This document shows, piece by piece, positions 1 through 64,000 of a stretch of 64,000 nt of DNA (positions within the stretch are counted from its first letter, which is position 1; each line of letters begins with the position of its first letter). Made by a program: the position numbers and the translations under genes. This stretch comes from Wenyingzhuangia fucanilytica (GTDB lineage: Bacteria > Bacteroidota > Bacteroidia > Flavobacteriales > Flavobacteriaceae). Location of the stretch: positions 2,108,001-2,172,000 of the forward strand of contig NZ_CP014224.1 in NCBI RefSeq assembly GCF_001697185.1, in the 5' to 3' direction. Under the pieces are notes generated by a model. That model ran no database searches and had not been told where the DNA came from. It saw only the letters and a program-made list of their open reading frames with translations.

Positions 1-529
1 CATCAATTACTGTATTTCCAGTAATGTATACAGTATCTTTCTTACAGCTTTCATTTAATAAGTTTTGAGCAGATTGTTTTGTTGGAGCAAAATGTACATC
101 TGCCAAACGACCTGTAATTTGTCTATTGATTTCTTCTGGAAAAGGAGCAAATTTATTATAAGTTCTTAAGCCTGCTTCTACATGTCCAACTTTAATTCCT
201 CTATGGAAAGATGCCAAAGCTACCATACTACTGGTAGAAGTATCTCCATGAACTAATACCAAGTCTGGTTCAAAATTTACCAAAACATCATCAATAGCAG
301 TTAATATTCTAGCACTTAATTGATTTAATGTTTGATTGGCTTTCATTAAATCCAAATCATAGTCTGGAGTAATTTTAAAAAAATCTAACACCTGATCTAA
401 CATTTCTCTATGTTGAGCCGTAACACAAACCTTTGTGTTAAATTCACCATGTTGATATAGTTCCTTCACCAAAGGAGCCATTTTTATAGCCTCTGGTCTA
501 GTTCCAAATACTATTAATATTTTTTTCAT
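1..529 (-). CDS. wecB: UDP-N-acetylglucosamine 2-epimerase (non-hydrolysing), partial
   Basis: Translating the minus strand from ATG at 529 gives a protein that opens MKKILIVFGTRPEAIKMAP, the classic start of WecB-type epimerases, which interconvert UDP-GlcNAc and UDP-ManNAc in the cytoplasm. Family motifs seen are TAQHREMLDQVL, VLVHGDTSTS, VGHVEAGLRT and PFPEEINRQI. About 176 residues are present; the C-terminal half lies beyond the left edge. The ATG overlaps the stop of the preceding gene by four bases (ATGA), so the two are translationally coupled. It is the last visible gene of the polysaccharide operon and probably supplies ManNAc-type precursors. It differs from the hydrolysing epimerase at 3549-4709. 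Confidence 0.93.
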   Translation of the reverse strand, partial: MKKILIVFGTRPEAIKMAPLVKELYQHGEFNTKVCVTAQHREMLDQVLDFFKITPDYDLDLMKANQTLNQLSARILTAIDDVLVNFEPDLVLVHGDTSTSSMVALASFHRGIKVGHVEAGLRTYNKFAPFPEEINRQITGRLADVHFAPTKQSAQNLLNESCKKDTVYITGNTVID

Positions 530-1920
530 ATCAACTCTTTTAGTGCTTTTACAATTCTTTGACTTGTCCCTTCTAATGGAGCACCTATTTGAATATCTAG
601 AATATGCTTTCTCTCTTTATCAAACTCTGATGGATTAGATAATGAATTATTTATTGCCCATACAAAGTCATCATCTTTGTTCACTACGATTACTGCTTTT
701 GATTTTACAACTTTATCGAAATGAACGTAGTTTAAATATTTTTGATCATCATACATACCATTTTCTTTGTTCCCATAAACAGCATTAATAACTGGTTTGT
801 TAAATAACATGAAGTCTAGAGACATGGTTGAACACATATTGATATTTACATCTGTATATTTTAATAAACCTTTTAAAGTTTTTAAATCCTCTACACTAGG
901 AACTCTTTGTGACCATGTTTCAGTATGATTTGCTCTCGTTAATTCCCAATTAGGAAAATTCCAAACAATATTATTATACTTCTTTTGTATCTCAACAAAA
1001 CGTGATTCATCTTCTGCAGGAGATGTTCTAACTATAAAGTTTACATCTTTTATTTTTTCATTAGTGATAAACTGTCCGATTTTTTCTATATAAAAAGGAT
1101 CTAGTTTACTAGTTGATACATCTCCACAACTATAATAAACTGTCTTTTTATTGATATCTAAACCAAGTTTATCAAATAATTCTTCTTTTGAGATATCATA
1201 TTTCTCCATGACATAGGGTTCAAACTGTGGAGTTCCTACAATGTGAATGTTTTCTTTGATTGTGCTTGGATAAAAATATGCTAGTTCTTGTTTCATTAAG
1301 TCACTCCAAACCATATATCCATCAAACTCCCCTAACATTCTTCCTTTAGATGCCAAGTTATCCCAACTAAAGATAAAACTTGCTGTTTTAATTTTTAATT
1401 CTTTTGATGCAGCTAGTAATGGTGCTAAATTACAAGGCCTTTGATGGGTGAAAAACAAAATATGAGGCTTATCTTTCTCTAAAATATTTATATATTTTTT
1501 ATAAGTGTTTTCATTTTTAAAACTTTTAAATTGAAGTCTCTCATAAAATCTTATATTCTTTTCTGAATAAAAAATATTTGTAATACAATAAGCTAACTTT
1601 ATTAAAAGTTGTCTTTTATTTTTTGCTTTGGTAACTTTTCCGTTATTATAACTCGTTTTAATTCCAAAAAAAGAAATATGCTTACGCATATGAGCTACTT
1701 CTTTTAACTTTCTAAAAAACCAAGAAAAAACTGACTCTCTATATATATCTAATTCATAAAAAGTAACTTTTTCTAATATTTCTTTACTATAAATTCTTCT
1801 TATCAATCCTGAATAGATAATAACCTCGTCATATTCTTTTATAGCTTCATGAATAAATTCACTCATTATAAAATTTCTATAACCTACTCCATCTGCAATT
1901 ACAATTCCTACCTTACTCAT
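526..1920 (-). CDS. Putative GT-B fold glycosyltransferase of the polysaccharide locus
   Basis: A 464-residue soluble protein of no family I can name with certainty. The middle contains FSWDNLASKGRM (about 184-195) followed by YMVWSDLMKQEL and IHIVGTPQFEPY (about 227-236). This layout is seen in CDP-glycerol-transferase-like and UDP-glycosyltransferase-like proteins of capsule loci. A later stretch, NMCSTMSLDFMLFNKPVI, resembles the nucleotide-binding C-terminal half of GT-B enzymes. It overlaps the upstream dehydrogenase gene by 8 bases and the downstream epimerase by 4. Its position after the nonulosonic acid genes suggests it adds or modifies that sugar, but this is inference; donor and acceptor are unknown. 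Confidence 0.6.
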   Translation of the reverse strand: MSKVGIVIADGVGYRNFIMSEFIHEAIKEYDEVIIYSGLIRRIYSKEILEKVTFYELDIYRESVFSWFFRKLKEVAHMRKHISFFGIKTSYNNGKVTKAKNKRQLLIKLAYCITNIFYSEKNIRFYERLQFKSFKNENTYKKYINILEKDKPHILFFTHQRPCNLAPLLAASKELKIKTASFIFSWDNLASKGRMLGEFDGYMVWSDLMKQELAYFYPSTIKENIHIVGTPQFEPYVMEKYDISKEELFDKLGLDINKKTVYYSCGDVSTSKLDPFYIEKIGQFITNEKIKDVNFIVRTSPAEDESRFVEIQKKYNNIVWNFPNWELTRANHTETWSQRVPSVEDLKTLKGLLKYTDVNINMCSTMSLDFMLFNKPVINAVYGNKENGMYDDQKYLNYVHFDKVVKSKAVIVVNKDDDFVWAINNSLSNPSEFDKERKHILDIQIGAPLEGTSQRIVKALKELI

Positions 1921-2860
1921 TTAATAAATTGATTAATTTATTCAACACAAACCTTTCTGTTTTCTCTATAGACTCATAAGTATTCCCTCCAATATGAGGA
2001 GTAATAATTACATTATCATTTAACTTTGCATACTCTACTAAAGGGTGCTTTAATATATCTGGCTCACACCATAAAACATCTGTAGCATAGCCCGAAATCT
2101 TCTTTTCTTTTAACAAATTCAATAAATCTATTTCATTTACCAAACCTCCCCGAGCGGTATTTACAATTACAGCAGATTCTTTTAATAAAAAAAGATTCTT
2201 TTCATTTAAAATAAAATGAGTTTCGTCATTATAAGGAAGATGAATAGATAGAACATCTACTGTAGACAATAATTCTTCTAATGAATTTACTTTATTGTAT
2301 TTAAGGCTATATTCAAGTTGATTGTCAATATCAAAATAATAAACCTCCATTCCTAAAACCGAGTAGTAATCAGCCATAATTTTCCCTAATCTACCCAATC
2401 CTAAGATTCCAACCTTTTTTTTGTATAACTCAATACCTTGAAATAAATATCTATTCCATTCCCCTTTTTCTGTATGTTGATATGCCTGTTTTGACTTTCT
2501 TATTAATGTTAACAACAAGCCTAGCGTATGTTCTGCTGTTGCTCTTACTTCTTTTAGAAATTCAGACTCTCCTTTTAAACTAATTATCTTAATATTATTT
2601 TCGTTACAAGCATTCAAATCTATATGGTCTAATCCTGTAGCGGCACATAAAATATATTTACATCTAGTATTTTCTAATACTGATTTTGTTAATTTATGAT
2701 TCAATCTAAACCAAAAAACATCACAATTTTGCAATGCCTTTTTTAATTCTAAATCTGTAATTATTTTTTGATACTCTACTGATGAAATTTTTCTTAGAGT
2801 ATTTTCATTTTCTGTGGAAAGAGCATTTATTCCAGATATAATGGTTTTTAAATAACTCAT
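1913..2860 (-). CDS. NAD-dependent D-2-hydroxyacid dehydrogenase (SerA-like)
   Basis: A D-isomer 2-hydroxyacid dehydrogenase of about 315 residues. The NAD-binding Rossmann motif GLGRLG is near residue 154. Catalytic elements are the arginine in NTARGG, the glutamate in WCEPD and the histidine in ITPHIGGN. I chose ATG at 2860: it gives a 4-base ATGA overlap with the stop of the upstream cytidylyltransferase and has AAAGGAAAG just before it. An in-frame ATG at 2878 is possible but lies further inside the upstream gene. The substrate is unknown. A dehydrogenase placed directly after neuB-neuC-neuA is unusual and may act on a keto or hydroxy acid used in the polymer. Confidence 0.85.
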   Translation of the reverse strand: MSYLKTIISGINALSTENENTLRKISSVEYQKIITDLELKKALQNCDVFWFRLNHKLTKSVLENTRCKYILCAATGLDHIDLNACNENNIKIISLKGESEFLKEVRATAEHTLGLLLTLIRKSKQAYQHTEKGEWNRYLFQGIELYKKKVGILGLGRLGKIMADYYSVLGMEVYYFDIDNQLEYSLKYNKVNSLEELLSTVDVLSIHLPYNDETHFILNEKNLFLLKESAVIVNTARGGLVNEIDLLNLLKEKKISGYATDVLWCEPDILKHPLVEYAKLNDNVIITPHIGGNTYESIEKTERFVLNKLINLLNE

Positions 2861-3549
2861 AACTTTCCTTTTTTCCACTCCTTTATCAACACCTCTGTCA
2901 ACAAGAAATCACGTTCGGTGTCCACATTAGCCCATTTTGACTCAGGCATAATATATGCTTTTTTGTTAGGAAGTATTATCTTTTTATCTTTTAGAAAAGC
3001 CGTTGTTTTAACAGCATAGATTGCTCCATTTCTTAAAAAAACAGGTGTTAAATCTTGCCTTCTTTTACTTTCTAATTCTTTATCTAAAGCTAACATTGAT
3101 CGATCTTCAATAACATGATACATTCGTGCTGGATGAATATCTTCTAATTCAACTACAGAAACTACACATTCTAAATTAGCGTCTTCTAAAAACATTTGAA
3201 TCACATTATCAATGTCCTCGACTTCTCTTATAGGAGCCGTAGGTTGAAGTAATACAATACAATCATATTCTGTTTTTAATGAAGTTAATACTTCAATAAT
3301 AGCATCTTCTATTTTTGAAGTATCTTGTGCATTCTCAGTATTTCTTTTAAGCGCTACACATCCATATTGATTAGCTACCTCTATTATTTCATCACTATCT
3401 GTAGATACAATTATATCTGTTAGTAATCTTGCTTTTTTTGCTTGCTCTATGGTATAAGAAATCAAAGGTTGTCTATCAACTAACCTTATATTCTTCCTAG
3501 GAACTCCTTTAGAGCCACCTCTTGCCGGTATAATTCCTAATATTTTCAT
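2857..3549 (-). CDS. neuA: CMP-nonulosonic acid synthetase (acylneuraminate cytidylyltransferase)
   Basis: This 230-residue enzyme activates a nine-carbon keto sugar with CTP, giving the CMP-sugar donor. The N-terminus carries the family signature IPARGGSKGVPRKN (residues 7-20), followed by STDSDEI and LLQPTAPIR. The length fits the catalytic domain of NeuA/NeuF-type enzymes without an extra esterase domain. Its start touches the stop of neuC and its stop overlaps the next gene by 4 bases. Whether the sugar is N-acetylneuraminic, legionaminic or a related acid cannot be told from sequence alone. No LegB/LegC- or PseB/PseC-like genes are visible, which mildly favours neuraminic acid. Confidence 0.92.
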   Translation of the reverse strand: MKILGIIPARGGSKGVPRKNIRLVDRQPLISYTIEQAKKARLLTDIIVSTDSDEIIEVANQYGCVALKRNTENAQDTSKIEDAIIEVLTSLKTEYDCIVLLQPTAPIREVEDIDNVIQMFLEDANLECVVSVVELEDIHPARMYHVIEDRSMLALDKELESKRRQDLTPVFLRNGAIYAVKTTAFLKDKKIILPNKKAYIMPESKWANVDTERDFLLTEVLIKEWKKGKL

Positions 3550-4709
3550 TAGTACACAATGGTTTTATGAAATGTTAACTTTGTTTCTGCAAGAATATCG
3601 GCTATTCTTTGACCAGAAGCACCATCTCCATAAATATTTTCTGAGACAATATCAGTAGAAGTAATTCTATCTTGAATACTTTTTATGATTTCATTTTTAT
3701 CATAAACAGTATCTAACACATTACTTCCTCTTTCTCTTTTATTTTGACGAGTTCCTATATTTACCACAGGTACTCCTATATAAGAACACTCACGAATACC
3801 TACACTAGAATTCCCTATTAAACACTTACTATTAGCCAATAATTTTAAAAAATCATTTGGCTCCATATTCTTAAAGAAGTGGATATTCTGTGGTTTGTGT
3901 ATTTCTCTAAAAGACCTTATTCCTCCAGAAGTTCCATCAGAACCTGCATCCACATTTGGCCAAAACCAAAAAGTAGGCATATTTAATTCATGAACTGCTT
4001 TTAAAGTTTCTTCTACATCTTTTCTTGCCGATGCATATTCTGTAGTAACAGGGTGTTGCATCACTACAAGATAACCTTGTTCTTTCCAGTTAATTTCTAC
4101 ACCAACACCTCCATATTTTTGAATAGGATCAAAATCTAAAGTTGGATTCTTTTTTATTTCATCTGCCAAATCTATTGACGGACATCCAGTATTAAAAACC
4201 ATCTCTGGGTTTTCTCCCATTTTTAAAACCCTTTGCTTAGCATCTTCTGAAGCCACCAAATGTACATCTGCTAATTTGGTGTTGGCATGACGAACTTTTT
4301 CATCTATATTTCCTGTAACTTCTCCTCCCTGAATATGAATTAATGGAATGTTTTGATAAGCGGCAGCAATACTTGTTGCGATTGTTTCGAATCTATCTGC
4401 AATAGTTACCACTGCATCAGGCTGTAAACGATAAAAAACATTGGCTAATTCCATGACTCCTAAACCTGTGGTTTTGGCCATAGAAGTAGGATTTTCACCT
4501 TCTAAAACCATAAAAACTTTCTCTTCTATGGTAAAACCATCTTTTTCTATAAACTCTACAGCATTACCATAACGTCCCAACAAAGCGGAACCTGCAATCA
4601 CCAACTGTAATTCTAACTTAGGATGATTTTTTATTGCTGTTAAAGCGGTTTTAATTCTACTATAAGATGGACGTGCAGTAACAACTACACATATTTTTTT
4701 GATTGCCAT
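3549..4709 (-). CDS. neuC: UDP-N-acetylglucosamine 2-epimerase, hydrolysing (NeuC/LegG family)
   Basis: A 386-residue enzyme of the NeuC/LegG family, which releases UDP and epimerises UDP-GlcNAc (or a diacetamido analogue) to a free ManNAc-type sugar. The start, KKICVVVTARPSYSRIKTAL, is typical of the family. Later motifs are VVTIADRFE, HIQGGEVTGNIDEKVRHA and CLIGNSSVGIRECSYIGVPVVNIGTRQ. It lies between neuB (1-base gap) and neuA, giving the complete three-step order epimerase, synthase, cytidylyltransferase. It is distinct from the non-hydrolysing WecB-like gene at the left edge. Confidence 0.92.
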   Translation of the reverse strand: MAIKKICVVVTARPSYSRIKTALTAIKNHPKLELQLVIAGSALLGRYGNAVEFIEKDGFTIEEKVFMVLEGENPTSMAKTTGLGVMELANVFYRLQPDAVVTIADRFETIATSIAAAYQNIPLIHIQGGEVTGNIDEKVRHANTKLADVHLVASEDAKQRVLKMGENPEMVFNTGCPSIDLADEIKKNPTLDFDPIQKYGGVGVEINWKEQGYLVVMQHPVTTEYASARKDVEETLKAVHELNMPTFWFWPNVDAGSDGTSGGIRSFREIHKPQNIHFFKNMEPNDFLKLLANSKCLIGNSSVGIRECSYIGVPVVNIGTRQNKRERGSNVLDTVYDKNEIIKSIQDRITSTDIVSENIYGDGASGQRIADILAETKLTFHKTIVY

Positions 4710-4710
4710 A

Positions 4711-5712
4711 TTACTCGGTTATATCTTCTTCATTTAAAAAATCCCATTGGTTTAAATCTTTATTGATTTTTTTTCCAATCACCTGTTCGTAATCACTCGC
4801 CAAGATACCAAATCCTTTAGGTTTCTTAGTTTCTAAATCAGAAAAAGTGATAACATCCCCTTTATTTAAATCTTTGTTAACTGCTAATGATTTTTCAAAA
4901 ATAGCCTTTAAATCACCAAATGCTGAATTATCTGTTTTGTTCACAGGATTTTGCATTGCAATATTTATATTTTTTACTGCTTTAACCAATTGGCTAGTTT
5001 CTGCCATGGTTAAAGAAGCTTTTGCATCGGGACCAAACATTTCTTTGTCAAACACTACGTGAAACTCTAAAATTTCTGCTCCCAAAGCAGTAGCAGCAAT
5101 ACAGGCTTCTGTAGAAGAAGAATGATCTGAAAACCCTACAGGTACTTTATATCTATTTTTTAATTCTTGAATCACGTTCAAACCAAACTGCTCAGGCTTT
5201 GTTGGATAAGCCGTTGTACATTGCAGAATAGAATAGGCAACTCCTCTAGATTTTAAAAACGCTATGGTTTTATCTAACTCCTCAAAAGAACTCATTCCTG
5301 ATGAAATAATAACTGGCTTACCTGTTTGTGCTATTTTTTCTAGCAACACAAAGTTGTTGACTTCTCCAGAGCCTACTTTGTATTGTTTCACTCCTACTTC
5401 CTCTAACAAATCTACCGCAGCATTACTAAAAGGAGAACTCATAAATTCTAAACCAACCTCATCACAATGTGCTTTAAGCCCTTTCCACTGCTCTAAGGTA
5501 AACTCCATACGTTTCCAATATTCCATTCTAGTAGCATCTTGTTTAGAAAATTTAACTCTAAACGGTTCGTGTATGCTACTTTCTGCCTCCGAAATATGTG
5601 TTTGAAACTTTATAGCATTACATCCTGTTTTAGCCACGGCATCAATATATGCATGTGCCATACCTAAACTACCATCATGTGCTTGTGCTATTTCTGCTAT
5701 AATAAATGTCAT
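4711..5712 (-). CDS. neuB: N-acetylneuraminate (nonulosonic acid) synthase
   Basis: This 333-residue synthase condenses a six-carbon N-acetyl sugar with phosphoenolpyruvate to make a nine-carbon sialic-type acid. The N-terminal TIM barrel shows IIAEIAQAHDGSLGMAHAYI, AIKFQTH, SSPFSNAAVDLLEE, KVGSGEVNN and GFSDHSSSTEA. The C-terminal part, from about residue 275, reads as an antifreeze-like/SAF domain (LNKGDVITFSDLETKKP, then a DYEQVIGKKI stretch). Its start overlaps the stop of the upstream glycosyltransferase by 4 bases. It is the first enzyme of the cassette in transcription order. Sequence does not separate NeuB from LegI. Confidence 0.93.
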   Translation of the reverse strand: MTFIIAEIAQAHDGSLGMAHAYIDAVAKTGCNAIKFQTHISEAESSIHEPFRVKFSKQDATRMEYWKRMEFTLEQWKGLKAHCDEVGLEFMSSPFSNAAVDLLEEVGVKQYKVGSGEVNNFVLLEKIAQTGKPVIISSGMSSFEELDKTIAFLKSRGVAYSILQCTTAYPTKPEQFGLNVIQELKNRYKVPVGFSDHSSSTEACIAATALGAEILEFHVVFDKEMFGPDAKASLTMAETSQLVKAVKNINIAMQNPVNKTDNSAFGDLKAIFEKSLAVNKDLNKGDVITFSDLETKKPKGFGILASDYEQVIGKKINKDLNQWDFLNEEDITE

Positions 5713-6959
5713 TTTGTTACTGAATAAAATAATTGATTCATTTGTTTCTCTAAATTAGGTAAACCACAATAATCTGCTAACTCCTCCCTACCTAATTGCT
5801 GATTTTTATTTTCTATCCAATTAAAATATAATTGCTCTATCAATTTTGAAATTTTATCAACATCATCTATTTCTGTTATAAAAGGATAATCATTCCCCAA
5901 CAATCTTTTGGATTCACTATAATAAGGCCCTAACAATAATACAGGTTTATTGGCATTGATAATATGTGGAAATTTACCTGGCAAAAATGGGCTTATATGT
6001 CCTTTTGCTTCTAAAATAATATTTACAGAAACTTCGTTTTGAATGTCATTAACCTCTGCAAAAGGGACATTTCCATCACTCCAATACAAATTTTTATTTA
6101 TGTTAGATTTTATATATTCTTTATGATCTCTTGCTTGACCTAATAAAATTAGTTTGGTTACTTCTTTTGCTCTAGGATTTCTTTCTAAAAACAATTTATA
6201 ACCTTTTATTAAACCTTCTGGATTTCTTTCCTTCATTAAATTACCTGCATGAAGCATGTTAAACTTTTTTTTATCAAAATAATCTATCTTACAATTATTA
6301 ACGGAATTTTTAATCTCTAAATTCTGATGAGGAATTACAATACCTGATTTGAGAAAAGAAGGGAAATAACTTCCCATCCATTCTTGTAAATACAAGCTTG
6401 GGAATCCACTATACTTTGCTTTTAAAGAAACCAGTTTCATAAAGTTTTCTTTATAAAAAGCTCCTTTATTTAAAAAATCATAAGGTCTAGGATAACAATG
6501 AAAAGGAAATGGATCGTGAATATAAGCTAACCATTTATCATGTAAGTTTGGCAGACTTAACATAGCATGATGTGGTCTAAAACTAGCTCCTTTACTCAAG
6601 GTAAAAATTATATCTTCATCATTAAAACACTTTTTAATGGCTTTAGAAATACTTTTAGAATCATTAAAAAAAGTAAAAGAATTTCCAAATATTTTTTCTA
6701 AAAAAATAGACAAATCTACCTTTAAAACTCTTTGAACAATTCTTTGTGTTCTACTCAACACATAATTCAAAGAAAATTTAATCTCAGGTATAGATATACA
6801 TTCAATATCACTCCCTAATTGAATTTCTTTTCTGGTGTAATGCAATACTTTAACTTGATAACCTATCTTTTTAAGGTTTTGTATCAAAGCTACATTTACT
6901 TTAGAACCACTACTGTCTTCTATATCTATGGATTCTGATATGATTAGAATTTTTACCAT
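5709..6959 (-). CDS. Glycosyltransferase, GT-B fold (GT4-like)
   Basis: A 416-residue predicted cytoplasmic glycosyltransferase. The N-terminus, ILIISESIDIEDSSGSKVN, is a GT-B Rossmann start. The middle has FNMLHAGNLMKERNPEGLIKGY, a typical start of the C-terminal donor-binding domain, followed by LILLGQARDHKEYI. Near the C-terminus are LPGKFPHIINANKPVLLLGP and the closing LEKQMNQLFYS. The usual E-x7-E motif of GT4 is not clear. It overlaps neuB by 4 bases and the upstream GT2 by 7 bases. The sugar donor is unknown. Confidence 0.75.
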   Translation of the reverse strand: MVKILIISESIDIEDSSGSKVNVALIQNLKKIGYQVKVLHYTRKEIQLGSDIECISIPEIKFSLNYVLSRTQRIVQRVLKVDLSIFLEKIFGNSFTFFNDSKSISKAIKKCFNDEDIIFTLSKGASFRPHHAMLSLPNLHDKWLAYIHDPFPFHCYPRPYDFLNKGAFYKENFMKLVSLKAKYSGFPSLYLQEWMGSYFPSFLKSGIVIPHQNLEIKNSVNNCKIDYFDKKKFNMLHAGNLMKERNPEGLIKGYKLFLERNPRAKEVTKLILLGQARDHKEYIKSNINKNLYWSDGNVPFAEVNDIQNEVSVNIILEAKGHISPFLPGKFPHIINANKPVLLLGPYYSESKRLLGNDYPFITEIDDVDKISKLIEQLYFNWIENKNQQLGREELADYCGLPNLEKQMNQLFYSVTK

Positions 6960-7915
6960 CTAGCAACTCTATGAATTAATTTTATAAACAAACTCCCATG
7001 TAATCTTGCACAAAAAACCAATACTATAACAGCAATATCTTTGAATCTGTTAGATAGTAATCCTTTTTTTAAATCACTTTTAATCTTTGTTAACAATTCA
7101 TCGTTTTGTTTGTTATTATATGCAAAAGTGATAAATCTTGAGAAAATTCTCCCATTAAATAACGGAGAGTTTTTTACTACCTGGTATACATTTATAAATG
7201 CCTGATTATTTGAAATCTCTTTAATATTAGTTTTACCATAAAAATTAGCTGTAATAGAAATATTGTGTTTTCTATGATAGTATAAAGGTTTATTTACATA
7301 ACTGGCTTTTGTGCTCTTAGTAAAAAACAACTTATTAAACACTTCCCATTCTTCAGCATAAAAAAGCTGTTCATTAAATCGAACCTCTTTGATATACTCA
7401 TATTTGATTAACGGAACTTGGGCTGTAAATATTCTTTTTAAGAGGATAAAATCTTCAGCTATATTAGCTATGATATTTGATTCTACTTTTTGATTTATCA
7501 ACTCAATATTTAACTTTTCTCCATCTTTAAAATTAACAGTAGGAAAAACAGTCAAATCTAAGTTTGAATATTTCTCAAACTCTTTTAATTGAATTTCAAA
7601 CTTTTGGGGATGCATGATATCATCATCATCAAAAAAATGGATAAAATCTGTGGTTTCTATTAAATCCATTCCCATATTTCTAGAAGCAGACAAACCTTTT
7701 ACATATTTATCGCCTTTTACATGATACTGAAATCTAATATCTTTTTTTATATATTCTTGTATAACTTCACTCGTATTGTCATTAGAATTGTCATCTATAA
7801 TAATACACTTCCAATTTGAATAGGTTTGTGCTATAATAGAATCTAAAGTCTCTCTTATTAAATGAGCCCTATTATAAGTGGTTAGTATAATAGTTATTAA
7901 AGATTGATTATGCAT
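6953..7915 (-). CDS. Family 2 glycosyltransferase
   Basis: A 320-residue GT-A glycosyltransferase. The N-terminus, LITIILTTYNRAHLIRETLD, and IIIDDNSNDNTSEVI are the family 2 nucleotide-binding elements. HFFDDDDIMHPQKFE supplies the acidic DxD-type metal site. It is very similar in its opening to the GT2 at 11947-12900 (TYNRAHLI-ETLDS), so the two may be related duplicates. Its ATG lies inside the end of the ancestral reading frame of the preceding frameshifted GT2 gene (8-base overlap), the usual spacing in this operon. Confidence 0.88.
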   Translation of the reverse strand: MHNQSLITIILTTYNRAHLIRETLDSIIAQTYSNWKCIIIDDNSNDNTSEVIQEYIKKDIRFQYHVKGDKYVKGLSASRNMGMDLIETTDFIHFFDDDDIMHPQKFEIQLKEFEKYSNLDLTVFPTVNFKDGEKLNIELINQKVESNIIANIAEDFILLKRIFTAQVPLIKYEYIKEVRFNEQLFYAEEWEVFNKLFFTKSTKASYVNKPLYYHRKHNISITANFYGKTNIKEISNNQAFINVYQVVKNSPLFNGRIFSRFITFAYNNKQNDELLTKIKSDLKKGLLSNRFKDIAVIVLVFCARLHGSLFIKLIHRVARW

Positions 7916-8073
7916 TTAGTATTCTTTTAACAAATCTAAGCGGTTTTAAAACATAAAGACCTATTTTGTACTCTAATCTAGAGTACATTTTTAATTTTTC
8001 ATTTTCTTCCTTTTCAATCCTTAACAATAAAAATGCAATAAAATCATTAAAATATAATTTATATATATCTTCA
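7908..8073 (-). pseudogene. Displaced C-terminal segment of the frameshifted GT2 at 8021-8737
   Basis: After the A7 tract of the upstream GT2 gene, the frame reached by adding one A stays open for 54 codons and stops at 7908. It reads EDIYKLYFNDFIAFLLLRIE and ends YKIGLYVLKPLRFVKRILNA. A basic, aromatic tail of the type Y-K-I-G-hydrophobic-PLRF is common at the end of flavobacterial GT2 proteins. The stop would overlap the next gene start by 8 bases, matching the other junctions of this operon. I therefore read this as the true C-terminus, separated by a one-base loss. Confidence 0.75.
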
Positions 8074-8737
8074 TTTTTTTATAGATATATTTTAATAAAT
8101 CATACTTTATTTTATTTGCCTTTGTTGTGGTTGACTCAATTCCTTTTCTATAATTATATAGTGGCTCTGGCACAACAAAAACCTTTTTATTAGTAGAGTT
8201 TAAAACTCTAATCAATAATTCCCAATCCTCAAAACCATTCCTCATTTGTTCATCATACCCCCCTATATTTAACAACTCTCGTTTTACAAATAATGAAGTT
8301 CCTAGTGCTATATTATTTAAAACAGCCTTATTTAAACCACCTCCCTTAGGCTCAAACACTGTTATCTGGTTATCTTCGGACACCAAATTGGCAAAACATG
8401 TTATAACAGAATGTGCATCAGTATAATTTGTTAAAAGTTTTTTACAAAAATCTAATTCAACATAATCATCACTATCAATAAAAATGACATACTCCCCTTT
8501 AGCTTTTTGTAAACCAACATTTCTTGCTGAAGACTGACCTTTATTTTCTTGATGTATTAATATATCAATCTTACAGGATAGCTCACTAAGTTTTAATTTA
8601 GTTTCTTGATTTGAACCATCATCTACTACAATTAATTCAATATTAGGGTAAGTTTGATTATTTACTGAGTCAATACATTTTTCTATATATTGACTAGTAT
8701 TATAGACAGGAATAACTACTGATATTATCTCTTTCAT
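8021..8737 (-). CDS. Family 2 glycosyltransferase, frameshifted near its 3' end
   Basis: The open frame of 238 residues begins ISVVIPVYNTSQYIEKCIDS with IELIVVDDGSNQ and YVIFIDSDDYVELDF, a standard GT2 catalytic domain, plus the acceptor-side motif GFEDWELLIRVL. The end, KKMKIYINYILMILLHFYC, is not GT-like and starts right after an A7 run (minus strand, 8074-8080). One extra A would join it to the 54-codon segment ending at 7908. The catalytic domain is complete, so the short product may keep some function. The cause may be mutation, phase variation, slippage or a sequencing error. Confidence 0.85.
   Translation of the reverse strand: MKEIISVVIPVYNTSQYIEKCIDSVNNQTYPNIELIVVDDGSNQETKLKLSELSCKIDILIHQENKGQSSARNVGLQKAKGEYVIFIDSDDYVELDFCKKLLTNYTDAHSVITCFANLVSEDNQITVFEPKGGGLNKAVLNNIALGTSLFVKRELLNIGGYDEQMRNGFEDWELLIRVLNSTNKKVFVVPEPLYNYRKGIESTTTKANKIKYDLLKYIYKKMKIYINYILMILLHFYC
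8074..8080 (-). other. A7 homopolymer at the frameshift point
   Basis: Seven consecutive A on the minus strand lie exactly where the reading frame of the GT2 gene changes. The zero-frame codons are TAT AAA AAA ATG; an eighth A, or a -1 slip, would give TAT AAA AAA AAT GAA and the longer protein. This is seen directly in the sequence; its role as a switch is inference. Confidence 0.7.
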
Positions 8738-8749
8738 AAGGTATATTCT

Positions 8750-9778
8750 TTATCCTGAAATATATTTACCAAAAGGAAGTTTGTTTACAAAGACAATAAC
8801 TCCTAATGAAATGATTAAACACAAAATAGACACTATTGGAATACTTAAAACTGGAGTTACAATAAACATGTCTATATTTAAATTAACTAGTAATTTTAAA
8901 ACCAAAGCATGAACCAAATAAATACCAAAACTATATTTACTTATTATACTCACAATATTATCTAAACCTTTAACACTAATCTTTTTATTTTTAAAAAACA
9001 AAAAGAAAGATGAAGAAGCAATAATTATATTTATAGATAAGTAATCATAAAAATATTCATAAAAAACTCCCTGACGAAGAGAAAAATAGTATGTTCCTAA
9101 TACAGTAATACCTACACTAGCCATAAATAAGAGTAAATATCTATACTTTCCTTTAAAATTTGTATTGAATAAGAAATGTCCTAAAACCATATAACCTAAA
9201 TAACCACTAAAATTTGTAATATCTATTTTGGGTAGATAAATAACGATACTTGGAATTCTATATAAAATAGAGAAAAACCATATACTTAAAAAATATACGA
9301 TATAAGTCGTTGAACTTTTTTTTATCCATTGTCTTAAAATCGGGACACTTAAATAAAACCCTAACAATATATACACAAAATGTAAATGGTATTCGCTTCC
9401 ATACAAAAAGGAGCGAGTGATTTTTTGTAAAAAAGCAATAAATTCAAACTCCCCTAACAAATATTTTTTATTATTAAAAGTAAAATATACTGTACTCCAA
9501 AATAATAATGGCGGTATAATTCTTATAGTTCTTTTTCTTAAAAAGTTCTTTAATTCATAGTCTTTATTTAATAATAAAGCCCCAGAGATCATAAAGAATA
9601 TAGGCACACAAAACCTTGATAAACTATCATAAAAATTTGCGATTAACCAATCTGGAGTATTTATATTTAAAGTCATTACCCCTATAGCAGAAACATGAAT
9701 TATAATAACTGCTAAAGTAGATACAACCCTTAAATAGTCTATCCAAATTTTATTATTTATTGATATATTTTTCTCCAT
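8750..9778 (-). CDS. Membrane-bound acyltransferase, acyltransferase 3 family
   Basis: A 342-residue integral membrane protein with about ten hydrophobic segments. The start, WIDYLRVVSTLAVIIIHVSA, has the conserved arginine and histidine of the acyltransferase 3 family (PF01757). CVPIFFMISGALLL matches the second family motif, and YSFGIYLVHALVL a late one. Such enzymes O-acetylate sugars of surface glycans using acetyl-CoA. The gene overlaps the upstream GT4 by 22 bases and lies 12 bases before the frameshifted GT2. Acetylation of a polymer residue, possibly the nonulosonic acid, is likely but the target is unknown. Confidence 0.88.
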   Translation of the reverse strand: MEKNISINNKIWIDYLRVVSTLAVIIIHVSAIGVMTLNINTPDWLIANFYDSLSRFCVPIFFMISGALLLNKDYELKNFLRKRTIRIIPPLLFWSTVYFTFNNKKYLLGEFEFIAFLQKITRSFLYGSEYHLHFVYILLGFYLSVPILRQWIKKSSTTYIVYFLSIWFFSILYRIPSIVIYLPKIDITNFSGYLGYMVLGHFLFNTNFKGKYRYLLLFMASVGITVLGTYYFSLRQGVFYEYFYDYLSINIIIASSSFFLFFKNKKISVKGLDNIVSIISKYSFGIYLVHALVLKLLVNLNIDMFIVTPVLSIPIVSILCLIISLGVIVFVNKLPFGKYISG

Positions 9779-10959
9779 TTATTTTTTATAATATCTTCAG
9801 AAAAATTCTCTTCTACAAATTTTCTTCCTTCTGAACCTAGCTCTAAAACTTGTTCTCTGTTCTCATAAAAAAAACAAACCTTTTTATACATTTCTTCAAC
9901 ATCATAAATGTTACATAAAAACCCCGTTTCATTATTTTTAAAAGTATATTTCACCCCTCCAGAATTAAAAGCAATTATTGGTAATCCACTAGCTTGTGCT
10001 TCTAAGCATACTAAACCTTGTGTTTCTTCCCTACTTTTATATGGAATGCTAGAAAAAAGAAATACATCATGTTCATTGTATATTTTTTTTAATTCTTGTT
10101 GTGTTTTAGCACCAACCATTTTAACATATGAATGAAGATTTTTTTTATCAATCAAATCCTCGTACTCTTTTTTTAATTCACCAGTTCCCACAATAGTTAA
10201 AAAAACATCTTGCTCATACTCCTTAACTTTAGACATCAATTCTATTAAAAATTTCTGTCCTTTTATAGGATGTAATCGACCTACATTTAGCAACTTTAAC
10301 GTCTTGTTGTCTTTTTCTTTAAATTGTCTTTTAAATTTATTTACATCTACAGCTACAGGAATTTCTCTTATAATCTTTTTAGGACAACCTATATTTATAA
10401 GTTGATTTGTTAAATATTTTGTATTGGTATTAATTACATCTGCAACTTTAAAAAGCAAATCATAATATCCTTTTTGTTGAATGTGACCTATAGGAAAAAA
10501 GGCATCGTGTCCATGAAAAGATACGATTAATTTAAATGAATAAAATTTCTTAAAAAAATCCATTGGATGTGCTTTTGTACCAAACTGCACATGTACAACA
10601 TCATTTTTTGTTACAATTTTATGATAGTAATACCATATATATAAATGGCTCAAACTAAATGATTTTGAATATTGATAAAATTTAATTATTTCTTTACTTC
10701 TAAAAAGATTAAACATCAATATTCTCAACCACTTTACCAACCTTATTATCTTAGATTTAGGAACACTATAATCTATTATATTAACCTCTAATGACTTTTG
10801 TTTAAATAATGAAGAAAAAAACTTAATATTATCCGACTTAAGCTTTCCTATTATTAAAGAAACCTCATATCCTAAATCAATAGCATACTGTATTTGATTT
10901 ACCACAAATGTTTCAGATACATTTGGAAACTCACCTATTTTAAAGCATATTTTTTTCAA
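9757..10959 (-). CDS. Family 4 glycosyltransferase
   Basis: A 400-residue GT-B glycosyltransferase. The N-terminal domain has EFPNVSETFVVNQIQYAIDL and HVQFGTKAHPMDF. The C-terminal domain has LLNVGRLHPIKGQKFLIELM and the E-x7-E-type motif in GLVCLEAQASGLPIIAFNSG. The final EEMYKKVCFFYENREQVLEL is the common end of GT4 proteins. It overlaps the upstream GT2 start by 4 bases. Retaining transfer from a nucleotide sugar is expected for the family; donor and linkage are unknown. Confidence 0.9.
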   Translation of the reverse strand: MKKICFKIGEFPNVSETFVVNQIQYAIDLGYEVSLIIGKLKSDNIKFFSSLFKQKSLEVNIIDYSVPKSKIIRLVKWLRILMFNLFRSKEIIKFYQYSKSFSLSHLYIWYYYHKIVTKNDVVHVQFGTKAHPMDFFKKFYSFKLIVSFHGHDAFFPIGHIQQKGYYDLLFKVADVINTNTKYLTNQLINIGCPKKIIREIPVAVDVNKFKRQFKEKDNKTLKLLNVGRLHPIKGQKFLIELMSKVKEYEQDVFLTIVGTGELKKEYEDLIDKKNLHSYVKMVGAKTQQELKKIYNEHDVFLFSSIPYKSREETQGLVCLEAQASGLPIIAFNSGGVKYTFKNNETGFLCNIYDVEEMYKKVCFFYENREQVLELGSEGRKFVEENFSEDIIKNKWRKIYQ

Positions 10960-11945
10960 GAAATCAGCTTTTTACGCAGTACATAAATTTTCTCTTTAAC
11001 AGGTAAAATTAGAAAAGCTTTTGCTCTCCATAATTTATCAATATTTTCTCTATTACCTACAAAGAAAATTTTATAGACGATACCTCTAGTAACTTTATCA
11101 AGCACATCTTTTAAATATAATTGGTCAAAAAGTTGAGTCTTTTTATTTTCCCTAAGTAAAATATTAATCCAATTAAAAAACAAATAAAATTCTTTAACTG
11201 TGATAAATTTATTAGAATACATCACTTTTTTTAGAAAAACATCTGTATATAATTCTGTATTATAATTAAGTTTTCTAAATAAACTTAGTTTAATTTTAAT
11301 ATCTCCTTCTTTCTGTATTTTATTATAAACTGATGAGACTTGATTACCATGAACTCTATAATAATATAAAACCTCTTGTATGTTATACATTTTACAGTCC
11401 CAGGCTGATCTTGCCCAAAAATCGTAATCCTCTACATGTTTTTTTGTTTCATCAAACTTAAACAGTGAATAAGCTTCTCGGTCTAACATTGTAGCTCCTA
11501 AACTCATAGGGCACCTCATTAATAATTCTGCCTGAATTTCTACATGCTGCTCTTTATGTTCAATTAATTTATTAGGCTCATTAATGATTTGTAACCAACT
11601 TCCACAAGCTTTTATTTCAGAATTTGATTCTAAAACTAATAATTGCTTTTCAAATCTGTCAAGCGCATTAATATCGTCACCATCTACCCTTGCTATATAT
11701 TTCCCCTTTGCTATTTTAAAACCTATGTTTAAACTATCTATTAGACCTTTATTCACTTCTTTCTCGTGAATTCTAATTCTCTCATCTTTGTATGCTCTAA
11801 CAATGTCAAGAGTTTTATCTGTAGAACAATCATCTATTACTAAAACCTCAAAATCTTGTATGGTTTGGTTTAATATAGAATCCATACATTCTTTGATGTA
11901 ATTCTCTACATTATAAACAGGTAAGACTACCGAAATTAATGCCAT
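10956..11945 (-). CDS. Family 2 glycosyltransferase
   Basis: A 329-residue GT2 enzyme. ISVVLPVYNVENYIKECMDS, VLVIDDCSTDKTLDIV and YIARVDGDDINALDRF form the nucleotide- and metal-binding core, and HVEDYDFWARSAW the acceptor-side ED motif. Family members with this opening often transfer hexoses or N-acetylhexosamines in O-antigen and capsule assembly. There is a 1-base gap to the upstream GT2 and a 4-base overlap with the downstream GT4. Confidence 0.9.
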   Translation of the reverse strand: MALISVVLPVYNVENYIKECMDSILNQTIQDFEVLVIDDCSTDKTLDIVRAYKDERIRIHEKEVNKGLIDSLNIGFKIAKGKYIARVDGDDINALDRFEKQLLVLESNSEIKACGSWLQIINEPNKLIEHKEQHVEIQAELLMRCPMSLGATMLDREAYSLFKFDETKKHVEDYDFWARSAWDCKMYNIQEVLYYYRVHGNQVSSVYNKIQKEGDIKIKLSLFRKLNYNTELYTDVFLKKVMYSNKFITVKEFYLFFNWINILLRENKKTQLFDQLYLKDVLDKVTRGIVYKIFFVGNRENIDKLWRAKAFLILPVKEKIYVLRKKLIS

Positions 11946-11946
11946 T

Positions 11947-12900
11947 CTATTTAATTTTCGTTAGTTTATAACCAACACCTGTTATAGGATATATAAGAGC
12001 CAAACTACATTTTATATAAAAACCAAAAGAACATTTTATTTTTAAAGAAGATTTTATGATCATTAGCCAAATTTTAACACTGTAAACTACTTGTTTTTCT
12101 CTTAAAGCATTTATATAATATTTTACAAGTTTACTCATTACAGAGTTTTTAGTTTCCTCATTAATCTCATTATTAAACTCACTAACTATTTTATGGTTTA
12201 CATAAGCATTTGACCATATTTTCTCTATACTATTGGTTGTAGAATTACTCATATTAGAATCATGTAATAACATATGTGTTGTAACTATATCATTTGAAGC
12301 ATAAGAGTATTTCTTTAACTTAAAGACGTTTAAATGAAATTCATAATCTTGTGCTTGATATAATTTTTCATTTAATTTTAATTTATTATTTAACAAGAAT
12401 TCTTTTTTCCAAAGCACACTTTGAAGTAACCAAAAACACTTAAAGTTGATAAAATCATCTATTATATTATTCGATATCAAAGTTTCAGAACGAATACCTC
12501 TGGAAATATTTTCGGGCATTTTAAATTGTTCGGTTTGGGTTACCGAAAAATCATAATCTCCAGATAATAAATCAATTAATTGTATTTCTACTTTTTGATT
12601 TAACATTAAATCATCTGAATCAAAAAACATTATATACTCCCCCTTACTCAACTCAAACCCATAATTCCTACACGCATTAGCTCCTTTAGGCCTTTCTTTT
12701 GGCCTGTGGTGATACTGTATACGACTATCTTTATCAGTATATTCTTTTAAAACCTCTATAGTATTATCTGTAGAACCATCATCTACCACAATACATTCCC
12801 AATTTAAATAGGTTTGTTTTATTACAGAATCCAACGTTTCTCCAATTAAATGAGCTCTATTATAGGTTGGAATGATGATAGAAACTAAAGGGTTATTCAT
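11947..12900 (-). CDS. Family 2 glycosyltransferase
   Basis: A 317-residue GT2 enzyme with VSIIIPTYNRAHLIGETLDS, CIVVDDGSTDNTIEVL and YIMFFDSDDLMLNQKVE. ANACRNYGFELSKGEY is the usual segment before the DxD site. The C-terminal 60 residues are basic and hydrophobic, ending in a possible membrane-associated helix (FYIKCSLALIYPITGVGYKL). Its start overlaps the upstream GT4 stop by 8 bases. Similarity at the N-terminus to the GT2 at 6953-7915 suggests duplication within the locus. Confidence 0.9.
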   Translation of the reverse strand: MNNPLVSIIIPTYNRAHLIGETLDSVIKQTYLNWECIVVDDGSTDNTIEVLKEYTDKDSRIQYHHRPKERPKGANACRNYGFELSKGEYIMFFDSDDLMLNQKVEIQLIDLLSGDYDFSVTQTEQFKMPENISRGIRSETLISNNIIDDFINFKCFWLLQSVLWKKEFLLNNKLKLNEKLYQAQDYEFHLNVFKLKKYSYASNDIVTTHMLLHDSNMSNSTTNSIEKIWSNAYVNHKIVSEFNNEINEETKNSVMSKLVKYYINALREKQVVYSVKIWLMIIKSSLKIKCSFGFYIKCSLALIYPITGVGYKLTKIK

Positions 12901-14014
12901 GCTTTATAATCGCTTTATTTATTAAATGATTAATCATACCTATATGTTTTTCTAAGGTATAATTTTGTTTTATAAAATCTCTAGAGAAACTTCCCATCTC
13001 TTCTGCCTCTTTTCGATTTTCTAATAAATAAATCATTTTTTTAGCCATATTCAAAACATCATGTTCTTCTACTAAAAAACCTGTTTTATTATTTATAATT
13101 ACATCTGAAATACCTCCATGTAACGTAGATACAACTGGTAAAGAAGCTGCCGAGGCTTCTAAAACAGCTACTGGTGTTCCTTCTGAATCTCCATTTAATG
13201 CCACCACTGAATGTTGTACAAAAGCAAATGCACCTGTAAAAAGATCCTTTATTTTTTCTGGACTCATTTTTCCTGGTAAAAAAACAGATTCTTCTAAACC
13301 TAAGTACTTTACTAAATTTACACAGGTATTATATAAACCACCTTCTCCAACTATAGTTAAGTTAGATTCTGGAAATTTTTTAAGCACCTCAGCAAAGGCT
13401 AATATGGTGTAATAAGGGGCTTTTTTATCTACAAATCTACCAATACCAATAAAGTTGGACGTTTTTCGACTAGGCTTTACTTCAAAAAAAGATGGATTGG
13501 GTCCACATGGAGAGACATATATTTTAGATTCTTTTCCTCCCAAAGCTATTAAAGTCTCTTTTATAGCATTTGAAACAGCTAATACACTATCTGAATAATT
13601 TAATAATTTTTTATAATTGCTTTGTTGCTTCTCTAGAATCTCTTTAATACTTGCATCAAAACCATGAAAAATAGGAATCAATGGTATCTTTAAATTTTTA
13701 CAGACATTCAATACAGCTGCTCCTGTTAAACCATATTCAGCAACTACAACTTGGATATTGTTACCTAAAAAAGAAGCTTTTAATGATTGTTCATGAATAG
13801 TCAACTCTGTTAAACCTGTTTTATTTAAAAATTTAAAATATTTTTTTTTCCATTTATTCCTAGTTATGGGATAACCTTTTTCACAACTATTAGGCAAATA
13901 TCCTCCATAATAAAACCAAACATTCCCTTTTAAATATTTTTTGTGCTGCTGAATAAACGTTTCGGAATATGCATTTTTACTTGGTGAAATAAGTGCAATA
14001 TTTATCTCTTTCAT
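12893..14014 (-). CDS. Family 4 glycosyltransferase
   Basis: A 373-residue GT-B glycosyltransferase. The N-terminal half shows IALISPSKNAYSETFIQQHK and IPIFHGFDASIKEI. The C-terminal half has FIGIGRFVDKKAPYYTILAF, LTIVGEGGLYNTCVNLVKYL and the E-x7-E region GTPVAVLEASAASLPVVST. Its opening resembles colanic-acid-type WcaL/AmsK transferases, which act on polysaccharide repeat units. A 4-base overlap links it to the double nucleotidyltransferase gene upstream. Confidence 0.9.
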   Translation of the reverse strand: MKEINIALISPSKNAYSETFIQQHKKYLKGNVWFYYGGYLPNSCEKGYPITRNKWKKKYFKFLNKTGLTELTIHEQSLKASFLGNNIQVVVAEYGLTGAAVLNVCKNLKIPLIPIFHGFDASIKEILEKQQSNYKKLLNYSDSVLAVSNAIKETLIALGGKESKIYVSPCGPNPSFFEVKPSRKTSNFIGIGRFVDKKAPYYTILAFAEVLKKFPESNLTIVGEGGLYNTCVNLVKYLGLEESVFLPGKMSPEKIKDLFTGAFAFVQHSVVALNGDSEGTPVAVLEASAASLPVVSTLHGGISDVIINNKTGFLVEEHDVLNMAKKMIYLLENRKEAEEMGSFSRDFIKQNYTLEKHIGMINHLINKAIIKHE

Positions 14015-15819
14015 GATATACCTTTTACAATTTTCAACAATACTGACTTCAACTTTCGTTTTATTTTTTTCTTTAGATTGTAGTTTACAAAATTATATGG
14101 AACAACCCATATATATGTGTTTATATAACCTCCAAACTTTTGGTGAAGTTTTAAATTTTTCCTTACAGTTTTAAGATATATTTTTGAATATTTATCATGT
14201 TTTTTATAAATATTGTATATTAAATTTGAAAAAACTTTATTCAGATAAACCACATTCCCCTTAACATATGTCTTATCTGTGGTTTTATATTGAACATCTG
14301 AAATTTTAAACTCCTTTTTTAATAATTGCTCTCCCTTATCTAGTTCATATAATAGCCTATTCAACTTTAAATAAACTCTCTGATAATCAGACTCTACCAA
14401 ATCTCTAGTTTTAATACCTTCTTTTAACACCATAACCCTAGTATTATGATTAATGACTAATTCTTCTGAAGCAATTCCTAATCTTTTTTCAATATTAAAA
14501 ACAGAAGTTTGTGCGTTTTTAAGAGACAATAATAATGTTCTAATATCATAATATTTTATATTACTTAATATTGAATTCATTGTCTGTATAATTAAATAAG
14601 ACCAAGCAATATTTAAAAAATTTTGATATCCTTTATCTAACTCTTTATTTATTTTTATTTCATAAGGATTATAGACAATGTTTAAATCATATATTGTATG
14701 TAAAAACTTAATATCATGTAACATAGATTTGCAAACATACAAAGGACTGTGAGTAAAAAGATAAGAAAGAGATTCGTCACTTCGTATAAAATCATCTATT
14801 GCCAAACATCCTTTTTTATATTCATGATCTTCAAAACAAATAAAAACATCTAAATCTGAAATTGAAGGATATTTTATACTTCCAAATTGTCCAACAATAA
14901 TTGCATTATATTCTATACTCAGTCTTTTAACCTCTTCAAAGGCATCCTCATACTCTTTAACTTGTTTATTTTTAAATTTAAGTTCGTCAATATAAAGAAG
15001 GGTTTCCTTAATAAAATCATCAATTAATTCATCATTTAAAACGACAGAACTTAAATTATGATAATTTAAAACTGGAGAGTTTAAAGACGCATATTCTCGC
15101 CATTTTTCTGCACTATCAAATTCTTGTAATTTCTTTGAAAATTCTAAAAAGCCAGAATTTTCAACTATTAACTTCCAATTCTCTCTACATTCTGTACTCC
15201 ATTGAATAAGTTTAAGTACTTCTTTTGAATATAGTGAATTAGCTTTTAAAATTGCAGTCCGTTTATCTAAATCACTTCCTTTTATCTGGAATACAAGTGG
15301 TGGTAATAACACTACAGAACCTACAAACCTTTTTAAATCATAAATATTTAGTAATCCCTCTTTATATTGTTGATAAAAAAATGTGATGTTTTTGCAAGTA
15401 CCTTTTATCCTTTCAACAGTTTTATTAATGCTATCTTGTTTATTAATAGAGGCTATTATTTGATTATTCCCTAAAACACATAGGGCTTCTTTCATAATAA
15501 AAAGAGGCATATATGAATTATCATACCTCCTCAACTGGCTTTTTTTAACTAACCAATGACCATGGTGTTGTAAAGGATCTTTCTTTTGAAAATTAAATGC
15601 TACTTCATCTAACTTAGATTTCACCAAGTCATAATAATCATCATCTATTATAATAAAATCATCTAAATCAGAGAAAGAAGTTCTTGAATTATCTGACCAA
15701 CTACCATGTACAAATACTTGTATTTTACTAGGGTTTAAAGTTAATAATGGAGCAAAAATTTCATTTAACTCTTTATTACTTCCATCATAAAGTAAACTAT
15801 TCACAGTGTATTTTTGCAT
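14011..15819 (-). CDS. Protein with two nucleotidyltransferase-like domains
   Basis: A 602-residue soluble protein. I see two copies of the minimal nucleotidyltransferase core (G-S, then D-x-D, then a hydrophobic strand). The first is VHGSW with DLDDFIII (G39-S40, D51 and D53). The second is GQFGS with DLDVFICFED (G313-S314, D322 and D324). Each is followed by helical sequence, and the C-terminal 70 residues are very basic. It sits between the ABC ATPase and the first glycosyltransferase with a 1-base gap and a 4-base overlap, so it belongs to the operon. Function is not known; transfer of a nucleotidyl or phosphoryl group to a glycan or precursor is one possibility. Confidence 0.65.
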   Translation of the reverse strand: MQKYTVNSLLYDGSNKELNEIFAPLLTLNPSKIQVFVHGSWSDNSRTSFSDLDDFIIIDDDYYDLVKSKLDEVAFNFQKKDPLQHHGHWLVKKSQLRRYDNSYMPLFIMKEALCVLGNNQIIASINKQDSINKTVERIKGTCKNITFFYQQYKEGLLNIYDLKRFVGSVVLLPPLVFQIKGSDLDKRTAILKANSLYSKEVLKLIQWSTECRENWKLIVENSGFLEFSKKLQEFDSAEKWREYASLNSPVLNYHNLSSVVLNDELIDDFIKETLLYIDELKFKNKQVKEYEDAFEEVKRLSIEYNAIIVGQFGSIKYPSISDLDVFICFEDHEYKKGCLAIDDFIRSDESLSYLFTHSPLYVCKSMLHDIKFLHTIYDLNIVYNPYEIKINKELDKGYQNFLNIAWSYLIIQTMNSILSNIKYYDIRTLLLSLKNAQTSVFNIEKRLGIASEELVINHNTRVMVLKEGIKTRDLVESDYQRVYLKLNRLLYELDKGEQLLKKEFKISDVQYKTTDKTYVKGNVVYLNKVFSNLIYNIYKKHDKYSKIYLKTVRKNLKLHQKFGGYINTYIWVVPYNFVNYNLKKKIKRKLKSVLLKIVKGIS

Positions 15820-15820
15820 A

Positions 15821-17104
15821 TTAAACTGTTTTCCAATTAGAGTTTACATTAACCAACCCCCATGCATTATTAAAAATAGTTTTCTTATCCTTACCATATG
15901 GCAATACCGTAAATTCGGCTGCTCTAATTACTTGATCATAGAAAAGCTTACCTTTTCTTATTGATATTGTTATACAGTACTCTCCTGGAGTAAGAGTAAA
16001 ATGATCAAATGACATCATAACTTTTTGCCTTTTATTAATCTTTGTAGAAAAATAAGTATCTGAATCTCCACTCAAACAACTAGCAATATAAATCTCATTC
16101 TTTGTTTCAAAGCGAACTCCTAAATTTAATCCATCCACACTTAATAAATGCCCATCAACTTCAAGTTCGATTGAAAACTTCTCTCCTAAAAAGAAACTTG
16201 AAGTATTTTCTCCAATCGAATTATAAAATTTAAGATCTGTAAATGACACTTCTTTTCCTAAATTATTTGCTCTCTTATGTGATGCTAAATCTACTTGAAT
16301 TTCATCTGTATTATTTAGCTCTTCATATTTTTTTACAATTGTATTAATATCTCCTTGACAGCTAACTTGACCATTCGCTAAAAGAATTCCTTTTGTACAT
16401 AGAGCTTTCACAGAAGCCATATTATGACTCACAAACAGTACCGTTCGTCCACCACTAGTAGAAATATCTTTCATTTTACCAATGGCTTTCTTTTGAAATT
16501 CAGCATCTCCAACAGCTAATACTTCGTCAACAATCAAAATATCAGGTTCCAAAAAAGCAGCTACAGCAAATGCCAAACGAACCGTCATTCCACTTGAGTA
16601 TCTTTTCACAGGAGTGTCTATATAACGTTCACAACCAGAAAAAGCGATAATCTCATCTATCTTAGACTGAATTTCTTTTTTAGTCATTCCTAAAATAGCT
16701 CCATTCAAAAAAATATTTTCTCGCCCAGTCATTTCTCCATTAAAACCGGTACCTACTTCTAATAATGACGCAATTTTCCCATTATATTTAATAGCTCCGG
16801 TAGTAGGTCCCGTTACTTTTGATAAAATTTTTAACAAAGTAGATTTCCCAGCTCCATTTCTACCAATAATCCCTATGACATCTCCTTTTTCAACCTCAAA
16901 ATTGATATCTTTTAATGCCCAAACATAATCTGAGTTCCCTTTTTGAGACCTATCGTTGGTTTCACCAATTTTTAAGAAAGGATCCTCTTTTCCACGCAAC
17001 TTATGGGTAAACCTTTTAAAGTCATCTACCAAACTTCCCGATCCTACATTACCTAATCGATATTGTTTAGATAAGTTTTCAACTTTTAAAATAATTTCTT
17101 TCAT
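15821..17104 (-). CDS. Polysaccharide ABC exporter, ATP-binding subunit (Wzt/TagH type)
   Basis: This 427-residue ATPase pairs with the permease 3 bases upstream. The nucleotide-binding domain (about 1-250) has Walker A GIIGRNGAGKSTLLKIL, signature YSSGMTVRLAFAVA, Walker B PDILIVDEVLAVGD and the switch histidine in LFVSHNMAS. An extra C-terminal domain (about 265-420) is of the Wzt C-terminal carbohydrate-binding beta-sandwich type, which in O-antigen exporters recognises the finished chain end. Its presence suggests export of a completed, probably end-modified, polymer across the inner membrane. Confidence 0.93.
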   Translation of the reverse strand: MKEIILKVENLSKQYRLGNVGSGSLVDDFKRFTHKLRGKEDPFLKIGETNDRSQKGNSDYVWALKDINFEVEKGDVIGIIGRNGAGKSTLLKILSKVTGPTTGAIKYNGKIASLLEVGTGFNGEMTGRENIFLNGAILGMTKKEIQSKIDEIIAFSGCERYIDTPVKRYSSGMTVRLAFAVAAFLEPDILIVDEVLAVGDAEFQKKAIGKMKDISTSGGRTVLFVSHNMASVKALCTKGILLANGQVSCQGDINTIVKKYEELNNTDEIQVDLASHKRANNLGKEVSFTDLKFYNSIGENTSSFFLGEKFSIELEVDGHLLSVDGLNLGVRFETKNEIYIASCLSGDSDTYFSTKINKRQKVMMSFDHFTLTPGEYCITISIRKGKLFYDQVIRAAEFTVLPYGKDKKTIFNNAWGLVNVNSNWKTV

Positions 17105-17107
17105 AAA

Positions 17108-17971
17108 CTATACAGTATCTATAAAGTTTTTCTCTGACCTATTAAAAACAATAACTCCTATAAAAAGAAGACTAAAAATTAAACCTATAGTAGTGATAAA
17201 TAATTTTATATCAAATTGATACCCATCTGTTGCAAACAACAAATATCTACTCATTTCTATAATACCTGCTAAAGGATTATACTCTACAATCCATGAATAT
17301 TCAGGCATTTTTTCTTTAAAAAAAGAAATAGGATACATCACTGCAGATAAATACATCAACAATTGCAATCCAAAATTTACTAGAATCCTCATATCTCTAT
17401 ATTTTGTTACCAAAGCAGAAATAATCAAACCTAACCCCAAACCTAATAGCCCCATCAAAATAATCATAAATGGAAATAATAATATGATTGCTTTTACATG
17501 AAGATTAGTACCTGTAAGTAGATAATATACATAAAAGGCAGAAAAAATAAAAAGCTGAATTCCAAACTTAAACAAGTTAGATGTTATTGATGTTAACGGG
17601 GCAATTAACCTTGGGAAATATACTTTTGAAAAAATTCCTGCATTAGAAGAAAATGAAGTAGAAGTAGAAATTAAACAGGATTTAAAATATCCCCAAACAA
17701 TAATCCCCGACATATTAAACAAAAATGATGGAGTATCTCCTGTAGATACATTAGCAACATTGTTAAAAATAAGTGTAAATACAACTGTTGTAAACAAAGG
17801 TTCTAATAAGTACCACAACGGCCCTAAAACAGTTTGTTTATACACTGTTACTATATCACGCTTCACAAAAAGAAATAACAAATCTCTATATCGCCAAACC
17901 TCTTTTAGATTTAAATCTAATAAGCCATTTTTTGGCGTAATTTCGTACAACCAATTTTGATTTTTATTCAA
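17108..17971 (-). CDS. Polysaccharide ABC exporter, permease subunit (Wzm type)
   Basis: A 287-residue ABC-2 type permease with six hydrophobic segments. The N-terminal region has DLNLKEVWRYRDLLFLFVKR followed by DIVTVYKQTVLGPLWYLLEP, the amphipathic entry typical of Wzm/KpsM-type exporters of lipid-linked glycans. It is followed directly by the matching ATPase. It begins 12 bases after aroQ, so the polymer operon may be read from the aroQ promoter. Confidence 0.92.
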   Translation of the reverse strand: MNKNQNWLYEITPKNGLLDLNLKEVWRYRDLLFLFVKRDIVTVYKQTVLGPLWYLLEPLFTTVVFTLIFNNVANVSTGDTPSFLFNMSGIIVWGYFKSCLISTSTSFSSNAGIFSKVYFPRLIAPLTSITSNLFKFGIQLFIFSAFYVYYLLTGTNLHVKAIILLFPFMIILMGLLGLGLGLIISALVTKYRDMRILVNFGLQLLMYLSAVMYPISFFKEKMPEYSWIVEYNPLAGIIEMSRYLLFATDGYQFDIKLFITTIGLIFSLLFIGVIVFNRSEKNFIDTV

Positions 17972-17983
17972 TGTCTTTATTTT

Positions 17984-18400
17984 TTACTTAATAAAACTCT
18001 CCACTCCTAACTCATAACTCTTTAAACCAAAACCTAAGATCACTCCTTTACAAACGGGAGACAAAAAAGATTTATGTCTAAAAGCTTCTCTTTTGTGTGT
18101 GTTAGAAATATGCACCTCTACCACCGGAGTGGTAACACCACTAATAGCATCTGCAATAGCAACCGAAGTATGTGTGTATGCCCCAGCATTCATTACAATT
18201 CCATCGTAAGAAAATCCAACTTCGTGAATTTTATCTACCAAAGCCCCTTCACTATTTGACTGAAAATACTCTAAAGAAATCTCTGAATATTTAACCTTTA
18301 ATTTCTCGAAATATTGCTCAAAAGTTTCTGAACCATAGATCTCCGGCTCTCTTTTTCCTAATAAATTTAAATTAGGACCGTTTAAGATTAAAATTTTCAT
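17984..18400 (-). CDS. aroQ: 3-dehydroquinate dehydratase, type II
   Basis: Type II dehydroquinase of the shikimate pathway, converting 3-dehydroquinate to 3-dehydroshikimate. I start it at ATG 18400 (MKILILNGPNLNLLGKREPE), the family's usual N-terminus, rather than at 18427 which adds nine unmatched residues. Other motifs are VMNAGAYTHTS and VEVHISNTHKREAFRHKSFL with the catalytic histidine region. At 138 residues it is standard length. It is divergent from xerD and 12 bases upstream of the exporter permease; it is a household gene at the head of the polysaccharide operon. Confidence 0.95.
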   Translation of the reverse strand: MKILILNGPNLNLLGKREPEIYGSETFEQYFEKLKVKYSEISLEYFQSNSEGALVDKIHEVGFSYDGIVMNAGAYTHTSVAIADAISGVTTPVVEVHISNTHKREAFRHKSFLSPVCKGVILGFGLKSYELGVESFIK

Positions 18401-18525
18401 CTTGATGGATTTTTGAATAATGTTCAAAAGTAAGAAAAAACCAAGGCAATACGGTAAACAAACTATAATATCACGTTAAAAATACTTATTCCACCTAAGT
18501 ATTTAATCCTTATTTTTACATTATA

Positions 18526-19422
18526 ATGAATTGGACTACTTACATCAAAGAATTTACTCAATACCTGCTTATAGAAAAGGGCTTGTCTCACAATACCATC
18601 ATCAATTATCAAAAAGATTGTGAAAAACTTAGCAACTATTTTAAAGATTCAGAAATCACCCCTATAAACATCAAAACTTCCGATATACAGGACTTTATCT
18701 ATCAGTATTCAAAAACCCACAAAGCAAGATCACAAGCCAGACTAATCTCTGGTATTTCTTCTTTTTTTGATTATTTATTGATGGAGAACTATAGAGAAAT
18801 AAACCCCATGGATATTATAGAATCTCCAAAGATTGGATTAAAACTCCCTGATACTTTATCCGAGGAAGAAATCAACAACATAATTGATGTTATTGATTTA
18901 TCTCATCCACAAGGAGAAAGAAATAGAGCGATTTTAGAAACTTTATACGGATGTGGATTGCGTGTAAGCGAACTCATCAACCTAAAAATTTCCGATTTAT
19001 ATTTTGACGAAGGATTTATAAAAATTACAGGAAAAGGAAACAAACAACGTTTGGTTCCTACAAATCTATACACAGAAAACATCATTAATAATTATATTCA
19101 ACAACAAAGACCATTAACCCCCGCCAAAAAAGGAAAAGAAGATGTATTATTTTTAAACAGAAGAGGAAACCAATTAACAAGGGTAATGATTTTTACCATC
19201 ATTAAACAATTGGCAGAAAAGGCAAACATCAAAAAAACAATTAGCCCTCATACTTTTAGACACTCTTTTGCTAGTCATTTACTAAATGGTGGTGCCGATT
19301 TAACTGTTATTCAAGCTTTATTAGGTCACGAAAGTATTACCACTACCGAGATTTACTTACATGTTGATAAAACCAAACTGAGTGAGGTTGTAAATAAGTT
19401 TCACCCTAGAGCGAGGAATTAG
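18526..19422 (+). CDS. xerD: Site-specific tyrosine recombinase XerD
   Basis: A 298-residue tyrosine recombinase that resolves chromosome dimers with XerC at dif. The N-terminal SAM-like DNA-binding domain spans about 1-90. All catalytic residues are visible: R146 in GLRVSEL, K170 in ITGKGNK, H242 and R245 in HTFRHSFASHLL, H268 in LLGHES and the nucleophile Y277 in TEIYLHV. Length and ending (KFHPRARN) are typical. The TAG stop lies inside the first unit of a 21-copy heptamer array, so expansion of the array would not alter the protein. Confidence 0.95.
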   Translation: MNWTTYIKEFTQYLLIEKGLSHNTIINYQKDCEKLSNYFKDSEITPINIKTSDIQDFIYQYSKTHKARSQARLISGISSFFDYLLMENYREINPMDIIESPKIGLKLPDTLSEEEINNIIDVIDLSHPQGERNRAILETLYGCGLRVSELINLKISDLYFDEGFIKITGKGNKQRLVPTNLYTENIINNYIQQQRPLTPAKKGKEDVLFLNRRGNQLTRVMIFTIIKQLAEKANIKKTISPHTFRHSFASHLLNGGADLTVIQALLGHESITTTEIYLHVDKTKLSEVVNKFHPRARN

Positions 19423-19565
19423 CGATTAGCGATTAGCGATTAGCGATTAGCGATTAGCGATTAGCGATTAGCGATTAGCGATTAGCGATTAGCGATTAGC
19501 GATTAGCGATTAGCGATTAGCGATTAGCGATTAGCGATTAGCGATTAGCGATTAGCGATTAGCGA
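19419..19565 (+). repeat. Tandem heptamer array, 21 perfect copies of TTAGCGA
   Basis: From 19419 to 19565 the sequence is an uninterrupted run of the 7-bp unit TTAGCGA, 147 bp or 21 units, without any mismatch. The first unit contains the xerD stop codon TAG. The unit brings a stop into every forward frame (TAG) and into the reverse frames (TAA), so it cannot code for a long peptide. Perfect identity points to recent expansion by slippage, and copy number probably varies between strains. Confidence 0.97.
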
Positions 19566-19611
19566 AAAAAATATTTTTGGAGATTACTTCCTAATATTTA
19601 GGTGAAAAGTT

Positions 19612-19656
19612 GACATTACCTCAAGATAGTGCATCTCGACTTCGCTCGATGACCTT
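19612..19656. repeat. Dispersed-repeat fragment (GACTTCGCTCGATGACC type)
   Basis: The stretch CATCTCGACTTCGCTCGATGA, split around 19632-19651, has the look of the short GC-richer palindromic repeats that lie between genes in this window (28372-28436, 29359-29431, 29733-29813, 29837-29886). It contains TCGA on both sides of CTTCGC. It lies between the heptamer array and the terminator of the convergent pair xerD/rny. No coding function is evident. Confidence 0.5.
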
Positions 19657-19683
19657 AAATATAAGCTTAGAACAACTAAACAT

Positions 19684-19723
19684 AAAAAAAAGCGTTTTAG
19701 AAATTTCTAAAAACGCTTTTTTT
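19684..19723. terminator. Bidirectional terminator between xerD and rny
   Basis: AGCGTTTTAGAAA pairs with TTTCTAAAAACGCT (one bulge), with A7 on the left and T7 on the right, so it can serve both converging genes. With the heptamer array and the dispersed-repeat fragment it accounts for the 342-bp gap between xerD and rny. Confidence 0.8.
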
Positions 19724-19764
19724 GAACAACAAACAATTGTTCTTTGTCAATTGCATATTGTAAA

Positions 19765-21324
19765 TTACTTCGCTACATTCACTGCTCTAGTTTCTCTAAT
19801 TACGGTAACTTTTACCTGACCTGGATAAGTCATTTCAGTTTGTATTTTCTGAGAAATATTAAACGATAAATCAGACGCTTGTTCATCGGTTACTTTGGTA
19901 CTTTCTACCAATACACGTAACTCACGTCCGGCTTGAATTGCATAAGCTTTCTGAACCCCAGTAAACCCAAACGCTAAATCTTCTAAATCTTTTAATCTTT
20001 GAATATATGAATCTAATACCTGACGTCTTGCTCCTGGTCTTGCTCCAGATATTGCATCACAAACCTGAACAATAGGCGCCAACATCGTTTTCATTTCAAT
20101 TTCATCATGATGCGCTCCAATAGCGTTACATACATCAGGCTTTTCTCCATATTTCTCAGCCCATTCCATACCTAATAATGCGTGTGGTAATTCACTTTCA
20201 GTATCTGGTACTTTACCTATATCATGTAGTAATCCTGCTCTTTTTGCAGCCTTTACATTCAATCCTAACTCAGCAGCCATTAATCCACATAGGTTAGCTA
20301 CTTCTCTAGAGTGTTGTAATAAGTTTTGTCCGTAAGAAGAACGGAACTTCATACGTCCAATAGTTTTAACCAATTCAGGATGTAAACCATGAATTCCTAA
20401 ATCAATCACAGTACGTTTTCCAACTTCAATAATCTCTTGGTTGATTTGTTTTTCAGTCTTTTCAACCACCTCTTCAATTCTAGCTGGGTGAATACGACCA
20501 TCTGTCACTAATTTATGCATAGACAAACGAGCAATTTCTCTACGAACAGGATCAAAACAAGAAAGAATAATAGCTTCTGGTGTATCATCAACAATAATTT
20601 CAACTCCAGTAGCAGCTTCAATCGCTCTAATATTACGACCTTCACGACCAATAATACGTCCTTTTACATCATCAGACTCAATATTAAACACAGATACACA
20701 GTTTTCTATAGATTGCTCTACACCCACTCTTTGAATCGTGTTTAAAATCAATTGTCTAGCATCTTGCTCTGCAGTTAACTTAGCCTCTTCCAAGGTATCT
20801 CTAATATAAGCCATTGCATCTGTCTTAGCTTCGGCTTTTAAAGAATCTACCAACTGAACTTTAGCTTCATCAGCAGATAACCCAGAAATAGATTCTAAAA
20901 TATCTACTTGTTTTTTATGCATCTTATCTAATTCCGCCTGTTTCTTTTCTAAGAATTCTAAACGGTAATTGTAATCCGATTCCTTGTCTTCTAAGGATTT
21001 ATTTAACTTTTTTTCACGTTCAATCTCCTTATTTAAAGAAGTTTCTTTGTCTTTAGCTCTTTTTTCAGATTCAGATACTTTTTTCTCACGATTTAAAATT
21101 ACTTTTTCGTGTTCCGTTTTAAGTTCAATAAACTTTTCTTTGGCCTGTAAAATTTTATCTTTTTTAACGGCTTCTGCAGTTAATTTGGCTTCTTTAACAA
21201 TAGAAGCGGCTTCTTTTTCTGCTTGAACCGTAAGCTGAGAAACCTTGAATTTCTCCAGCATTTTTGCTATTACAAATCCTACGACTAAGGCCGCAACAGC
21301 AACGAGTATTATGGTTGTGTTCAT
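19765..21324 (-). CDS. rny: Ribonuclease Y
   Basis: This 519-residue membrane-anchored endoribonuclease starts mRNA decay. The N-terminal 22 residues are a transmembrane anchor ([16 protein letters not shown]). A long charged coiled coil runs to about residue 190. A KH RNA-binding domain follows ([20 protein letters not shown]), then the metal-dependent HD domain with [11 protein letters not shown]. Length is standard. It is transcribed toward xerD and lies downstream of zapA, with the probable 6S RNA between them. Confidence 0.96.
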
Positions 21325-21346
21325 TATTTTGAGTTAAATTATATAT

Positions 21347-21510
21347 AAAAAAACCTACTAAGGTTAGTTTTATAAACTCCAAAAAACATGTTTTAGGACT
21401 AACATTGTGATCAAGTATCTGTATAAAATTACAGCTCGCTTTAACACAATAGACTTATCCTTTTTAAAGATATAATGTTGAGTTTATCAAACGAAAACCA
21501 AAGTAGGCAG
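21347..21510 (-). ncRNA. ssrS: Probable 6S RNA (6S-Flavo-like)
   Basis: The 211-bp gap between zapA and rny folds, on the minus strand, into one long interrupted hairpin. CCTACTTTGGTT near 21508 pairs with AACCTTAGTAGG ending at 21354 (10 of 12). Inside it ATAAACTC pairs with GAGTTTAT, and further in ATTGTG pairs with CACAAT, leaving large internal loops. The closing stem is followed by T7 like a terminator. A long bulged hairpin next to zapA is how 6S RNA, the RNA polymerase regulator, is arranged in many bacteria. I could not score it against a covariance model. Confidence 0.65.
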
Positions 21511-21535
21511 TGTTTTTATTTTTATGTAAAGAACT

Positions 21536-21832
21536 TTATTTATCTAAATACGATTGTAATTTACCATTTAATTTTGATAATTTAGTCATTATTGCATTAT
21601 TTTCTTCGTCTTTTATTACCTTATTTACTTCTATAATAGATGCAAACTGTAAGGCACACATCGCCAATACATCTTGTTTATCGTTAACTGCATAATTACT
21701 TTCGTAATCTGAAATTAACTTATTAATGTTTACAGCCGCTGCTCTTACCCCTTGTTCTTCTTCTGTAGAATTTACAGAAATAGGGTAATTCCTACCGCCT
21801 ATTGCTACATTAATTTTATATGTATCCGCCAT
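21536..21832 (-). CDS. zapA: Cell division protein ZapA
   Basis: A 98-residue small FtsZ-ring stabiliser. It begins YKINVAIGGRNYPISVNSTE, continues EQGVRAAAVNINKLISDYES, then a C-terminal coiled coil (FASIIEVNKVIKDEENNAIM). Length and pattern fit the ZapA family. It follows a coiled-coil gene 10 bases upstream and precedes the probable 6S RNA. Confidence 0.9.
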   Translation of the reverse strand: MADTYKINVAIGGRNYPISVNSTEEEQGVRAAAVNINKLISDYESNYAVNDKQDVLAMCALQFASIIEVNKVIKDEENNAIMTKLSKLNGKLQSYLDK

Positions 21833-21842
21833 TTTAAAGAGC

Positions 21843-22133
21843 TTATGTATTTAATTCTTTAATACATTGATCTATTTCTGCAACTAAAAAATCAATTTTA
21901 GCTTTCGTATCCTTCTTATATCCTTCACTGCCTCCAATAGTTTTAGCAATTTTTAACACCTGCAACTGTTCCTTGTAAAATAAAATCTCATCTTCTAAGC
22001 CTTTGTTACTTTGTTGTAACACAAAATTACTGTTAGATAGAATCTGATTTTCTTTTTGTAAAAACTCGTAGCGTTCCAGAAGTTGTTCAATATTAGCCTC
22101 TAATGTGGCAATGATATTTTGTTGACTTCCCAT
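21843..22133 (-). CDS. Small coiled-coil protein upstream of zapA
   Basis: A 96-residue protein that is almost entirely coiled coil between residues 8 and 60 (ANIEQLLERYEFLQKENQIL), with a short charged tail. I cannot assign a defined family. It sits 10 bases before zapA on the same strand and is likely co-transcribed, so a role with ZapA at the division ring, similar in spirit to ZapB, is a reasonable guess but unproven. Confidence 0.75.
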   Translation of the reverse strand: MGSQQNIIATLEANIEQLLERYEFLQKENQILSNSNFVLQQSNKGLEDEILFYKEQLQVLKIAKTIGGSEGYKKDTKAKIDFLVAEIDQCIKELNT

Positions 22134-22268
22134 AGTTATTGTCGCTAAAACCTTATTTACAAAAATAGCATTGTTATTCTTAAATCCAATTTTTTATGCA
22201 GCAAATTACAAATTTCCTTATTGAGATTGTTTCTCAGAGTTTTATAAGTGTTTTTTAAGATATTATAA

Positions 22269-22276
22269 TATTTTTG
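22269..22276 (+). promoter_or_regulatory. Candidate -7 box TATTTTTG before the M23 peptidase gene
   Basis: TATTTTTG matches the Bacteroidota -7 consensus TAnnTTTG. It ends on the first base of a possible GTG start at 22276. If the box is used, that GTG cannot be the start, which favours the TTG at 22300. Confidence 0.45.
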
Positions 22277-22299
22277 TGAAACCCTTAAATGCATTTTTT

Positions 22300-23985
22300 T
22301 TGAAAAAACAACACTTTTTACTTTGCTTATTTACTTTTTGTATGTCTTTTGGACAACAAAAATACCCTCAAAATGATTTTAGAAATCCTTTAGACTTCCC
22401 TATTATACTTGCTGGAACTTTTGGTGAATTAAGAACCAATCATTTTCATTCTGGTATTGACATTAAGACCAAAGGAGTTAGTGGTAAAAAAGTATATACT
22501 GCCAAAGAAGGATATGTGTCTAGAATTAAAATTTCTCTTTGGGGATACGGAAAAGCTTTATACGTTACCCATCCAAATGGTTTTACAACTGTATATGGGC
22601 ATTTGGAAAAGTTTAGTGATAAGATTGAAAAATACATCAAACAAAAACAATATGCAAAAGAGTCTTTTGAGGTTCAAGTTTTTCCTAATAGGGACGAATT
22701 GGTTATAGAAAAAGATGAAATAATTGCCTATTCGGGAAATTCTGGCGGCTCAACTGCTCCACATTTACATTTTGAAATTAGAGATACAAAAACCGAAAAA
22801 ATCATCAACCCTCTTTTATTTGGATTAGAAGTACCCGATAATATTACTCCTAGGTTTGGAGGACTTAGAGTTACTCCTATTGGTAAAAATGCCGCAGTAA
22901 ATCAACTACCTGTTGCTCAAGATATTCATGTTGAAAAAATCAACAGCCATTTATATGTTTCCGACGAAGTAGAGGCTATTGGAAAAATAGGTTTGCAAAT
23001 TAATACTTATGATTTGCTTAACCATGCAGCAAACAAAAATGGAGTCTATAGTATTGATATGACTGTAAACGATACTTTGGTCTATCATCACGATTTAGAA
23101 ACTTTTGCTTTTGATGAAAGTAAGTATATCAACTTATTAATTGATTACGAACACTATGCTAAGCATTATAAAAAATATCAAAAAACCTATATAGAACCTG
23201 CAAATAGATTATCTATTTACAAAACCGATAAAAACAAAGGGTTTTTAAATATTAAAAACGAAGAACATTATCGTGTAGAGATTATTATAAAAGATTTTGC
23301 TAACAACACTACTACCATAAGAGTTCCTATAAAAGGAAACAAAATTATTACACCAATTATTGAAGAAAACTTACAAACTCCTTATCATATAAATCAAAAT
23401 AAATACACTGTTTTTAAACAAGGGAACTCTGAACTTAGATTTCCTAAAAATACTTTTTACAAAGATGTATATTTAGATTACAGTGTAGATAAAAATATGA
23501 TTCACGTTCATAAGCCAATATTGCCATTAAACAAAAGCTATACTTTAACTTATTTTATAGATAGTTTAACAGCTACAGAAAAAAAGTATGTGTATTTTGC
23601 TTATAAAAGTGGGAGTCATTTCAATTATGTTAGCACTAATAAAAAAGACAATAAAATATACACCAACACAAAATATTTAGGTGATTTTTATCTAAAATTT
23701 GATAGTATTGCGCCTATTATTTATAAACCTAGCTTTTACAACAAACAAAATATAAGCAATCATAAAACGTTGAGTATACACATTAAAGACAAGGAAACTG
23801 ATATTAAAAATTATTATGCTACTATTGATGGAAAATGGATTTTAATGGAATACCAACCTAAGAAGGATCGATTGTTTTTTGATTTAAGTGATTTAAAAGC
23901 AACCCAACAGCAACATACTTTTAAATTAAAAGTACAAGATGTCTTAGGAAACTCTAAAACTTACGAAGCTAGCTTTTACAAATAA
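22300..23985 (+). CDS. M23 family metallopeptidase, secreted
   Basis: A secreted peptidase of about 561 residues expected to cut peptidoglycan cross-links or related peptides in the periplasm. I start at TTG 22300, which gives a clean signal peptide (KKQHFLLCLFTFCMSFGQQ); GTG at 22276 would add eight residues and overlap a possible -7 box. The M23 domain lies early: FHSGIDI (zinc ligands H50 and D54), then VYGHLEKF and PHLHFEIRD (H155, H157). The remaining 390 residues look like beta-rich domains with a late immunoglobulin-like segment. It is followed 8 bases later by a TonB-dependent receptor gene. Confidence 0.88.
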   Translation: MKKQHFLLCLFTFCMSFGQQKYPQNDFRNPLDFPIILAGTFGELRTNHFHSGIDIKTKGVSGKKVYTAKEGYVSRIKISLWGYGKALYVTHPNGFTTVYGHLEKFSDKIEKYIKQKQYAKESFEVQVFPNRDELVIEKDEIIAYSGNSGGSTAPHLHFEIRDTKTEKIINPLLFGLEVPDNITPRFGGLRVTPIGKNAAVNQLPVAQDIHVEKINSHLYVSDEVEAIGKIGLQINTYDLLNHAANKNGVYSIDMTVNDTLVYHHDLETFAFDESKYINLLIDYEHYAKHYKKYQKTYIEPANRLSIYKTDKNKGFLNIKNEEHYRVEIIIKDFANNTTTIRVPIKGNKIITPIIEENLQTPYHINQNKYTVFKQGNSELRFPKNTFYKDVYLDYSVDKNMIHVHKPILPLNKSYTLTYFIDSLTATEKKYVYFAYKSGSHFNYVSTNKKDNKIYTNTKYLGDFYLKFDSIAPIIYKPSFYNKQNISNHKTLSIHIKDKETDIKNYYATIDGKWILMEYQPKKDRLFFDLSDLKATQQQHTFKLKVQDVLGNSKTYEASFYK

Positions 23986-23993
23986 AACTACTA

Positions 23994-26468
23994 TTGAAAA
24001 CATTTTTAAACCTCATTATTTTTTTAACAACCGCTATGCTGTTTGCTCAAACAGGATATGTAGCTGGTATTATTACTAACGAAAATAAAGAACCTTTACA
24101 TGGTGTTAGCATTACCTACAATCAAAAAGGAATGCTTAGTGATGAAAATGGAGCTTACCAAATAGAAATTCCGGCTAACGAACAAACCTTAATAAAATTC
24201 TCTTATATAGGTTATGGAACTGTTGTTAAAAGTTTTAAAGGTTATAAAAACAAAACCATTAAATTCTCTCCTGTACTTAAAATTCAATCCCATGATATTG
24301 AAGAAATAACTATTAAAAGTTATCAAGCAGCACAAGAGGGTGTTGTAAAATTAAAAGCCGAAAAGTTTAAAAGAATTCCTGGTGCCAATGCCGGAATTGA
24401 AAATTTATTAATGACGCAACCTGGTGTAAACAATAGTAACGAATTAAGTACACAATATAGCGTTCGTGGGGGGAGTTTTGATGAAAATTTAGTTTATGTT
24501 AACGGAATTGAAATTTATCGTCCTTTTTTGATTAGATCTGGTCAACAAGAAGGATTGAGTTTTTTAAATTCTGACATGACAGAAAACATCAATTTTTCTG
24601 CAGGTGGTTTTGAAGCCAAATACGGTGATAGACTATCATCTGTCTTAAACATTCATTATAAAAAACCAACCAAAGAACTTTCTACAGTAAACTTAAATTT
24701 ATTAGGTGCTAGTTATACCTACGAGAATTTATTTTTAAACAAAAAACTTTCAACATTAATTGGAGCCAGATATCGTAACAACCAACTTTTAGTGAATAGT
24801 AAAGACACTAAAACCAACTTTAAGCCTGTTTTTGCAGATATACAAACCTATTTATCTTATAAAATCAACAACAAAAGTAGTTTAGATTTTTTAGGAAATA
24901 TTGCTATGAACAATTACAACTTTACTCCTATTTCTAGAGTTACAAAGTTTGGTGGATTGTTTCAACCTAGAGAATTGGTTGTTTTTTACGAAGGAAATGA
25001 GCAAGATGATTTTAAAACTTACTTTGGGGCCTTAAGTTATAAATACAATTTTTCTAAAAACACTAAGTTAGATGTTACTGCTTCTGCATTCAACACTCAA
25101 GAACAAGAGTATTATGATATTTATGGAGCTTATAGTATTGCAGAAGTTGATCCTGTAAATGGTGAACCTTTATACACCTCTGGAGTAGGAACTCAACTAG
25201 ACCATGCTAGAAACGATTTAGATATTTTAATTCAAAACGTAAAAGTTTCTCTTCAACACAAAATAAACGAACATCATTTTGAGGTTGGAGCAAAATTCCA
25301 AAGTGAAAATATTAGAGATAGAATTAATGAATGGAAAGCCATTGATGATAACGGAAACACACTAAGAAATCCAAACACTGCCAATCCATCTACACCTACA
25401 AGTGCTCCTGATTTTAGCATCACTCCTATTGATTTATACTACAATGTAAAAGCACAAAACAATGTAACCATCAACAGGTTATCTGGTTATTTTCAATGGA
25501 ACAAAAAATGGTATATAGGGAATAATATTTTATGGCATCACGCCGGAATTAGATCTCAATTATGGTATTTAAAAAACATCAATACCCAAACCAATTCATC
25601 TTTAAAACAAGTTATCAGCCCACGTTTTAGACTTTCTTTAAAACCTGATTGGCAAAATACAGATATGGTTTTTCGTTTATCTGCCGGATATTATCACCAA
25701 CCTCCATCTTACAAAGAATTAAGAGATGCTAAAGGAGAAATTCAATACAATGTAGAAGCTCAAGAATCTATACATTATGTTTTTTCTAACGAATATAGTT
25801 TTACCATGTGGGAACGTCCTTTTAAAATGACTTCCGAAATTTACTACAAACAACTAAACCATGTAAACGCTTATTCTTTAGACAATGTAAGAGTTAGATA
25901 TGATGCCAACAACAATACCGAGGCTTATGCCACAGGATTAGATTTAAGATTGAGTGGTGAGTTTGTTCCTGGTAAAGAAAGCTGGGTTAGTTTTGGATTG
26001 TTAAAAACAGAAGAAAACACCAACAATAGAGGTTATGTTGCTAGACCAACAGATCAACGTTTTAAGTTGGCCATGTTATTTCAAGATTACGTACCAAGTA
26101 ACCCCAATTTTAAAGTATTTTTAAACTTAGTTTTAAATAGTAGTCTACCCGGTGGAGCTCCTATTAATGCAAGAGCTGATAACAGCACCAATGTAGATAG
26201 ATATGATTTCCAAACTCGCTTAAGACCCTACCGAAGAGCAGATTTGGGAGCTTCGTATATTATTGTAGATCAAAACAAAAAATATGCTTCTGGTTTTTTA
26301 AGTCGATTTAAGGAATTAGAGCTAGGTGTTGAACTTTTTAACATATTTGATATTGACAACACCACTACCAATACTTGGATATATGATGTAGATAGCCAAC
26401 GTTATAACAGTGTTCCAAATATTTTGACTGGTAGAATTTTAAATTTTAAAGTGGGAATGCAATTTTAA
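23994..26468 (+). CDS. TonB-dependent receptor with carboxypeptidase-like N-terminal domain
   Basis: An 824-residue outer-membrane receptor. The start is TTG 23994, giving a signal peptide (KTFLNLIIFLTTAMLFAQ). The next ATG would cut into that peptide. Residues about 20-95 form a carboxypeptidase-regulatory-like domain (GVSITYNQKGMLSDENGAYQ). The plug follows with NAGIENLLMTQPGVNN, TQYSVRGGSFDENLVYVNGI. The rest is a long beta-barrel with alternating aromatic strands and a final FKVGMQF. No SusD partner is adjacent, so it is not a polysaccharide utilisation pair. The substrate is unknown; pairing with an M23 peptidase is seen here only as close spacing (8 bases). Confidence 0.9.
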   Translation: MKTFLNLIIFLTTAMLFAQTGYVAGIITNENKEPLHGVSITYNQKGMLSDENGAYQIEIPANEQTLIKFSYIGYGTVVKSFKGYKNKTIKFSPVLKIQSHDIEEITIKSYQAAQEGVVKLKAEKFKRIPGANAGIENLLMTQPGVNNSNELSTQYSVRGGSFDENLVYVNGIEIYRPFLIRSGQQEGLSFLNSDMTENINFSAGGFEAKYGDRLSSVLNIHYKKPTKELSTVNLNLLGASYTYENLFLNKKLSTLIGARYRNNQLLVNSKDTKTNFKPVFADIQTYLSYKINNKSSLDFLGNIAMNNYNFTPISRVTKFGGLFQPRELVVFYEGNEQDDFKTYFGALSYKYNFSKNTKLDVTASAFNTQEQEYYDIYGAYSIAEVDPVNGEPLYTSGVGTQLDHARNDLDILIQNVKVSLQHKINEHHFEVGAKFQSENIRDRINEWKAIDDNGNTLRNPNTANPSTPTSAPDFSITPIDLYYNVKAQNNVTINRLSGYFQWNKKWYIGNNILWHHAGIRSQLWYLKNINTQTNSSLKQVISPRFRLSLKPDWQNTDMVFRLSAGYYHQPPSYKELRDAKGEIQYNVEAQESIHYVFSNEYSFTMWERPFKMTSEIYYKQLNHVNAYSLDNVRVRYDANNNTEAYATGLDLRLSGEFVPGKESWVSFGLLKTEENTNNRGYVARPTDQRFKLAMLFQDYVPSNPNFKVFLNLVLNSSLPGGAPINARADNSTNVDRYDFQTRLRPYRRADLGASYIIVDQNKKYASGFLSRFKELELGVELFNIFDIDNTTTNTWIYDVDSQRYNSVPNILTGRILNFKVGMQF

Positions 26469-26541
26469 AAGTCTTGCAGCATTAATTTTTTCCCCGCAAT
26501 ATTTACTGTATCTTAATTGAAAATAGATAATTAAGATAAAA

Positions 26542-27264
26542 ATGAACATCAAATTAGCCGTTTTAATAGACGGAGATAATATTCCTTCTTCCCCCGTTAA
26601 AGAAATGATGGAAGAAATTGCCAAATACGGAAACCCCACCATTAAAAGAATTTACGGAGATTGGACCAAACCTAACTTAGGAAAATGGAAAGATTTATTG
26701 TTAGAAAACGCCATCACTCCTATTCAACAATACGCCTATACATCTGGTAAAAACGCCACAGATTCTGCCATGATTATAGATGCAATGGATATTCTATACT
26801 CCGAAAAGGTAGATGGATTTTGTTTGGTTTCTAGTGATAGTGATTTTACAAGATTGGCCACAAGGTTAAGAGAAGCTGGAATGCAAGTTATTGGAATTGG
26901 AGAAAAGAAAACCCCTACTCCATTTATTGTTGCCTGTGATAAATTTATTTACATAGAAGTTTTAAGAAAAGGCCAAGACAAAAAAGAAAATAACAAATCA
27001 GCAGATAAAGAAAATATAGATAGTATAAACCCTAAATTAATCAAACTAATTAAAGCTACTATTTCTGATGTTTCTGATGATGATGGCTGGGCTTTCTTAG
27101 GTGATGTAGGTAGTTTAATTCAGAAAAAAATGCCAAGTTTTGATGCTAGAAACTATGGTTTTGAAAAATTAACTCCCTTGATAAAATCCATCAACGAAAT
27201 TGAAATTGAACAACGAGAAAACACCAACAGTAGACACAAATTAATTTTTGTAAAAAATAAATAA
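26542..27264 (+). CDS. NYN domain ribonuclease-like protein with OST-HTH/LOTUS domain
   Basis: A 240-residue protein. The N-terminal NYN (PIN-like) domain shows LAVLIDGDNIPSS, IKRIYGDWTKPNLGKW, NATDSAMIIDAMDILY and GFCLVSSDSDFTRLATRLRE, with the aspartates of a metal-dependent RNase site. After a charged linker, residues about 160-238 form an OST-HTH/LOTUS RNA-binding domain (DGWAFLGDVGSLIQKKMPSF). This is the bacterial LabA/DUF88 type. Its RNA target is unknown. It stands alone between the TonB receptor and the polyamine genes. Confidence 0.88.
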   Translation: MNIKLAVLIDGDNIPSSPVKEMMEEIAKYGNPTIKRIYGDWTKPNLGKWKDLLLENAITPIQQYAYTSGKNATDSAMIIDAMDILYSEKVDGFCLVSSDSDFTRLATRLREAGMQVIGIGEKKTPTPFIVACDKFIYIEVLRKGQDKKENNKSADKENIDSINPKLIKLIKATISDVSDDDGWAFLGDVGSLIQKKMPSFDARNYGFEKLTPLIKSINEIEIEQRENTNSRHKLIFVKNK

Positions 27265-27281
27265 ACATTACTAAAAAAAAT

Positions 27282-27289
27282 TACTTTTG
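27282..27289 (+). promoter_or_regulatory. -7 box TACTTTTG upstream of agmatine deiminase
   Basis: TACTTTTG fits the Bacteroidota -7 consensus TAnnTTTG and lies 23 bases before the start codon. No clear -33 TTTG at the expected spacing is seen. Confidence 0.55.
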
Positions 27290-27312
27290 CTCGGTTACAA
27301 TTTATTTAAATC

Positions 27313-28344
27313 ATGTCTAATTTCAACAGGCTTCCTGCCGAATGGGAAGCACAAAGTTTTATACAATTTACCTTTCCACACCCTGAGAGTGACTGGGCAT
27401 ATATGTATAATGAGGTAGTTACTTGTTTTGTTGATATTATAAATGCTACAGCAGATTTTCAACCTGTTTTAGTGGGTTGTTTTAACACACAAACTGTTCA
27501 ACAATATTTTAATCAAAAAACTAAACATCCTATTTATTTTGTTCAAGTTCCTTCAAACGATACTTGGGCAAGAGACCACGCAGCTATTACTGTTTTAAAA
27601 GATGAAAAACCAGTTTTATTAGATTTTACATTTAATGGATGGGGACAAAAATTTGAGGCTGATTTAGACAATCAAATCACCCAAAACCTAAAAACTTCTG
27701 TCTTTAAAAACACTGATATCAAAACCATAGATTTTGTTTTAGAAGGTGGAGCCATTGAATCAGACGGAGAAGGAACTTTATTAACCACTTCGGAATGTTT
27801 GTTGTCTAAATTTCGTAATCCTAACATGACTAAAAATCAAATTGAGGATTATTTAAAAGAAATCTTTGGGGTGAAAAAAATATTATGGTTAGACCATGGA
27901 TATTTAGCTGGTGATGACACAGATTCTCATATAGACACTTTAGCTAGGTTATGTAACTCAACAACCATTGCTTACGTAAAATGTGATGATGAAAAAGATG
28001 AGCATTTTGAGGCTTTACAAAAAATGGAAACCCAATTAAAAACATTTAGCAACAGTAATAATCAGCCATATAACCTAATTGCATTGCCATGGCCAAATGC
28101 TTGCTTTGATGATGATGGAGAACGTATTCCTGCTACTTATGCTAATTTTTTAATCGTAAATGGCGGAGTATTGGTGCCTACCTACAACGTTCCTCAAGAT
28201 CAAGAAGCTTTAGATATTATTCAAACTATTTTTCCAGATAGAAAAGTCGTAGGATTAAACTGTAAAGCATTAATAGATCAACATGGGTCTTTACATTGTA
28301 TTAGCATGCAATATCCTGAAAAAGTGAAATTAAATATTTCTTAA
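27313..28344 (+). CDS. aguA: Agmatine deiminase
   Basis: A 343-residue member of the peptidyl-arginine-deiminase-like family that hydrolyses agmatine to N-carbamoylputrescine and ammonia. Motifs seen are RLPAEWEAQSFIQFTFPHPE, WARDHAAI, LEGGAIESDGEGTLLTT, WLDHGYLAGDDTDSHIDTLA and the catalytic cysteine in GSLHCISMQYP. It is followed by the enzyme for the next step (gap 117 bp with a dispersed repeat). It feeds putrescine to the carboxynorspermidine enzymes at 31468-33881. Confidence 0.95.
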   Translation: MSNFNRLPAEWEAQSFIQFTFPHPESDWAYMYNEVVTCFVDIINATADFQPVLVGCFNTQTVQQYFNQKTKHPIYFVQVPSNDTWARDHAAITVLKDEKPVLLDFTFNGWGQKFEADLDNQITQNLKTSVFKNTDIKTIDFVLEGGAIESDGEGTLLTTSECLLSKFRNPNMTKNQIEDYLKEIFGVKKILWLDHGYLAGDDTDSHIDTLARLCNSTTIAYVKCDDEKDEHFEALQKMETQLKTFSNSNNQPYNLIALPWPNACFDDDGERIPATYANFLIVNGGVLVPTYNVPQDQEALDIIQTIFPDRKVVGLNCKALIDQHGSLHCISMQYPEKVKLNIS

Positions 28345-28371
28345 TACCTAAAATCTATTGTATATTTAAAA

Positions 28372-28436
28372 TGTCAGTTCGAGTAATTTAGAGGCACGAG
28401 AAATTGTATCGAGAACTCACCCAAATTGACATCTTT
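28372..28436. repeat. Imperfect palindromic intergenic repeat
   Basis: Between aguA and aguB, ATGTCAGTTCGAG at the left is mirrored by TCGAGAACT and TTGACAT at the right, an imperfect inverted repeat of about 65 bp. It is richer in GC than its surroundings and resembles the dispersed palindromic repeats of flavobacterial genomes. It may fold in the transcript between the two genes. Confidence 0.55.
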
Positions 28437-28461
28437 TTTATAAAAGTATAACATTCCTTTC

Positions 28462-29346
28462 ATGAGCAAATTAAACGTTGGAATTGTACAACAAATCTGT
28501 ACAACAAACAAACAAGATAATATTGATAAGTCTATTGCAGGTATTAAACAATGTGCAAAAGATGGAGCTGAACTAGTTGTTTTACAAGAACTACACACAG
28601 GAATCTATTTTTGCCAAGCCGAAGAAGTTGATATGTTTGATTGGGCCGAACCTATTCCTGGACCGTCTTATAACCAGTTTGCTGCCATTGCTAAAGAATT
28701 AAACATTGTTTTGGTTACTTCTTTGTTCGAAAAAAGAGCACCTGGAATTTATCACAACACTGCTGTAGTTTTTGAAAAAGACGGAACCGAAGCTGGACGT
28801 TATAGAAAAATGCACATTCCGGATGACCCCGCTTATTACGAAAAATTCTACTTTACTCCTGGTGATTTAGGTTTTAACCCTATACAAACATCAGTAGGAA
28901 AATTAGGCGTTTTGGTTTGTTGGGATCAATGGTACCCAGAAGCAGCTAGACTAATGGCCATGGCTGGAGCAGAAATGTTAATTTATCCAACTGCCATAGG
29001 ATACGAAAGTACAGATTCTGATGAAGAAAAAGCACGTCAACGTGGAGCTTGGATGATTTCTCAAAGAGGACATGCAGTTGCTAACGGATTACCAGTAATT
29101 GCTGTAAACCGAGTTGGTTTTGAAAAAGACTGGACAGGTGTGACCAACGGAATTGAATTTTGGGGAACTAGTTTTATTACAGGTCCGCAAGGAGAAATTA
29201 TTTGGGAAGCCAATCAAAAGGAAGAACTTACCAAAGTGATAGAGATTGATAAAAAAAGAACTGAAGACGTAAGACGTATTTGGCCTTTCTTTAGGGACAG
29301 AAGAATTGATGCTTATGGTGATATCACGAAAAGATATATAGATTAA
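28462..29346 (+). CDS. aguB: N-carbamoylputrescine amidase
   Basis: A 294-residue nitrilase-superfamily hydrolase converting N-carbamoylputrescine to putrescine, CO2 and ammonia. The catalytic triad is visible: glutamate in VVLQELHTG, lysine in GRYRKMHIPDDP and cysteine in GVLVCWDQWYPEAARLMA. The length and the pairing with AguA make the assignment strong. A plant-type agmatine route is thus complete here; the arginine decarboxylase that would supply agmatine is not in the window. Confidence 0.95.
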   Translation: MSKLNVGIVQQICTTNKQDNIDKSIAGIKQCAKDGAELVVLQELHTGIYFCQAEEVDMFDWAEPIPGPSYNQFAAIAKELNIVLVTSLFEKRAPGIYHNTAVVFEKDGTEAGRYRKMHIPDDPAYYEKFYFTPGDLGFNPIQTSVGKLGVLVCWDQWYPEAARLMAMAGAEMLIYPTAIGYESTDSDEEKARQRGAWMISQRGHAVANGLPVIAVNRVGFEKDWTGVTNGIEFWGTSFITGPQGEIIWEANQKEELTKVIEIDKKRTEDVRRIWPFFRDRRIDAYGDITKRYID

Positions 29347-29358
29347 TCTTCTATCAAC

Positions 29359-29431
29359 ACAAGCTCAGACTGACTCTAAGAATAAAATTCTTAATATAAA
29401 TAATGTCACACTGAGCCTGTCGAAGTGCGAG
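29359..29431. repeat. Dispersed palindromic repeat, left of the GIY-YIG gene
   Basis: ACAAGCTCAGACTGAC (29359-29374) pairs with GTCACACTGAGCCTGT (29405-29420) in 13 of 16 positions around a loop. The loop itself contains TAAGAAT/ATTCTTA. The right arm continues CGAAGTGCGAG. CTGAGCCTGTCGAAG (29411-29425) is the exact reverse complement of 29733-29747 on the other side of the GIY-YIG gene. Confidence 0.8.
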
Positions 29432-29453
29432 TTTTATTTATTATTCTAATGCA

Positions 29454-29771
29454 ATGTTTTATTATGTATACATCCTAAAATGCTCAGATAACAGTTTTTA
29501 TATTGGTATTACCAACAACATTACACGAAGACTAGAAGAACATCAATCTGGAAAACATTTTAATAGTTACACATATAGAAGACTTCCTGTAGAATTAGTA
29601 TGGTTACAAGAATTTACAAATCCTGAAATAGCTATTGCTAAAGAAAAACAACTAAAAGGATGGAGTAGACGTAAAAAACAAGCTTTGATTGATGAAGATT
29701 ATCAAAAATTAGTTCATTTTTCTCAAAATAGTCTTCGACAGGCTCAGACTGATAATCCTAAAAAGAAATAA
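29454..29771 (+). CDS. GIY-YIG nuclease family protein
   Basis: A 105-residue single-domain GIY-YIG endonuclease-like protein of the UPF0213/YhbQ type. Residues seen: Y-V-Y at 4-6, Y-I-G at 16-18, N21, R25/R26 and the catalytic glutamate E64 (AIAKEKQLKGW). The last dozen residues (SLRQAQTDNPKKK) are encoded by a copy of the dispersed repeat, so the repeat has been captured as the tail. The gene is framed by inverted and direct copies of that repeat. The natural role is unknown; it may be a DNA repair nuclease or part of a small mobile unit. Confidence 0.88.
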   Translation: MFYYVYILKCSDNSFYIGITNNITRRLEEHQSGKHFNSYTYRRLPVELVWLQEFTNPEIAIAKEKQLKGWSRRKKQALIDEDYQKLVHFSQNSLRQAQTDNPKKK

Positions 29772-29813
29772 ACATTTTATAATAATAAACTGTTATACTA
29801 AGCTCGTTGAAAC
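29733..29813. repeat. Dispersed palindromic repeat, right of and inside the GIY-YIG gene end
   Basis: CTTCGACAGGCTCAGACTGA (29733-29752) is coding for the protein tail. A degenerate reverse copy, CTGTTATACTAAGCTCGTTG, lies at 29790-29809. The first 15 bases are an exact inverted copy of 29411-29425, and ACAGGCTCAGACTGA matches ACAAGCTCAGACTGA at 29359 in 14 of 15 positions. Confidence 0.8.
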
Positions 29814-29836
29814 ATAAAAACCTTACTTCATTCTAA

Positions 29837-29886
29837 AATGTCACGCCGAACTAAGCTTGTATTGAGTTAACCGAAGTATCGAAGCA
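29837..29886. repeat. Further dispersed-repeat fragment
   Basis: AATGTCACGCCGAACTAAGC, followed by TTGTATTGAGTTAACCGAAG and TATCGAAGCAT, shares the GTCAC start and the CGAAG elements of the neighbouring repeats. It lies in the 286-bp gap before the ClC gene, which otherwise shows nothing definite. Confidence 0.5.
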
Positions 29887-30057
29887 TAATATTCAACAAT
29901 TAAACTTTATCATATAAAATTAGTCTTATTGAATCATGAAAAAAATTACAGCTGCATATTAAAAAAAATCAATTAGTACTTCTTAAAAACTACTATTAAA
30001 GAAACCTTATACATCTTTTAAATCCATTACCTTTACAGCCTTAAATTTATCTTTATC

Positions 30058-31341
30058 ATGAGAAAAGAAGTGATTAGAAAAGGATACTACAACCTAATAT
30101 TAAACTCTATTTGGGTTGGGATTTTAGCAACTTTATTAGGAGTTTCCTTAAAAAATAGCACCGCTTTTTTTGAAGAATCTTTATTAGAAAACATAGAACA
30201 CTTCCCTGTACTCTATATATTTTTACCTTCAATAGGAATCACTATTATTTATTTTACCAGAAAGTATTTATTTAAAGGAAAACAGAATAAAGGGATTAAA
30301 GAAATTTTTAACACCCTTGAAAAAAGAAAAGATGAATTGCCTTTTTATAAAATTCCATCACATTACATCAATGGTTTTTTAACTGTAGTTTTTGGTGGAT
30401 CTACTGGAATAGAAGTTTCTACTGTAGTAGCAACTGCTGCCATTGGAAGTAGTGTTTATAAAAAAGACAAAGTTGCCAATGCCTATAAAACAGAATTAAT
30501 TTGTGCTGGAGTTGCCGCTGGGGTTACCACTTTGTTCGGAAGCCCAATTGCAGGACTCTTATTTGCAATAGAAGTTATTTCACGTAAAGTAAACAAAACT
30601 TTATTTTTAAGTTGTGCCATTTCTATAGCTATTGCTCAAACTTTTATTTTCTTTTTTGACAACAAAAAACTATTTGATTTTGAAGTTTTTAACTGGAACT
30701 ACCATGCCATTCCTTATATGATACTACTTAGTATATTAGCAGGAATAGTTGCGGTTTTCTTTACCAAAAGTGTCATTTTTATTAAAACCAAATTTGCCCA
30801 AATAAAAAGTAATTTCATTCGTGTTAATACAGGAGCTTTGTTGGTTGGTTTAGGAATTTTTATATTTCCTGCTTTATATGGTGATAGTTATCATGCAATA
30901 CCAGAGCTAATATTAACCCCTAATTATCAAACTATCTCTATAGGTTTTATTGCTTCATTAGTCTTTATTGTTTTTTTAAAACCTATTGCAGCTTCCTTAA
31001 CTTTAGGTGCAGGTGGCGATGGTGGTGTATTTGCCCCAAGTATTGTAACTGGAGCTATTCTAGGGATTTTTATTGCTTTGTTTTGCAATCACTTTTTTGA
31101 CACAGAATTAATTGTATTAAATTTTGCTTTAATTGGAGCTGCCGCTATGTTAAGCGCAGCCATCCATGCTCCATTAACCGCTCTATTCCTAACTTGTAAT
31201 ATTGTAGATAATGGTTTTGCTCTTTTTATTCCATTGTTGATAGGTGTTTATATAGCTAAATATATCGCTATATTTTTGTGCAACTACAACGTATACACCT
31301 ATGAAAAAGGAAAGAAAAAACTTTCTATCCAACTAAAGTAA
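30058..31341 (+). CDS. ClC family chloride channel/transporter
   Basis: A 427-residue membrane protein of the ClC family with about ten or more hydrophobic segments. The motif region corresponding to GREGP reads GIEVS here (FGGSTGIEVSTVVATAAIGS), keeping the gating glutamate but not the flanking residues. The later GxFxP motif is intact in GAGGDGGVFAPSIV. The usual first motif GSGIP is replaced by KGIKEI. No CBS domains follow. Transport of chloride in exchange for protons is expected, but the divergent motifs leave ion choice open. Confidence 0.88.
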   Translation: MRKEVIRKGYYNLILNSIWVGILATLLGVSLKNSTAFFEESLLENIEHFPVLYIFLPSIGITIIYFTRKYLFKGKQNKGIKEIFNTLEKRKDELPFYKIPSHYINGFLTVVFGGSTGIEVSTVVATAAIGSSVYKKDKVANAYKTELICAGVAAGVTTLFGSPIAGLLFAIEVISRKVNKTLFLSCAISIAIAQTFIFFFDNKKLFDFEVFNWNYHAIPYMILLSILAGIVAVFFTKSVIFIKTKFAQIKSNFIRVNTGALLVGLGIFIFPALYGDSYHAIPELILTPNYQTISIGFIASLVFIVFLKPIAASLTLGAGGDGGVFAPSIVTGAILGIFIALFCNHFFDTELIVLNFALIGAAAMLSAAIHAPLTALFLTCNIVDNGFALFIPLLIGVYIAKYIAIFLCNYNVYTYEKGKKKLSIQLK

Positions 31342-31425
31342 TTAGTGATTGACTATCAATAAAATAGCTAATATTTTTTCATCAAAAAAAAATAACTATT
31401 TTTAAGCGTAGTTTGAAAAAAAAAT

Positions 31426-31433
31426 TACATTTG
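31426..31433 (+). promoter_or_regulatory. -7 box TACATTTG upstream of carboxynorspermidine dehydrogenase
   Basis: TACATTTG, followed by CGC, matches the Bacteroidota -7 consensus and lies 34 bases before the start codon. A TTTG at 31411 is too close to be a standard -33 element. Confidence 0.6.
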
Positions 31434-31467
31434 CGCAAAATTATAAATCAATTTAACAACATTAAAA

Positions 31468-32661
31468 ATGTCTAGAGTTTTAATCATTGGTGCTGGTGGA
31501 GTCGGTAGCGTTGTTACACAAAAGTGTGCTGCTTCTCCTGAAGTTTTTTCTGAAATTATGTTAGCAAGCAGAACTAAATCTAAGTGTGATGCTATTGCTG
31601 CTTTAATTAAGGATAGAAAAATTCAAACCGCACAAGTGGATGCTGATAGCGTACCAGAATTGGTTGCGTTATTTAATGAGTTTAAACCTGAATTAGTAAT
31701 CAACGTTGCGTTGCCTTACCAGGATTTAACCATTATGGATGCTTGTTTAGAAACAGGTGTTAACTATTTAGATACTGCTAATTACGAACCTAAAGACGAG
31801 GCTAAATTTGAGTATAGCTGGCAATGGGCATATCAAGATAAGTTTAAAGAAAAAGGATTAACTGCTATCTTAGGTTGTGGTTTTGATCCTGGAGTAACTA
31901 GTATCTATACTGCTTATGCAGCCAAACATCACTTTGATGAAATTCATTATTTAGATATTGTGGATTGTAATGCAGGAGATCATGGTAAAGCATTTGCTAC
32001 CAATTTTAACCCAGAAATTAACATACGTGAAGTGACTCAAAAAGGACGTTACTGGGAAAATGGACAATGGGTAGAAACTGAACCACATGAAATTAAACAA
32101 GCTTTAAATTATCCAAATATTGGAGCTCGTAATTCTTATGTTATTTATCACGAAGAATTAGAATCGTTGGTTAAAAACTTTCCAACCTTAAAGCGTGCTC
32201 GTTTCTGGATGACTTTTGGTGATGAATATTTAACACACTTACGTGTGATACAAAATATTGGTATGGCTAGTATTGAGCCTATTATGTATAAAGGTGTAGA
32301 AATTGTTCCTTTACAATTCTTAAAAGAAACTTTACCAAAACCAGAAGAATTAGCTGATGGTTATACTGGTGAAACTTCTATTGGATGTAGAATTAAAGGA
32401 ATTAAAGATGGACAAGAAAAAACCTACTACATTTGGAACAACTGTAAACACCAAGAAGCTTTTGAAGAAACCTCTTCTCAAGGAGTATCATACACTACCG
32501 GAGTACCAGCCATGTTAGGAGCTATGATGTTTTTAACAGGAAAATGGAGAAAACCAGGAGTATTTAACGTAGAAGAATTCAATCCAGATCCATTTATGGA
32601 ACTAATTGGTCAATACGGTTTGCCTTGGCAAGAAGAAATTAATGGTGATTTAGAATTATAA
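31468..32661 (+). CDS. Carboxynorspermidine dehydrogenase (synthase)
   Basis: A 397-residue saccharopine-dehydrogenase-like enzyme. It has an N-terminal Rossmann motif VLIIGAGGVGSVVTQKCA, then VINVALPYQDLTIMDACLE and ILGCGFDPGVTSIYTAYAAK. The overall sequence matches carboxynorspermidine dehydrogenases, which condense aspartate semialdehyde with a diamine (diaminopropane or putrescine) using NADPH. The next gene encodes the decarboxylase that completes the route, 83 bases downstream. With AguA/AguB nearby the diamine is most likely putrescine, giving carboxyspermidine. Confidence 0.93.
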   Translation: MSRVLIIGAGGVGSVVTQKCAASPEVFSEIMLASRTKSKCDAIAALIKDRKIQTAQVDADSVPELVALFNEFKPELVINVALPYQDLTIMDACLETGVNYLDTANYEPKDEAKFEYSWQWAYQDKFKEKGLTAILGCGFDPGVTSIYTAYAAKHHFDEIHYLDIVDCNAGDHGKAFATNFNPEINIREVTQKGRYWENGQWVETEPHEIKQALNYPNIGARNSYVIYHEELESLVKNFPTLKRARFWMTFGDEYLTHLRVIQNIGMASIEPIMYKGVEIVPLQFLKETLPKPEELADGYTGETSIGCRIKGIKDGQEKTYYIWNNCKHQEAFEETSSQGVSYTTGVPAMLGAMMFLTGKWRKPGVFNVEEFNPDPFMELIGQYGLPWQEEINGDLEL

Positions 32662-32744
32662 TAAAAGTATTCAACACACTATAATATATAGGTAGTAAGT
32701 ACTTCTTTTCACAAAGACACTTACTACCTTTTTTAATTTATACT

Positions 32745-33881
32745 ATGGACTACAAACAACTACCCTCTTCTGCTTTTGTTTTAGAGGAACAATTGTTACG
32801 CAACAATTTAAGTTTAATAAAAAATGTGCAAGATCAAGCCGGAATAGAAATTATTTTAGCTTTTAAAGGTTTTGCCATGTGGGGAGCTTTTCCTATTGTT
32901 CGTGAATATATTAAAGGAGCTACAGCTAGTTCTTTATACGAAGCTCGTTTGTGTTTTGAGGAAATGAAAACCAAAGCACATGTATATGCAGCTGCTTATG
33001 TTCCTGATGAATTTGAAGAATTAATGAGTTATAGCTCACATATTGTGTTTAACTCGGTAACACAATTCAACAAATATTATCCTCAGACCTTAACTGCAAA
33101 TCACAAAATTTCTTGCGGAATAAGAATCAATCCAGAGCAAAGTGATGTAGAAGTAGATTTATACAATCCTAGTTCTCCAAAATCTAGATTAGGAGTTTTA
33201 AAAGATTTTATGCCCGAAGTTTTACCCGAAGGTGTAGAAGGATTACATTTTCACGTATTGTGTGAATCGGATTCTTATAGCTTAGAAAGAACATTAGCAG
33301 CCTTAGAAAAAAGATTTGGAGAATATTTACATCAAATTAAGTGGATCAATATGGGAGGTGGTCATTTAATGACTCGTAAAGGATATGATACCGAACATTT
33401 GATTCAATTACTTAAAGCCTTTAAAGAAAAGTATAACATCCACATTATTCTAGAACCAGGAAGCGCATTTGCATGGGAAACAGGGGTATTAACCTCACAA
33501 GTTTTAGATATTGTTGAAAGTAGAGGTGTAAAAACAGCTATGTTAGATGTTTCTTTTACAGCGCATATGCCTGATACTTTAGAGATGCCTTACAGACCTA
33601 AAATTGTTGGTGCTTCTGATCCTGATGAAAACAGCAAATTTGTGTACCGATTAGGGGGAACTAGCTGTTTGGCGGGTGATTTTATGGAAAACTATGCCTT
33701 TGAAAATGAATTAAATATAGGAGATACTCTTATTTTTAAAGATATGATTCATTATACCATGGTAAAAACAACTATGTTTAATGGCGTAAAACATCCCGAC
33801 ATTTGTATTTGGACTGTAAATAACACCTTGAAAACACTACGTAAGTTTAACTACGAGGATTACAAATCAAGACTTTCATAA
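32745..33881 (+). CDS. nspC: Carboxynorspermidine decarboxylase
   Basis: A 378-residue PLP-dependent decarboxylase of the alanine-racemase-fold group. The PLP lysine is in IILAFKGFAMW, and HFHVLCESDS, WINMGGGHLMTRKGYD and ILEPGSAFAWETG provide the cofactor pocket. The C-terminal GGTSCLAGDF contains the conserved active-site cysteine. It removes CO2 from carboxy(nor)spermidine to give (nor)spermidine. It follows the dehydrogenase gene and completes a spermidine route that does not need S-adenosylmethionine decarboxylase. Confidence 0.94.
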   Translation: MDYKQLPSSAFVLEEQLLRNNLSLIKNVQDQAGIEIILAFKGFAMWGAFPIVREYIKGATASSLYEARLCFEEMKTKAHVYAAAYVPDEFEELMSYSSHIVFNSVTQFNKYYPQTLTANHKISCGIRINPEQSDVEVDLYNPSSPKSRLGVLKDFMPEVLPEGVEGLHFHVLCESDSYSLERTLAALEKRFGEYLHQIKWINMGGGHLMTRKGYDTEHLIQLLKAFKEKYNIHIILEPGSAFAWETGVLTSQVLDIVESRGVKTAMLDVSFTAHMPDTLEMPYRPKIVGASDPDENSKFVYRLGGTSCLAGDFMENYAFENELNIGDTLIFKDMIHYTMVKTTMFNGVKHPDICIWTVNNTLKTLRKFNYEDYKSRLS

Positions 33882-33954
33882 TAACTTATTGATAACCAAA
33901 TAATTATATTTTAAAATAAAAGTAAGTTTATAGTATATAATCACTTAAATAGAC

Positions 33955-33962
33955 TACCTTGC
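33955..33962 (+). promoter_or_regulatory. -7-like box TACCTTGC before the cold-shock gene
   Basis: TACCTTGCGG lies 27 bases upstream of the cold-shock ATG and resembles the TAnnTTTG/TAnnTTGC promoters of Bacteroidota. The leader is too short to hold a long cold-shock 5' UTR. Confidence 0.5.
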
Positions 33963-33988
33963 GGCTTTAAAATATATACAATATTATT

Positions 33989-34180
33989 ATGAGTAACGGT
34001 ACAGTAAAGTTTTTCAACGATTCAAAAGGATTTGGATTTATTACTCCAGACGATGGAGGAAGAGATGTGTTTGTTCACATTAACGGTTTAACAGATGAAA
34101 TCGCTGAAGGGGACAAAGTTTCTTTTGATGTTGAAGAAGGACGTAAAGGATTAAACGCAGTAAACGTACAAGTTATCTAA
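33989..34180 (+). CDS. cspA: Cold-shock domain protein
   Basis: A 63-residue single cold-shock domain that binds single-stranded RNA and DNA and melts secondary structure. RNP1 is KGFGFI and RNP2 is VFVHI; the start [20 protein letters not shown] is typical. Its own short transcript ends at the hairpin at 34209-34239. Confidence 0.96.
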
Positions 34181-34208
34181 TTTGATTCCTTTACTATAAA
34201 GTTTAACG

Positions 34209-34239
34209 AAAAGCCTATCATTTATTTGATAGGCTTTTT
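34209..34239 (+). terminator. Terminator after the cold-shock gene
   Basis: AAAAGCCTATCA and TGATAGGCTTTTT form a perfect stem of about 12 bp with a short loop and a T run, 29 bases after the cspA stop. Confidence 0.88.
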
Positions 34240-34266
34240 GATTTTTAAGAATATCACTATTCAATA

Positions 34267-34301
34267 AAAAACCTACTTTAAATATTTAAAGTAGGTTTTT
34301 A
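34267..34301. terminator. Terminator for the fucP-like gene (bidirectional)
   Basis: AAAACCTACTTTAAAT mirrors ATTTAAAGTAGGTTTT, with A and T runs outside, located 34 bases beyond the stop of the minus-strand transporter gene. It can act from either side. Confidence 0.85.
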
Positions 34302-34334
34302 TCAACTATATCATTAGTAGTATCAAACTTCTAT

Positions 34335-35651
34335 TTATTCATTAGTAAGTTCATACTTGTTCTTTACTCTTAGCCCATACCAAGTAATATAAGCAAAACA
34401 CAAAAGTGGTAATATAAAAGAGAATCTAACTTCTGAGATTCCTAGTATTGTAGTGTCTGCAACTCCATTTCCTCCTAAATCAATAATTATTCCTTGTAAT
34501 TTAGGCATCAAAGCCCCACCTACAATAGCCATAATTAATCCAGCCGATCCAACCTTAGATTCTTCTTCTGTTAAATCACCTAGTGCAATTCCATAAATGG
34601 TTGGAAACATTAAAGACATAAAAAATGAAATCATTACCAAACAATACAATCCATAGACATCATTTAAATACATAGTACCTAAAACGGCTGCTATGGCTAA
34701 AAGAGCAAATATCATTAATAACTTTCCAGAACTAATAAACCTCAACATATAAGTTCCTACTGCCCTACCAAAAGTAAAAAGAATAAAAGCAACCATTTGA
34801 TAATATCCAGCAGTAACACTATCAACCCCTATTCCTTCTGCATATTGATAAATATAGGTCCAACACATAATTTGGGCACCAACGTATAAAATTTGAGCTA
34901 AAACTCCTAATACATATTTTTTATTATTGGTTAAAGAGGCAAAAGTATCTCCAATACTTGGCATTCCTCCTTCATCTTTAGATTGTGGCATTTTACTAAT
35001 CACAAACAAAACAAACACACCAGTAATCACCAATCCTAAAATTACATATGGGTTTCTTATCACCAATAAGTCTGATGTTTTAATCAATATTTTTGAAGCT
35101 TCATCTAAAGCACTAAAGTTATCAATATCATCACTTTTTAAATTCTTTAACACAAACTGCTGTGCTACAAATAAACCTGCAATTAGCCCCACTGGATTAA
35201 ATGCCTGTGCAAGATTTAAACGTAAAGTAGCCGTTTTTTTAGACCCCATTGCCAACGCATATGGATTTGCAGCTGTTTCTAAAAAAGCCAAACCAAAAGT
35301 TAACACATACAATCCTAAACAAAAAAACCAAAATTGTTCTGTTATAGCTGCCGGATAAAATAATAAGGCTCCTACAGCATACAATCCTAAACCTATTAAG
35401 ATTCCAACTTTATAAGAATATTTTCTCATAAACATTGCTGCGGGTAAGGCCATACAAAAATAACCACCATAAAATGCCATTTGCACCCAAGCAGCTTGCG
35501 AATTAGATAATTCTAGTACTTTTTTAAATGCTTGTACCATAGGATCTGTAACTGCATTAGCAAAGCCCCAAAGAGCAAACAAGGAAGTAACCAAAACAAA
35601 AGGAATTATCATTTTTTTAGGTACTACCGATTCTTTTTCTTTTATATTCAT
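34335..35651 (-). CDS. Sugar:H+ symporter, FucP family (MFS)
   Basis: A 438-residue major facilitator transporter with twelve expected transmembrane segments. FALWGFANAVTDPMVQAFKK and AWVQMAFYGGYFCMALPAAM are strongly FucP-like (L-fucose permease), and FLETAANPYALAMG is the family motif in the fifth helix region. It likely imports fucose or a related deoxy sugar or hexose with protons. It is divergent from a second symporter; 258 bp separate the two starts. No sugar-metabolism gene is adjacent. Confidence 0.88.
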   Translation of the reverse strand: MNIKEKESVVPKKMIIPFVLVTSLFALWGFANAVTDPMVQAFKKVLELSNSQAAWVQMAFYGGYFCMALPAAMFMRKYSYKVGILIGLGLYAVGALLFYPAAITEQFWFFCLGLYVLTFGLAFLETAANPYALAMGSKKTATLRLNLAQAFNPVGLIAGLFVAQQFVLKNLKSDDIDNFSALDEASKILIKTSDLLVIRNPYVILGLVITGVFVLFVISKMPQSKDEGGMPSIGDTFASLTNNKKYVLGVLAQILYVGAQIMCWTYIYQYAEGIGVDSVTAGYYQMVAFILFTFGRAVGTYMLRFISSGKLLMIFALLAIAAVLGTMYLNDVYGLYCLVMISFFMSLMFPTIYGIALGDLTEEESKVGSAGLIMAIVGGALMPKLQGIIIDLGGNGVADTTILGISEVRFSFILPLLCFAYITWYGLRVKNKYELTNE

Positions 35652-35909
35652 TTTTAAAGTTTATTTATTATTAACACCAAAACAAAATCACCTAAAAATT
35701 AAGATATCATTTTTTTCGAGGACGGGTAAAAATAATAATCTAAATGATAACATATCACTAATCAAAGATTTATTTCTATTAAAAAATGACAATTAAACTA
35801 TTTTAATATACCGCAGAAAAACTTATGTTTAAAGAAATAATAAATGAAAAATTTATAACTAGTCACTACTATTATCTTTATATCATAAATCAAATACAAA
35901 ATAATCATC

Positions 35910-37217
35910 ATGCCTAACACAAAAAACAACACCTTAGTTCCCATTTTAATTATAGCTGGGCTATTTTTTATCTTTGGATTTGTTACTTGGATTAATGGAG
36001 CTTTGATTCCGTTTATGAAAGCGATTAACGAATTAACCTCTGCACAATCTTTATTAGTAGCTTCTGCGTCTTATATTTCTTTTGTGGTAATGGCTATTCC
36101 TGCCTCATATATCTTAAATAAAACAGGATACAAAAAAGGAATGTCTTTAGGTTTATTTGTGATGGGAATTGGAGCTTTGGTTTTTATACCCGCTGCAGAA
36201 GCTAGAACGTATTGGATGTTTTTAACAGGAATTTTTATTCAAGGAGCAGGAATGACCTTATTACAAACTGCCTCAAATCCATATATCACCATTATTGGTC
36301 CCATAGAAAGTGCCGCAAAACGAATTGCTATTATGGGAATTGCCAATAAAGTAGCTGGAGCTTTAGGTTCTATTATTTTTGGAGCATTGTTGTTATCGGG
36401 GATTGATGAAATACAAGAAAAACTAACATCAGTCACAAATTCTGAAAAAATAGAATTATTAAACACCATGGCCGATAGTGTTGTTACGCCCTATATTACA
36501 ATGGCTATTGTTTTATTTATTTTAGGTGTTTTAATTAGAAAAGCTCCCCTACCAAACGTAGAGGCTGAACCTATAAAAGAATCAGAAAACGGAACAAGTA
36601 CTAAAACCAATATTTTTCAGTTTCCACATTTATGGTTAGGAGTACTTACTTTGTTTTTATATGTTGGAGTTGAAGTAATTGCTGGTGATACTATTATTGC
36701 TTATGGAATTTCTTTAGGAATTCCTGCTACAGATGCAAAATTCTTTACCACATTTACTTTAATGGCAATGGTTGCTACCTATGCATTAGGTGTGGTTTTG
36801 ATTCCTAAAATCATTAGTCAAACAACTGCTTTAAAATTAAGTGCCTTGTTGGGGATTGTTTTTTCTTTATGTATTGTTTTTACAACTGGTTTTACTTCTG
36901 TATTATTTGTTGCTGCTTTAGGAATTGCAAATGCTTTAGTGTGGCCAGCTGTTTGGCCCTTAACACTAAAAGGGTTAGGTAAATTTACAAAAACAGCCTC
37001 TGCCCTACTTATTATGGCAATTTCTGGTGGAGCTATTATTCCTCCATTATACGGTAAACTTGTTGATGCTAATAAAGCTGAATATATTGCTCAAGGAATG
37101 AGTAATGCTATGGCTACTGCTACTGCATCTACAGAAGGGTATTGGATTTTATTACCTTGTTATATTATTATTTTATACTACGCTATATCTGGACATAAAA
37201 TAGGCTTAAAAAAATAA
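35910..37217 (+). CDS. Sugar MFS transporter, GluP/FHS family
   Basis: A 435-residue major facilitator of the FHS group with twelve expected helices. AGLFFIFGFVTWINGALIPF, LVASASYISFVVMAIPASYI and GMTLLQTASNPYITIIGP are typical of glucose/galactose transporters (GluP). It lies divergent to the FucP-like gene. The substrate is inferred only from family: glucose, galactose or an amino sugar. A hairpin terminator follows its stop. Confidence 0.88.
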   Translation: MPNTKNNTLVPILIIAGLFFIFGFVTWINGALIPFMKAINELTSAQSLLVASASYISFVVMAIPASYILNKTGYKKGMSLGLFVMGIGALVFIPAAEARTYWMFLTGIFIQGAGMTLLQTASNPYITIIGPIESAAKRIAIMGIANKVAGALGSIIFGALLLSGIDEIQEKLTSVTNSEKIELLNTMADSVVTPYITMAIVLFILGVLIRKAPLPNVEAEPIKESENGTSTKTNIFQFPHLWLGVLTLFLYVGVEVIAGDTIIAYGISLGIPATDAKFFTTFTLMAMVATYALGVVLIPKIISQTTALKLSALLGIVFSLCIVFTTGFTSVLFVAALGIANALVWPAVWPLTLKGLGKFTKTASALLIMAISGGAIIPPLYGKLVDANKAEYIAQGMSNAMATATASTEGYWILLPCYIIILYYAISGHKIGLKK

Positions 37218-37231
37218 GATACTTCATAAAA

Positions 37232-37259
37232 AAACCTATCACTGTTATGTGATAGGTTT
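37232..37259. terminator. Terminator between the symporter and flavodoxin genes
   Basis: AAACCTATCAC and GTGATAGGTTT form an 11-bp perfect stem with a 6-base loop. It follows the plus-strand symporter by 15 bases and also lies beyond the stop of the minus-strand flavodoxin gene. Confidence 0.78.
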
Positions 37260-37316
37260 ACCAAAAATGATACTTGATTGACCACTCAAGTATTATCAAC
37301 AAATAAACAAATTATA

Positions 37317-37826
37317 TTAAATAGCTTCCTTTACCATTTGTAACCAACTGGTAATTCTTTCGTCATTTAACTCTGACTCGTTGTCATTATCTAAAGCTAA
37401 TCCATAAAAATAATCTTCATCATTAGGAATAATTGCTTTTGATTCGGTATGCCTATATCCTTCTATAGGCCATTTACCAATTACTTCTCCACCATTTTCA
37501 ATAATTACTTCGGCTAAAATTCCAACCCCATCAATAAAATACTCTGCATAACCAATTTGATCACCCAAACCATAAATTGCTACTTTTTTCCCTGTAAAAT
37601 CTATCGTTTTAAAATCATCAAAAAAAGTTTCCCAATCACTTTGTAAATCGCCATCATACCAGGTAGACAATCCTAAAATAATCGTTTCATAATCTTCAAA
37701 ATCACTAGGTTTAGCTTCAGAAACTTCTTTAACAACAATATTGTCAAAAGCATCAATAATATCGTGTGTTAACTCTTCGGTTATCCCAGTATCTGATCCA
37801 AAAAACAAACCAATTCTCTTTTCCAT
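37317..37826 (-). CDS. fldA: Flavodoxin
   Basis: A 169-residue long-chain flavodoxin binding FMN. IGLFFGSDTGITEEL is the phosphate-binding loop (with D in place of the common N/T position), and LGLSTWYDGDLQSDWETFFD and YGLGDQIGYAEYF are the isoalloxazine loops. Flavodoxin replaces ferredoxin as electron carrier when iron is scarce. Its promoter region carries the TTCTAAATAAA motif that also occurs before the small protein at 39995 and the first imelysin, which suggests joint control. Confidence 0.94.
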   Translation of the reverse strand: MEKRIGLFFGSDTGITEELTHDIIDAFDNIVVKEVSEAKPSDFEDYETIILGLSTWYDGDLQSDWETFFDDFKTIDFTGKKVAIYGLGDQIGYAEYFIDGVGILAEVIIENGGEVIGKWPIEGYRHTESKAIIPNDEDYFYGLALDNDNESELNDERITSWLQMVKEAI

Positions 37827-37853
37827 TTTATATAATACTTTAAGATTCTAATT

Positions 37854-37861
37854 CAAAAGTA
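37854..37861 (-). promoter_or_regulatory. -7 box TACTTTTG of flavodoxin
   Basis: On the minus strand TACTTTTG lies 28 bases before the flavodoxin ATG and matches TAnnTTTG. The motif TTCTAAATAAA (plus-strand reading) sits just upstream at 37879-37889, where a repressor could block RNA polymerase. Confidence 0.55.
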
Positions 37862-37878
37862 ATTATTATTTTTATCAA

Positions 37879-37889
37879 TTCTAAATAAA
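37879..37889. promoter_or_regulatory. Candidate operator TTCTAAATAAA (flavodoxin)
   Basis: This motif recurs as TTCTAAATAAA at 39958-39968 and GTCTAAATAAA at 40357-40367. At 39954-39968 it forms a perfect inverted repeat TTTATT-CTA-AATAAA. All three sites are close to -7 boxes of genes linked by family to iron limitation. A Fur-type site is the inference. Confidence 0.4.
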
Positions 37890-37964
37890 AATAAATATTT
37901 TATTAAAAGAAAAATTAATTTTGATGATCTATAATTAACTATCTTACTTTTCTTTTTTGCAATT

Positions 37965-38966
37965 ATGAAAAGAGTTTGCTATAAAGTTTTTATTAAACAA
38001 TTAATCATCAAAGATTTACTTGGAAAAGATTCGCAAAGAGGTATTAGTTTAACTTATGCTTGGTTAGCGAATCAGTTAGGACATTTTAGTTTAGGTTTTA
38101 TTCCCAGTATTGTTTTAAGTTCTATTTTTTCTACCCAAAAAAGTCCAATGTACTTTAGTACAGCTGTGATTTTATTTTGGTTGGTATTTGAAATTATCAA
38201 TCTTACCCTACCTATTCTAATCAAAACTAAAAAAAGAAGTTTTAAACCAGAATGGAATCATTTGATATTTGACACTATAACAGATCTGCTATATTTTGGT
38301 CTAGGGTCTTTGGTTTCAGCATTTATATTAACACAAAGTAACAGTATTGGTTACTATGTAATTTTGCTATTATTCTTATTATTTTTTCCTTTTGTTTACT
38401 GGTATACCCTTAGAATATATCAGCAATATGCTTTTTTTCCTTTTCAATTTAGATTGTCTCAGTGGATTGGAAATATAGACGAACAAGAGAAAGAGATTAT
38501 TTTAAATTATATCAAAAAAACATCTTATGATGAGTATAATCACTTATTAATTTTTGGTAATGTTAACGAAGGAAAAACAAACTTAGGAGTAGCCATAGCA
38601 AACGAACTAGCCTTAAAAAAACGAGCTTGTACTTATATAACAGCAACAAAACTATATAGTTTATTGTTTAAAAATATAGACAACAAAGATTTATTATGGA
38701 ACTGGGTTAATTGCAATTTTTTAGTTATTGATGATATTAACCCTGATAATTTAAAACACAATACCATTATAACCCCTACTGATTTTTTACGTTATGTAGA
38801 CAAATTTACACCTATAGACTCTAATAATAGAAACATTCTTAAAACCAAAAATATAATTTGGGTTTTAGGTAGTAATGAAAAAACTCAAAAAGAACAATGG
38901 TTTAAAGTTTTAGAAACTATAGGTGTTGCTCCAAAAAATATTTTTAGCGTAAATTTATCAGACTAA
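37965..38966 (+). CDS. Membrane-anchored DnaC/IstB-like P-loop ATPase
   Basis: A 333-residue protein. The first 150 residues contain about four hydrophobic helices (near 40-55, 63-85, 101-123 and 129-148). A cytoplasmic ATPase domain follows: Walker A GNVNEGKT (198-205), FLVIDD as Walker B (252-257) and a sensor-1-like strand IIWVLGSN (297-304). The spacing and the segment CTYITATKLYSLLF resemble the DnaC/IstB branch of AAA+ proteins. I do not recognise the whole protein. It ends in a 4-base convergent overlap with the PAS-LuxR gene. The partner or substrate is unknown. Confidence 0.75.
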   Translation: MKRVCYKVFIKQLIIKDLLGKDSQRGISLTYAWLANQLGHFSLGFIPSIVLSSIFSTQKSPMYFSTAVILFWLVFEIINLTLPILIKTKKRSFKPEWNHLIFDTITDLLYFGLGSLVSAFILTQSNSIGYYVILLLFLLFFPFVYWYTLRIYQQYAFFPFQFRLSQWIGNIDEQEKEIILNYIKKTSYDEYNHLLIFGNVNEGKTNLGVAIANELALKKRACTYITATKLYSLLFKNIDNKDLLWNWVNCNFLVIDDINPDNLKHNTIITPTDFLRYVDKFTPIDSNNRNILKTKNIIWVLGSNEKTQKEQWFKVLETIGVAPKNIFSVNLSD

Positions 38967-39775
38967 AGTATGTTATTTTCATATGCAAAACTGATTAAAT
39001 GAGGCAAACTCCTTACTTTAAATCTTTTATACATAGGTATAATTCTTTTTTCAATAGCCGACTGAGAAACATTTAATTCCTCTGCAATTTCTTTAAAAGC
39101 AAATCCTTTAGCTGCTAAAGCCAAAGCCTCTTTTTCCTTTCTAGAAATTGCATGATGTTGAAACAACTCCTTATTTAATGCTCCTTCAAAATCTTTTGAT
39201 TTAGGTCCGTACGCAGCATATTGCATTACATCTCCTAATTTTAAAGTTTTTATTACTTGAGATATTCCTATTATTTCTTCAACTTTACCGTTAGCAGCTT
39301 TATGGACAGCTACTCTAGAGAATAAAGGCACAACATCTCCGTTTTTATGATACTTTTCTAGTTCTAAAGTAAAACTATATTCTTCTAAATCTTCATGAAC
39401 ATTTTCTATAAACATCATGGCTTTGTCATTTAACTCACTAGAAAACTTTAAAAATCTAGGTGTAGTAATACTAACAATAGTCATCATGTTTATTTCATCG
39501 TCCTTATAACCTAAAACATCTTCCCAACCTGCAGCAAAAACCATTCTATTTTCCTTAAAGGAATACACATAAACTGCTTGATCTTTAAAATTAGGCAATG
39601 TACTCCTATAATATTCATACATCTTGTGAGAGTCATCTAAAGGTACGTCTGTAATTAAGTCTTTTGAATAATCTCCTAACTTCTTCTTCATTGTATTTAT
39701 CATATCAAAAAAACTGCGTAAAGACACAGTTGTATAATCTTTTAATCTATTGTAATTTTGTTGTACAAGATACAC
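38963..39775 (-). CDS. PAS domain LuxR-type transcriptional regulator
   Basis: A 270-residue regulator. A PAS-like sensor spans about 60-185 (YVYSFKENRMVFAAGWEDVL, LEKYHKNGDVVPLFSRVAVH). The C-terminal LuxR helix-turn-helix is clear: EKEALALAAKGFAFKEIAEE, LNVSQSAIEKRI. No phosphoacceptor receiver domain is present, so it may sense a small molecule or redox state directly. Start choice is open: ATG 39775 gives the full length, ATG 39691 gives a product beginning MKKKLGDYSKD. It may control the divergent gene at 39995 or the imelysin operon. Confidence 0.85.
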   Translation of the reverse strand: MYLVQQNYNRLKDYTTVSLRSFFDMINTMKKKLGDYSKDLITDVPLDDSHKMYEYYRSTLPNFKDQAVYVYSFKENRMVFAAGWEDVLGYKDDEINMMTIVSITTPRFLKFSSELNDKAMMFIENVHEDLEEYSFTLELEKYHKNGDVVPLFSRVAVHKAANGKVEEIIGISQVIKTLKLGDVMQYAAYGPKSKDFEGALNKELFQHHAISRKEKEALALAAKGFAFKEIAEELNVSQSAIEKRIIPMYKRFKVRSLPHLISFAYENNIL

Positions 39776-39878
39776 AAAATCTTATTTTTATAAATAAAAT
39801 TTATCTTCAACCTATAGATAGGTTTTATTTTTAAAAGGATACTAGAAATTGCTATGAAAAAGAATTTTAAAATATCCC

Positions 39879-39921
39879 AAAAAAAGTGTTAGTCTAATTT
39901 AAAGACTAGCACTTTTTTTTT
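39879..39921 (+). terminator. Orphan hairpin terminator in the divergent gap
   Basis: AAAAAAAGTGTTAGTCT pairs with AGACTAGCACTTTTTTTTT (one G-T mismatch) and ends in T9. No plus-strand gene ends upstream of it; the nearest start on the left is the divergent luxR gene at 39775. It could end a small RNA made from 39780-39880 or protect the promoter at 39972. Confidence 0.75.
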
Positions 39922-39953
39922 GCTCATTATTTTCAATCATAACTTTATTTTTA

Positions 39954-39979
39954 TTTATTCTAAATAAAATTTATATTTG
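39954..39979 (+). promoter_or_regulatory. Promoter and candidate operator of the small protein gene
   Basis: TTTATT-CTA-AATAAA (39954-39968), a perfect 6-bp inverted repeat, lies directly before the -7 box TATATTTG (39972-39979), 16 bases before the ATG at 39995. A protein bound to the repeat would cover the core promoter. Confidence 0.5.
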
Positions 39980-39994
39980 ACTCAAAATTAAAAT

Positions 39995-40342
39995 ATGAGA
40001 TCAATATATACTATCTATGAAAATATACTAGGAACTTCATTTGAAATGATTAATGAAGAAAAAAAATCACTAATCATTTTAGAAATTGGAAGCATTAGTT
40101 TTATGATTAACCAGAGTGAATTAACAAATTTTGTTAAATCAATGGAACAAATTATTAACTACCACAAGGACTGTACTTGTCCAAGAGATTTAAAAAATAA
40201 AATGGTGGTTTATCAAGCTGATAAAACTGAAATTAGGATGAAACTTAGTTATGATGAGTTGTTCTTGTTAAAAGACTTACTAAAAGGAACTAAGTTTAAA
40301 TTGGAAATGGATAAAATTTTAAATGATTATAGAATTATTTAA
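39995..40342 (+). CDS. Conserved small protein of unknown function
   Basis: A 115-residue soluble protein that I do not recognise. It has no signal peptide. It contains a CTC pair (DCTCPRD, about residue 61) and an amphipathic C-terminal helix region (YDELFLLKDLLKGTKFKLEM). It stands just upstream of the imelysin operon with 74 bases between, and both have the same TCTAAATAAA plus TATATTTG promoter layout. A role in iron or heme handling is suggested only by this context. Confidence 0.65.
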   Translation: MRSIYTIYENILGTSFEMINEEKKSLIILEIGSISFMINQSELTNFVKSMEQIINYHKDCTCPRDLKNKMVVYQADKTEIRMKLSYDELFLLKDLLKGTKFKLEMDKILNDYRII

Positions 40343-40356
40343 TTAACTATAATAAG

Positions 40357-40377
40357 TCTAAATAAATTATATATTTG
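40357..40377 (+). promoter_or_regulatory. Promoter and candidate operator of the imelysin operon
   Basis: GTCTAAATAAA (40357-40367) precedes TATATTTG (40370-40377), a full match to TAnnTTTG, 39 bases before the imelysin ATG. The layout repeats that at 39958-39979. Confidence 0.5.
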
Positions 40378-40416
40378 CATTTATAAAATTTATTAAATCT
40401 TAATTAAAAAATTAAA

Positions 40417-41607
40417 ATGAAGACTAACTACTTAAAATTATCATTACTAGCCTTAACCATTACTTTTACTGCATGTAAAAAAGATGACAATAACAATGAT
40501 AATTTAGAAGCAACTAAGAATGAATTTATTCAAAACTATGCTAACATTGTAGCTGCAAACTATGAGGATACCTACAAAACTGCGGTAACAATGCAAACAG
40601 CAATTGACGCTTTTATTGATGCTCCTAGTGATGATAATTTAACTGCGGCTAAAAATGCATGGCTATATGCACGTGATTTTTATGGACAAACTGAAGCTTT
40701 TAGAGTTGCTGGTGGACCAATAGATAATGATCCGTTAAATACTGAAGGTTTAATGAATGCATGGCCTTTAGACGAATCTTATATTGATTATGTTGATAAA
40801 AAGGGTACTCCAAGTCAAACAGGATTAATAGGAGATACTTCATTTACAATTACCAAAGAAAACCTAATCAATAAAAATGAAGGAGGAGGAGAAGAAACAA
40901 ATATATCTACCGGATGGCACGCTATTGAATTCTTATTATGGGGACAAGACTTAAATGCAAATGGTGTTTTTACAGACGGTGGTAATAGACCTTATACTGA
41001 TTATACTACTGCTGATTTTGCTGAGAGAAGAAAAACTTACCTTACAACAGTTACCAACTTATTAGTTAAAAACTTAAAGGATTTAAAAGATACATGGGCT
41101 CAAAATGGTGACTATAGAGTTATTTTCTCATCTTTAGATCAAAACCAACAATTAAAAAATATTTTAAATGGTATTGGTTTTATTTCTAACGGAGAGGTAG
41201 CTGGAGAAAGAATAATTCCTGCTATTCAAGATGGTCAAGAAAATGAACATTCTTGTTTTTCTGATAATACTAACCAAGATTTATGGGCAAATGTTCATGG
41301 TTTAAACAATGTTATTACTGGAAAATATACAAGAGAAAATAAAACTATTATTTCTGGAACATCGTTAATCGACTTAGTAGAAACTGTAGATACTGATGCT
41401 GCTAATACGCTAAAAAACGCTGCCAATACAACTTTAACAAAACTAGATGCTTTGTTAGCTATTGGGAAAAAATTTGATGAAATAATTTCAACTGAATCAT
41501 TAGGGAGTAATGGTCCTGCAGAACAATTGTCTGATGCATTAAGTACACAAGGAATTAGAATTGCAGAAGCTGCTCACTCCATGTCTATTAATATTTCTAT
41601 TGAGTAA
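40417..41607 (+). CDS. Imelysin family lipoprotein (peptidase M75 type)
   Basis: A 396-residue lipoprotein: signal peptide with lipobox TFTAC and acylated C20. The imelysin domain has ARDFYGQTEAFRVAGGPIDN and the family motif GxHxxE in TGWHAIEFLLWGQD. Imelysins (IrpA, EfeO-like) are iron-regulated surface proteins involved in iron or heme uptake; no peptidase activity is certain. It is first in an operon with a di-heme protein and a second imelysin, the arrangement seen in other proteobacterial and Bacteroidota iron loci. Confidence 0.92.
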   Translation: MKTNYLKLSLLALTITFTACKKDDNNNDNLEATKNEFIQNYANIVAANYEDTYKTAVTMQTAIDAFIDAPSDDNLTAAKNAWLYARDFYGQTEAFRVAGGPIDNDPLNTEGLMNAWPLDESYIDYVDKKGTPSQTGLIGDTSFTITKENLINKNEGGGEETNISTGWHAIEFLLWGQDLNANGVFTDGGNRPYTDYTTADFAERRKTYLTTVTNLLVKNLKDLKDTWAQNGDYRVIFSSLDQNQQLKNILNGIGFISNGEVAGERIIPAIQDGQENEHSCFSDNTNQDLWANVHGLNNVITGKYTRENKTIISGTSLIDLVETVDTDAANTLKNAANTTLTKLDALLAIGKKFDEIISTESLGSNGPAEQLSDALSTQGIRIAEAAHSMSINISIE

Positions 41608-41681
41608 TTAATTACACTTAATTATAACTAATATATCCGAAGTCATTTTATGGCTTCGGTTTTACTGTTTAAATAAACAAA

Positions 41682-43112
41682 ATGTTTAAAAGTTTTAAAA
41701 TATACCTTAGTACTATCTGCATACTTAGCGCCCTAAACTCTTGTCAAACTGATGACCCTGTTAACGAATACGAAATTTTTGTAAACGAAAATTATGTACC
41801 TGGTGAAGAAAATTTAATTGGAAAATTTTCTGTCGAAGCATACTCAGCTGATTTGGCTTTTGGAAGTAAAATACCTGGATTAACCAATTTAGAACCTAAA
41901 ATTTTTGTTATTGGAAATGCTATTTTTAAACAAAACTGGGTTCAATCCCCTGCTAGTACAACTACTAGAGATGGTTTAGGCCCTTTATTTAATGCTCGAT
42001 CTTGTAGCTCTTGCCATTCAAAAGACGGAAGAGGAAAACCAATGCTTACAAACAACGAAGCTTCTCAAGGTTTTTTAATACGCCTTAGTAAAGATAATGA
42101 CTTTGTACATGGACCTATAGGTATGGACAACTATGGTGGACAATTTCAAGATTTAGCAATTACCAATGCCAATAGTGAAGGAAATATAAACGTGAGTTTT
42201 GAAATTGTTTCGGGAGCATATCCAGATGGAGAAACTTACGAACTAAGAAAACCAATATACACATTAACAGACATAAATGGTCTTCCAATTGTAACTCCAT
42301 ACACTTCTCCAAGGGTAGGTACCCAAACCATTGGCTTAGGGTTTATAGATGCCTTGAGTGACGATAGTATTTTGGCTAATGCTGATGAAGATGATATTGA
42401 TAATGATGGAATTTCTGGAAAAGCAAATTATGTTTGGGATGTAGTTAACAACAAAACAAGTCTTGGTAAATTCGGTTGGAAAGCCAATCAACCTAACTTA
42501 AAACAACAAATTGCCGGAGCCCTTAGTGGAGATATGGGGTTAACTACCTCAATTTTTCCCCAAGAAAATTGTCCTAACAATGATTGTTCTAATTATCCTA
42601 ATGGAGTAAATATTGATGATACTGTAGAGGTTCCAGACAATCAATTTAATGATTTATTACTTTATCAAGTTGCTTTATCTGTGCCGGTAAGAAGAGATGT
42701 TAAAGATGTTGATGTTCTTAAAGGTAAAAAATTATTCAACTCTTTAGCTTGTGTAAAATGCCATGTTGATGAATTTACCACCAGTAGTAATTATGATTAT
42801 TTACCACTTATAGAAAATACAACTATCAAACCTTATAGTGATTTTTTATTACATGATATGGGGTCTGATTTAGCTGATAATAGAGCAGATTTTTTAGCAG
42901 AAGGAAATGAATGGAGAACACAACCTTTATGGGGGTTAGGGATGATTGAAACTGTAAACAATCATACTTTTTTACTTCATGATGGTAGAGCTCGCAACAT
43001 AGAAGAAGCTATTTTGTGGCACGGTGGTGAGGCTGAAACAGCTAAAAATAATTTTAAAAAACTTTCTAAAACAGAAAGGTTACAATTACTAAAATTCTTA
43101 AACTCATTATAA
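41682..43112 (+). CDS. Di-heme oxidoreductase, putative thiol oxidoreductase (DUF1111 family)
   Basis: A 476-residue lipoprotein (lipobox LNSC, C21). Two c-type heme motifs are present: CSSCH at 108-112 and CVKCH at 357-361, as in DUF1111 proteins related to cytochrome c peroxidases. Between them are GLGFIDALSD and a calcium-like acidic loop (NADEDDIDNDGISGKANY). The typical late motif TQPLWGLG and FLLHDGRARNIEEAILWHGG are intact. It probably moves electrons in the periplasm or outer membrane for iron reduction or oxidation with the two imelysins. Its stop overlaps the next start by one base (TAATG). Confidence 0.92.
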   Translation: MFKSFKIYLSTICILSALNSCQTDDPVNEYEIFVNENYVPGEENLIGKFSVEAYSADLAFGSKIPGLTNLEPKIFVIGNAIFKQNWVQSPASTTTRDGLGPLFNARSCSSCHSKDGRGKPMLTNNEASQGFLIRLSKDNDFVHGPIGMDNYGGQFQDLAITNANSEGNINVSFEIVSGAYPDGETYELRKPIYTLTDINGLPIVTPYTSPRVGTQTIGLGFIDALSDDSILANADEDDIDNDGISGKANYVWDVVNNKTSLGKFGWKANQPNLKQQIAGALSGDMGLTTSIFPQENCPNNDCSNYPNGVNIDDTVEVPDNQFNDLLLYQVALSVPVRRDVKDVDVLKGKKLFNSLACVKCHVDEFTTSSNYDYLPLIENTTIKPYSDFLLHDMGSDLADNRADFLAEGNEWRTQPLWGLGMIETVNNHTFLLHDGRARNIEEAILWHGGEAETAKNNFKKLSKTERLQLLKFLNSL

Positions 43113-44176
43113 TGAAAAAGATATTTGTTTTAATTTTTGTTATATCATCTTTTGTATCATGTAGCTCAGATTCAGTCAGTTCAGACAACCAACAATTTTA
43201 CGAATCTTTTGTAGATAATAATATTACTCCCTTGTTAAATCAGCTAGAAATAGATTGTGAAAACCAAAGAGATGCCATTCTTGCCTTTAAAGAAAACCCT
43301 ACACAAAGTAATTTTAATGTAATTCAAGAAAAATGGTTATCAACAGCTCTTACATTTTCTAAAACTACTCTGTATAATTATCCAAAAGTGGCAAGTAAAT
43401 ACTTTAATATTAACATCTATAACTATATTATATCTCCTTCAAAAATTGAATCTGAAATCACGATAAATACTACTTTTACCTCTAGCTATTTTAACAACAA
43501 AACGCAAACTATAAAAGGTTTAGGGAGTATTGAATATTTGCTATACAACAATAATAATGAACAAGAGGCGCTCAATCTTTTAACCCAAGAAAACAATGCT
43601 TCTAAACGAATAGACTATCTATTAGCCTTAAGCGAATATACTCTTGCACAAGCTACATCTTTAAAAAACTTTTGGTTAAATGAATACAAGCAAGACTTTA
43701 TTACAGCAAACTCTAAAGCTTGTTCTGATAACAGAAAATGTATTGCCATAAATCAAATCATCAATGTTTTAGATGTTGCTAGAGTTACTAAGATTGGGAA
43801 ACCTGCAGGAATAGATGGAGTGCATACCAATGTAGAACTATTAGAAGCTTATAAAAGTAAATCTTCTTTACTACTAATTAAAGCCTCTTTAGAAGAAGCT
43901 AAAAAAATATATTTAGCAGGAACACAAAGTTTTCACACCTTAGTTGATGAAATTGATGATAGTAAAAAAATAACGGCAAGTATAAACGGTAATTTTTCTA
44001 CAACTTTTAAAGCAATAGATGATTTTAATAATACTTTGTACGATGGTATTGTCTCCAATTCTGATGGCATTCACCCCATATATAATGGTATTAAAAGTTT
44101 AGTTACTAGTTTTTCTGTTGATGTAACTAGTATACTATCTATAGCTACTTTACCCACAGATAACGATGGAGATTAA
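43112..44176 (+). CDS. Second imelysin family lipoprotein
   Basis: A 354-residue lipoprotein with lipobox FVSC (C17). The imelysin fold is suggested by EKWLSTALTFSKTTLYNYPK and by GLGSIEYLLYNN. In the latter the H of GxHxxE is replaced, leaving S-x-x-E-like spacing. The protein may therefore bind metal differently from the first imelysin. It is translationally coupled to the di-heme gene by a one-base overlap and is followed by a terminator. Confidence 0.88.
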   Translation: MKKIFVLIFVISSFVSCSSDSVSSDNQQFYESFVDNNITPLLNQLEIDCENQRDAILAFKENPTQSNFNVIQEKWLSTALTFSKTTLYNYPKVASKYFNINIYNYIISPSKIESEITINTTFTSSYFNNKTQTIKGLGSIEYLLYNNNNEQEALNLLTQENNASKRIDYLLALSEYTLAQATSLKNFWLNEYKQDFITANSKACSDNRKCIAINQIINVLDVARVTKIGKPAGIDGVHTNVELLEAYKSKSSLLLIKASLEEAKKIYLAGTQSFHTLVDEIDDSKKITASINGNFSTTFKAIDDFNNTLYDGIVSNSDGIHPIYNGIKSLVTSFSVDVTSILSIATLPTDNDGD

Positions 44177-44183
44177 CTAAAGT

Positions 44184-44222
44184 AAACCTGTAATGTTCTT
44201 AAAATGTTACAGGTTTTATTTT
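44184..44222 (+). terminator. Terminator of the imelysin operon
   Basis: AAACCTGTAA and TTACAGGTTT form a 10-bp stem followed by TATTTTTT. It lies just before the end of the converging bshC gene. Confidence 0.83.
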
Positions 44223-45821
44223 TTATAGATTAACAACCGTAAATTTATGATCTAACGGTTTTAATGATTTAAATAAAGTAGTTAACAATTCTTTACCATA
44301 AGACTCGTAATAATCTGCAAAATTACGCTGTCTTTCTTCTAAAGATTGATTAGGAAATAATTCGTTTTGTAACAATTCAATTCGAGTTACTAAATCGTAC
44401 ATTTTTTTCTTTTCAGCTTTTAACAACCTCTTTTCAAGATGGTCTAAACTTTTTATTTGCTTTTTTTCTTGAGCTTTTACTGCTCCTATAAAAGAAGCAT
44501 CTGTTTTAGCAGCTAATTCTTCTAACTCCTTAAAGTTATCAGACAATTGTTTTCTTTTGCTTTTAAAGTCATATTGAATGGTAGAACGTTCTTTTACTTT
44601 TTTAGCTATCAAATCATTTTGAGATAAAAACAATTCTTCTATGCTCAATTCTAATTTATTAAGTTTCTTCTGTTGTTTTTCGGTAATCAATAAGGCTGAA
44701 TTACGCATTAACAACATAGGGAAAGGAACATCAAAAGCTTTAAAAGTAGATTTTAATTGCATCCAATAAGCCAATTCTCCTCCACCTCCAACATAACAAA
44801 GGTTGGGTAAAATTACTTCCTGATACAAAGGTCTTAACAAAGCGTTTCCAGAAACCACATCGGTTAGATTTTCTTTTTCTTCAAAAATAGCTTCTACAGA
44901 TGAAAAAGTTAACGATGTATTGTTTACTGTATAACCATTGGCTGATTTTAGAATTCTTTCTCTAAAACCATTTCCGATATAAAACAAGTTAATTTCTCTA
45001 GGATGTACTTGATTTGGATAAGATTTAGTAGCTAATTGCTCACTTGTTTTGGTTACTTCTTTAAAACTAACTTGCTCCTTTAATTCTTTTAAAGCATAAG
45101 GTTTAAATAAAGATTTTAATTGCTGATCATCTCCATCAATCACCACCAATCCATATTCCCCAAACAAAGCGTTTACCAAATAACGAGAAGCAGAAGTTAA
45201 ATTATCGTGTTCCAAATATGCTTTGCTAAACAAATCTTTTAATTCATTAGCGTTGATACTTGAATTTAACAATCCAGAAAATGTTTCAAAAACAGATGCT
45301 AAACCATCTGTAGACAAACGTCCAACAGCACCACTAGCCTCTTGATCCCAAACTATTTTTTTACTTTTAAAATTAAAATATTGTATTTCTTCAAAATCAT
45401 GATCTTCTGAAGCCATCCAATAAATAGGCACAAAATTTTGTTTTGGATATTTATCTTTTAACTCTTTACACAAATTAATAACCGATATTATTTTGTATAA
45501 AAAATATAAAGGTCCAGAAAACAAATTTAATTGATGTCCGGTAGTGATGGTAAAAGTATTGGGTAAAACTAAATGATTGATGTTTTGTTGCGAAAGATCA
45601 CTAATAGTTAGTCCTTGATATTGTTGCTCCAAAGCACTTACCAAAACTTTTCTATTTTCTACAGGAAAGGATTTTGCTTTTTCCTGAATTTGAGCTTCAA
45701 AATTATCTATGGATGGAAAACGATGATAAAAAGGCTGAATACTTTCTTTTTCTTCTAAATAATCTAACATGATTTTAGAAAAATATCCAGTATCTTGATA
45801 TGGTATTTGAATGCTATCCAT
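44223..45821 (-). CDS. bshC: Bacillithiol biosynthesis cysteine-adding enzyme
   Basis: A 532-residue BshC, which adds cysteine to glucosaminyl-malate in the last step of bacillithiol synthesis. Seen are TFTITTGHQLNLFSGPLYFL, VPIYWMASEDHDFEEIQYFN, FLYVGGGGELAYWMQLK-type sequence near 370 (LCYVGGGGELAYWMQLK) and a C-terminal coiled coil (LEKRLLKAEKKKMYDLVTRI). Length is standard. The genes for the first two steps (bshA, bshB) are not in the window. Confidence 0.95.
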   Translation of the reverse strand: MDSIQIPYQDTGYFSKIMLDYLEEKESIQPFYHRFPSIDNFEAQIQEKAKSFPVENRKVLVSALEQQYQGLTISDLSQQNINHLVLPNTFTITTGHQLNLFSGPLYFLYKIISVINLCKELKDKYPKQNFVPIYWMASEDHDFEEIQYFNFKSKKIVWDQEASGAVGRLSTDGLASVFETFSGLLNSSINANELKDLFSKAYLEHDNLTSASRYLVNALFGEYGLVVIDGDDQQLKSLFKPYALKELKEQVSFKEVTKTSEQLATKSYPNQVHPREINLFYIGNGFRERILKSANGYTVNNTSLTFSSVEAIFEEKENLTDVVSGNALLRPLYQEVILPNLCYVGGGGELAYWMQLKSTFKAFDVPFPMLLMRNSALLITEKQQKKLNKLELSIEELFLSQNDLIAKKVKERSTIQYDFKSKRKQLSDNFKELEELAAKTDASFIGAVKAQEKKQIKSLDHLEKRLLKAEKKKMYDLVTRIELLQNELFPNQSLEERQRNFADYYESYGKELLTTLFKSLKPLDHKFTVVNL

Positions 45822-45897
45822 AGAAATGTATTACGCGCTGTTTGTCGAAAATCACAAACAAATTATACAATATAAAAGTATAAAATTTTAAAAGTCT

Positions 45898-46635
45898 TTA
45901 AACAACTGATACTGGTAACAAATCACAATACCAAAATCCTGTATCCCAATTTACCTCTTTGTCTTTTTGATAACAGTTATCATCATCATTTTTAGAAGGT
46001 TGATAGGTTTTATGCACCTTTTCTCCTATTGAAAACGCTACGGGTGTTTTAAAAATAGGGCCATCAAAAACAAAAGTATGGAACTCTCCATTTTCTCCAC
46101 AAATATCAACATTCTCTGGTAAATCGGCTATAAACTGTTCGTCTATCACTCTTCCTACAAAACTTTTGTCTAAATATTGTGCGTTTACACAAACAGTGAT
46201 GGCTTTAAAGCCTAAAGACAAAAATTCTTTTAACAAAGCTTTGGTATCTTGTTTCCATAAAGGATAGACTCCTGTAATTCCTACTTGAGCTAATTTTGTA
46301 TCTCTATACGCTTTTAAATCTTCTAAAAAAATATCGCCAAAAAAACAATGCTGGTAATTTTCATCAACAATACTTTGCATTGCATTTTGCATTACCTCAT
46401 CATATTCTTTCATGGTTACATTTCCAGAAAATTCAATTTTACGCAATGGAATTCCAATAGATGCTGCTTGAGCCTCTAACAACTCTTCTCTTAAACCATG
46501 CATAGATACACGGTTCACATCTTTGTTTACATTGGTCAACAAAAAATCAACCTGATACTCAGATTGATTCAATGTTTTGTATAAAGCTAAGGATGAGTCT
46601 TTTCCAGAACTCCAGTTAAAATAAGCTTTGGTCAT
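45898..46635 (-). CDS. PP-loop ATPase, diphthine-ammonia ligase (Dph6)-like
   Basis: A 245-residue adenine-nucleotide alpha hydrolase. The PP-loop SGKDS is in FNWSSGKDSSLALYKTL; the family motif VSMHGLREELLEAQAASIGI and YPLWKQDTKALLKEFLSLGF follow, and GENGEFHTFVFDGPIF near the end is characteristic of the MJ0570/Dph6 group. In eukaryotes and archaea this enzyme amidates diphthine; bacteria lack diphthamide, so the bacterial substrate is unknown. It lies between bshC and the thioredoxin group on the same strand. Confidence 0.88.
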   Translation of the reverse strand: MTKAYFNWSSGKDSSLALYKTLNQSEYQVDFLLTNVNKDVNRVSMHGLREELLEAQAASIGIPLRKIEFSGNVTMKEYDEVMQNAMQSIVDENYQHCFFGDIFLEDLKAYRDTKLAQVGITGVYPLWKQDTKALLKEFLSLGFKAITVCVNAQYLDKSFVGRVIDEQFIADLPENVDICGENGEFHTFVFDGPIFKTPVAFSIGEKVHKTYQPSKNDDDNCYQKDKEVNWDTGFWYCDLLPVSVV

Positions 46636-46727
46636 ATTTTATATTGATTTATTTAATCGTGTATCTGTTTAATCATATCCTTTTTGTAATTGAAATTCAA
46701 CAAATAAACACATCAACGAATAAACAA

Positions 46728-46985
46728 TTATTGATCTATAGATCCTAAAACACGTTTCATAAAATTGTTTAATGCTTCTTTTTGAGGAACACCATTTTTA
46801 ATTTCTTTGTCTACCTCAATAGCACCGTACAAATTAGAAATAATTTCACCAATTACATCTAATTCCTCATCTTTTAAAGAACTTACTTCTGTAAGAGCTT
46901 CTAAAGTTTCTAATGTTTCGTGTATATAGTCTACATCATTCTCAGCAATAAACTGAGTCATGTGTTTAATTATTGGCAACTTCAT
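46728..46985 (-). CDS. Small conserved protein downstream of thioredoxin (DUF6952-like)
   Basis: An 85-residue acidic helical protein (YIHETLETLEALTEVSSLKD, VIGEIISNLYGAIEV). It overlaps the thioredoxin gene by 20 bases, so it is likely translated with it. I recognise it as a small Flavobacteriia family that follows thioredoxin and peroxiredoxin genes, but its function is unknown to me. A role as partner of the unusual thioredoxin is possible. Confidence 0.75.
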   Translation of the reverse strand: MKLPIIKHMTQFIAENDVDYIHETLETLEALTEVSSLKDEELDVIGEIISNLYGAIEVDKEIKNGVPQKEALNNFMKRVLGSIDQ

Positions 46986-47277
46986 CTATAAATGATTTTA
47001 AAACGTCTGCTTTATTTGTTTGAGTTTGGTTCACCAATTCTCCATTTTTAAAAGCAGCAAATGTTGGTAAATTATTTACATTGGCTAATTTTCTTGATTC
47101 AGGATTTTTTTCTGCATCAATCACAATAAATTCAGCTCCTTCTACTTCTGTAGAAAACTTTTTAAATTTAGGTTTCATAATTCTACAGTTTCCACACCAT
47201 CCGGCAGAAAATTGAACAAAAACCAATCCGTTATTATTTACTTCTTCTTGAAGTGTATCTGTTGTTAATTCTTTCAT
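46966..47277 (-). CDS. Thioredoxin family protein with CGNC active site
   Basis: A 103-residue thioredoxin fold. The active site is WCGNC (C28 and C31) rather than WCGPC; FVQFSAGWCGNCRIMKPKFK, FIVIDAEKNPESRKL and the cis-proline in NNLPTFAAFKNGE are seen. The changed dipeptide should alter redox potential. It lies 113 bases after the peroxiredoxin gene with a terminator between, and may reduce that enzyme. Confidence 0.9.
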   Translation of the reverse strand: MKELTTDTLQEEVNNNGLVFVQFSAGWCGNCRIMKPKFKKFSTEVEGAEFIVIDAEKNPESRKLANVNNLPTFAAFKNGELVNQTQTNKADVLKSFIDEVANN

Positions 47278-47305
47278 ATGATTTTATTTTAAATAAATGG
47301 TACAA

Positions 47306-47352
47306 AAAAAACCGAATGATTCTAAGAATCAACTTTTCAGCATTCGGTTTTT
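47306..47352 (-). terminator. Hairpin between peroxiredoxin and thioredoxin genes
   Basis: AAAAACCGAATG (47307-47318) pairs with CATTCGGTTTTT (47341-47352), 12 bp perfect, with ATTCTAAGAAT in the loop. Read on the minus strand it ends in a T run 38 bases past the peroxiredoxin stop. Some read-through could still express thioredoxin. Confidence 0.8.
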
Positions 47353-47389
47353 ATGTATGATAAATTCTCTTAAAAAGAGGTTTGACTTC

Positions 47390-48028
47390 TTAGTGAGATG
47401 CTAAGTAAGCAGCAGTTCCTTTTGCGTTAGGAGCCATTGCATCTTTACCTTCTTCCCAGTTTGCAGGACAAACTTCACCATGAGATTGTACGTGAGCATA
47501 AGCATCAATCAATCTTAAGAATTCGTTTACGTTACGTCCAACTGGCATATGGTTAACACCTTCGTGGAATACAGTTCCTTCTTCATCAATTAAGTAAGTA
47601 GCTCTGTAAGTTACATCATCACCTTCTTTAGAGAAAGATTGAGTTTCTTCATCAAACACTTCTGTAGCATCTAAAATTCCTAAAGCTGCAGATAAATTAC
47701 GGTTTGTATCTGCTAATAATGGATAAGTAACTCCTTCAATTCCTCCATTGTCTTTAGCTGTACTTAACCAAGCAAAATGAACTTCAGCAGAATCTACAGA
47801 TGCTCCAATTACTACTGTATTTCTTTTTTCAAATTCTGGTAAAGCTGCTTGAAAAGCGTGTAATTCTGTAGGACATACAAAAGTAAAATCTTTTGGGTAC
47901 CAAAATAAAATCACTTTTTTCTTGTTGTTTACTGCTTCTTCTAAAACATTGATTTGGAAAGTATCTCCCATTTCATTCATTGCGTTTACTGCGATGTTTG
48001 GAAATTTTTTCCCTACTGCTGTTGCCAT
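47390..48028 (-). CDS. Peroxiredoxin, typical 2-Cys (AhpC/Prx1 type)
   Basis: A 212-residue thiol peroxidase. The peroxidatic cysteine C52 lies in FTFVCPTELHAFQ and the resolving cysteine C187 in EVCPANWEEG. VVIGASVDSAEVHFAWL is conserved. It reduces hydrogen peroxide and alkyl hydroperoxides in the cytoplasm, probably recycled by the thioredoxin that follows. It is divergent from msrA, another thiol-based repair enzyme, with 231 bp between. Confidence 0.95.
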   Translation of the reverse strand: MATAVGKKFPNIAVNAMNEMGDTFQINVLEEAVNNKKKVILFWYPKDFTFVCPTELHAFQAALPEFEKRNTVVIGASVDSAEVHFAWLSTAKDNGGIEGVTYPLLADTNRNLSAALGILDATEVFDEETQSFSKEGDDVTYRATYLIDEEGTVFHEGVNHMPVGRNVNEFLRLIDAYAHVQSHGEVCPANWEEGKDAMAPNAKGTAAYLASH

Positions 48029-48259
48029 AATTATTTGTTTTTAATGATTTTTATTTATTGTTTCTGATGCAAATTTACGTTCAATGTTCAATAAAACAAG
48101 TCGATTTCTATCTAATGTTTTTATTGTTGTATTGATTTTATTTATGGTTTTAAATTACACATCAAATTTTCTTATAAATAGTTTGTTACATTAGTATTTA
48201 TAACACCTTGTAAAGAAATCATTCATCTATCGACAAAGATTAAAACCTATATTAAAAAT

Positions 48260-48844
48260 ATGAGAATCTTATTATTTACACTTTTATTTACTAGTTCCCT
48301 TTTTTCGCAAAAAACACAAATCCCTAACGATCAAAACTTAAATGTAGCCTACTTTGCTAGCGGATGTTTTTGGTGTGTAGAAGCTATTTATGAAAGTGTG
48401 CCTGGGGTAAATGAAGCGATATCTGGATATGCTGGAAGCGATGTTAAAAATCCTACCTACAAAACCATTCACAAAACTGGACATGCCGAAACTGTTGCTG
48501 TTTATTATGATTCAACAAAAATCACTTATTCTGAATTGATTGATGTTTACTATATGTCACAGGATCCAACTACTTATGGTCAAAGCCCAGATTTTGGAAA
48601 AAACTATCGCTCTATTATTTTTTACAGCAATGCTACAGAACAAAAAATAGCCCAAGACAAGTTCAACTTTGTCAATAAAATATTAAACGGAAAAGCGGTT
48701 ACAGAAATTAAAATGATAGACCATTTTTATCCTGCGGAAGATTATCATCAAAATTACGAGAAAAAACACCCTGATAATTCTTATATAAAATCGGTATCTA
48801 TTCCAAGATTAAATAGGTTTAAAACCAAATACTTTAAAAAATAG
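48260..48844 (+). CDS. msrA: Peptide-methionine (S)-S-oxide reductase, exported
   Basis: A 194-residue MsrA that repairs oxidised methionine. The active site GCFWCVEAIYESVPGV has the nucleophile C36. YSELIDVYYMSQDPTTYGQS and FYPAEDYHQNYEKKHPD are conserved. The N-terminus (RILLFTLLFTSSLFSQ) is a signal peptide, so the enzyme works outside the cytoplasm. It needs an external thiol donor, perhaps a periplasmic thioredoxin. Confidence 0.95.
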   Translation: MRILLFTLLFTSSLFSQKTQIPNDQNLNVAYFASGCFWCVEAIYESVPGVNEAISGYAGSDVKNPTYKTIHKTGHAETVAVYYDSTKITYSELIDVYYMSQDPTTYGQSPDFGKNYRSIIFYSNATEQKIAQDKFNFVNKILNGKAVTEIKMIDHFYPAEDYHQNYEKKHPDNSYIKSVSIPRLNRFKTKYFKK

Positions 48845-48897
48845 GTTCTAATATTTTATGGCCTCTGCCTCAATTTTTGTAAATTAAAAAACAAAAA

Positions 48898-49194
48898 ATG
48901 AAACATCTAAATTTTGAAACGCTTTCCGAAGCCATGAATAATTTAACCCAAAGAGGATATACTGATAATTTTGTTGCTAATGATACTTGTATAAAAGCTC
49001 TTTATGCTAAAAAAGAATATCAACCTAGCGATCTAACTATTGATGAAACTTATAGGTTTGAGGGAATAACCAATCCTTCGGATCAATCAGAGTTATTTGC
49101 CATTTCTACCAAAGATGGTATTAAAGGAACACTTTCTATGTCTTACGGAGCCAACCACTCACAAAATACTGAGCTAATCAAGCAAATAAAATGA
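48898..49194 (+). CDS. Small conserved protein of unknown function
   Basis: A 98-residue soluble protein (FETLSEAMNNLTQRGYTDNF; YRFEGITNPSDQSELFAIST). I recognise the type as a small Bacteroidota family that databases sometimes label phosphoribosylpyrophosphate synthetase without any visible catalytic motif; I see none here. It stands alone between msrA and the potassium uptake genes. Confidence 0.7.
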   Translation: MKHLNFETLSEAMNNLTQRGYTDNFVANDTCIKALYAKKEYQPSDLTIDETYRFEGITNPSDQSELFAISTKDGIKGTLSMSYGANHSQNTELIKQIK

Positions 49195-49256
49195 ATTTAG
49201 TTCCCCCCTACCCTTTACAAAATATTATTACTTTTACACTTTCATAATTTTACGTT

Positions 49257-51023
49257 TTGAAAGAAAAACTGCTCAATAGCATCAATCACAATCTGATTTA
49301 TAAAATTGCATTTTTATTAAGTCTTTTAGGAATCGTTTTGTTGATTATAGATTTTGGATTTACCCAGTCTAAAGACACTCAAATCTCTGTAAACGAAATT
49401 TATTTTGTAGTATTAATTACAGGATTAATAGCCACTTTTTTAAGATATATAAAACACAGTAAAGCCTTAAAAAGGAATGTGGTTTTATTTGATATATTTA
49501 GTGTTTTAGTCATCCTTTTTATTATTTACTTTCACTTTTTCTCGGAGCAATCTCATCAACAACTATCTCTTTTTTATGAGGATATATGGATGAAACTTGC
49601 CATACTCTTAACTTTTGTTAGAGAATTTGCAGAACGTAAAATAACTTACAAAAGAAAGTTTTTAAACCCTGCTCAACTCTTTATTCTTAGTTTTTTCTTA
49701 CTAATTATTATTGGGGCTTTTTTATTGATGTTACCCAATGCTACCTATACTGAGATTTCTTTTTTAGATGCTTTGTTTACTTCTACTAGTGCTGTATGTG
49801 TTACCGGTTTAATTGTAGTAGATACAGGAAGTTTTTTTACAGAATTTGGTCAAACAATCTTAATTATCTTAATCCAAATTGGAGGTTTAGGTATTTTAAC
49901 TTTTGCCAGCTATTTTAGCTACTTTTTTAAAGATGGTGCTACTTATGAAAATCAGTTAGTACTAGGTGACATGACGAACTCCAAAAAATTAGGAGAAGTA
50001 TTTACCACACTAAAAAGAATTTTATTTATCACTTTTTTTATAGAGTCTATAGGTGCTATTTTAATCTACACTAGCTTAGATAAAACTTTATTTAACTCAT
50101 TATTAGAAAAAATTTTCTTTTCTGTTTTTCACTCCGTTTCTGCTTTTTGTAACGCAGGTTTTTCTACCTTACCTAACAGTTTGTACGAAACCGGTTTTAG
50201 ATACAATTATACTTTACAAACCATTATAATTGCCATTTTTGTATTAGGAGGATTAGGGTTTCCTATTGTAGCTAATTTGGTAAAATACACCAAGTACTTT
50301 TTTATTAGCAGGGTGTTCAGAAAAAAACATATTAGCTACAGACCTTGGGTATTAAACATAAATAGTAGAATTGCTTTAATCACCACAACATCATTAACAG
50401 TTATTGGAACGCTTTTATTTTTTATTAATGAATATAATTACCTCCTTACAGAGCAAAAGGGTATCGTTGGTAAATTTGTAGCCTCGTTATTTGCAGCAAC
50501 AACTCCTAGAACCTCTGGGTTTAACACTATAGATATGGGAGCTTTACAAACTTCATCTATCATGTTAATTATACTTTTAATGTGGATTGGAGCATCACCT
50601 GCATCAACAGGAGGGGGAATAAAAACCAATACCTTTGCCATTGCAACCTTAAACTTTTTTAGCTTGGCTAGAGGAAAATCCAGAATAGAAATTTACCGTA
50701 GAGAAATTGCCGAAGTTTCTATCCGTAGGGCTTTTGCAGTAATTTCTTTATCTTTAATTGTTATAGGAATTGGGATTTTTGCCATTTCGGAGTTTGATCC
50801 TCAAATAGACATGCTCAGTATTGCTTTTGAATGTTTTTCTGCATACAGTACCGTAGGTTTAAGTTTAGGAATCACCTCGAGTTTAAGTGCCTTTAGTAAG
50901 TTTGTACTTATCATTATCATGTTTATTGGTAGGGTTAGTATGTTATCTATATTAATTGCCGTTTTCAAAAAAGTAAAACATAAAAACTACCGTTATCCAA
51001 CGGAAGAAATCACTATAAATTAA
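49257..51023 (+). CDS. Trk-type potassium uptake protein, membrane subunit (TrkH/KtrB)
   Basis: A 588-residue potassium channel-like transporter. The start is TTG 49257; there is no nearby ATG in frame. Five extra N-terminal hydrophobic segments come before the four pore repeats. Selectivity-filter regions are STSAVCVTGLIVVDTG, SVSAFCNAGFSTLP, TPRTSGFNTIDMG and CFSAYSTVGLSLGI. WIGASPASTGGGIKT is a conserved family segment. It is followed 7 bases later by its NAD-binding regulator. Confidence 0.93.
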   Translation: MKEKLLNSINHNLIYKIAFLLSLLGIVLLIIDFGFTQSKDTQISVNEIYFVVLITGLIATFLRYIKHSKALKRNVVLFDIFSVLVILFIIYFHFFSEQSHQQLSLFYEDIWMKLAILLTFVREFAERKITYKRKFLNPAQLFILSFFLLIIIGAFLLMLPNATYTEISFLDALFTSTSAVCVTGLIVVDTGSFFTEFGQTILIILIQIGGLGILTFASYFSYFFKDGATYENQLVLGDMTNSKKLGEVFTTLKRILFITFFIESIGAILIYTSLDKTLFNSLLEKIFFSVFHSVSAFCNAGFSTLPNSLYETGFRYNYTLQTIIIAIFVLGGLGFPIVANLVKYTKYFFISRVFRKKHISYRPWVLNINSRIALITTTSLTVIGTLLFFINEYNYLLTEQKGIVGKFVASLFAATTPRTSGFNTIDMGALQTSSIMLIILLMWIGASPASTGGGIKTNTFAIATLNFFSLARGKSRIEIYRREIAEVSIRRAFAVISLSLIVIGIGIFAISEFDPQIDMLSIAFECFSAYSTVGLSLGITSSLSAFSKFVLIIIMFIGRVSMLSILIAVFKKVKHKNYRYPTEEITIN

Positions 51024-51030
51024 TCACCAA

Positions 51031-51711
51031 ATGAAGTATATTATTATTGGTCTTGGAAACTTTGGATCCTCTTTAGCAGAAAAACTAACTGAACAAGGAA
51101 ACGAAGTGATTGGAATAGATACTGATATGTCTAAAGTAGATGCCTTTAAAGAAAGAATTACACATACTATTTGTATGGATGCTACTGACGAATTTACTGT
51201 TTCGGGGCTACCGCTAAAAGACACAGATGTTGTAGTAGTTGCTATTGGTGAAAATCAAGGAGCTAATGTAATGACTACTGCTTTGTTTAAAAGTTTAAAG
51301 GTAAAAAGACTGATAAGTAAAGCAACCAACAAAATACACAAGAGAGTTTTACAAGCTATTGGGGTGGACGAAATTGTACTACCTGAAGAAGAATCTGCAG
51401 AACGATGGTCTAAAAAACTTTGTTTAAGAGGGATGGTAAACTCTTTTGAATTAAGTAATGATTATAGTATTGTTCAGGTAAATATGCCCGAAAAATACAG
51501 TGGGAAAAGTATTTTAGATATTAAGATTAAAGAAAACTACAATTTATTGGTACTCACCACTATTTCTCATTCCGAAGTAGATACTGCAATAGGAAAAAGT
51601 AGAAGTGTTACCAATGTAAAAGGTTTGGCTGATCCTCATGATATTTTATACAAAGAAGATATTTTGGTAGTTTATGGAGCCAATAAAGATATTCAGCGAT
51701 TTTTAAAATAA
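51031..51711 (+). CDS. Trk potassium uptake regulator, NAD-binding subunit (TrkA/KtrA)
   Basis: A 226-residue cytoplasmic gating subunit. The N-terminal RCK/TrkA-N domain has IIGLGNFGSSLAEKLTEQGN and the dinucleotide acid D30 in IGIDTDMSKV. The TrkA-C domain occupies about 140-226. It binds NAD(H) or ATP and opens the TrkH pore encoded directly upstream. Confidence 0.94.
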   Translation: MKYIIIGLGNFGSSLAEKLTEQGNEVIGIDTDMSKVDAFKERITHTICMDATDEFTVSGLPLKDTDVVVVAIGENQGANVMTTALFKSLKVKRLISKATNKIHKRVLQAIGVDEIVLPEEESAERWSKKLCLRGMVNSFELSNDYSIVQVNMPEKYSGKSILDIKIKENYNLLVLTTISHSEVDTAIGKSRSVTNVKGLADPHDILYKEDILVVYGANKDIQRFLK

Positions 51712-51723
51712 AAGACGAAGAAG

Positions 51724-51951
51724 ATGAAAACAATGACTTGTAAACAACTAGGAGGTGCTTGTGACTTAGAATTTAAGGCCAATACTTTTGAAGAAATTGC
51801 AGCTTTAAGCAAACAACACGGTATGGAAATGTTTCAACAACAAGACAAAGCTCACTTAGATGCGATGAACCAAATGCAAGAGTTGATGAAAGATCCTAAA
51901 GTCATGAACGAATGGTTTGAATCTAAAAGAAAAGAATTTGATGCATTGTAA
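51724..51951 (+). CDS. DUF1059-like small protein
   Basis: A 75-residue protein with MTCKQLGGACDLEFKANTFE, the C-x7-C pattern and following helix of DUF1059. It lies 12 bases after the potassium regulator gene and may be co-transcribed. Function is unknown. Its last codons and stop form the left arm of a terminator hairpin. Confidence 0.75.
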   Translation: MKTMTCKQLGGACDLEFKANTFEEIAALSKQHGMEMFQQQDKAHLDAMNQMQELMKDPKVMNEWFESKRKEFDAL

Positions 51952-51970
51952 AAACAATGCATCTTTTATT

Positions 51971-51972
<2 letters not shown>
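51940..51972 (+). terminator. Terminator overlapping the end of the DUF1059-like gene
   Basis: GATGCATTGT (51940-51949), the last codons of the gene, pairs perfectly with ACAATGCATC (51954-51963), followed by TTTTATTTT. The stop TAA is in the loop. It lies also just past the end of the converging ligA. Confidence 0.8.
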
Positions 51973-53971
<1,999 letters not shown>

Positions 53972-54153
53972 TTATATTTTTATAATACGTAAAAATAAAA
54001 TTGTTATGCTTAATAATTAAATCATTTCTACTAATTTTAATATTTAAAGGATGAATTAATTTTATAAGTTAATTTTAACCATTTAAAAACAAAATTATTG
54101 TTCATTTTATTCATTAAAACGAACCTTTTTCACAACAGTCACCTTATTAAAGA

Positions 54154-55203
54154 ATGAATAAAATTGTCGTATATTTTAGTTCCCTTCAGTCCCATTTTAA
54201 TCAATTGTACGCTGGATTAGAAATCTTAAAACAAGATGCTAACTACACCGTTGAATATATCTATAATTACCACACATTACCTTCTAATTTAACCAAAATC
54301 ATTTATAATGATCTAACATTAATTTTTGATATTGATGATTCTCAAAATATTGTTTTTGAATATTATGATCAATGTGACTTTTATGTTAAGCGTATGCTTA
54401 CCAAAGAAGATTATAAAAAACATCCAAAAACAATTCCATATGGTTTAAATTATTCTCTTATTCATCCAAATTGTTTTTTAAAAAAGATATACTTAAAAGA
54501 ATTAAAATTTTCTGATTTGTATAAAAGATTTAAGTATGCTACCATTTTTATAAAATACTCTCTAAAGTACCATTACTTTTTATCTAAAACACTCAATATC
54601 AATGACTCTATAGCTAACAACAATATTAAAAACATGACTTCTTCACCTTCTGACTCTAATAAAATTATTTTTAGAGCCAGATTATGGAACCCTTTAAACA
54701 AAGAGGATAGAAATATTATCAATCAAGAAAGAATTGATTTAAACAGAAAATTAAAAGAAAAACACAATTCTAATTTTATTGGAGGTATACAAACAGACTC
54801 TTTATCGATTAAAATTTGTCCTGACCTCATCATCCCTAAAAAAACATCAGACAAAAAGGCTTATTTAAAAGATTTAAAAAAAGCTTCTATAGGTATTGCT
54901 AACGTTGGATTAGATGGAAGTATTGGATGGAAATTCTCTGAGTACATCACACATTCTTTAGCTATTGTTACCAATCCTATTTCTCAATTTCAAATTCACG
55001 GTAACTTACAAGCCAATATCAATTATTTAGAGTACAGTAACAATGATGAGTGCATAAACCAAGTACAATACTTAATTGATAACCCTGAGAAAAGAAAGGA
55101 AATGCAATACAATAACTTTAAATATTATAATGACTTCTTAAAACCTGAGAAAAAACTTAAATTAATATTTGATGAAATTAATTTAAAAAGTAACCTCGAT
55201 TAG
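54154..55203 (+). CDS. Putative glycosyltransferase, GT-B C-terminal domain
   Basis: A 349-residue soluble protein. The C-terminal third resembles a glycosyltransferase family 1/4 donor domain: GLDGSIGWKFSEYITHSL followed by IVTNPISQFQIHGNLQANIN and a final SNNDECINQVQYLIDNPEKR. The N-terminal half is not familiar. It lies outside the main polysaccharide locus, after a 185-bp gap, and shows no transferase neighbours, so it may act in a separate glycan or protein glycosylation. Confidence 0.65.
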   Translation: MNKIVVYFSSLQSHFNQLYAGLEILKQDANYTVEYIYNYHTLPSNLTKIIYNDLTLIFDIDDSQNIVFEYYDQCDFYVKRMLTKEDYKKHPKTIPYGLNYSLIHPNCFLKKIYLKELKFSDLYKRFKYATIFIKYSLKYHYFLSKTLNINDSIANNNIKNMTSSPSDSNKIIFRARLWNPLNKEDRNIINQERIDLNRKLKEKHNSNFIGGIQTDSLSIKICPDLIIPKKTSDKKAYLKDLKKASIGIANVGLDGSIGWKFSEYITHSLAIVTNPISQFQIHGNLQANINYLEYSNNDECINQVQYLIDNPEKRKEMQYNNFKYYNDFLKPEKKLKLIFDEINLKSNLD

Positions 55204-55212
55204 TTTTTAAAT

Positions 55213-55746
55213 ATGTTTCCCAAACTCCCTTTCCAAATTCTTGCTGTTATCTATATTATTTCTGTATTGGGATTTATCTTTCCAAAACTAAAAACAGGCA
55301 TTATCCCTAGAAAAACTAAAGGTTTGATCGGAATTATTTTTGCTCCGTTTTTTCACAACAATTGGAAACATCTTATTAGTAACACAATTCCATTAATTAT
55401 TTTACTTTTTACTTTACAGTATTTTTATCCCAATCAATTTATAAAAGTTTTAAGTCTTATTCTTTTTTGCGGAGGTGTTCTGCTATTTTTAATTGGAAGA
55501 AAATCAAATCATATTGGAGCTAGCGGAATTATATACGGACTTATTAGCTATATAGTTATCATTGGTTTTATATCTCTTACTATGAAACCTATTTTAGTTT
55601 CTATAGCTGTGCTTTTATTATACGGAAGTTTTATTTGGGGAATATTTCCTTCTAAACAAAAAAATATTTCTTGGGAAGGGCATTTGTGTTATGCAATTGC
55701 TGGAGGGTTAATGGCTTGTTATCCTCAACTTATTCAGCTTGTATAA
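55213..55746 (+). CDS. Rhomboid family intramembrane serine protease
   Basis: A 177-residue six-helix membrane protease. The oxyanion residues H53 and N57 are in WKHLISNTIP, the nucleophile S104 in GASG (IGASGIIYGL) and the base H157 in WEGHLCYAIAGG. It is a minimal core without extra domains. It cuts transmembrane proteins within the membrane; the substrate is unknown. It begins 9 bases after the preceding gene. Confidence 0.9.
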   Translation: MFPKLPFQILAVIYIISVLGFIFPKLKTGIIPRKTKGLIGIIFAPFFHNNWKHLISNTIPLIILLFTLQYFYPNQFIKVLSLILFCGGVLLFLIGRKSNHIGASGIIYGLISYIVIIGFISLTMKPILVSIAVLLLYGSFIWGIFPSKQKNISWEGHLCYAIAGGLMACYPQLIQLV

Positions 55747-55815
55747 ATTCTAATTTATAGCTATCTTATTGAAGTTTCAAAACTATTAACTAATTGATTT
55801 TAAAAACCTTAAAAC

Positions 55816-56274
55816 ATGCTTAATAAGATATTAAATATAAAAGAAAATAGTTATTCCTTTAACTTGGATAAAGAAGTTTTAAAAAACAAAATAGAGGCTA
55901 TTTTTAAACAACAAAACTTAAACATTGTTGGAGAGTTTACAACTGAAAATGAATTTTCTATTCATGACAAATGGACACTTATTTCTTGGGTAATGCCCAA
56001 TTTGAAAAGAAAATCTGCTTATTTAAAAGGAACAATTCTAAGCTCTAAAAAGGGAATTTCTATCAAAACAAACACCCACTCAAATACTATTTTGGCTGTA
56101 TTTTCTTTCTTTTCTATATTTCTTGGTCTAATAATTTCTATACTAAGTAATCAAAACAAACAACTTTTAATTGTTGGAATGATGCTTATTCTTTTAGGAG
56201 TTCTTTATTATTTAATTGGTCTATATTTTAGGAATAGGCTACTTAAAAACTTTGAAAAACATTTAAGTTTATAA
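55816..56274 (+). CDS. Small membrane protein of unknown function
   Basis: A 152-residue protein with a soluble N-terminal half (about 1-90) and two hydrophobic helices near 92-112 and 118-138. I see no known motif. It may be translated from the same region as the rhomboid gene (69-bp gap). Its function is unknown. Confidence 0.65.
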   Translation: MLNKILNIKENSYSFNLDKEVLKNKIEAIFKQQNLNIVGEFTTENEFSIHDKWTLISWVMPNLKRKSAYLKGTILSSKKGISIKTNTHSNTILAVFSFFSIFLGLIISILSNQNKQLLIVGMMLILLGVLYYLIGLYFRNRLLKNFEKHLSL

Positions 56275-56452
56275 ATAGTTTTTATACTAATTACTCCCAG
56301 TTAAACATGTAAAAACCTTTAACAAACACAATAAAATCCAAATTGTACTAAAACAATATTTAACTCTTTAACTAAAACAAATAGCCATTGCACAATGCTA
56401 ATTGAAAATGTATCTTTGCCATCCGAAATTATCGGTTTTTTAAAACAATAGA

Positions 56453-58039
56453 ATGGCATTTATAGACGAAATTAAACGTAGAAGAACTTTTGGAATTATC
56501 TCTCACCCAGATGCAGGTAAAACTACTTTAACAGAAAAATTACTGCTTTTTGGTGGAGCTATTAGTGAGGCTGGAGCGGTAAAAAACAATAAAGTTAAAA
56601 AAGGAGCTACTTCCGATTTTATGGAAATTGAGCGTCAGCGTGGAATTTCTGTTGCTACTTCTGTATTAGCATTTAATTATAAAGACCGTAAAATTAACAT
56701 TCTAGATACTCCTGGACATAAAGATTTTGCCGAAGATACTTTTAGAACTCTTACTGCTGTAGACAGTGTTATTGTGGTAATTGATGTTGCTAAGGGTGTG
56801 GAGCCTCAAACCGAAAAATTGGTAGAGGTATGTAGAATGCGTAAAATCCCAATGATTGTTTTCATCAACAAATTAGACCGTGAAGGTAAAGATGCTTTTG
56901 ATTTGCTAGATGAAGTTGAACAAAAATTAGGATTAACTACTACTCCACTTTCTTTCCCTATTGGAATGGGTTACGATTTCCAAGGAATCTATAATATTTG
57001 GGCTAAAAAAATCAACCTTTTTGCTGGAGATAAAAAACAAAAAGTTACTACAGGTGTTGAGTTTACTAATATTAACGTTCCTGAATTGGACGAAATGATT
57101 GGTAACAAACCTGCTGATAAATTAAGAGAAGAGTTAGAAATGGTAGAAGGAGTATATCCTCCTTTTGATCAAGAAGCATATTTAAATGGTGATTTGCAAC
57201 CTGTGTTTTTTGGTTCTGCTTTAAACAATTTTGGAGTAAAAGAATTATTAGATTGTTTTATAGAAATTGCTCCTACTCCGCAACCTAAAAAAGCTGAAGA
57301 AAGATTAGTAGATTCTAAAGAAGATAAATTAACAGGATTTGTTTTTAAGATTCATGCCAACATGGATCCAAAACACAGAGACCGTTTGGCTTTTGTTAAA
57401 ATTGTATCTGGAACTTTTAAACGTAACGCTCCTTACTTACACGTAAGAAACGGTAAAAAAATGAAGTTCTCTAGTCCAAATGCTTTCTTTGCCGAGAAAA
57501 AAGAAATTGTTGATGAATCATATCCTGGAGATATTGTAGGATTACACGATACTGGAAACTTTAAAATTGGAGATACTTTAACAGAAGGAGAAATTATCAA
57601 CTTTAGAGGAATCCCTAGTTTTTCTCCAGAACATTTCCGTTATGTAAATAATGCAGATCCTTTAAAAGCAAAACAATTATACAAAGGATTAGATCAATTA
57701 ATGGATGAAGGTGTTGCCCAATTATTTACCTTAGAGCTTAACGGACGTAAAGTAGTGGGAACTGTTGGTGCTTTACAGTACGAAGTAATTCAATACCGTT
57801 TAGAGCACGAATACGGAGCTAAATGTACTTACGAAAATTTAGCAATGCACAAAGTTTGTTGGGTAGAACCTACAGACAATAAAGCTGAGTTTGCTGAATT
57901 TAAACGTGTAAAACAACGTTATTTAGCCAAAGACAAACAAGGACAATTGGTGTTTTTAGCAGATTCTGCTTTTACCATCCAAATGACTCAAGACAAATAT
58001 CCATCTGTTAAACTTCACTTTACTAGTGAGTACAAATAA
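56453..58039 (+). CDS. prfC: Peptide chain release factor 3
   Basis: A 528-residue GTPase that helps recycle class I release factors from the ribosome. The P-loop SHPDAGKTTLTEKLLLF, DTPGHKDFAEDT, and FINKLDREGKD are the G1, G3 and G4 motifs. The length separates it from EF-G (about 700 residues), and the C-terminal TFTIQMTQDKYPSVKLHF-like end fits RF3. It precedes the outer-membrane protein gene by 6 bases. Confidence 0.96.
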   Translation: MAFIDEIKRRRTFGIISHPDAGKTTLTEKLLLFGGAISEAGAVKNNKVKKGATSDFMEIERQRGISVATSVLAFNYKDRKINILDTPGHKDFAEDTFRTLTAVDSVIVVIDVAKGVEPQTEKLVEVCRMRKIPMIVFINKLDREGKDAFDLLDEVEQKLGLTTTPLSFPIGMGYDFQGIYNIWAKKINLFAGDKKQKVTTGVEFTNINVPELDEMIGNKPADKLREELEMVEGVYPPFDQEAYLNGDLQPVFFGSALNNFGVKELLDCFIEIAPTPQPKKAEERLVDSKEDKLTGFVFKIHANMDPKHRDRLAFVKIVSGTFKRNAPYLHVRNGKKMKFSSPNAFFAEKKEIVDESYPGDIVGLHDTGNFKIGDTLTEGEIINFRGIPSFSPEHFRYVNNADPLKAKQLYKGLDQLMDEGVAQLFTLELNGRKVVGTVGALQYEVIQYRLEHEYGAKCTYENLAMHKVCWVEPTDNKAEFAEFKRVKQRYLAKDKQGQLVFLADSAFTIQMTQDKYPSVKLHFTSEYK

Positions 58040-58045
58040 GATATA

Positions 58046-59647
58046 ATGATAAACAAATTGTTTTTTTGGGGATTTATCCTTTGTTTCTTTCAGGGAATTG
58101 CCCAAGAAAACAACTCGTTATCAACTCTTGAGCAATACAAACTCTCTACAAAACTAAAGCTTAATTATATTCCTGTAAGCATGCCAAAAAATATTGGAAA
58201 TGCTGAGGGAATAGATATGGATTTAGGAGGTGTTCACTATTTAGTCTCTTTTTCTCCACATTTTTACGGAGGAATCAATACACATGCAGCACTGTTTGGT
58301 AATCAAGGAGGATTGTTTACTATTGGTTTTGAATTAGGGTATAATCAAAAATTATTCTCCAATATTTATTTAGATGCCAATTTAGATTATGGAGGTGGCG
58401 GTGGTTACAGAGCGCTTATCAACAAAGGAGCTTATATCAACCCAAACATAGGTTTGGCATATCACTTTCCTCAATTTAATATTGGTTTACAATACAGTCA
58501 TTTTAAATTTTATACAGGAAGCATTAAAAGTAATTCCCTTTCTGTTTATGTAGAAATCCCTACAGATATTCATGTTTCAAAATATCAAAAAAGTAATCAA
58601 ACATATTCAGATTTAAATCAACCATCCGCATGGAACAAGCCCTGTGGAAAAGGTGGATTTATGTTAAAATTCGATCAATACTTTCCATTTGGAGGAACTA
58701 AAAAAGATCTTGTTAGAAACGCTGAACCTTTAACCAATACGCTTTACTTAATAGGGTTTGAATATCAAAAATACATTTCGGAAAACAGTTTTGTTTTTAT
58801 ACATACCGACGCTATATACAAAGGCTTAGAAGCTGGTTATATGGACATTTTTGGAGGTTTTGGTTACGAACCTTTACAAACCAAATATGTAGATGCTTTT
58901 GCTAAATTAGCTTTAGGAGCCTCTGGTGGTAGAATTCAAGCAGAAGGAGGCGCTACAGTTTACCCTGCTGTAGGATTAGACTTTAAAGTTTCTTCTCATT
59001 TTACACTTAGCACTCACGCAGGTTATGTTCGTGCTTTAGATGGAGATTTTGAGGCTTATGCATTAGGAGCAGGCTTAAAATATATTGGTAAAACAGGAGG
59101 AACTTATTCCAAATATCACCCTAATCAAAAAGCTAAAAAAGTAAAAACACAAGGTATTAGAATAAGTGCACAACATCAAACGTATTTTAAGTTAAAACGA
59201 TTTGAGAGAGAAAATAGAGGTCCTATAGACTTACATTTACTTGCTATACAACTTAACTACAACCTTAGTCCCTATTTTTATATAGCCGGACAAACCGCTT
59301 TTGCCTACGAAGCTACCTTTTTAAAAGATCACGAAAGAAATAAAATTGGTGCCGGAGGTTATGCCGATGGAATGGTTGGATTAGGAATCTATTCTCCTAT
59401 ATTTGCAAAAGAAAAATTACAGCTATTTGCCGAAAGTTTTATTGGAGCTGGTGGCGGTGCTGGTATTGATACTGGAGAAGGGGTTATAGCGAAAATAAAA
59501 GTTGGTTCTTATGCAAGAATTAATGATTATTTATCCATTTTAATCTCTGCAGGAAAAGTAATTTCTCCTACTACGAGTCTCAATTCAAACAATATAAACT
59601 TAGGGTTAAGTGTAGATTTTTCTACACTTACATCCACTTTTAAATAA
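58046..59647 (+). CDS. Predicted outer-membrane beta-barrel protein, unknown role
   Basis: A 533-residue exported protein (signal peptide [10 protein letters not shown]). The body is rich in glycine and aromatic residues with alternating beta strands ([34 protein letters not shown] at the end), the look of an outer-membrane barrel. No characterised family is recognised. It lies between prfC and the peptidyl-prolyl isomerase gene, with 6 and 8 bases to its neighbours, so the three may be co-transcribed. Confidence 0.7.
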
Positions 59648-59655
59648 ATAAAAAG

Positions 59656-60588
59656 ATGAACAACGGATTGTACGCTAAATTCAACACCTCTAAAGGGGCA
59701 ATTTTAGTAAACTTAGAATTTGAAAAAACTCCTGGAACTGTAGGTAACTTTGTTGCTTTGGCAGAAGGAAACATGGAAAACAACGCAAGACCACAAGGAA
59801 AACCTTATTATGATGGTTTAAAATTTCATCGTGTAATTGCTGATTTTATGATTCAAGGAGGATGTCCTCAAGGAACTGGATCAGGGAATCCTGGATACAA
59901 ATTTGATGACGAAATTGTTGCAGAATTAAAGCACGATACTCCTGGAGTATTATCTATGGCTAATGCGGGACCTGGAACTAATGGTTCTCAATTTTTCATC
60001 ACTCACACTGCAACTCCTTGGTTAGACGGTAAACATACTGTTTTTGGTAAGGTTGTAGAAGGACAAGATATTGTTGATGCTGTTGAGCAAGGAGACTTAA
60101 TTGAATCTTTAGAAATTGTTCGTGTAGGAGAAGCTGCAGAAAAATTCAATGCTATTGAAGCTTTCAGAAAATTTGAAGGTGCTAGAGAAGCTAAATTAAA
60201 AGCAGAAAAAGAAGCTGCTGAAATGGAATTAGAAAAATTAGCTGCTGGTTACGACAAAACTAATAGCGGATTAAGATATAAAGTTATCCAAGCAAGTGGT
60301 TCTGGTAAAAAAGCTGCTAAAGGAAAAATGGTTTCTGTACACTACAAAGGACAATTAGCTGATGGAACTGTTTTTGATTCTTCATACAAAAGAAAAGAAC
60401 CTATTGAATTTGCAATAGGAGTTGGACAAGTAATTTCTGGATGGGATGAAGGAATTCAATTATTAGAAGTTGGAGACAAAGCTCGTTTAGTGATCCCTTC
60501 TCACTTAGGATATGGTCCTAATGGTGCTGGTGGTGTTATTCCTCCAAACGCTACTTTAATTTTTGATGTAGAATTGGTAAAAGCATAA
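59656..60588 (+). CDS. Peptidyl-prolyl isomerase, cyclophilin-FKBP fusion
   Basis: A 310-residue protein with two different proline isomerase domains. The cyclophilin part (about 1-165) has [20 protein letters not shown] and [21 protein letters not shown] charged helix (about 170-200) joins it to an FKBP domain (about 205-310) with [20 protein letters not shown] and [19 protein letters not shown]. Such dual-family isomerases (CFBP order) are known from a few bacteria including Flavobacterium. No signal peptide is seen, so it works in the cytoplasm on folding proteins. Confidence 0.94.
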
Positions 60589-60613
60589 GCATTTACAAAT
60601 ATCATAATATTTT

Positions 60614-60641
60614 AAAACCCTTTACTTTTGTAAAGGGTTTT
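60614..60641 (+). terminator. Terminator of the isomerase gene
   Basis: AAAACCCTTTAC and GTAAAGGGTTTT form a 12-bp perfect stem with a TTTT loop, followed by a T-rich stretch, 26 bases past the stop. Confidence 0.88.
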
Positions 60642-60840
60642 CTTGTTTTAAAGGAATAAATTCTTAGTAAATCATCATCACAATTTCATCGCTATTATTG
60701 AGGCTTATAGATTACCAAATCCCCCCTTAAATTTACCATTTGCTAATCAAAAGCTACTAAATTCTAAATGAATATACTGGTGAGTTTATCAATAGAAACA
60801 AAACAGTATATTTAGATTCTTCTATATACAAAATGAATCT

Positions 60841-61275
60841 ATGAAAAAAATTTGCTTACTATTATTACTCATCACTAGTTTAGGACATTCCCAAATTTTA
60901 AAACCTGTTACTTGGGAAACATCTATAAAAAAAATCAATCAAACTGAATATCTTATTGAGTTTACTGCACAAATAAAAAAAGATTGGCACTTATATTCTA
61001 TGAATATTTCTGATGATGGCCCCTTACCTACACTGTTTAGCTTTGATAAAAATGATGACTTTTCTCTTGTTGGAAGAATGACCGAAGAAAAAGGAATTAC
61101 TGAGTTTGATGAAATATTTAATATGAATATTAAATATTTTAAAAATTATACAACGTTTAAGCAACGTATAAAAACAAAAAAATCAACATTAATTATTACT
61201 GGAAACATAGATTATATGTGTTGTAATGATGAAAAATGTGTACCGCTATTTGATGAATTTGAAATTGAATTATAA
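60841..61275 (+). CDS. Exported protein with DsbD-alpha/DsbC-corrector-like domain
   Basis: A 144-residue exported protein (signal peptide KKICLLLLLITSLGHSQ). The sequence WETSIKKINQTEYLIEFTAQ, KDWHLYSMNISDDGP and the cysteine cluster MCCNDEKCVPL resemble the N-terminal domain of DsbD (disulfide corrector, PF11412), here alone and without the membrane part. It probably receives electrons in the periplasm and hands them on. It is 13 bases before a TlpA-like gene, likely its partner. Confidence 0.85.
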   Translation: MKKICLLLLLITSLGHSQILKPVTWETSIKKINQTEYLIEFTAQIKKDWHLYSMNISDDGPLPTLFSFDKNDDFSLVGRMTEEKGITEFDEIFNMNIKYFKNYTTFKQRIKTKKSTLIITGNIDYMCCNDEKCVPLFDEFEIEL

Positions 61276-61288
61276 ATAAAAAATTGCC

Positions 61289-63634
61289 ATGAAAAAGAAA
61301 ATTTTTACGTATCTGCTTACTTTACTCTCTCTTGGATTGTTTTCACAAAAAACAATAGAGAATCCAGCTTATGAACTAAAAGTATCAGGACTCACAACCA
61401 TAAAAAAAATAGAATATTCATACACTGAAACAAAAGTCTATTTACACTACTCTTTTTTACCAAAGTGGTGGACTAAATTTGGTAAACATGAATATTTAGA
61501 AGATTGTGATACTGGAAAAAAATATATGATTAAAGAGGTGGTAGGTATTCCTTTTGAGAAAAAAACACATATGCCATTATCTAGCGAAAAAGATTTTGTA
61601 TTGATATACGAACCTTTAGACAAAGGGGTTAAAAAAATTAATTACTACAAACACATTTTAGGAGTTTCTTTAACAAAACAACAAAAAGAACAAAAGGAAA
61701 AGAAAGTGCCTAAAAAGGTGAAAAAATGGTTTAAAAAAGAACTTTCTAAAGTAAAAGAAGAACCCTTAAAAGATTTTAGTTCCCCTAATTTTTTAAATCA
61801 AAAACCTGCAAAATTAATTGGTTACATAAAAGGCTATGACCCGAGACTAGGTTTTGAAACAGGTCTTGCTTATATAGGAAATAGTTTAACTAATCATGAT
61901 CCATTTAGTATAAAAATATACGAAGATGGTAGGTTCGAAGTAGAACTACCATTAAATCATCCTATATATAATTCTTTTAAAATGAAAAGAGCTTTATTTA
62001 ATTACTATCTAGAGCCAGGTCAAACCTTGGCAATGGTGATAGATTGGGAGGAATTTTTATTGGCTGATAGATTTAGAAAAGGGCGATATCATTTTGAAAA
62101 CATTGAGTTTTACGGGCCACTGGCTAGCGTTAACCAAGAATTAGCATCTTATAAAGAAATGATATTTGATGATGAGGATATAAAAAAACTACGAAAAGAA
62201 ATTAGTCCAAAAGAATATCTAAAAATCAAAACAAAAAGTACTAATATTAAACGAATTGAATTATTAAAATTTTTAGTGACTCACAATATTTCTAAAAAAG
62301 TAACTCAAATTCTACAAAGTAAAAATGAACTAGACAAGGCTATCACATTATTTAATTTTGTTATTAGTAGAGAGTACGATGCCAAACAAGACAAGCACAA
62401 TAAGGCTTTACAAGAACCTATACCTAAAGATTATTTTAATTTTTTAAACGATATAGATTTTAACAATCAATCTTTACTGGTAAACAACAATTTTTCTTTG
62501 TTCATCACTCACTTAAATTATGCACCTGTTTTTTCTAACAAAACAAATACAACAATTAGCCCTAATAATGTTCTAGAATATTTACTAGAACTAAACACTG
62601 AAATTCCTAAAAATGAAATTGAAGCTGTTAAGGCAAATGAGCTTTTAAACACTCCTGAAAAACAAAAAAGACATAATGAGTTTATTGAAAATTATCAAAA
62701 AAGATTGAGTGCTTTTTATAGATTAAATTCTGCGGCTCTTAACAAAATACAAAAAGAAAATCCTAATGGTAATTCATTTCAAATTTTAAAAAATCAATTA
62801 AAAGAAGCAGGTAAACTTAGTCCATTAGACGAAGAAATGTTAATTGTCCATGAAAATAGGATAACAGAAGAAGAAAAAAAAGCTGAAGTAGATTTTTTAA
62901 ATAAACATGGTAAAGCTCTAAGAAGTTTCAAAACTAAATATTCAAATATTAATTCTGTGTTGTATAAACAAAACTATTATAAGTCTAGAGAAAACAAAAT
63001 GAAAAAAATATTGGATATAGATTCTTGTTTGGTTTTTGACATCATTACCTTAAAAAATAACACAAAACAATTAACAACAGACTTAATTCCTTATACAGAT
63101 GCTGAACTGGCCTATTATAAAAAAGATATTGTAAATAAAAATATAGCCAACCAACTAGATATTGAAAACAACAAACTAAAAGCAAAACTAGAAGTAAATA
63201 AATCAAAAACAGGATACAACATTAATAAGGTAGAAAAATCTGAGGGTGATGAGCTGTTTGAATCTATGATTGCTAAATTTAAAGGCAAAGTAATTTATGT
63301 AGATTTTTGGGCTACTTGGTGTGGACCTTGTATGTCTGGAATAAAAAGAATTGCACCTTTAAAGGAAGAAATGTTAGGTAAAGATGTGGTCTTTTTATAC
63401 ATTTCTGCTCCATCATCTCCAGAAAAAACTTGGGAGAACGCCATTCCAAACATTAAAGGAGAGCATTATAGAGTAACAAAAGATGAATGGAATTATTTAA
63501 AAGATAAATTTAAAATTACTGGAATTCCTCATTATGCTTTGGTGAACAAAAAAGGTGAATTGATAAATAGCGACCTTGGACACAAACAAAACAGTGAACT
63601 TAAAAAAATTCTAGAAACAGAGTTAAGTAAGTAA
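61289..63634 (+). CDS. Exported TlpA-like thioredoxin with long N-terminal region
   Basis: A 781-residue exported protein (signal peptide KIFTYLLTLLSLGLFSQ). The C-terminal 140 residues form a TlpA/ResA-type thioredoxin domain with FWATWCGPCMSGIKRIAPLK (C678, C681) and the cis-proline in ITGIPHYAL. The 640-residue front part is unusual for the family and has long helical, lysine-rich stretches (about 410-640), perhaps a scaffold or a DUF4369-like region. With the DsbD-alpha-like neighbour it suggests a thiol-reducing pair in the periplasm. Confidence 0.85.
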   Translation: MKKKIFTYLLTLLSLGLFSQKTIENPAYELKVSGLTTIKKIEYSYTETKVYLHYSFLPKWWTKFGKHEYLEDCDTGKKYMIKEVVGIPFEKKTHMPLSSEKDFVLIYEPLDKGVKKINYYKHILGVSLTKQQKEQKEKKVPKKVKKWFKKELSKVKEEPLKDFSSPNFLNQKPAKLIGYIKGYDPRLGFETGLAYIGNSLTNHDPFSIKIYEDGRFEVELPLNHPIYNSFKMKRALFNYYLEPGQTLAMVIDWEEFLLADRFRKGRYHFENIEFYGPLASVNQELASYKEMIFDDEDIKKLRKEISPKEYLKIKTKSTNIKRIELLKFLVTHNISKKVTQILQSKNELDKAITLFNFVISREYDAKQDKHNKALQEPIPKDYFNFLNDIDFNNQSLLVNNNFSLFITHLNYAPVFSNKTNTTISPNNVLEYLLELNTEIPKNEIEAVKANELLNTPEKQKRHNEFIENYQKRLSAFYRLNSAALNKIQKENPNGNSFQILKNQLKEAGKLSPLDEEMLIVHENRITEEEKKAEVDFLNKHGKALRSFKTKYSNINSVLYKQNYYKSRENKMKKILDIDSCLVFDIITLKNNTKQLTTDLIPYTDAELAYYKKDIVNKNIANQLDIENNKLKAKLEVNKSKTGYNINKVEKSEGDELFESMIAKFKGKVIYVDFWATWCGPCMSGIKRIAPLKEEMLGKDVVFLYISAPSSPEKTWENAIPNIKGEHYRVTKDEWNYLKDKFKITGIPHYALVNKKGELINSDLGHKQNSELKKILETELSK

Positions 63635-63653
63635 AATATAATACCTATAAATT

Positions 63654-63689
63654 AAAAAAGCCGTAAAGTACTTACTTTACGGCTTTTTT
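63654..63689. terminator. Bidirectional terminator
   Basis: AAAAAAGCCGTAAAGTA mirrors TACTTTACGGCTTTTTT perfectly (17 bp) with a two-base loop; A and T runs on both sides serve the converging genes. Confidence 0.9.
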
Positions 63690-63706
63690 GTGAAAATGTA
63701 TTTTGC

Positions 63707-64000
63707 TTAAAAGATTTTAAATCTCCCCCCTAGCATTACTGCTGCTTGCACATACATAAAATCTTGAGAAGCAGAATCTGCTTTATCATAAGTAGTTCTA
63801 ATATTTGGCATATTGATATATCCTCCTCTTATATCTGTTTGAATAAAAAAGTATTTATAAATCACAAAATTAAATCCCATTTGAGCAGAAATTCCATATC
63901 CTGACACATGAAAATCATCATGTCTTTCTTTTCCTAATAAAGTAACATTCGTTCTTGGCAATAAAAATCCAGCCCCAATACCTTCGGTTAAATTAATCAC
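63707..64000 (-). CDS. Outer-membrane beta-barrel protein, partial
   Basis: The last 97 residues of a minus-strand gene whose start lies beyond the right edge. It has alternating strands rich in glycine and aromatics and ends AAVMLGGRFKIF, the terminal aromatic of outer-membrane barrels. I cannot place the family from this part. Confidence 0.75.
   Translation of the reverse strand: MINLTEGIGAGFLLPRTNVTLLGKERHDDFHVSGYGISAQMGFNFVIYKYFFIQTDIRGGYINMPNIRTTYDKADSASQDFMYVQAAVMLGGRFKIF

Follow-up and report, generated by a model that had tools for sequence, protein, structure and literature searches.

A small gene for a GIY-YIG nuclease lies between two inverted copies of a short repeat in the chromosome of Wenyingzhuangia fucanilytica. 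The arrangement raises the question of whether the gene and the repeats together form a small mobile unit. A preliminary description of this DNA had proposed such a unit, comparable to REP elements with their RAYT transposase but built on a nuclease of a different family. The window analysed here is the whole stretch of 64,000 nucleotides that holds the gene (positions 2,108,001 to 2,172,000 of NZ_CP014224.1). Its features, together with related sites in other genomes, are collected in Table 1.

Table 1. Features of the window and related sites. Positions refer to the window unless a genome or locus is named; G000 is the genome of the window.
Feature	Position	Strand	Basis or remark
GIY-YIG nuclease gene (PF01541, UPF0213-like), 105 aa	29454..29771	+	Open reading frame; Pfam E=3e-18; PDB relative 1zg2
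Left repeat, hairpin CAC-TTCGACAGGCTCA-GTG with TGAC tag (read on the - strand)	29404..29427	-	Covariation in relatives
Right repeat, hairpin GTC-TTCGACAGGCTCA-GAC with TGAT (TGAC tag with one change)	29731..29753	+	Encodes part of the nuclease tail
Decayed hairpin of GTC/GAC type, CAACACAAGCTCAGACTGAC	29354..29378	+	With the left repeat, similar to the intact dimers of W. aestuarii
Putative remnants of decayed repeats 3' of the gene, ACTAAGCTCGTTGAAAC; TGTCACGCCGAACTAAGCTTG..	29797..29881	.	Weak similarity
Left neighbour, nitrilase/amidase-type (named from sequence)	28462..29346	+	Conserved; anchor for the orthologous site in congeners
Right neighbour, ClC-type channel (named from sequence)	30058..31341	+	Adjoins the left neighbour in G121, G122 and G123, all without the nuclease gene
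Repeat of another family, TGTCASTTCGAGT..TATCGAGAA	28372..28415 (genome 2136372-2136415)	+	Family framing the GIY-YIG gene at G000:C1:489716
Repeat of a third family, TCGAGCGNAGTCGAG	19635..19649 (genome 2127635-2127649)	-	Family framing the GIY-YIG gene at G000:C1:1760689
Nested-repeat sites	G000:C1:409794-409837, 1734738-1734781, 1737660-1737703; G121:C1:705593, C6:106055
tRNA-bound loci	L111, L062, L073, L175, L150, L155, L147, L151, L164, L139, L050, L174, L161		Other family genomes

The nuclease gene and its hairpins

The reading frame between the repeat copies is a GIY-YIG gene of the expected length, as first described (Table 1). Its product matches the PDB entries 1zg2 (E 1.6e-13) and 1ywl (E 2.2e-8) and belongs to the same fold family as the UPF0213 or YhbQ-like proteins, which include these two structures and B. 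subtilis yazA. Residues Y6, Y16, G18, R26 and E64 are invariant in a nine-row alignment, and a search of NCBIfam gave no model for it. The last ~14 codons of the gene consist of the right repeat copy and the sequence 3' of that copy. The C-terminal SLRQAQTD is encoded by the right copy inside the reading frame (29730-29771), which bears out the earlier statement that this copy codes for the tail of the protein. Repeats encode the ends of nuclease reading frames at other loci too, both N-terminal (HPELVSGS, L152) and C-terminal (GPSTGSE, L075).

CTGAGCCTGTCGAAG at 29411-29425 and CTTCGACAGGCTCAG at 29733-29747 are exact reverse complements of each other. With up to two mismatches allowed, the 15-mer has just two copies in the 64-kb window, and the mean in shuffled sequence is 0.02, so the inverted pair on either side of the gene exceeds chance. 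Both copies can be read as hairpins with a closing stem of 3 bp. Among 155 distinct window-type hairpins from 37 loci, stem pair 2 is Watson-Crick in 90% (31% when shuffled) and stem pair 3 in 86% (38% when shuffled), with several pair types at each of these positions. Stem pair 1 is near-constant and therefore carries little information on pairing; at pair 4 and beyond, pairing is not clearly above shuffles in the same set. The stem is followed by a tag in which T, G, A and C are found in 138, 139, 141 and 136 of the 155 hairpins (88-91% per position). The constancy of the 13-nt loop is imposed by the search pattern.

Folding of the single strands gave no strong palindrome signal, with z values of -1.8 for the left flank and -0.2 for the right (-1.8 to -0.03 for the flanks overall). 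Folding alone was uninformative and does not confirm the imperfect palindromes of the preliminary description; the structural signal rests on covariation between relatives. A second, decayed hairpin at about 29354-29378 lies beside that at 29404-29427, so the left flank resembles a head-to-head dimer. Intact head-to-head dimers are found at the W. aestuarii locus, to which the left flank of the window (29354-29427) is similar, and at several further loci. With its eroded repeats and almost no dispersed copies, the window unit looks old.

Repeat families of the chromosome

The exact 15-mer occurs three times in the 3.43 Mb of the chromosome, and two of the three copies are at the window gene. 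The preliminary description had taken the repeat to be dispersed, with related copies at 28372, 19632 and 29837. This has to be revised: the window repeat is nearly confined to its own gene, the repeats at 28372 and 19632 belong to two other families that each surround another small GIY-YIG gene of the same genome, and the sequence at 29837 is at best a decayed relative. One single dispersed family is ruled out; there are three distinct families, each with its own GIY-YIG gene. The chromosome carries three small GIY-YIG genes in addition to UvrC, and the two outside the window locus lie in intergenic stretches dense with different repeats.

A search for Y1/RAYT transposases, which covered PF01797 (Y1_Tnp), gave zero matches in the one-contig genome; as a control, the same search gave matches in 5 of 14 control genomes. 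Mobilisation by a RAYT from within the genome itself is ruled out by this result. General searches for the repeats were also made. Counting of k-mers over the sampled stretches gave just seven 14-mers that were present in at least six stretches, BLAST of the window flanks against these stretches gave weak matches, and at seven loci no Rfam family reached the gathering score.

Linkage of repeats and nuclease genes across the family

The family was represented by 119 genomes, one per genus. PF01541 matches, UvrC included, are present in all 119, and several genomes have neighbouring copies among the about 150 best matches listed. The first collection comprised 82 loci, 13 of them from the genus of the window, with tandem genes counted singly; L160 contained no ORF. 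Flanks were examined with a composition-weighted score for inverted repeats, which was compared with dinucleotide shuffles. The test used 92 of 95 ORFs, at 80 loci, leaving out those with short flanks or more than 200 aa.

Inverted flank repeats reached p<=0.005 at 48 of the 92 small GIY-YIG genes. The corresponding figures were 2 of 163 for roomy control ORFs, which have 80 bp or more of intergenic sequence on each side, and 11 of 618 for other ORFs, all controls being from the window's genus. Tandem gene copies are not independent in this test; counted by locus, 46 of 80 reached the threshold. Within the genus that supplied the controls, 6 of 14 GIY-YIG genes had p<=0.005 and all 14 had p<=0.05, a level reached by 11 of 163 roomy controls. 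Outside the genus, 42 of 78 genes had p<=0.005. The score of the window gene itself is modest (z 2.0, p 0.03). A second collection of 80 loci, of which 79 were used, gave 47 of 79 at p<=0.005, or 45 of 75 once four previously examined loci are excluded. The idea that GIY-YIG genes are framed by repeats therefore holds well beyond the window, with a linkage far above that of the controls. A plain match-count score was dropped: at a score of 16 it gave 50 of 95 GIY-YIG genes and 45 of 163 controls, a weak separation that arises because AT-rich chance matches weigh the same as others.

A [CT]GTCA or TGAC[AG] tag is present in the upstream arm at 62 of 95 loci, where 17.4 would be expected. The framing of a partner gene by its own inverted hairpin repeats, a trait of REPtrons, is found here with a GIY-YIG gene as the partner.

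Correspondence of repeat class and nuclease clade

When the repeats are placed beside the order of the protein tree, window-like proteins go with CTTCGACARGCTCAG, another subclade with TCGAGCGCAGTCGAG and a further one with CGTCASTTCGAGTG...GTATCGAGAA. Other clades go with CCTGAAC..GTTTCAGG, CCTGCG..GCAGGAATC and CATTGCGA..GAAGCAATC. Using class patterns that were written after many flanks had been seen, a class motif was found within 300 bp of 129 of 170 GIY-YIG genes versus 29 of 771 control ORFs (16 of the 163 roomy ones). The 170 genes, from which 4 loci duplicating earlier proteins had been removed, were placed on a quick FastTree tree. The repeat class changes 17 times on this tree, compared with 75.2 times for shuffled labels (never below 66 in 300 shuffles), a count made on 129 rows, as 41 of the 170 have no class motif, and one in which the shuffle overstates the surprise because closely related genes may have inherited the same flanks. 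A distinct repeat class goes with each main nuclease clade.

The pairing can also be seen in the distribution over genomes of CCTGAACTTGTTTCAGG, a repeat of the CCTGAAC class. It occurs in 35 of the 119 genomes, and its backward control in none. The nuclease clade of this repeat, taken at 140 bits or more from the gap between 140 and 126, is present in 16 of the 119 genomes, with stop codons in two of the matches. The repeat is found in 15 of the 16 genomes that have the clade versus 20 of the 103 that do not (Fisher p=1.0e-8). Without the six genomes that supplied the search model, the comparison is 9 of 10 versus 20 of 103 (p=1.4e-5). An exact copy lies within 150 bp of the gene for 11 of the 16 clade genes. 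Five of the 20 genomes that have the repeat and no core-clade nuclease have an intermediate match (114-126 bits). The existence of these 20 genomes indicates that repeats can persist or travel alone.

At one locus of the genus (L099, G123:C178:237206-237430), the GIY-YIG gene is broken by a stop codon, and hairpins of the CCTGAAC..GTTTCAGG type still stand on both sides.

Copy number and alleles within the genus

Seven genomes of the genus were compared, namely that of the window (G000), W. aestuarii (G119) and G120 to G124, with repeats counted in forward and reverse orientation. The W. aestuarii protein of NZ_JAATJG010000002.1 (L176) is identical to that of G119:C2 (342,126 bases). The four genomes that have the matching nuclease hold 31, 37, 27 and 14 L006-type repeats. 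The three that lack it hold 0, 5 and 1, the last of these genomes being 85% complete. The contrast is weaker for L005-type repeats, with 64, 52, 40 and 32 copies where the matching nuclease is present and 27, 22 and 0 where it is absent; L005-type repeats without that nuclease occur in G120 and G122. At up to two mismatches, there are 2 window-type repeats in the own genome and 8 in W. aestuarii, the two genomes that have the gene; the remaining five have none. Read backward, as a control, the pattern matches once in the own genome and nowhere else. The gene locus accounts for both repeats of the own genome and for 5 of the 8 of W. aestuarii. The partner repeat thus stands by the gene; as to dispersal, the window type has its 3 exact copies and the sister systems have 14-64 copies in nuclease-bearing genomes. 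Across the congeners, the number of repeats goes largely with the matching nuclease. The tie is not strict because 27 and 22 copies of the L005 type occur where the nuclease is absent, and the CCTGAAC repeat occurs in 20 of 103 genomes that have no member of its clade. G122 has no PF01541 match apart from UvrC.

Orthologous sites were compared by means of the conserved neighbours. G124, which is 85% complete, is without the orthologous amidase and falls outside this comparison. At the window locus, the nuclease gene and its repeats are present in two of the six genomes compared (the own genome and W. aestuarii). G121 has a decayed repeat dimer and no gene, G122 and G120 have traces, with a different right neighbour in G120, and G123 is clean. 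At the L006 locus, the gene and repeats are present in G120 and G000, two inverted repeats and no gene in G122, while G119 and G121 are clean, with the flanks adjoining; G123 has a different neighbour there and is outside the comparison. The preliminary description had proposed to look for empty sites in relatives, and such sites are present at both loci.

The direction of change at these sites can be read in more than one way. The breakpoints between G122 and G120 at the L006 locus fall within repeats, so loss by recombination between direct repeats reads as well as an insertion without a gene. The extra stretch of G122 at this locus includes ~57 bp of non-repeat sequence. The neighbour protein has an identity of 93% in G122, 91% in G120 and 69-73% in the others. 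By sequence, the carriers at the L006 locus appear to form one branch, which suggests gain there. At the window locus, two divergent members of the genus have the unit and three have decayed or repeat-only sites, a distribution that differential loss accounts for as readily as gain does. None of the compared loci shows a fresh insertion bounded by a clean target duplication.

The nuclease types also change address within the genus. The L006-type genes of G121 and G123 have no neighbourhood in common with those of G000 and G120. Among L005-type genes, one pair (G119 and G121) lies in a common neighbourhood, and the pair of G119 and G123 has a common 0.5-kb stretch some kilobases away, in a comparison where some loci span just 2-3 kb.

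Related genes in other phyla and known repeat systems

Outside the family, 16 loci were taken from 53 listed rows (48 distinct records) of a plasmid collection, one per genus except for two Sphingomonas, with seven listed genera left out. They span Cyanobacteria, alpha-, beta- and gammaproteobacteria, Cytophagales and Bacillota. Inverted flank repeats were found at p<=0.005 for 9 of the 16 (Planktothrix, Shinella, Sinorhizobium, Spirosoma, Azospirillum, Novosphingobium, Neisseria gonorrhoeae, Sphingobium and Methylobacterium) and at p<=0.05 for 10, the weaker one being Aeromonas. The flank test was negative for Rhizobium K1/93, Photobacterium, Sphingomonas parapaucimobilis, Bacillus subtilis yazA and Vibrio. 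S. parapaucimobilis has an inverted pair upstream only. Unlike the window locus, that of yazA shows no inverted repeats in its flanks (p 0.27), and it overlaps the adjacent genes. The row of Sphingomonas paeninsulae, also among the 16, is not valid, as an early stop led to wrongly placed flanks.

Many of these repeats are of the CGTCA/TGTCA... form, as are CGTC REPs; the Neisseria repeat is CGTCATTCCCGCG..GCGGGAATC. The main text of the survey that defined CGTC REPs describes a CGTC or TGTC tag and head-to-head (HH) dimers in five phyla, including Bacteroidetes and Chlorobi, and equates Neisseria dRS3 with CGTC-1 (Di Nocera 2013, PMC3733652). It states that CGTC REPs "apparently lack a dedicated transposase" and reports no link to transposase genes; the term GIY-YIG has 0 occurrences in that main text (PMC3733652). 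The window-type repeats resemble CGTC REPs in the unpaired CGTC/TGTC tag at the hairpin end. Head-to-head dimers, the predominant arrangement of CGTC REPs, occur here in W. aestuarii and at several loci. The window-type repeats differ in having a 3-bp covarying stem and a 13-nt loop, compared with a stem of 8-9 bp and a loop of 4-5 nt in the survey's Table 1 (PMC3733652). The flank repeats of the GIY-YIG genes of Neisseria, Sinorhizobium and Azospirillum look like CGTC REPs.

The likeness to REP/RAYT systems (REPtrons, REPINs) extends to short tagged intergenic hairpins that are often head-to-head, a nuclease gene framed by its own hairpins, repeat-specific partner genes and gene-less repeats. 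The differences are that the partner here is a GIY-YIG and not an HUH/Y1 protein, the tag is TGTC/CGTC and not GTAG, and PF01797 is absent from the own genome. The proposal of a REP/RAYT-like unit with a different nuclease family is thus strengthened by the linkage, the pairing of clade and class, the lack of a RAYT, and the empty and repeat-only sites. Among the literature matches listed, none joins small GIY-YIG genes with REP-like repeats, as judged by title and start of the abstract.

A further parallel comes from Neisseria. A study of Ssn from 2025 reportedly describes small site-specific, single-strand GIY-YIG nucleases with NTS repeats, which modulate transformation, and is said to include homologues with other specificities. 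The window protein likewise is a small, single-domain GIY-YIG protein with an intact motif, and it has its own repeat at the gene; in the sister systems the corresponding repeats are present in many copies, as in Ssn systems. The N. gonorrhoeae homologue compared here, which we take to be the published Ssn, sits in dRS3-like repeats and shares 37% identity with the window protein across 79 aa. The tag, the clade lock over many classes, the empty sites and the address changes of the present systems are not known to be part of the Ssn description. If Ssn acts as reported, it supplies the biochemistry and a portion of the connection between nuclease and repeat, which makes the association less novel and the mechanism proposed below likelier.

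A sister branch at tRNA genes

The small GIY-YIG genes include a deeper branch that is located at tRNA genes. A tRNA overlaps or is within 150 bp at 13 of 16 loci scanned, often with tandem gene copies. Among the repeat-bearing clades, 2 of 47 scanned loci have a tRNA, and a more distant one. The link was found by following the tree order after a first sighting, so the sampling may be biased. At 11 of the 13 loci, a second copy of part of the tRNA and/or of the next 15 bp is present on the other side of the gene. This copy is 16-37 nt long and exact at ten loci, and 23 nt long at 96% at one. Inverted flank repeats at p<=0.005 were found for 4 of 21 genes of this branch. The layout is as if a unit inserts into the tRNA and restores it.

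Interpretation

The evidence inclines us, with fair but far from full confidence, to regard the window locus as a REPtron-type minimal mobile or formerly mobile element, in which a small GIY-YIG nuclease gene lies inside inverted hairpins that the nuclease would recognise. By analogy with Neisseria Ssn, the nuclease is probably specific for hairpins and single strands. Its sites would be the hairpins with the GTCA/TGAC head tag, often arranged as head-to-head dimers, and the gene-less copies would be the non-autonomous form. When the locus becomes single-stranded, on the lagging strand or in incoming DNA, the hairpin would fold, and the nuclease would cut it close to the tag. Repair by the host, or recombination among the repeats, could then copy the gene with its repeats, or the repeats alone, into intergenic sites. 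We infer the recognition, the single-strand specificity and the cut position, and also the host mediation of insertion, the last because GIY-YIG enzymes have no known strand-transfer chemistry.

A more general proposal, to which we give slightly less than an even chance, is that CGTC/TGTC-tagged REPs of different bacterial phyla have their long-missing partner in small GIY-YIG nucleases, which promote their own spread. A unit of one gene would then rank among the smallest autonomous mobile elements, with gene-less dimers as non-autonomous elements. The sister branch, with the same chemistry, would sit in tRNA genes, which can form hairpins when single-stranded, and would restore the tRNA on insertion. 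The main text of the 2013 survey left open what moves CGTC REPs, including Neisseria dRS3 (PMC3733652). As each main repeat class has its own nuclease clade, and empty and repeat-only alleles exist, the mover of CGTC REPs becomes testable with proteins of ~100 residues. If true, the proposal would bring a second enzyme family, with a different chemistry, into the REP world and would explain the repeat-coded ends on some small proteins. It would also yield a list of candidate nucleases specific for hairpins or sites, each with its target beside the gene.

The pairing of repeats and nucleases could instead reflect a DNA-uptake or recombination system kept by the host, following the Ssn/NTS picture. 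The repeats would be retained as nuclease sites and their clustering would come from local duplication, with nothing selfish or mobile about them. The clade-specific pairing and the covarying hairpins fit a specific nuclease and its sites, and the N. gonorrhoeae homologue in its dRS3-like repeats, if it is the Ssn that reportedly modulates transformation, fits as well. However, the patchy presence, the clean empty sites and the unrelated addresses within the genus would be odd for a host function, and G122 has no PF01541 match besides UvrC. We consider this explanation unlikely. GIY-YIG is a classical homing-nuclease domain, and a homing-type element would also account for empty and occupied alleles at one site. 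In that case, the nuclease would cut unit-less alleles and be copied by recombination with the donor, with the repeats as homing site and homology arms. The tRNA-part copies on the far side of the sister-branch genes give a homing-like layout. Homing restores the same site, though, while the same nuclease type is found here at unrelated loci, and the repeats are also dispersed as gene-less copies, which makes homing an improbable account of these loci.

Passive co-location is the least probable of these explanations, and we give it very little credence. It holds that repeats and small dispensable genes gather in tolerant intergenic spots and that another enzyme spreads the repeats. The L005-type repeats of G120 and G122, present without the nuclease, agree with it, as do the repeat motifs near 16 of the 163 roomy controls, which are ORFs of the genus not chosen as patchy small genes. 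Set against this are the frequencies of class motifs at nuclease genes and control ORFs (129 of 170 and 29 of 771), and tolerance does not explain the match of class and clade (17 versus 75 changes). Furthermore, a search limited to Y1_Tnp found no such enzyme in the own genome. The reading as a REPtron-type element serves as the working model.

Other repeat arrangements

Repeats of different classes can be nested. At the sites given in Table 1, a TGTCA.TTCGAGTG..TGTATCGAGAA repeat has as its loop the hairpin CCCTGAACTTGTTTCAGGG, or a variant of it, which belongs to a different nuclease class. A tandem array is present at L010 2890-4070 (G000:C1 about 182890-184070), with units of ~111 bp that each contain a TGTCACTTCGAGTGAATCAC..GTATCGAG-like repeat. 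The array is flanked by two ordinary genes, without a nuclease gene. The third exact copy of the window 15-mer, along with other short repeats, adjoins an ORF for a four-helix-bundle protein (L001 963-1250; G000:C1 about 253969-254256), presumably of the 23S intervening-sequence type. Four-helix-bundle genes may be another patchy family associated with repeats.
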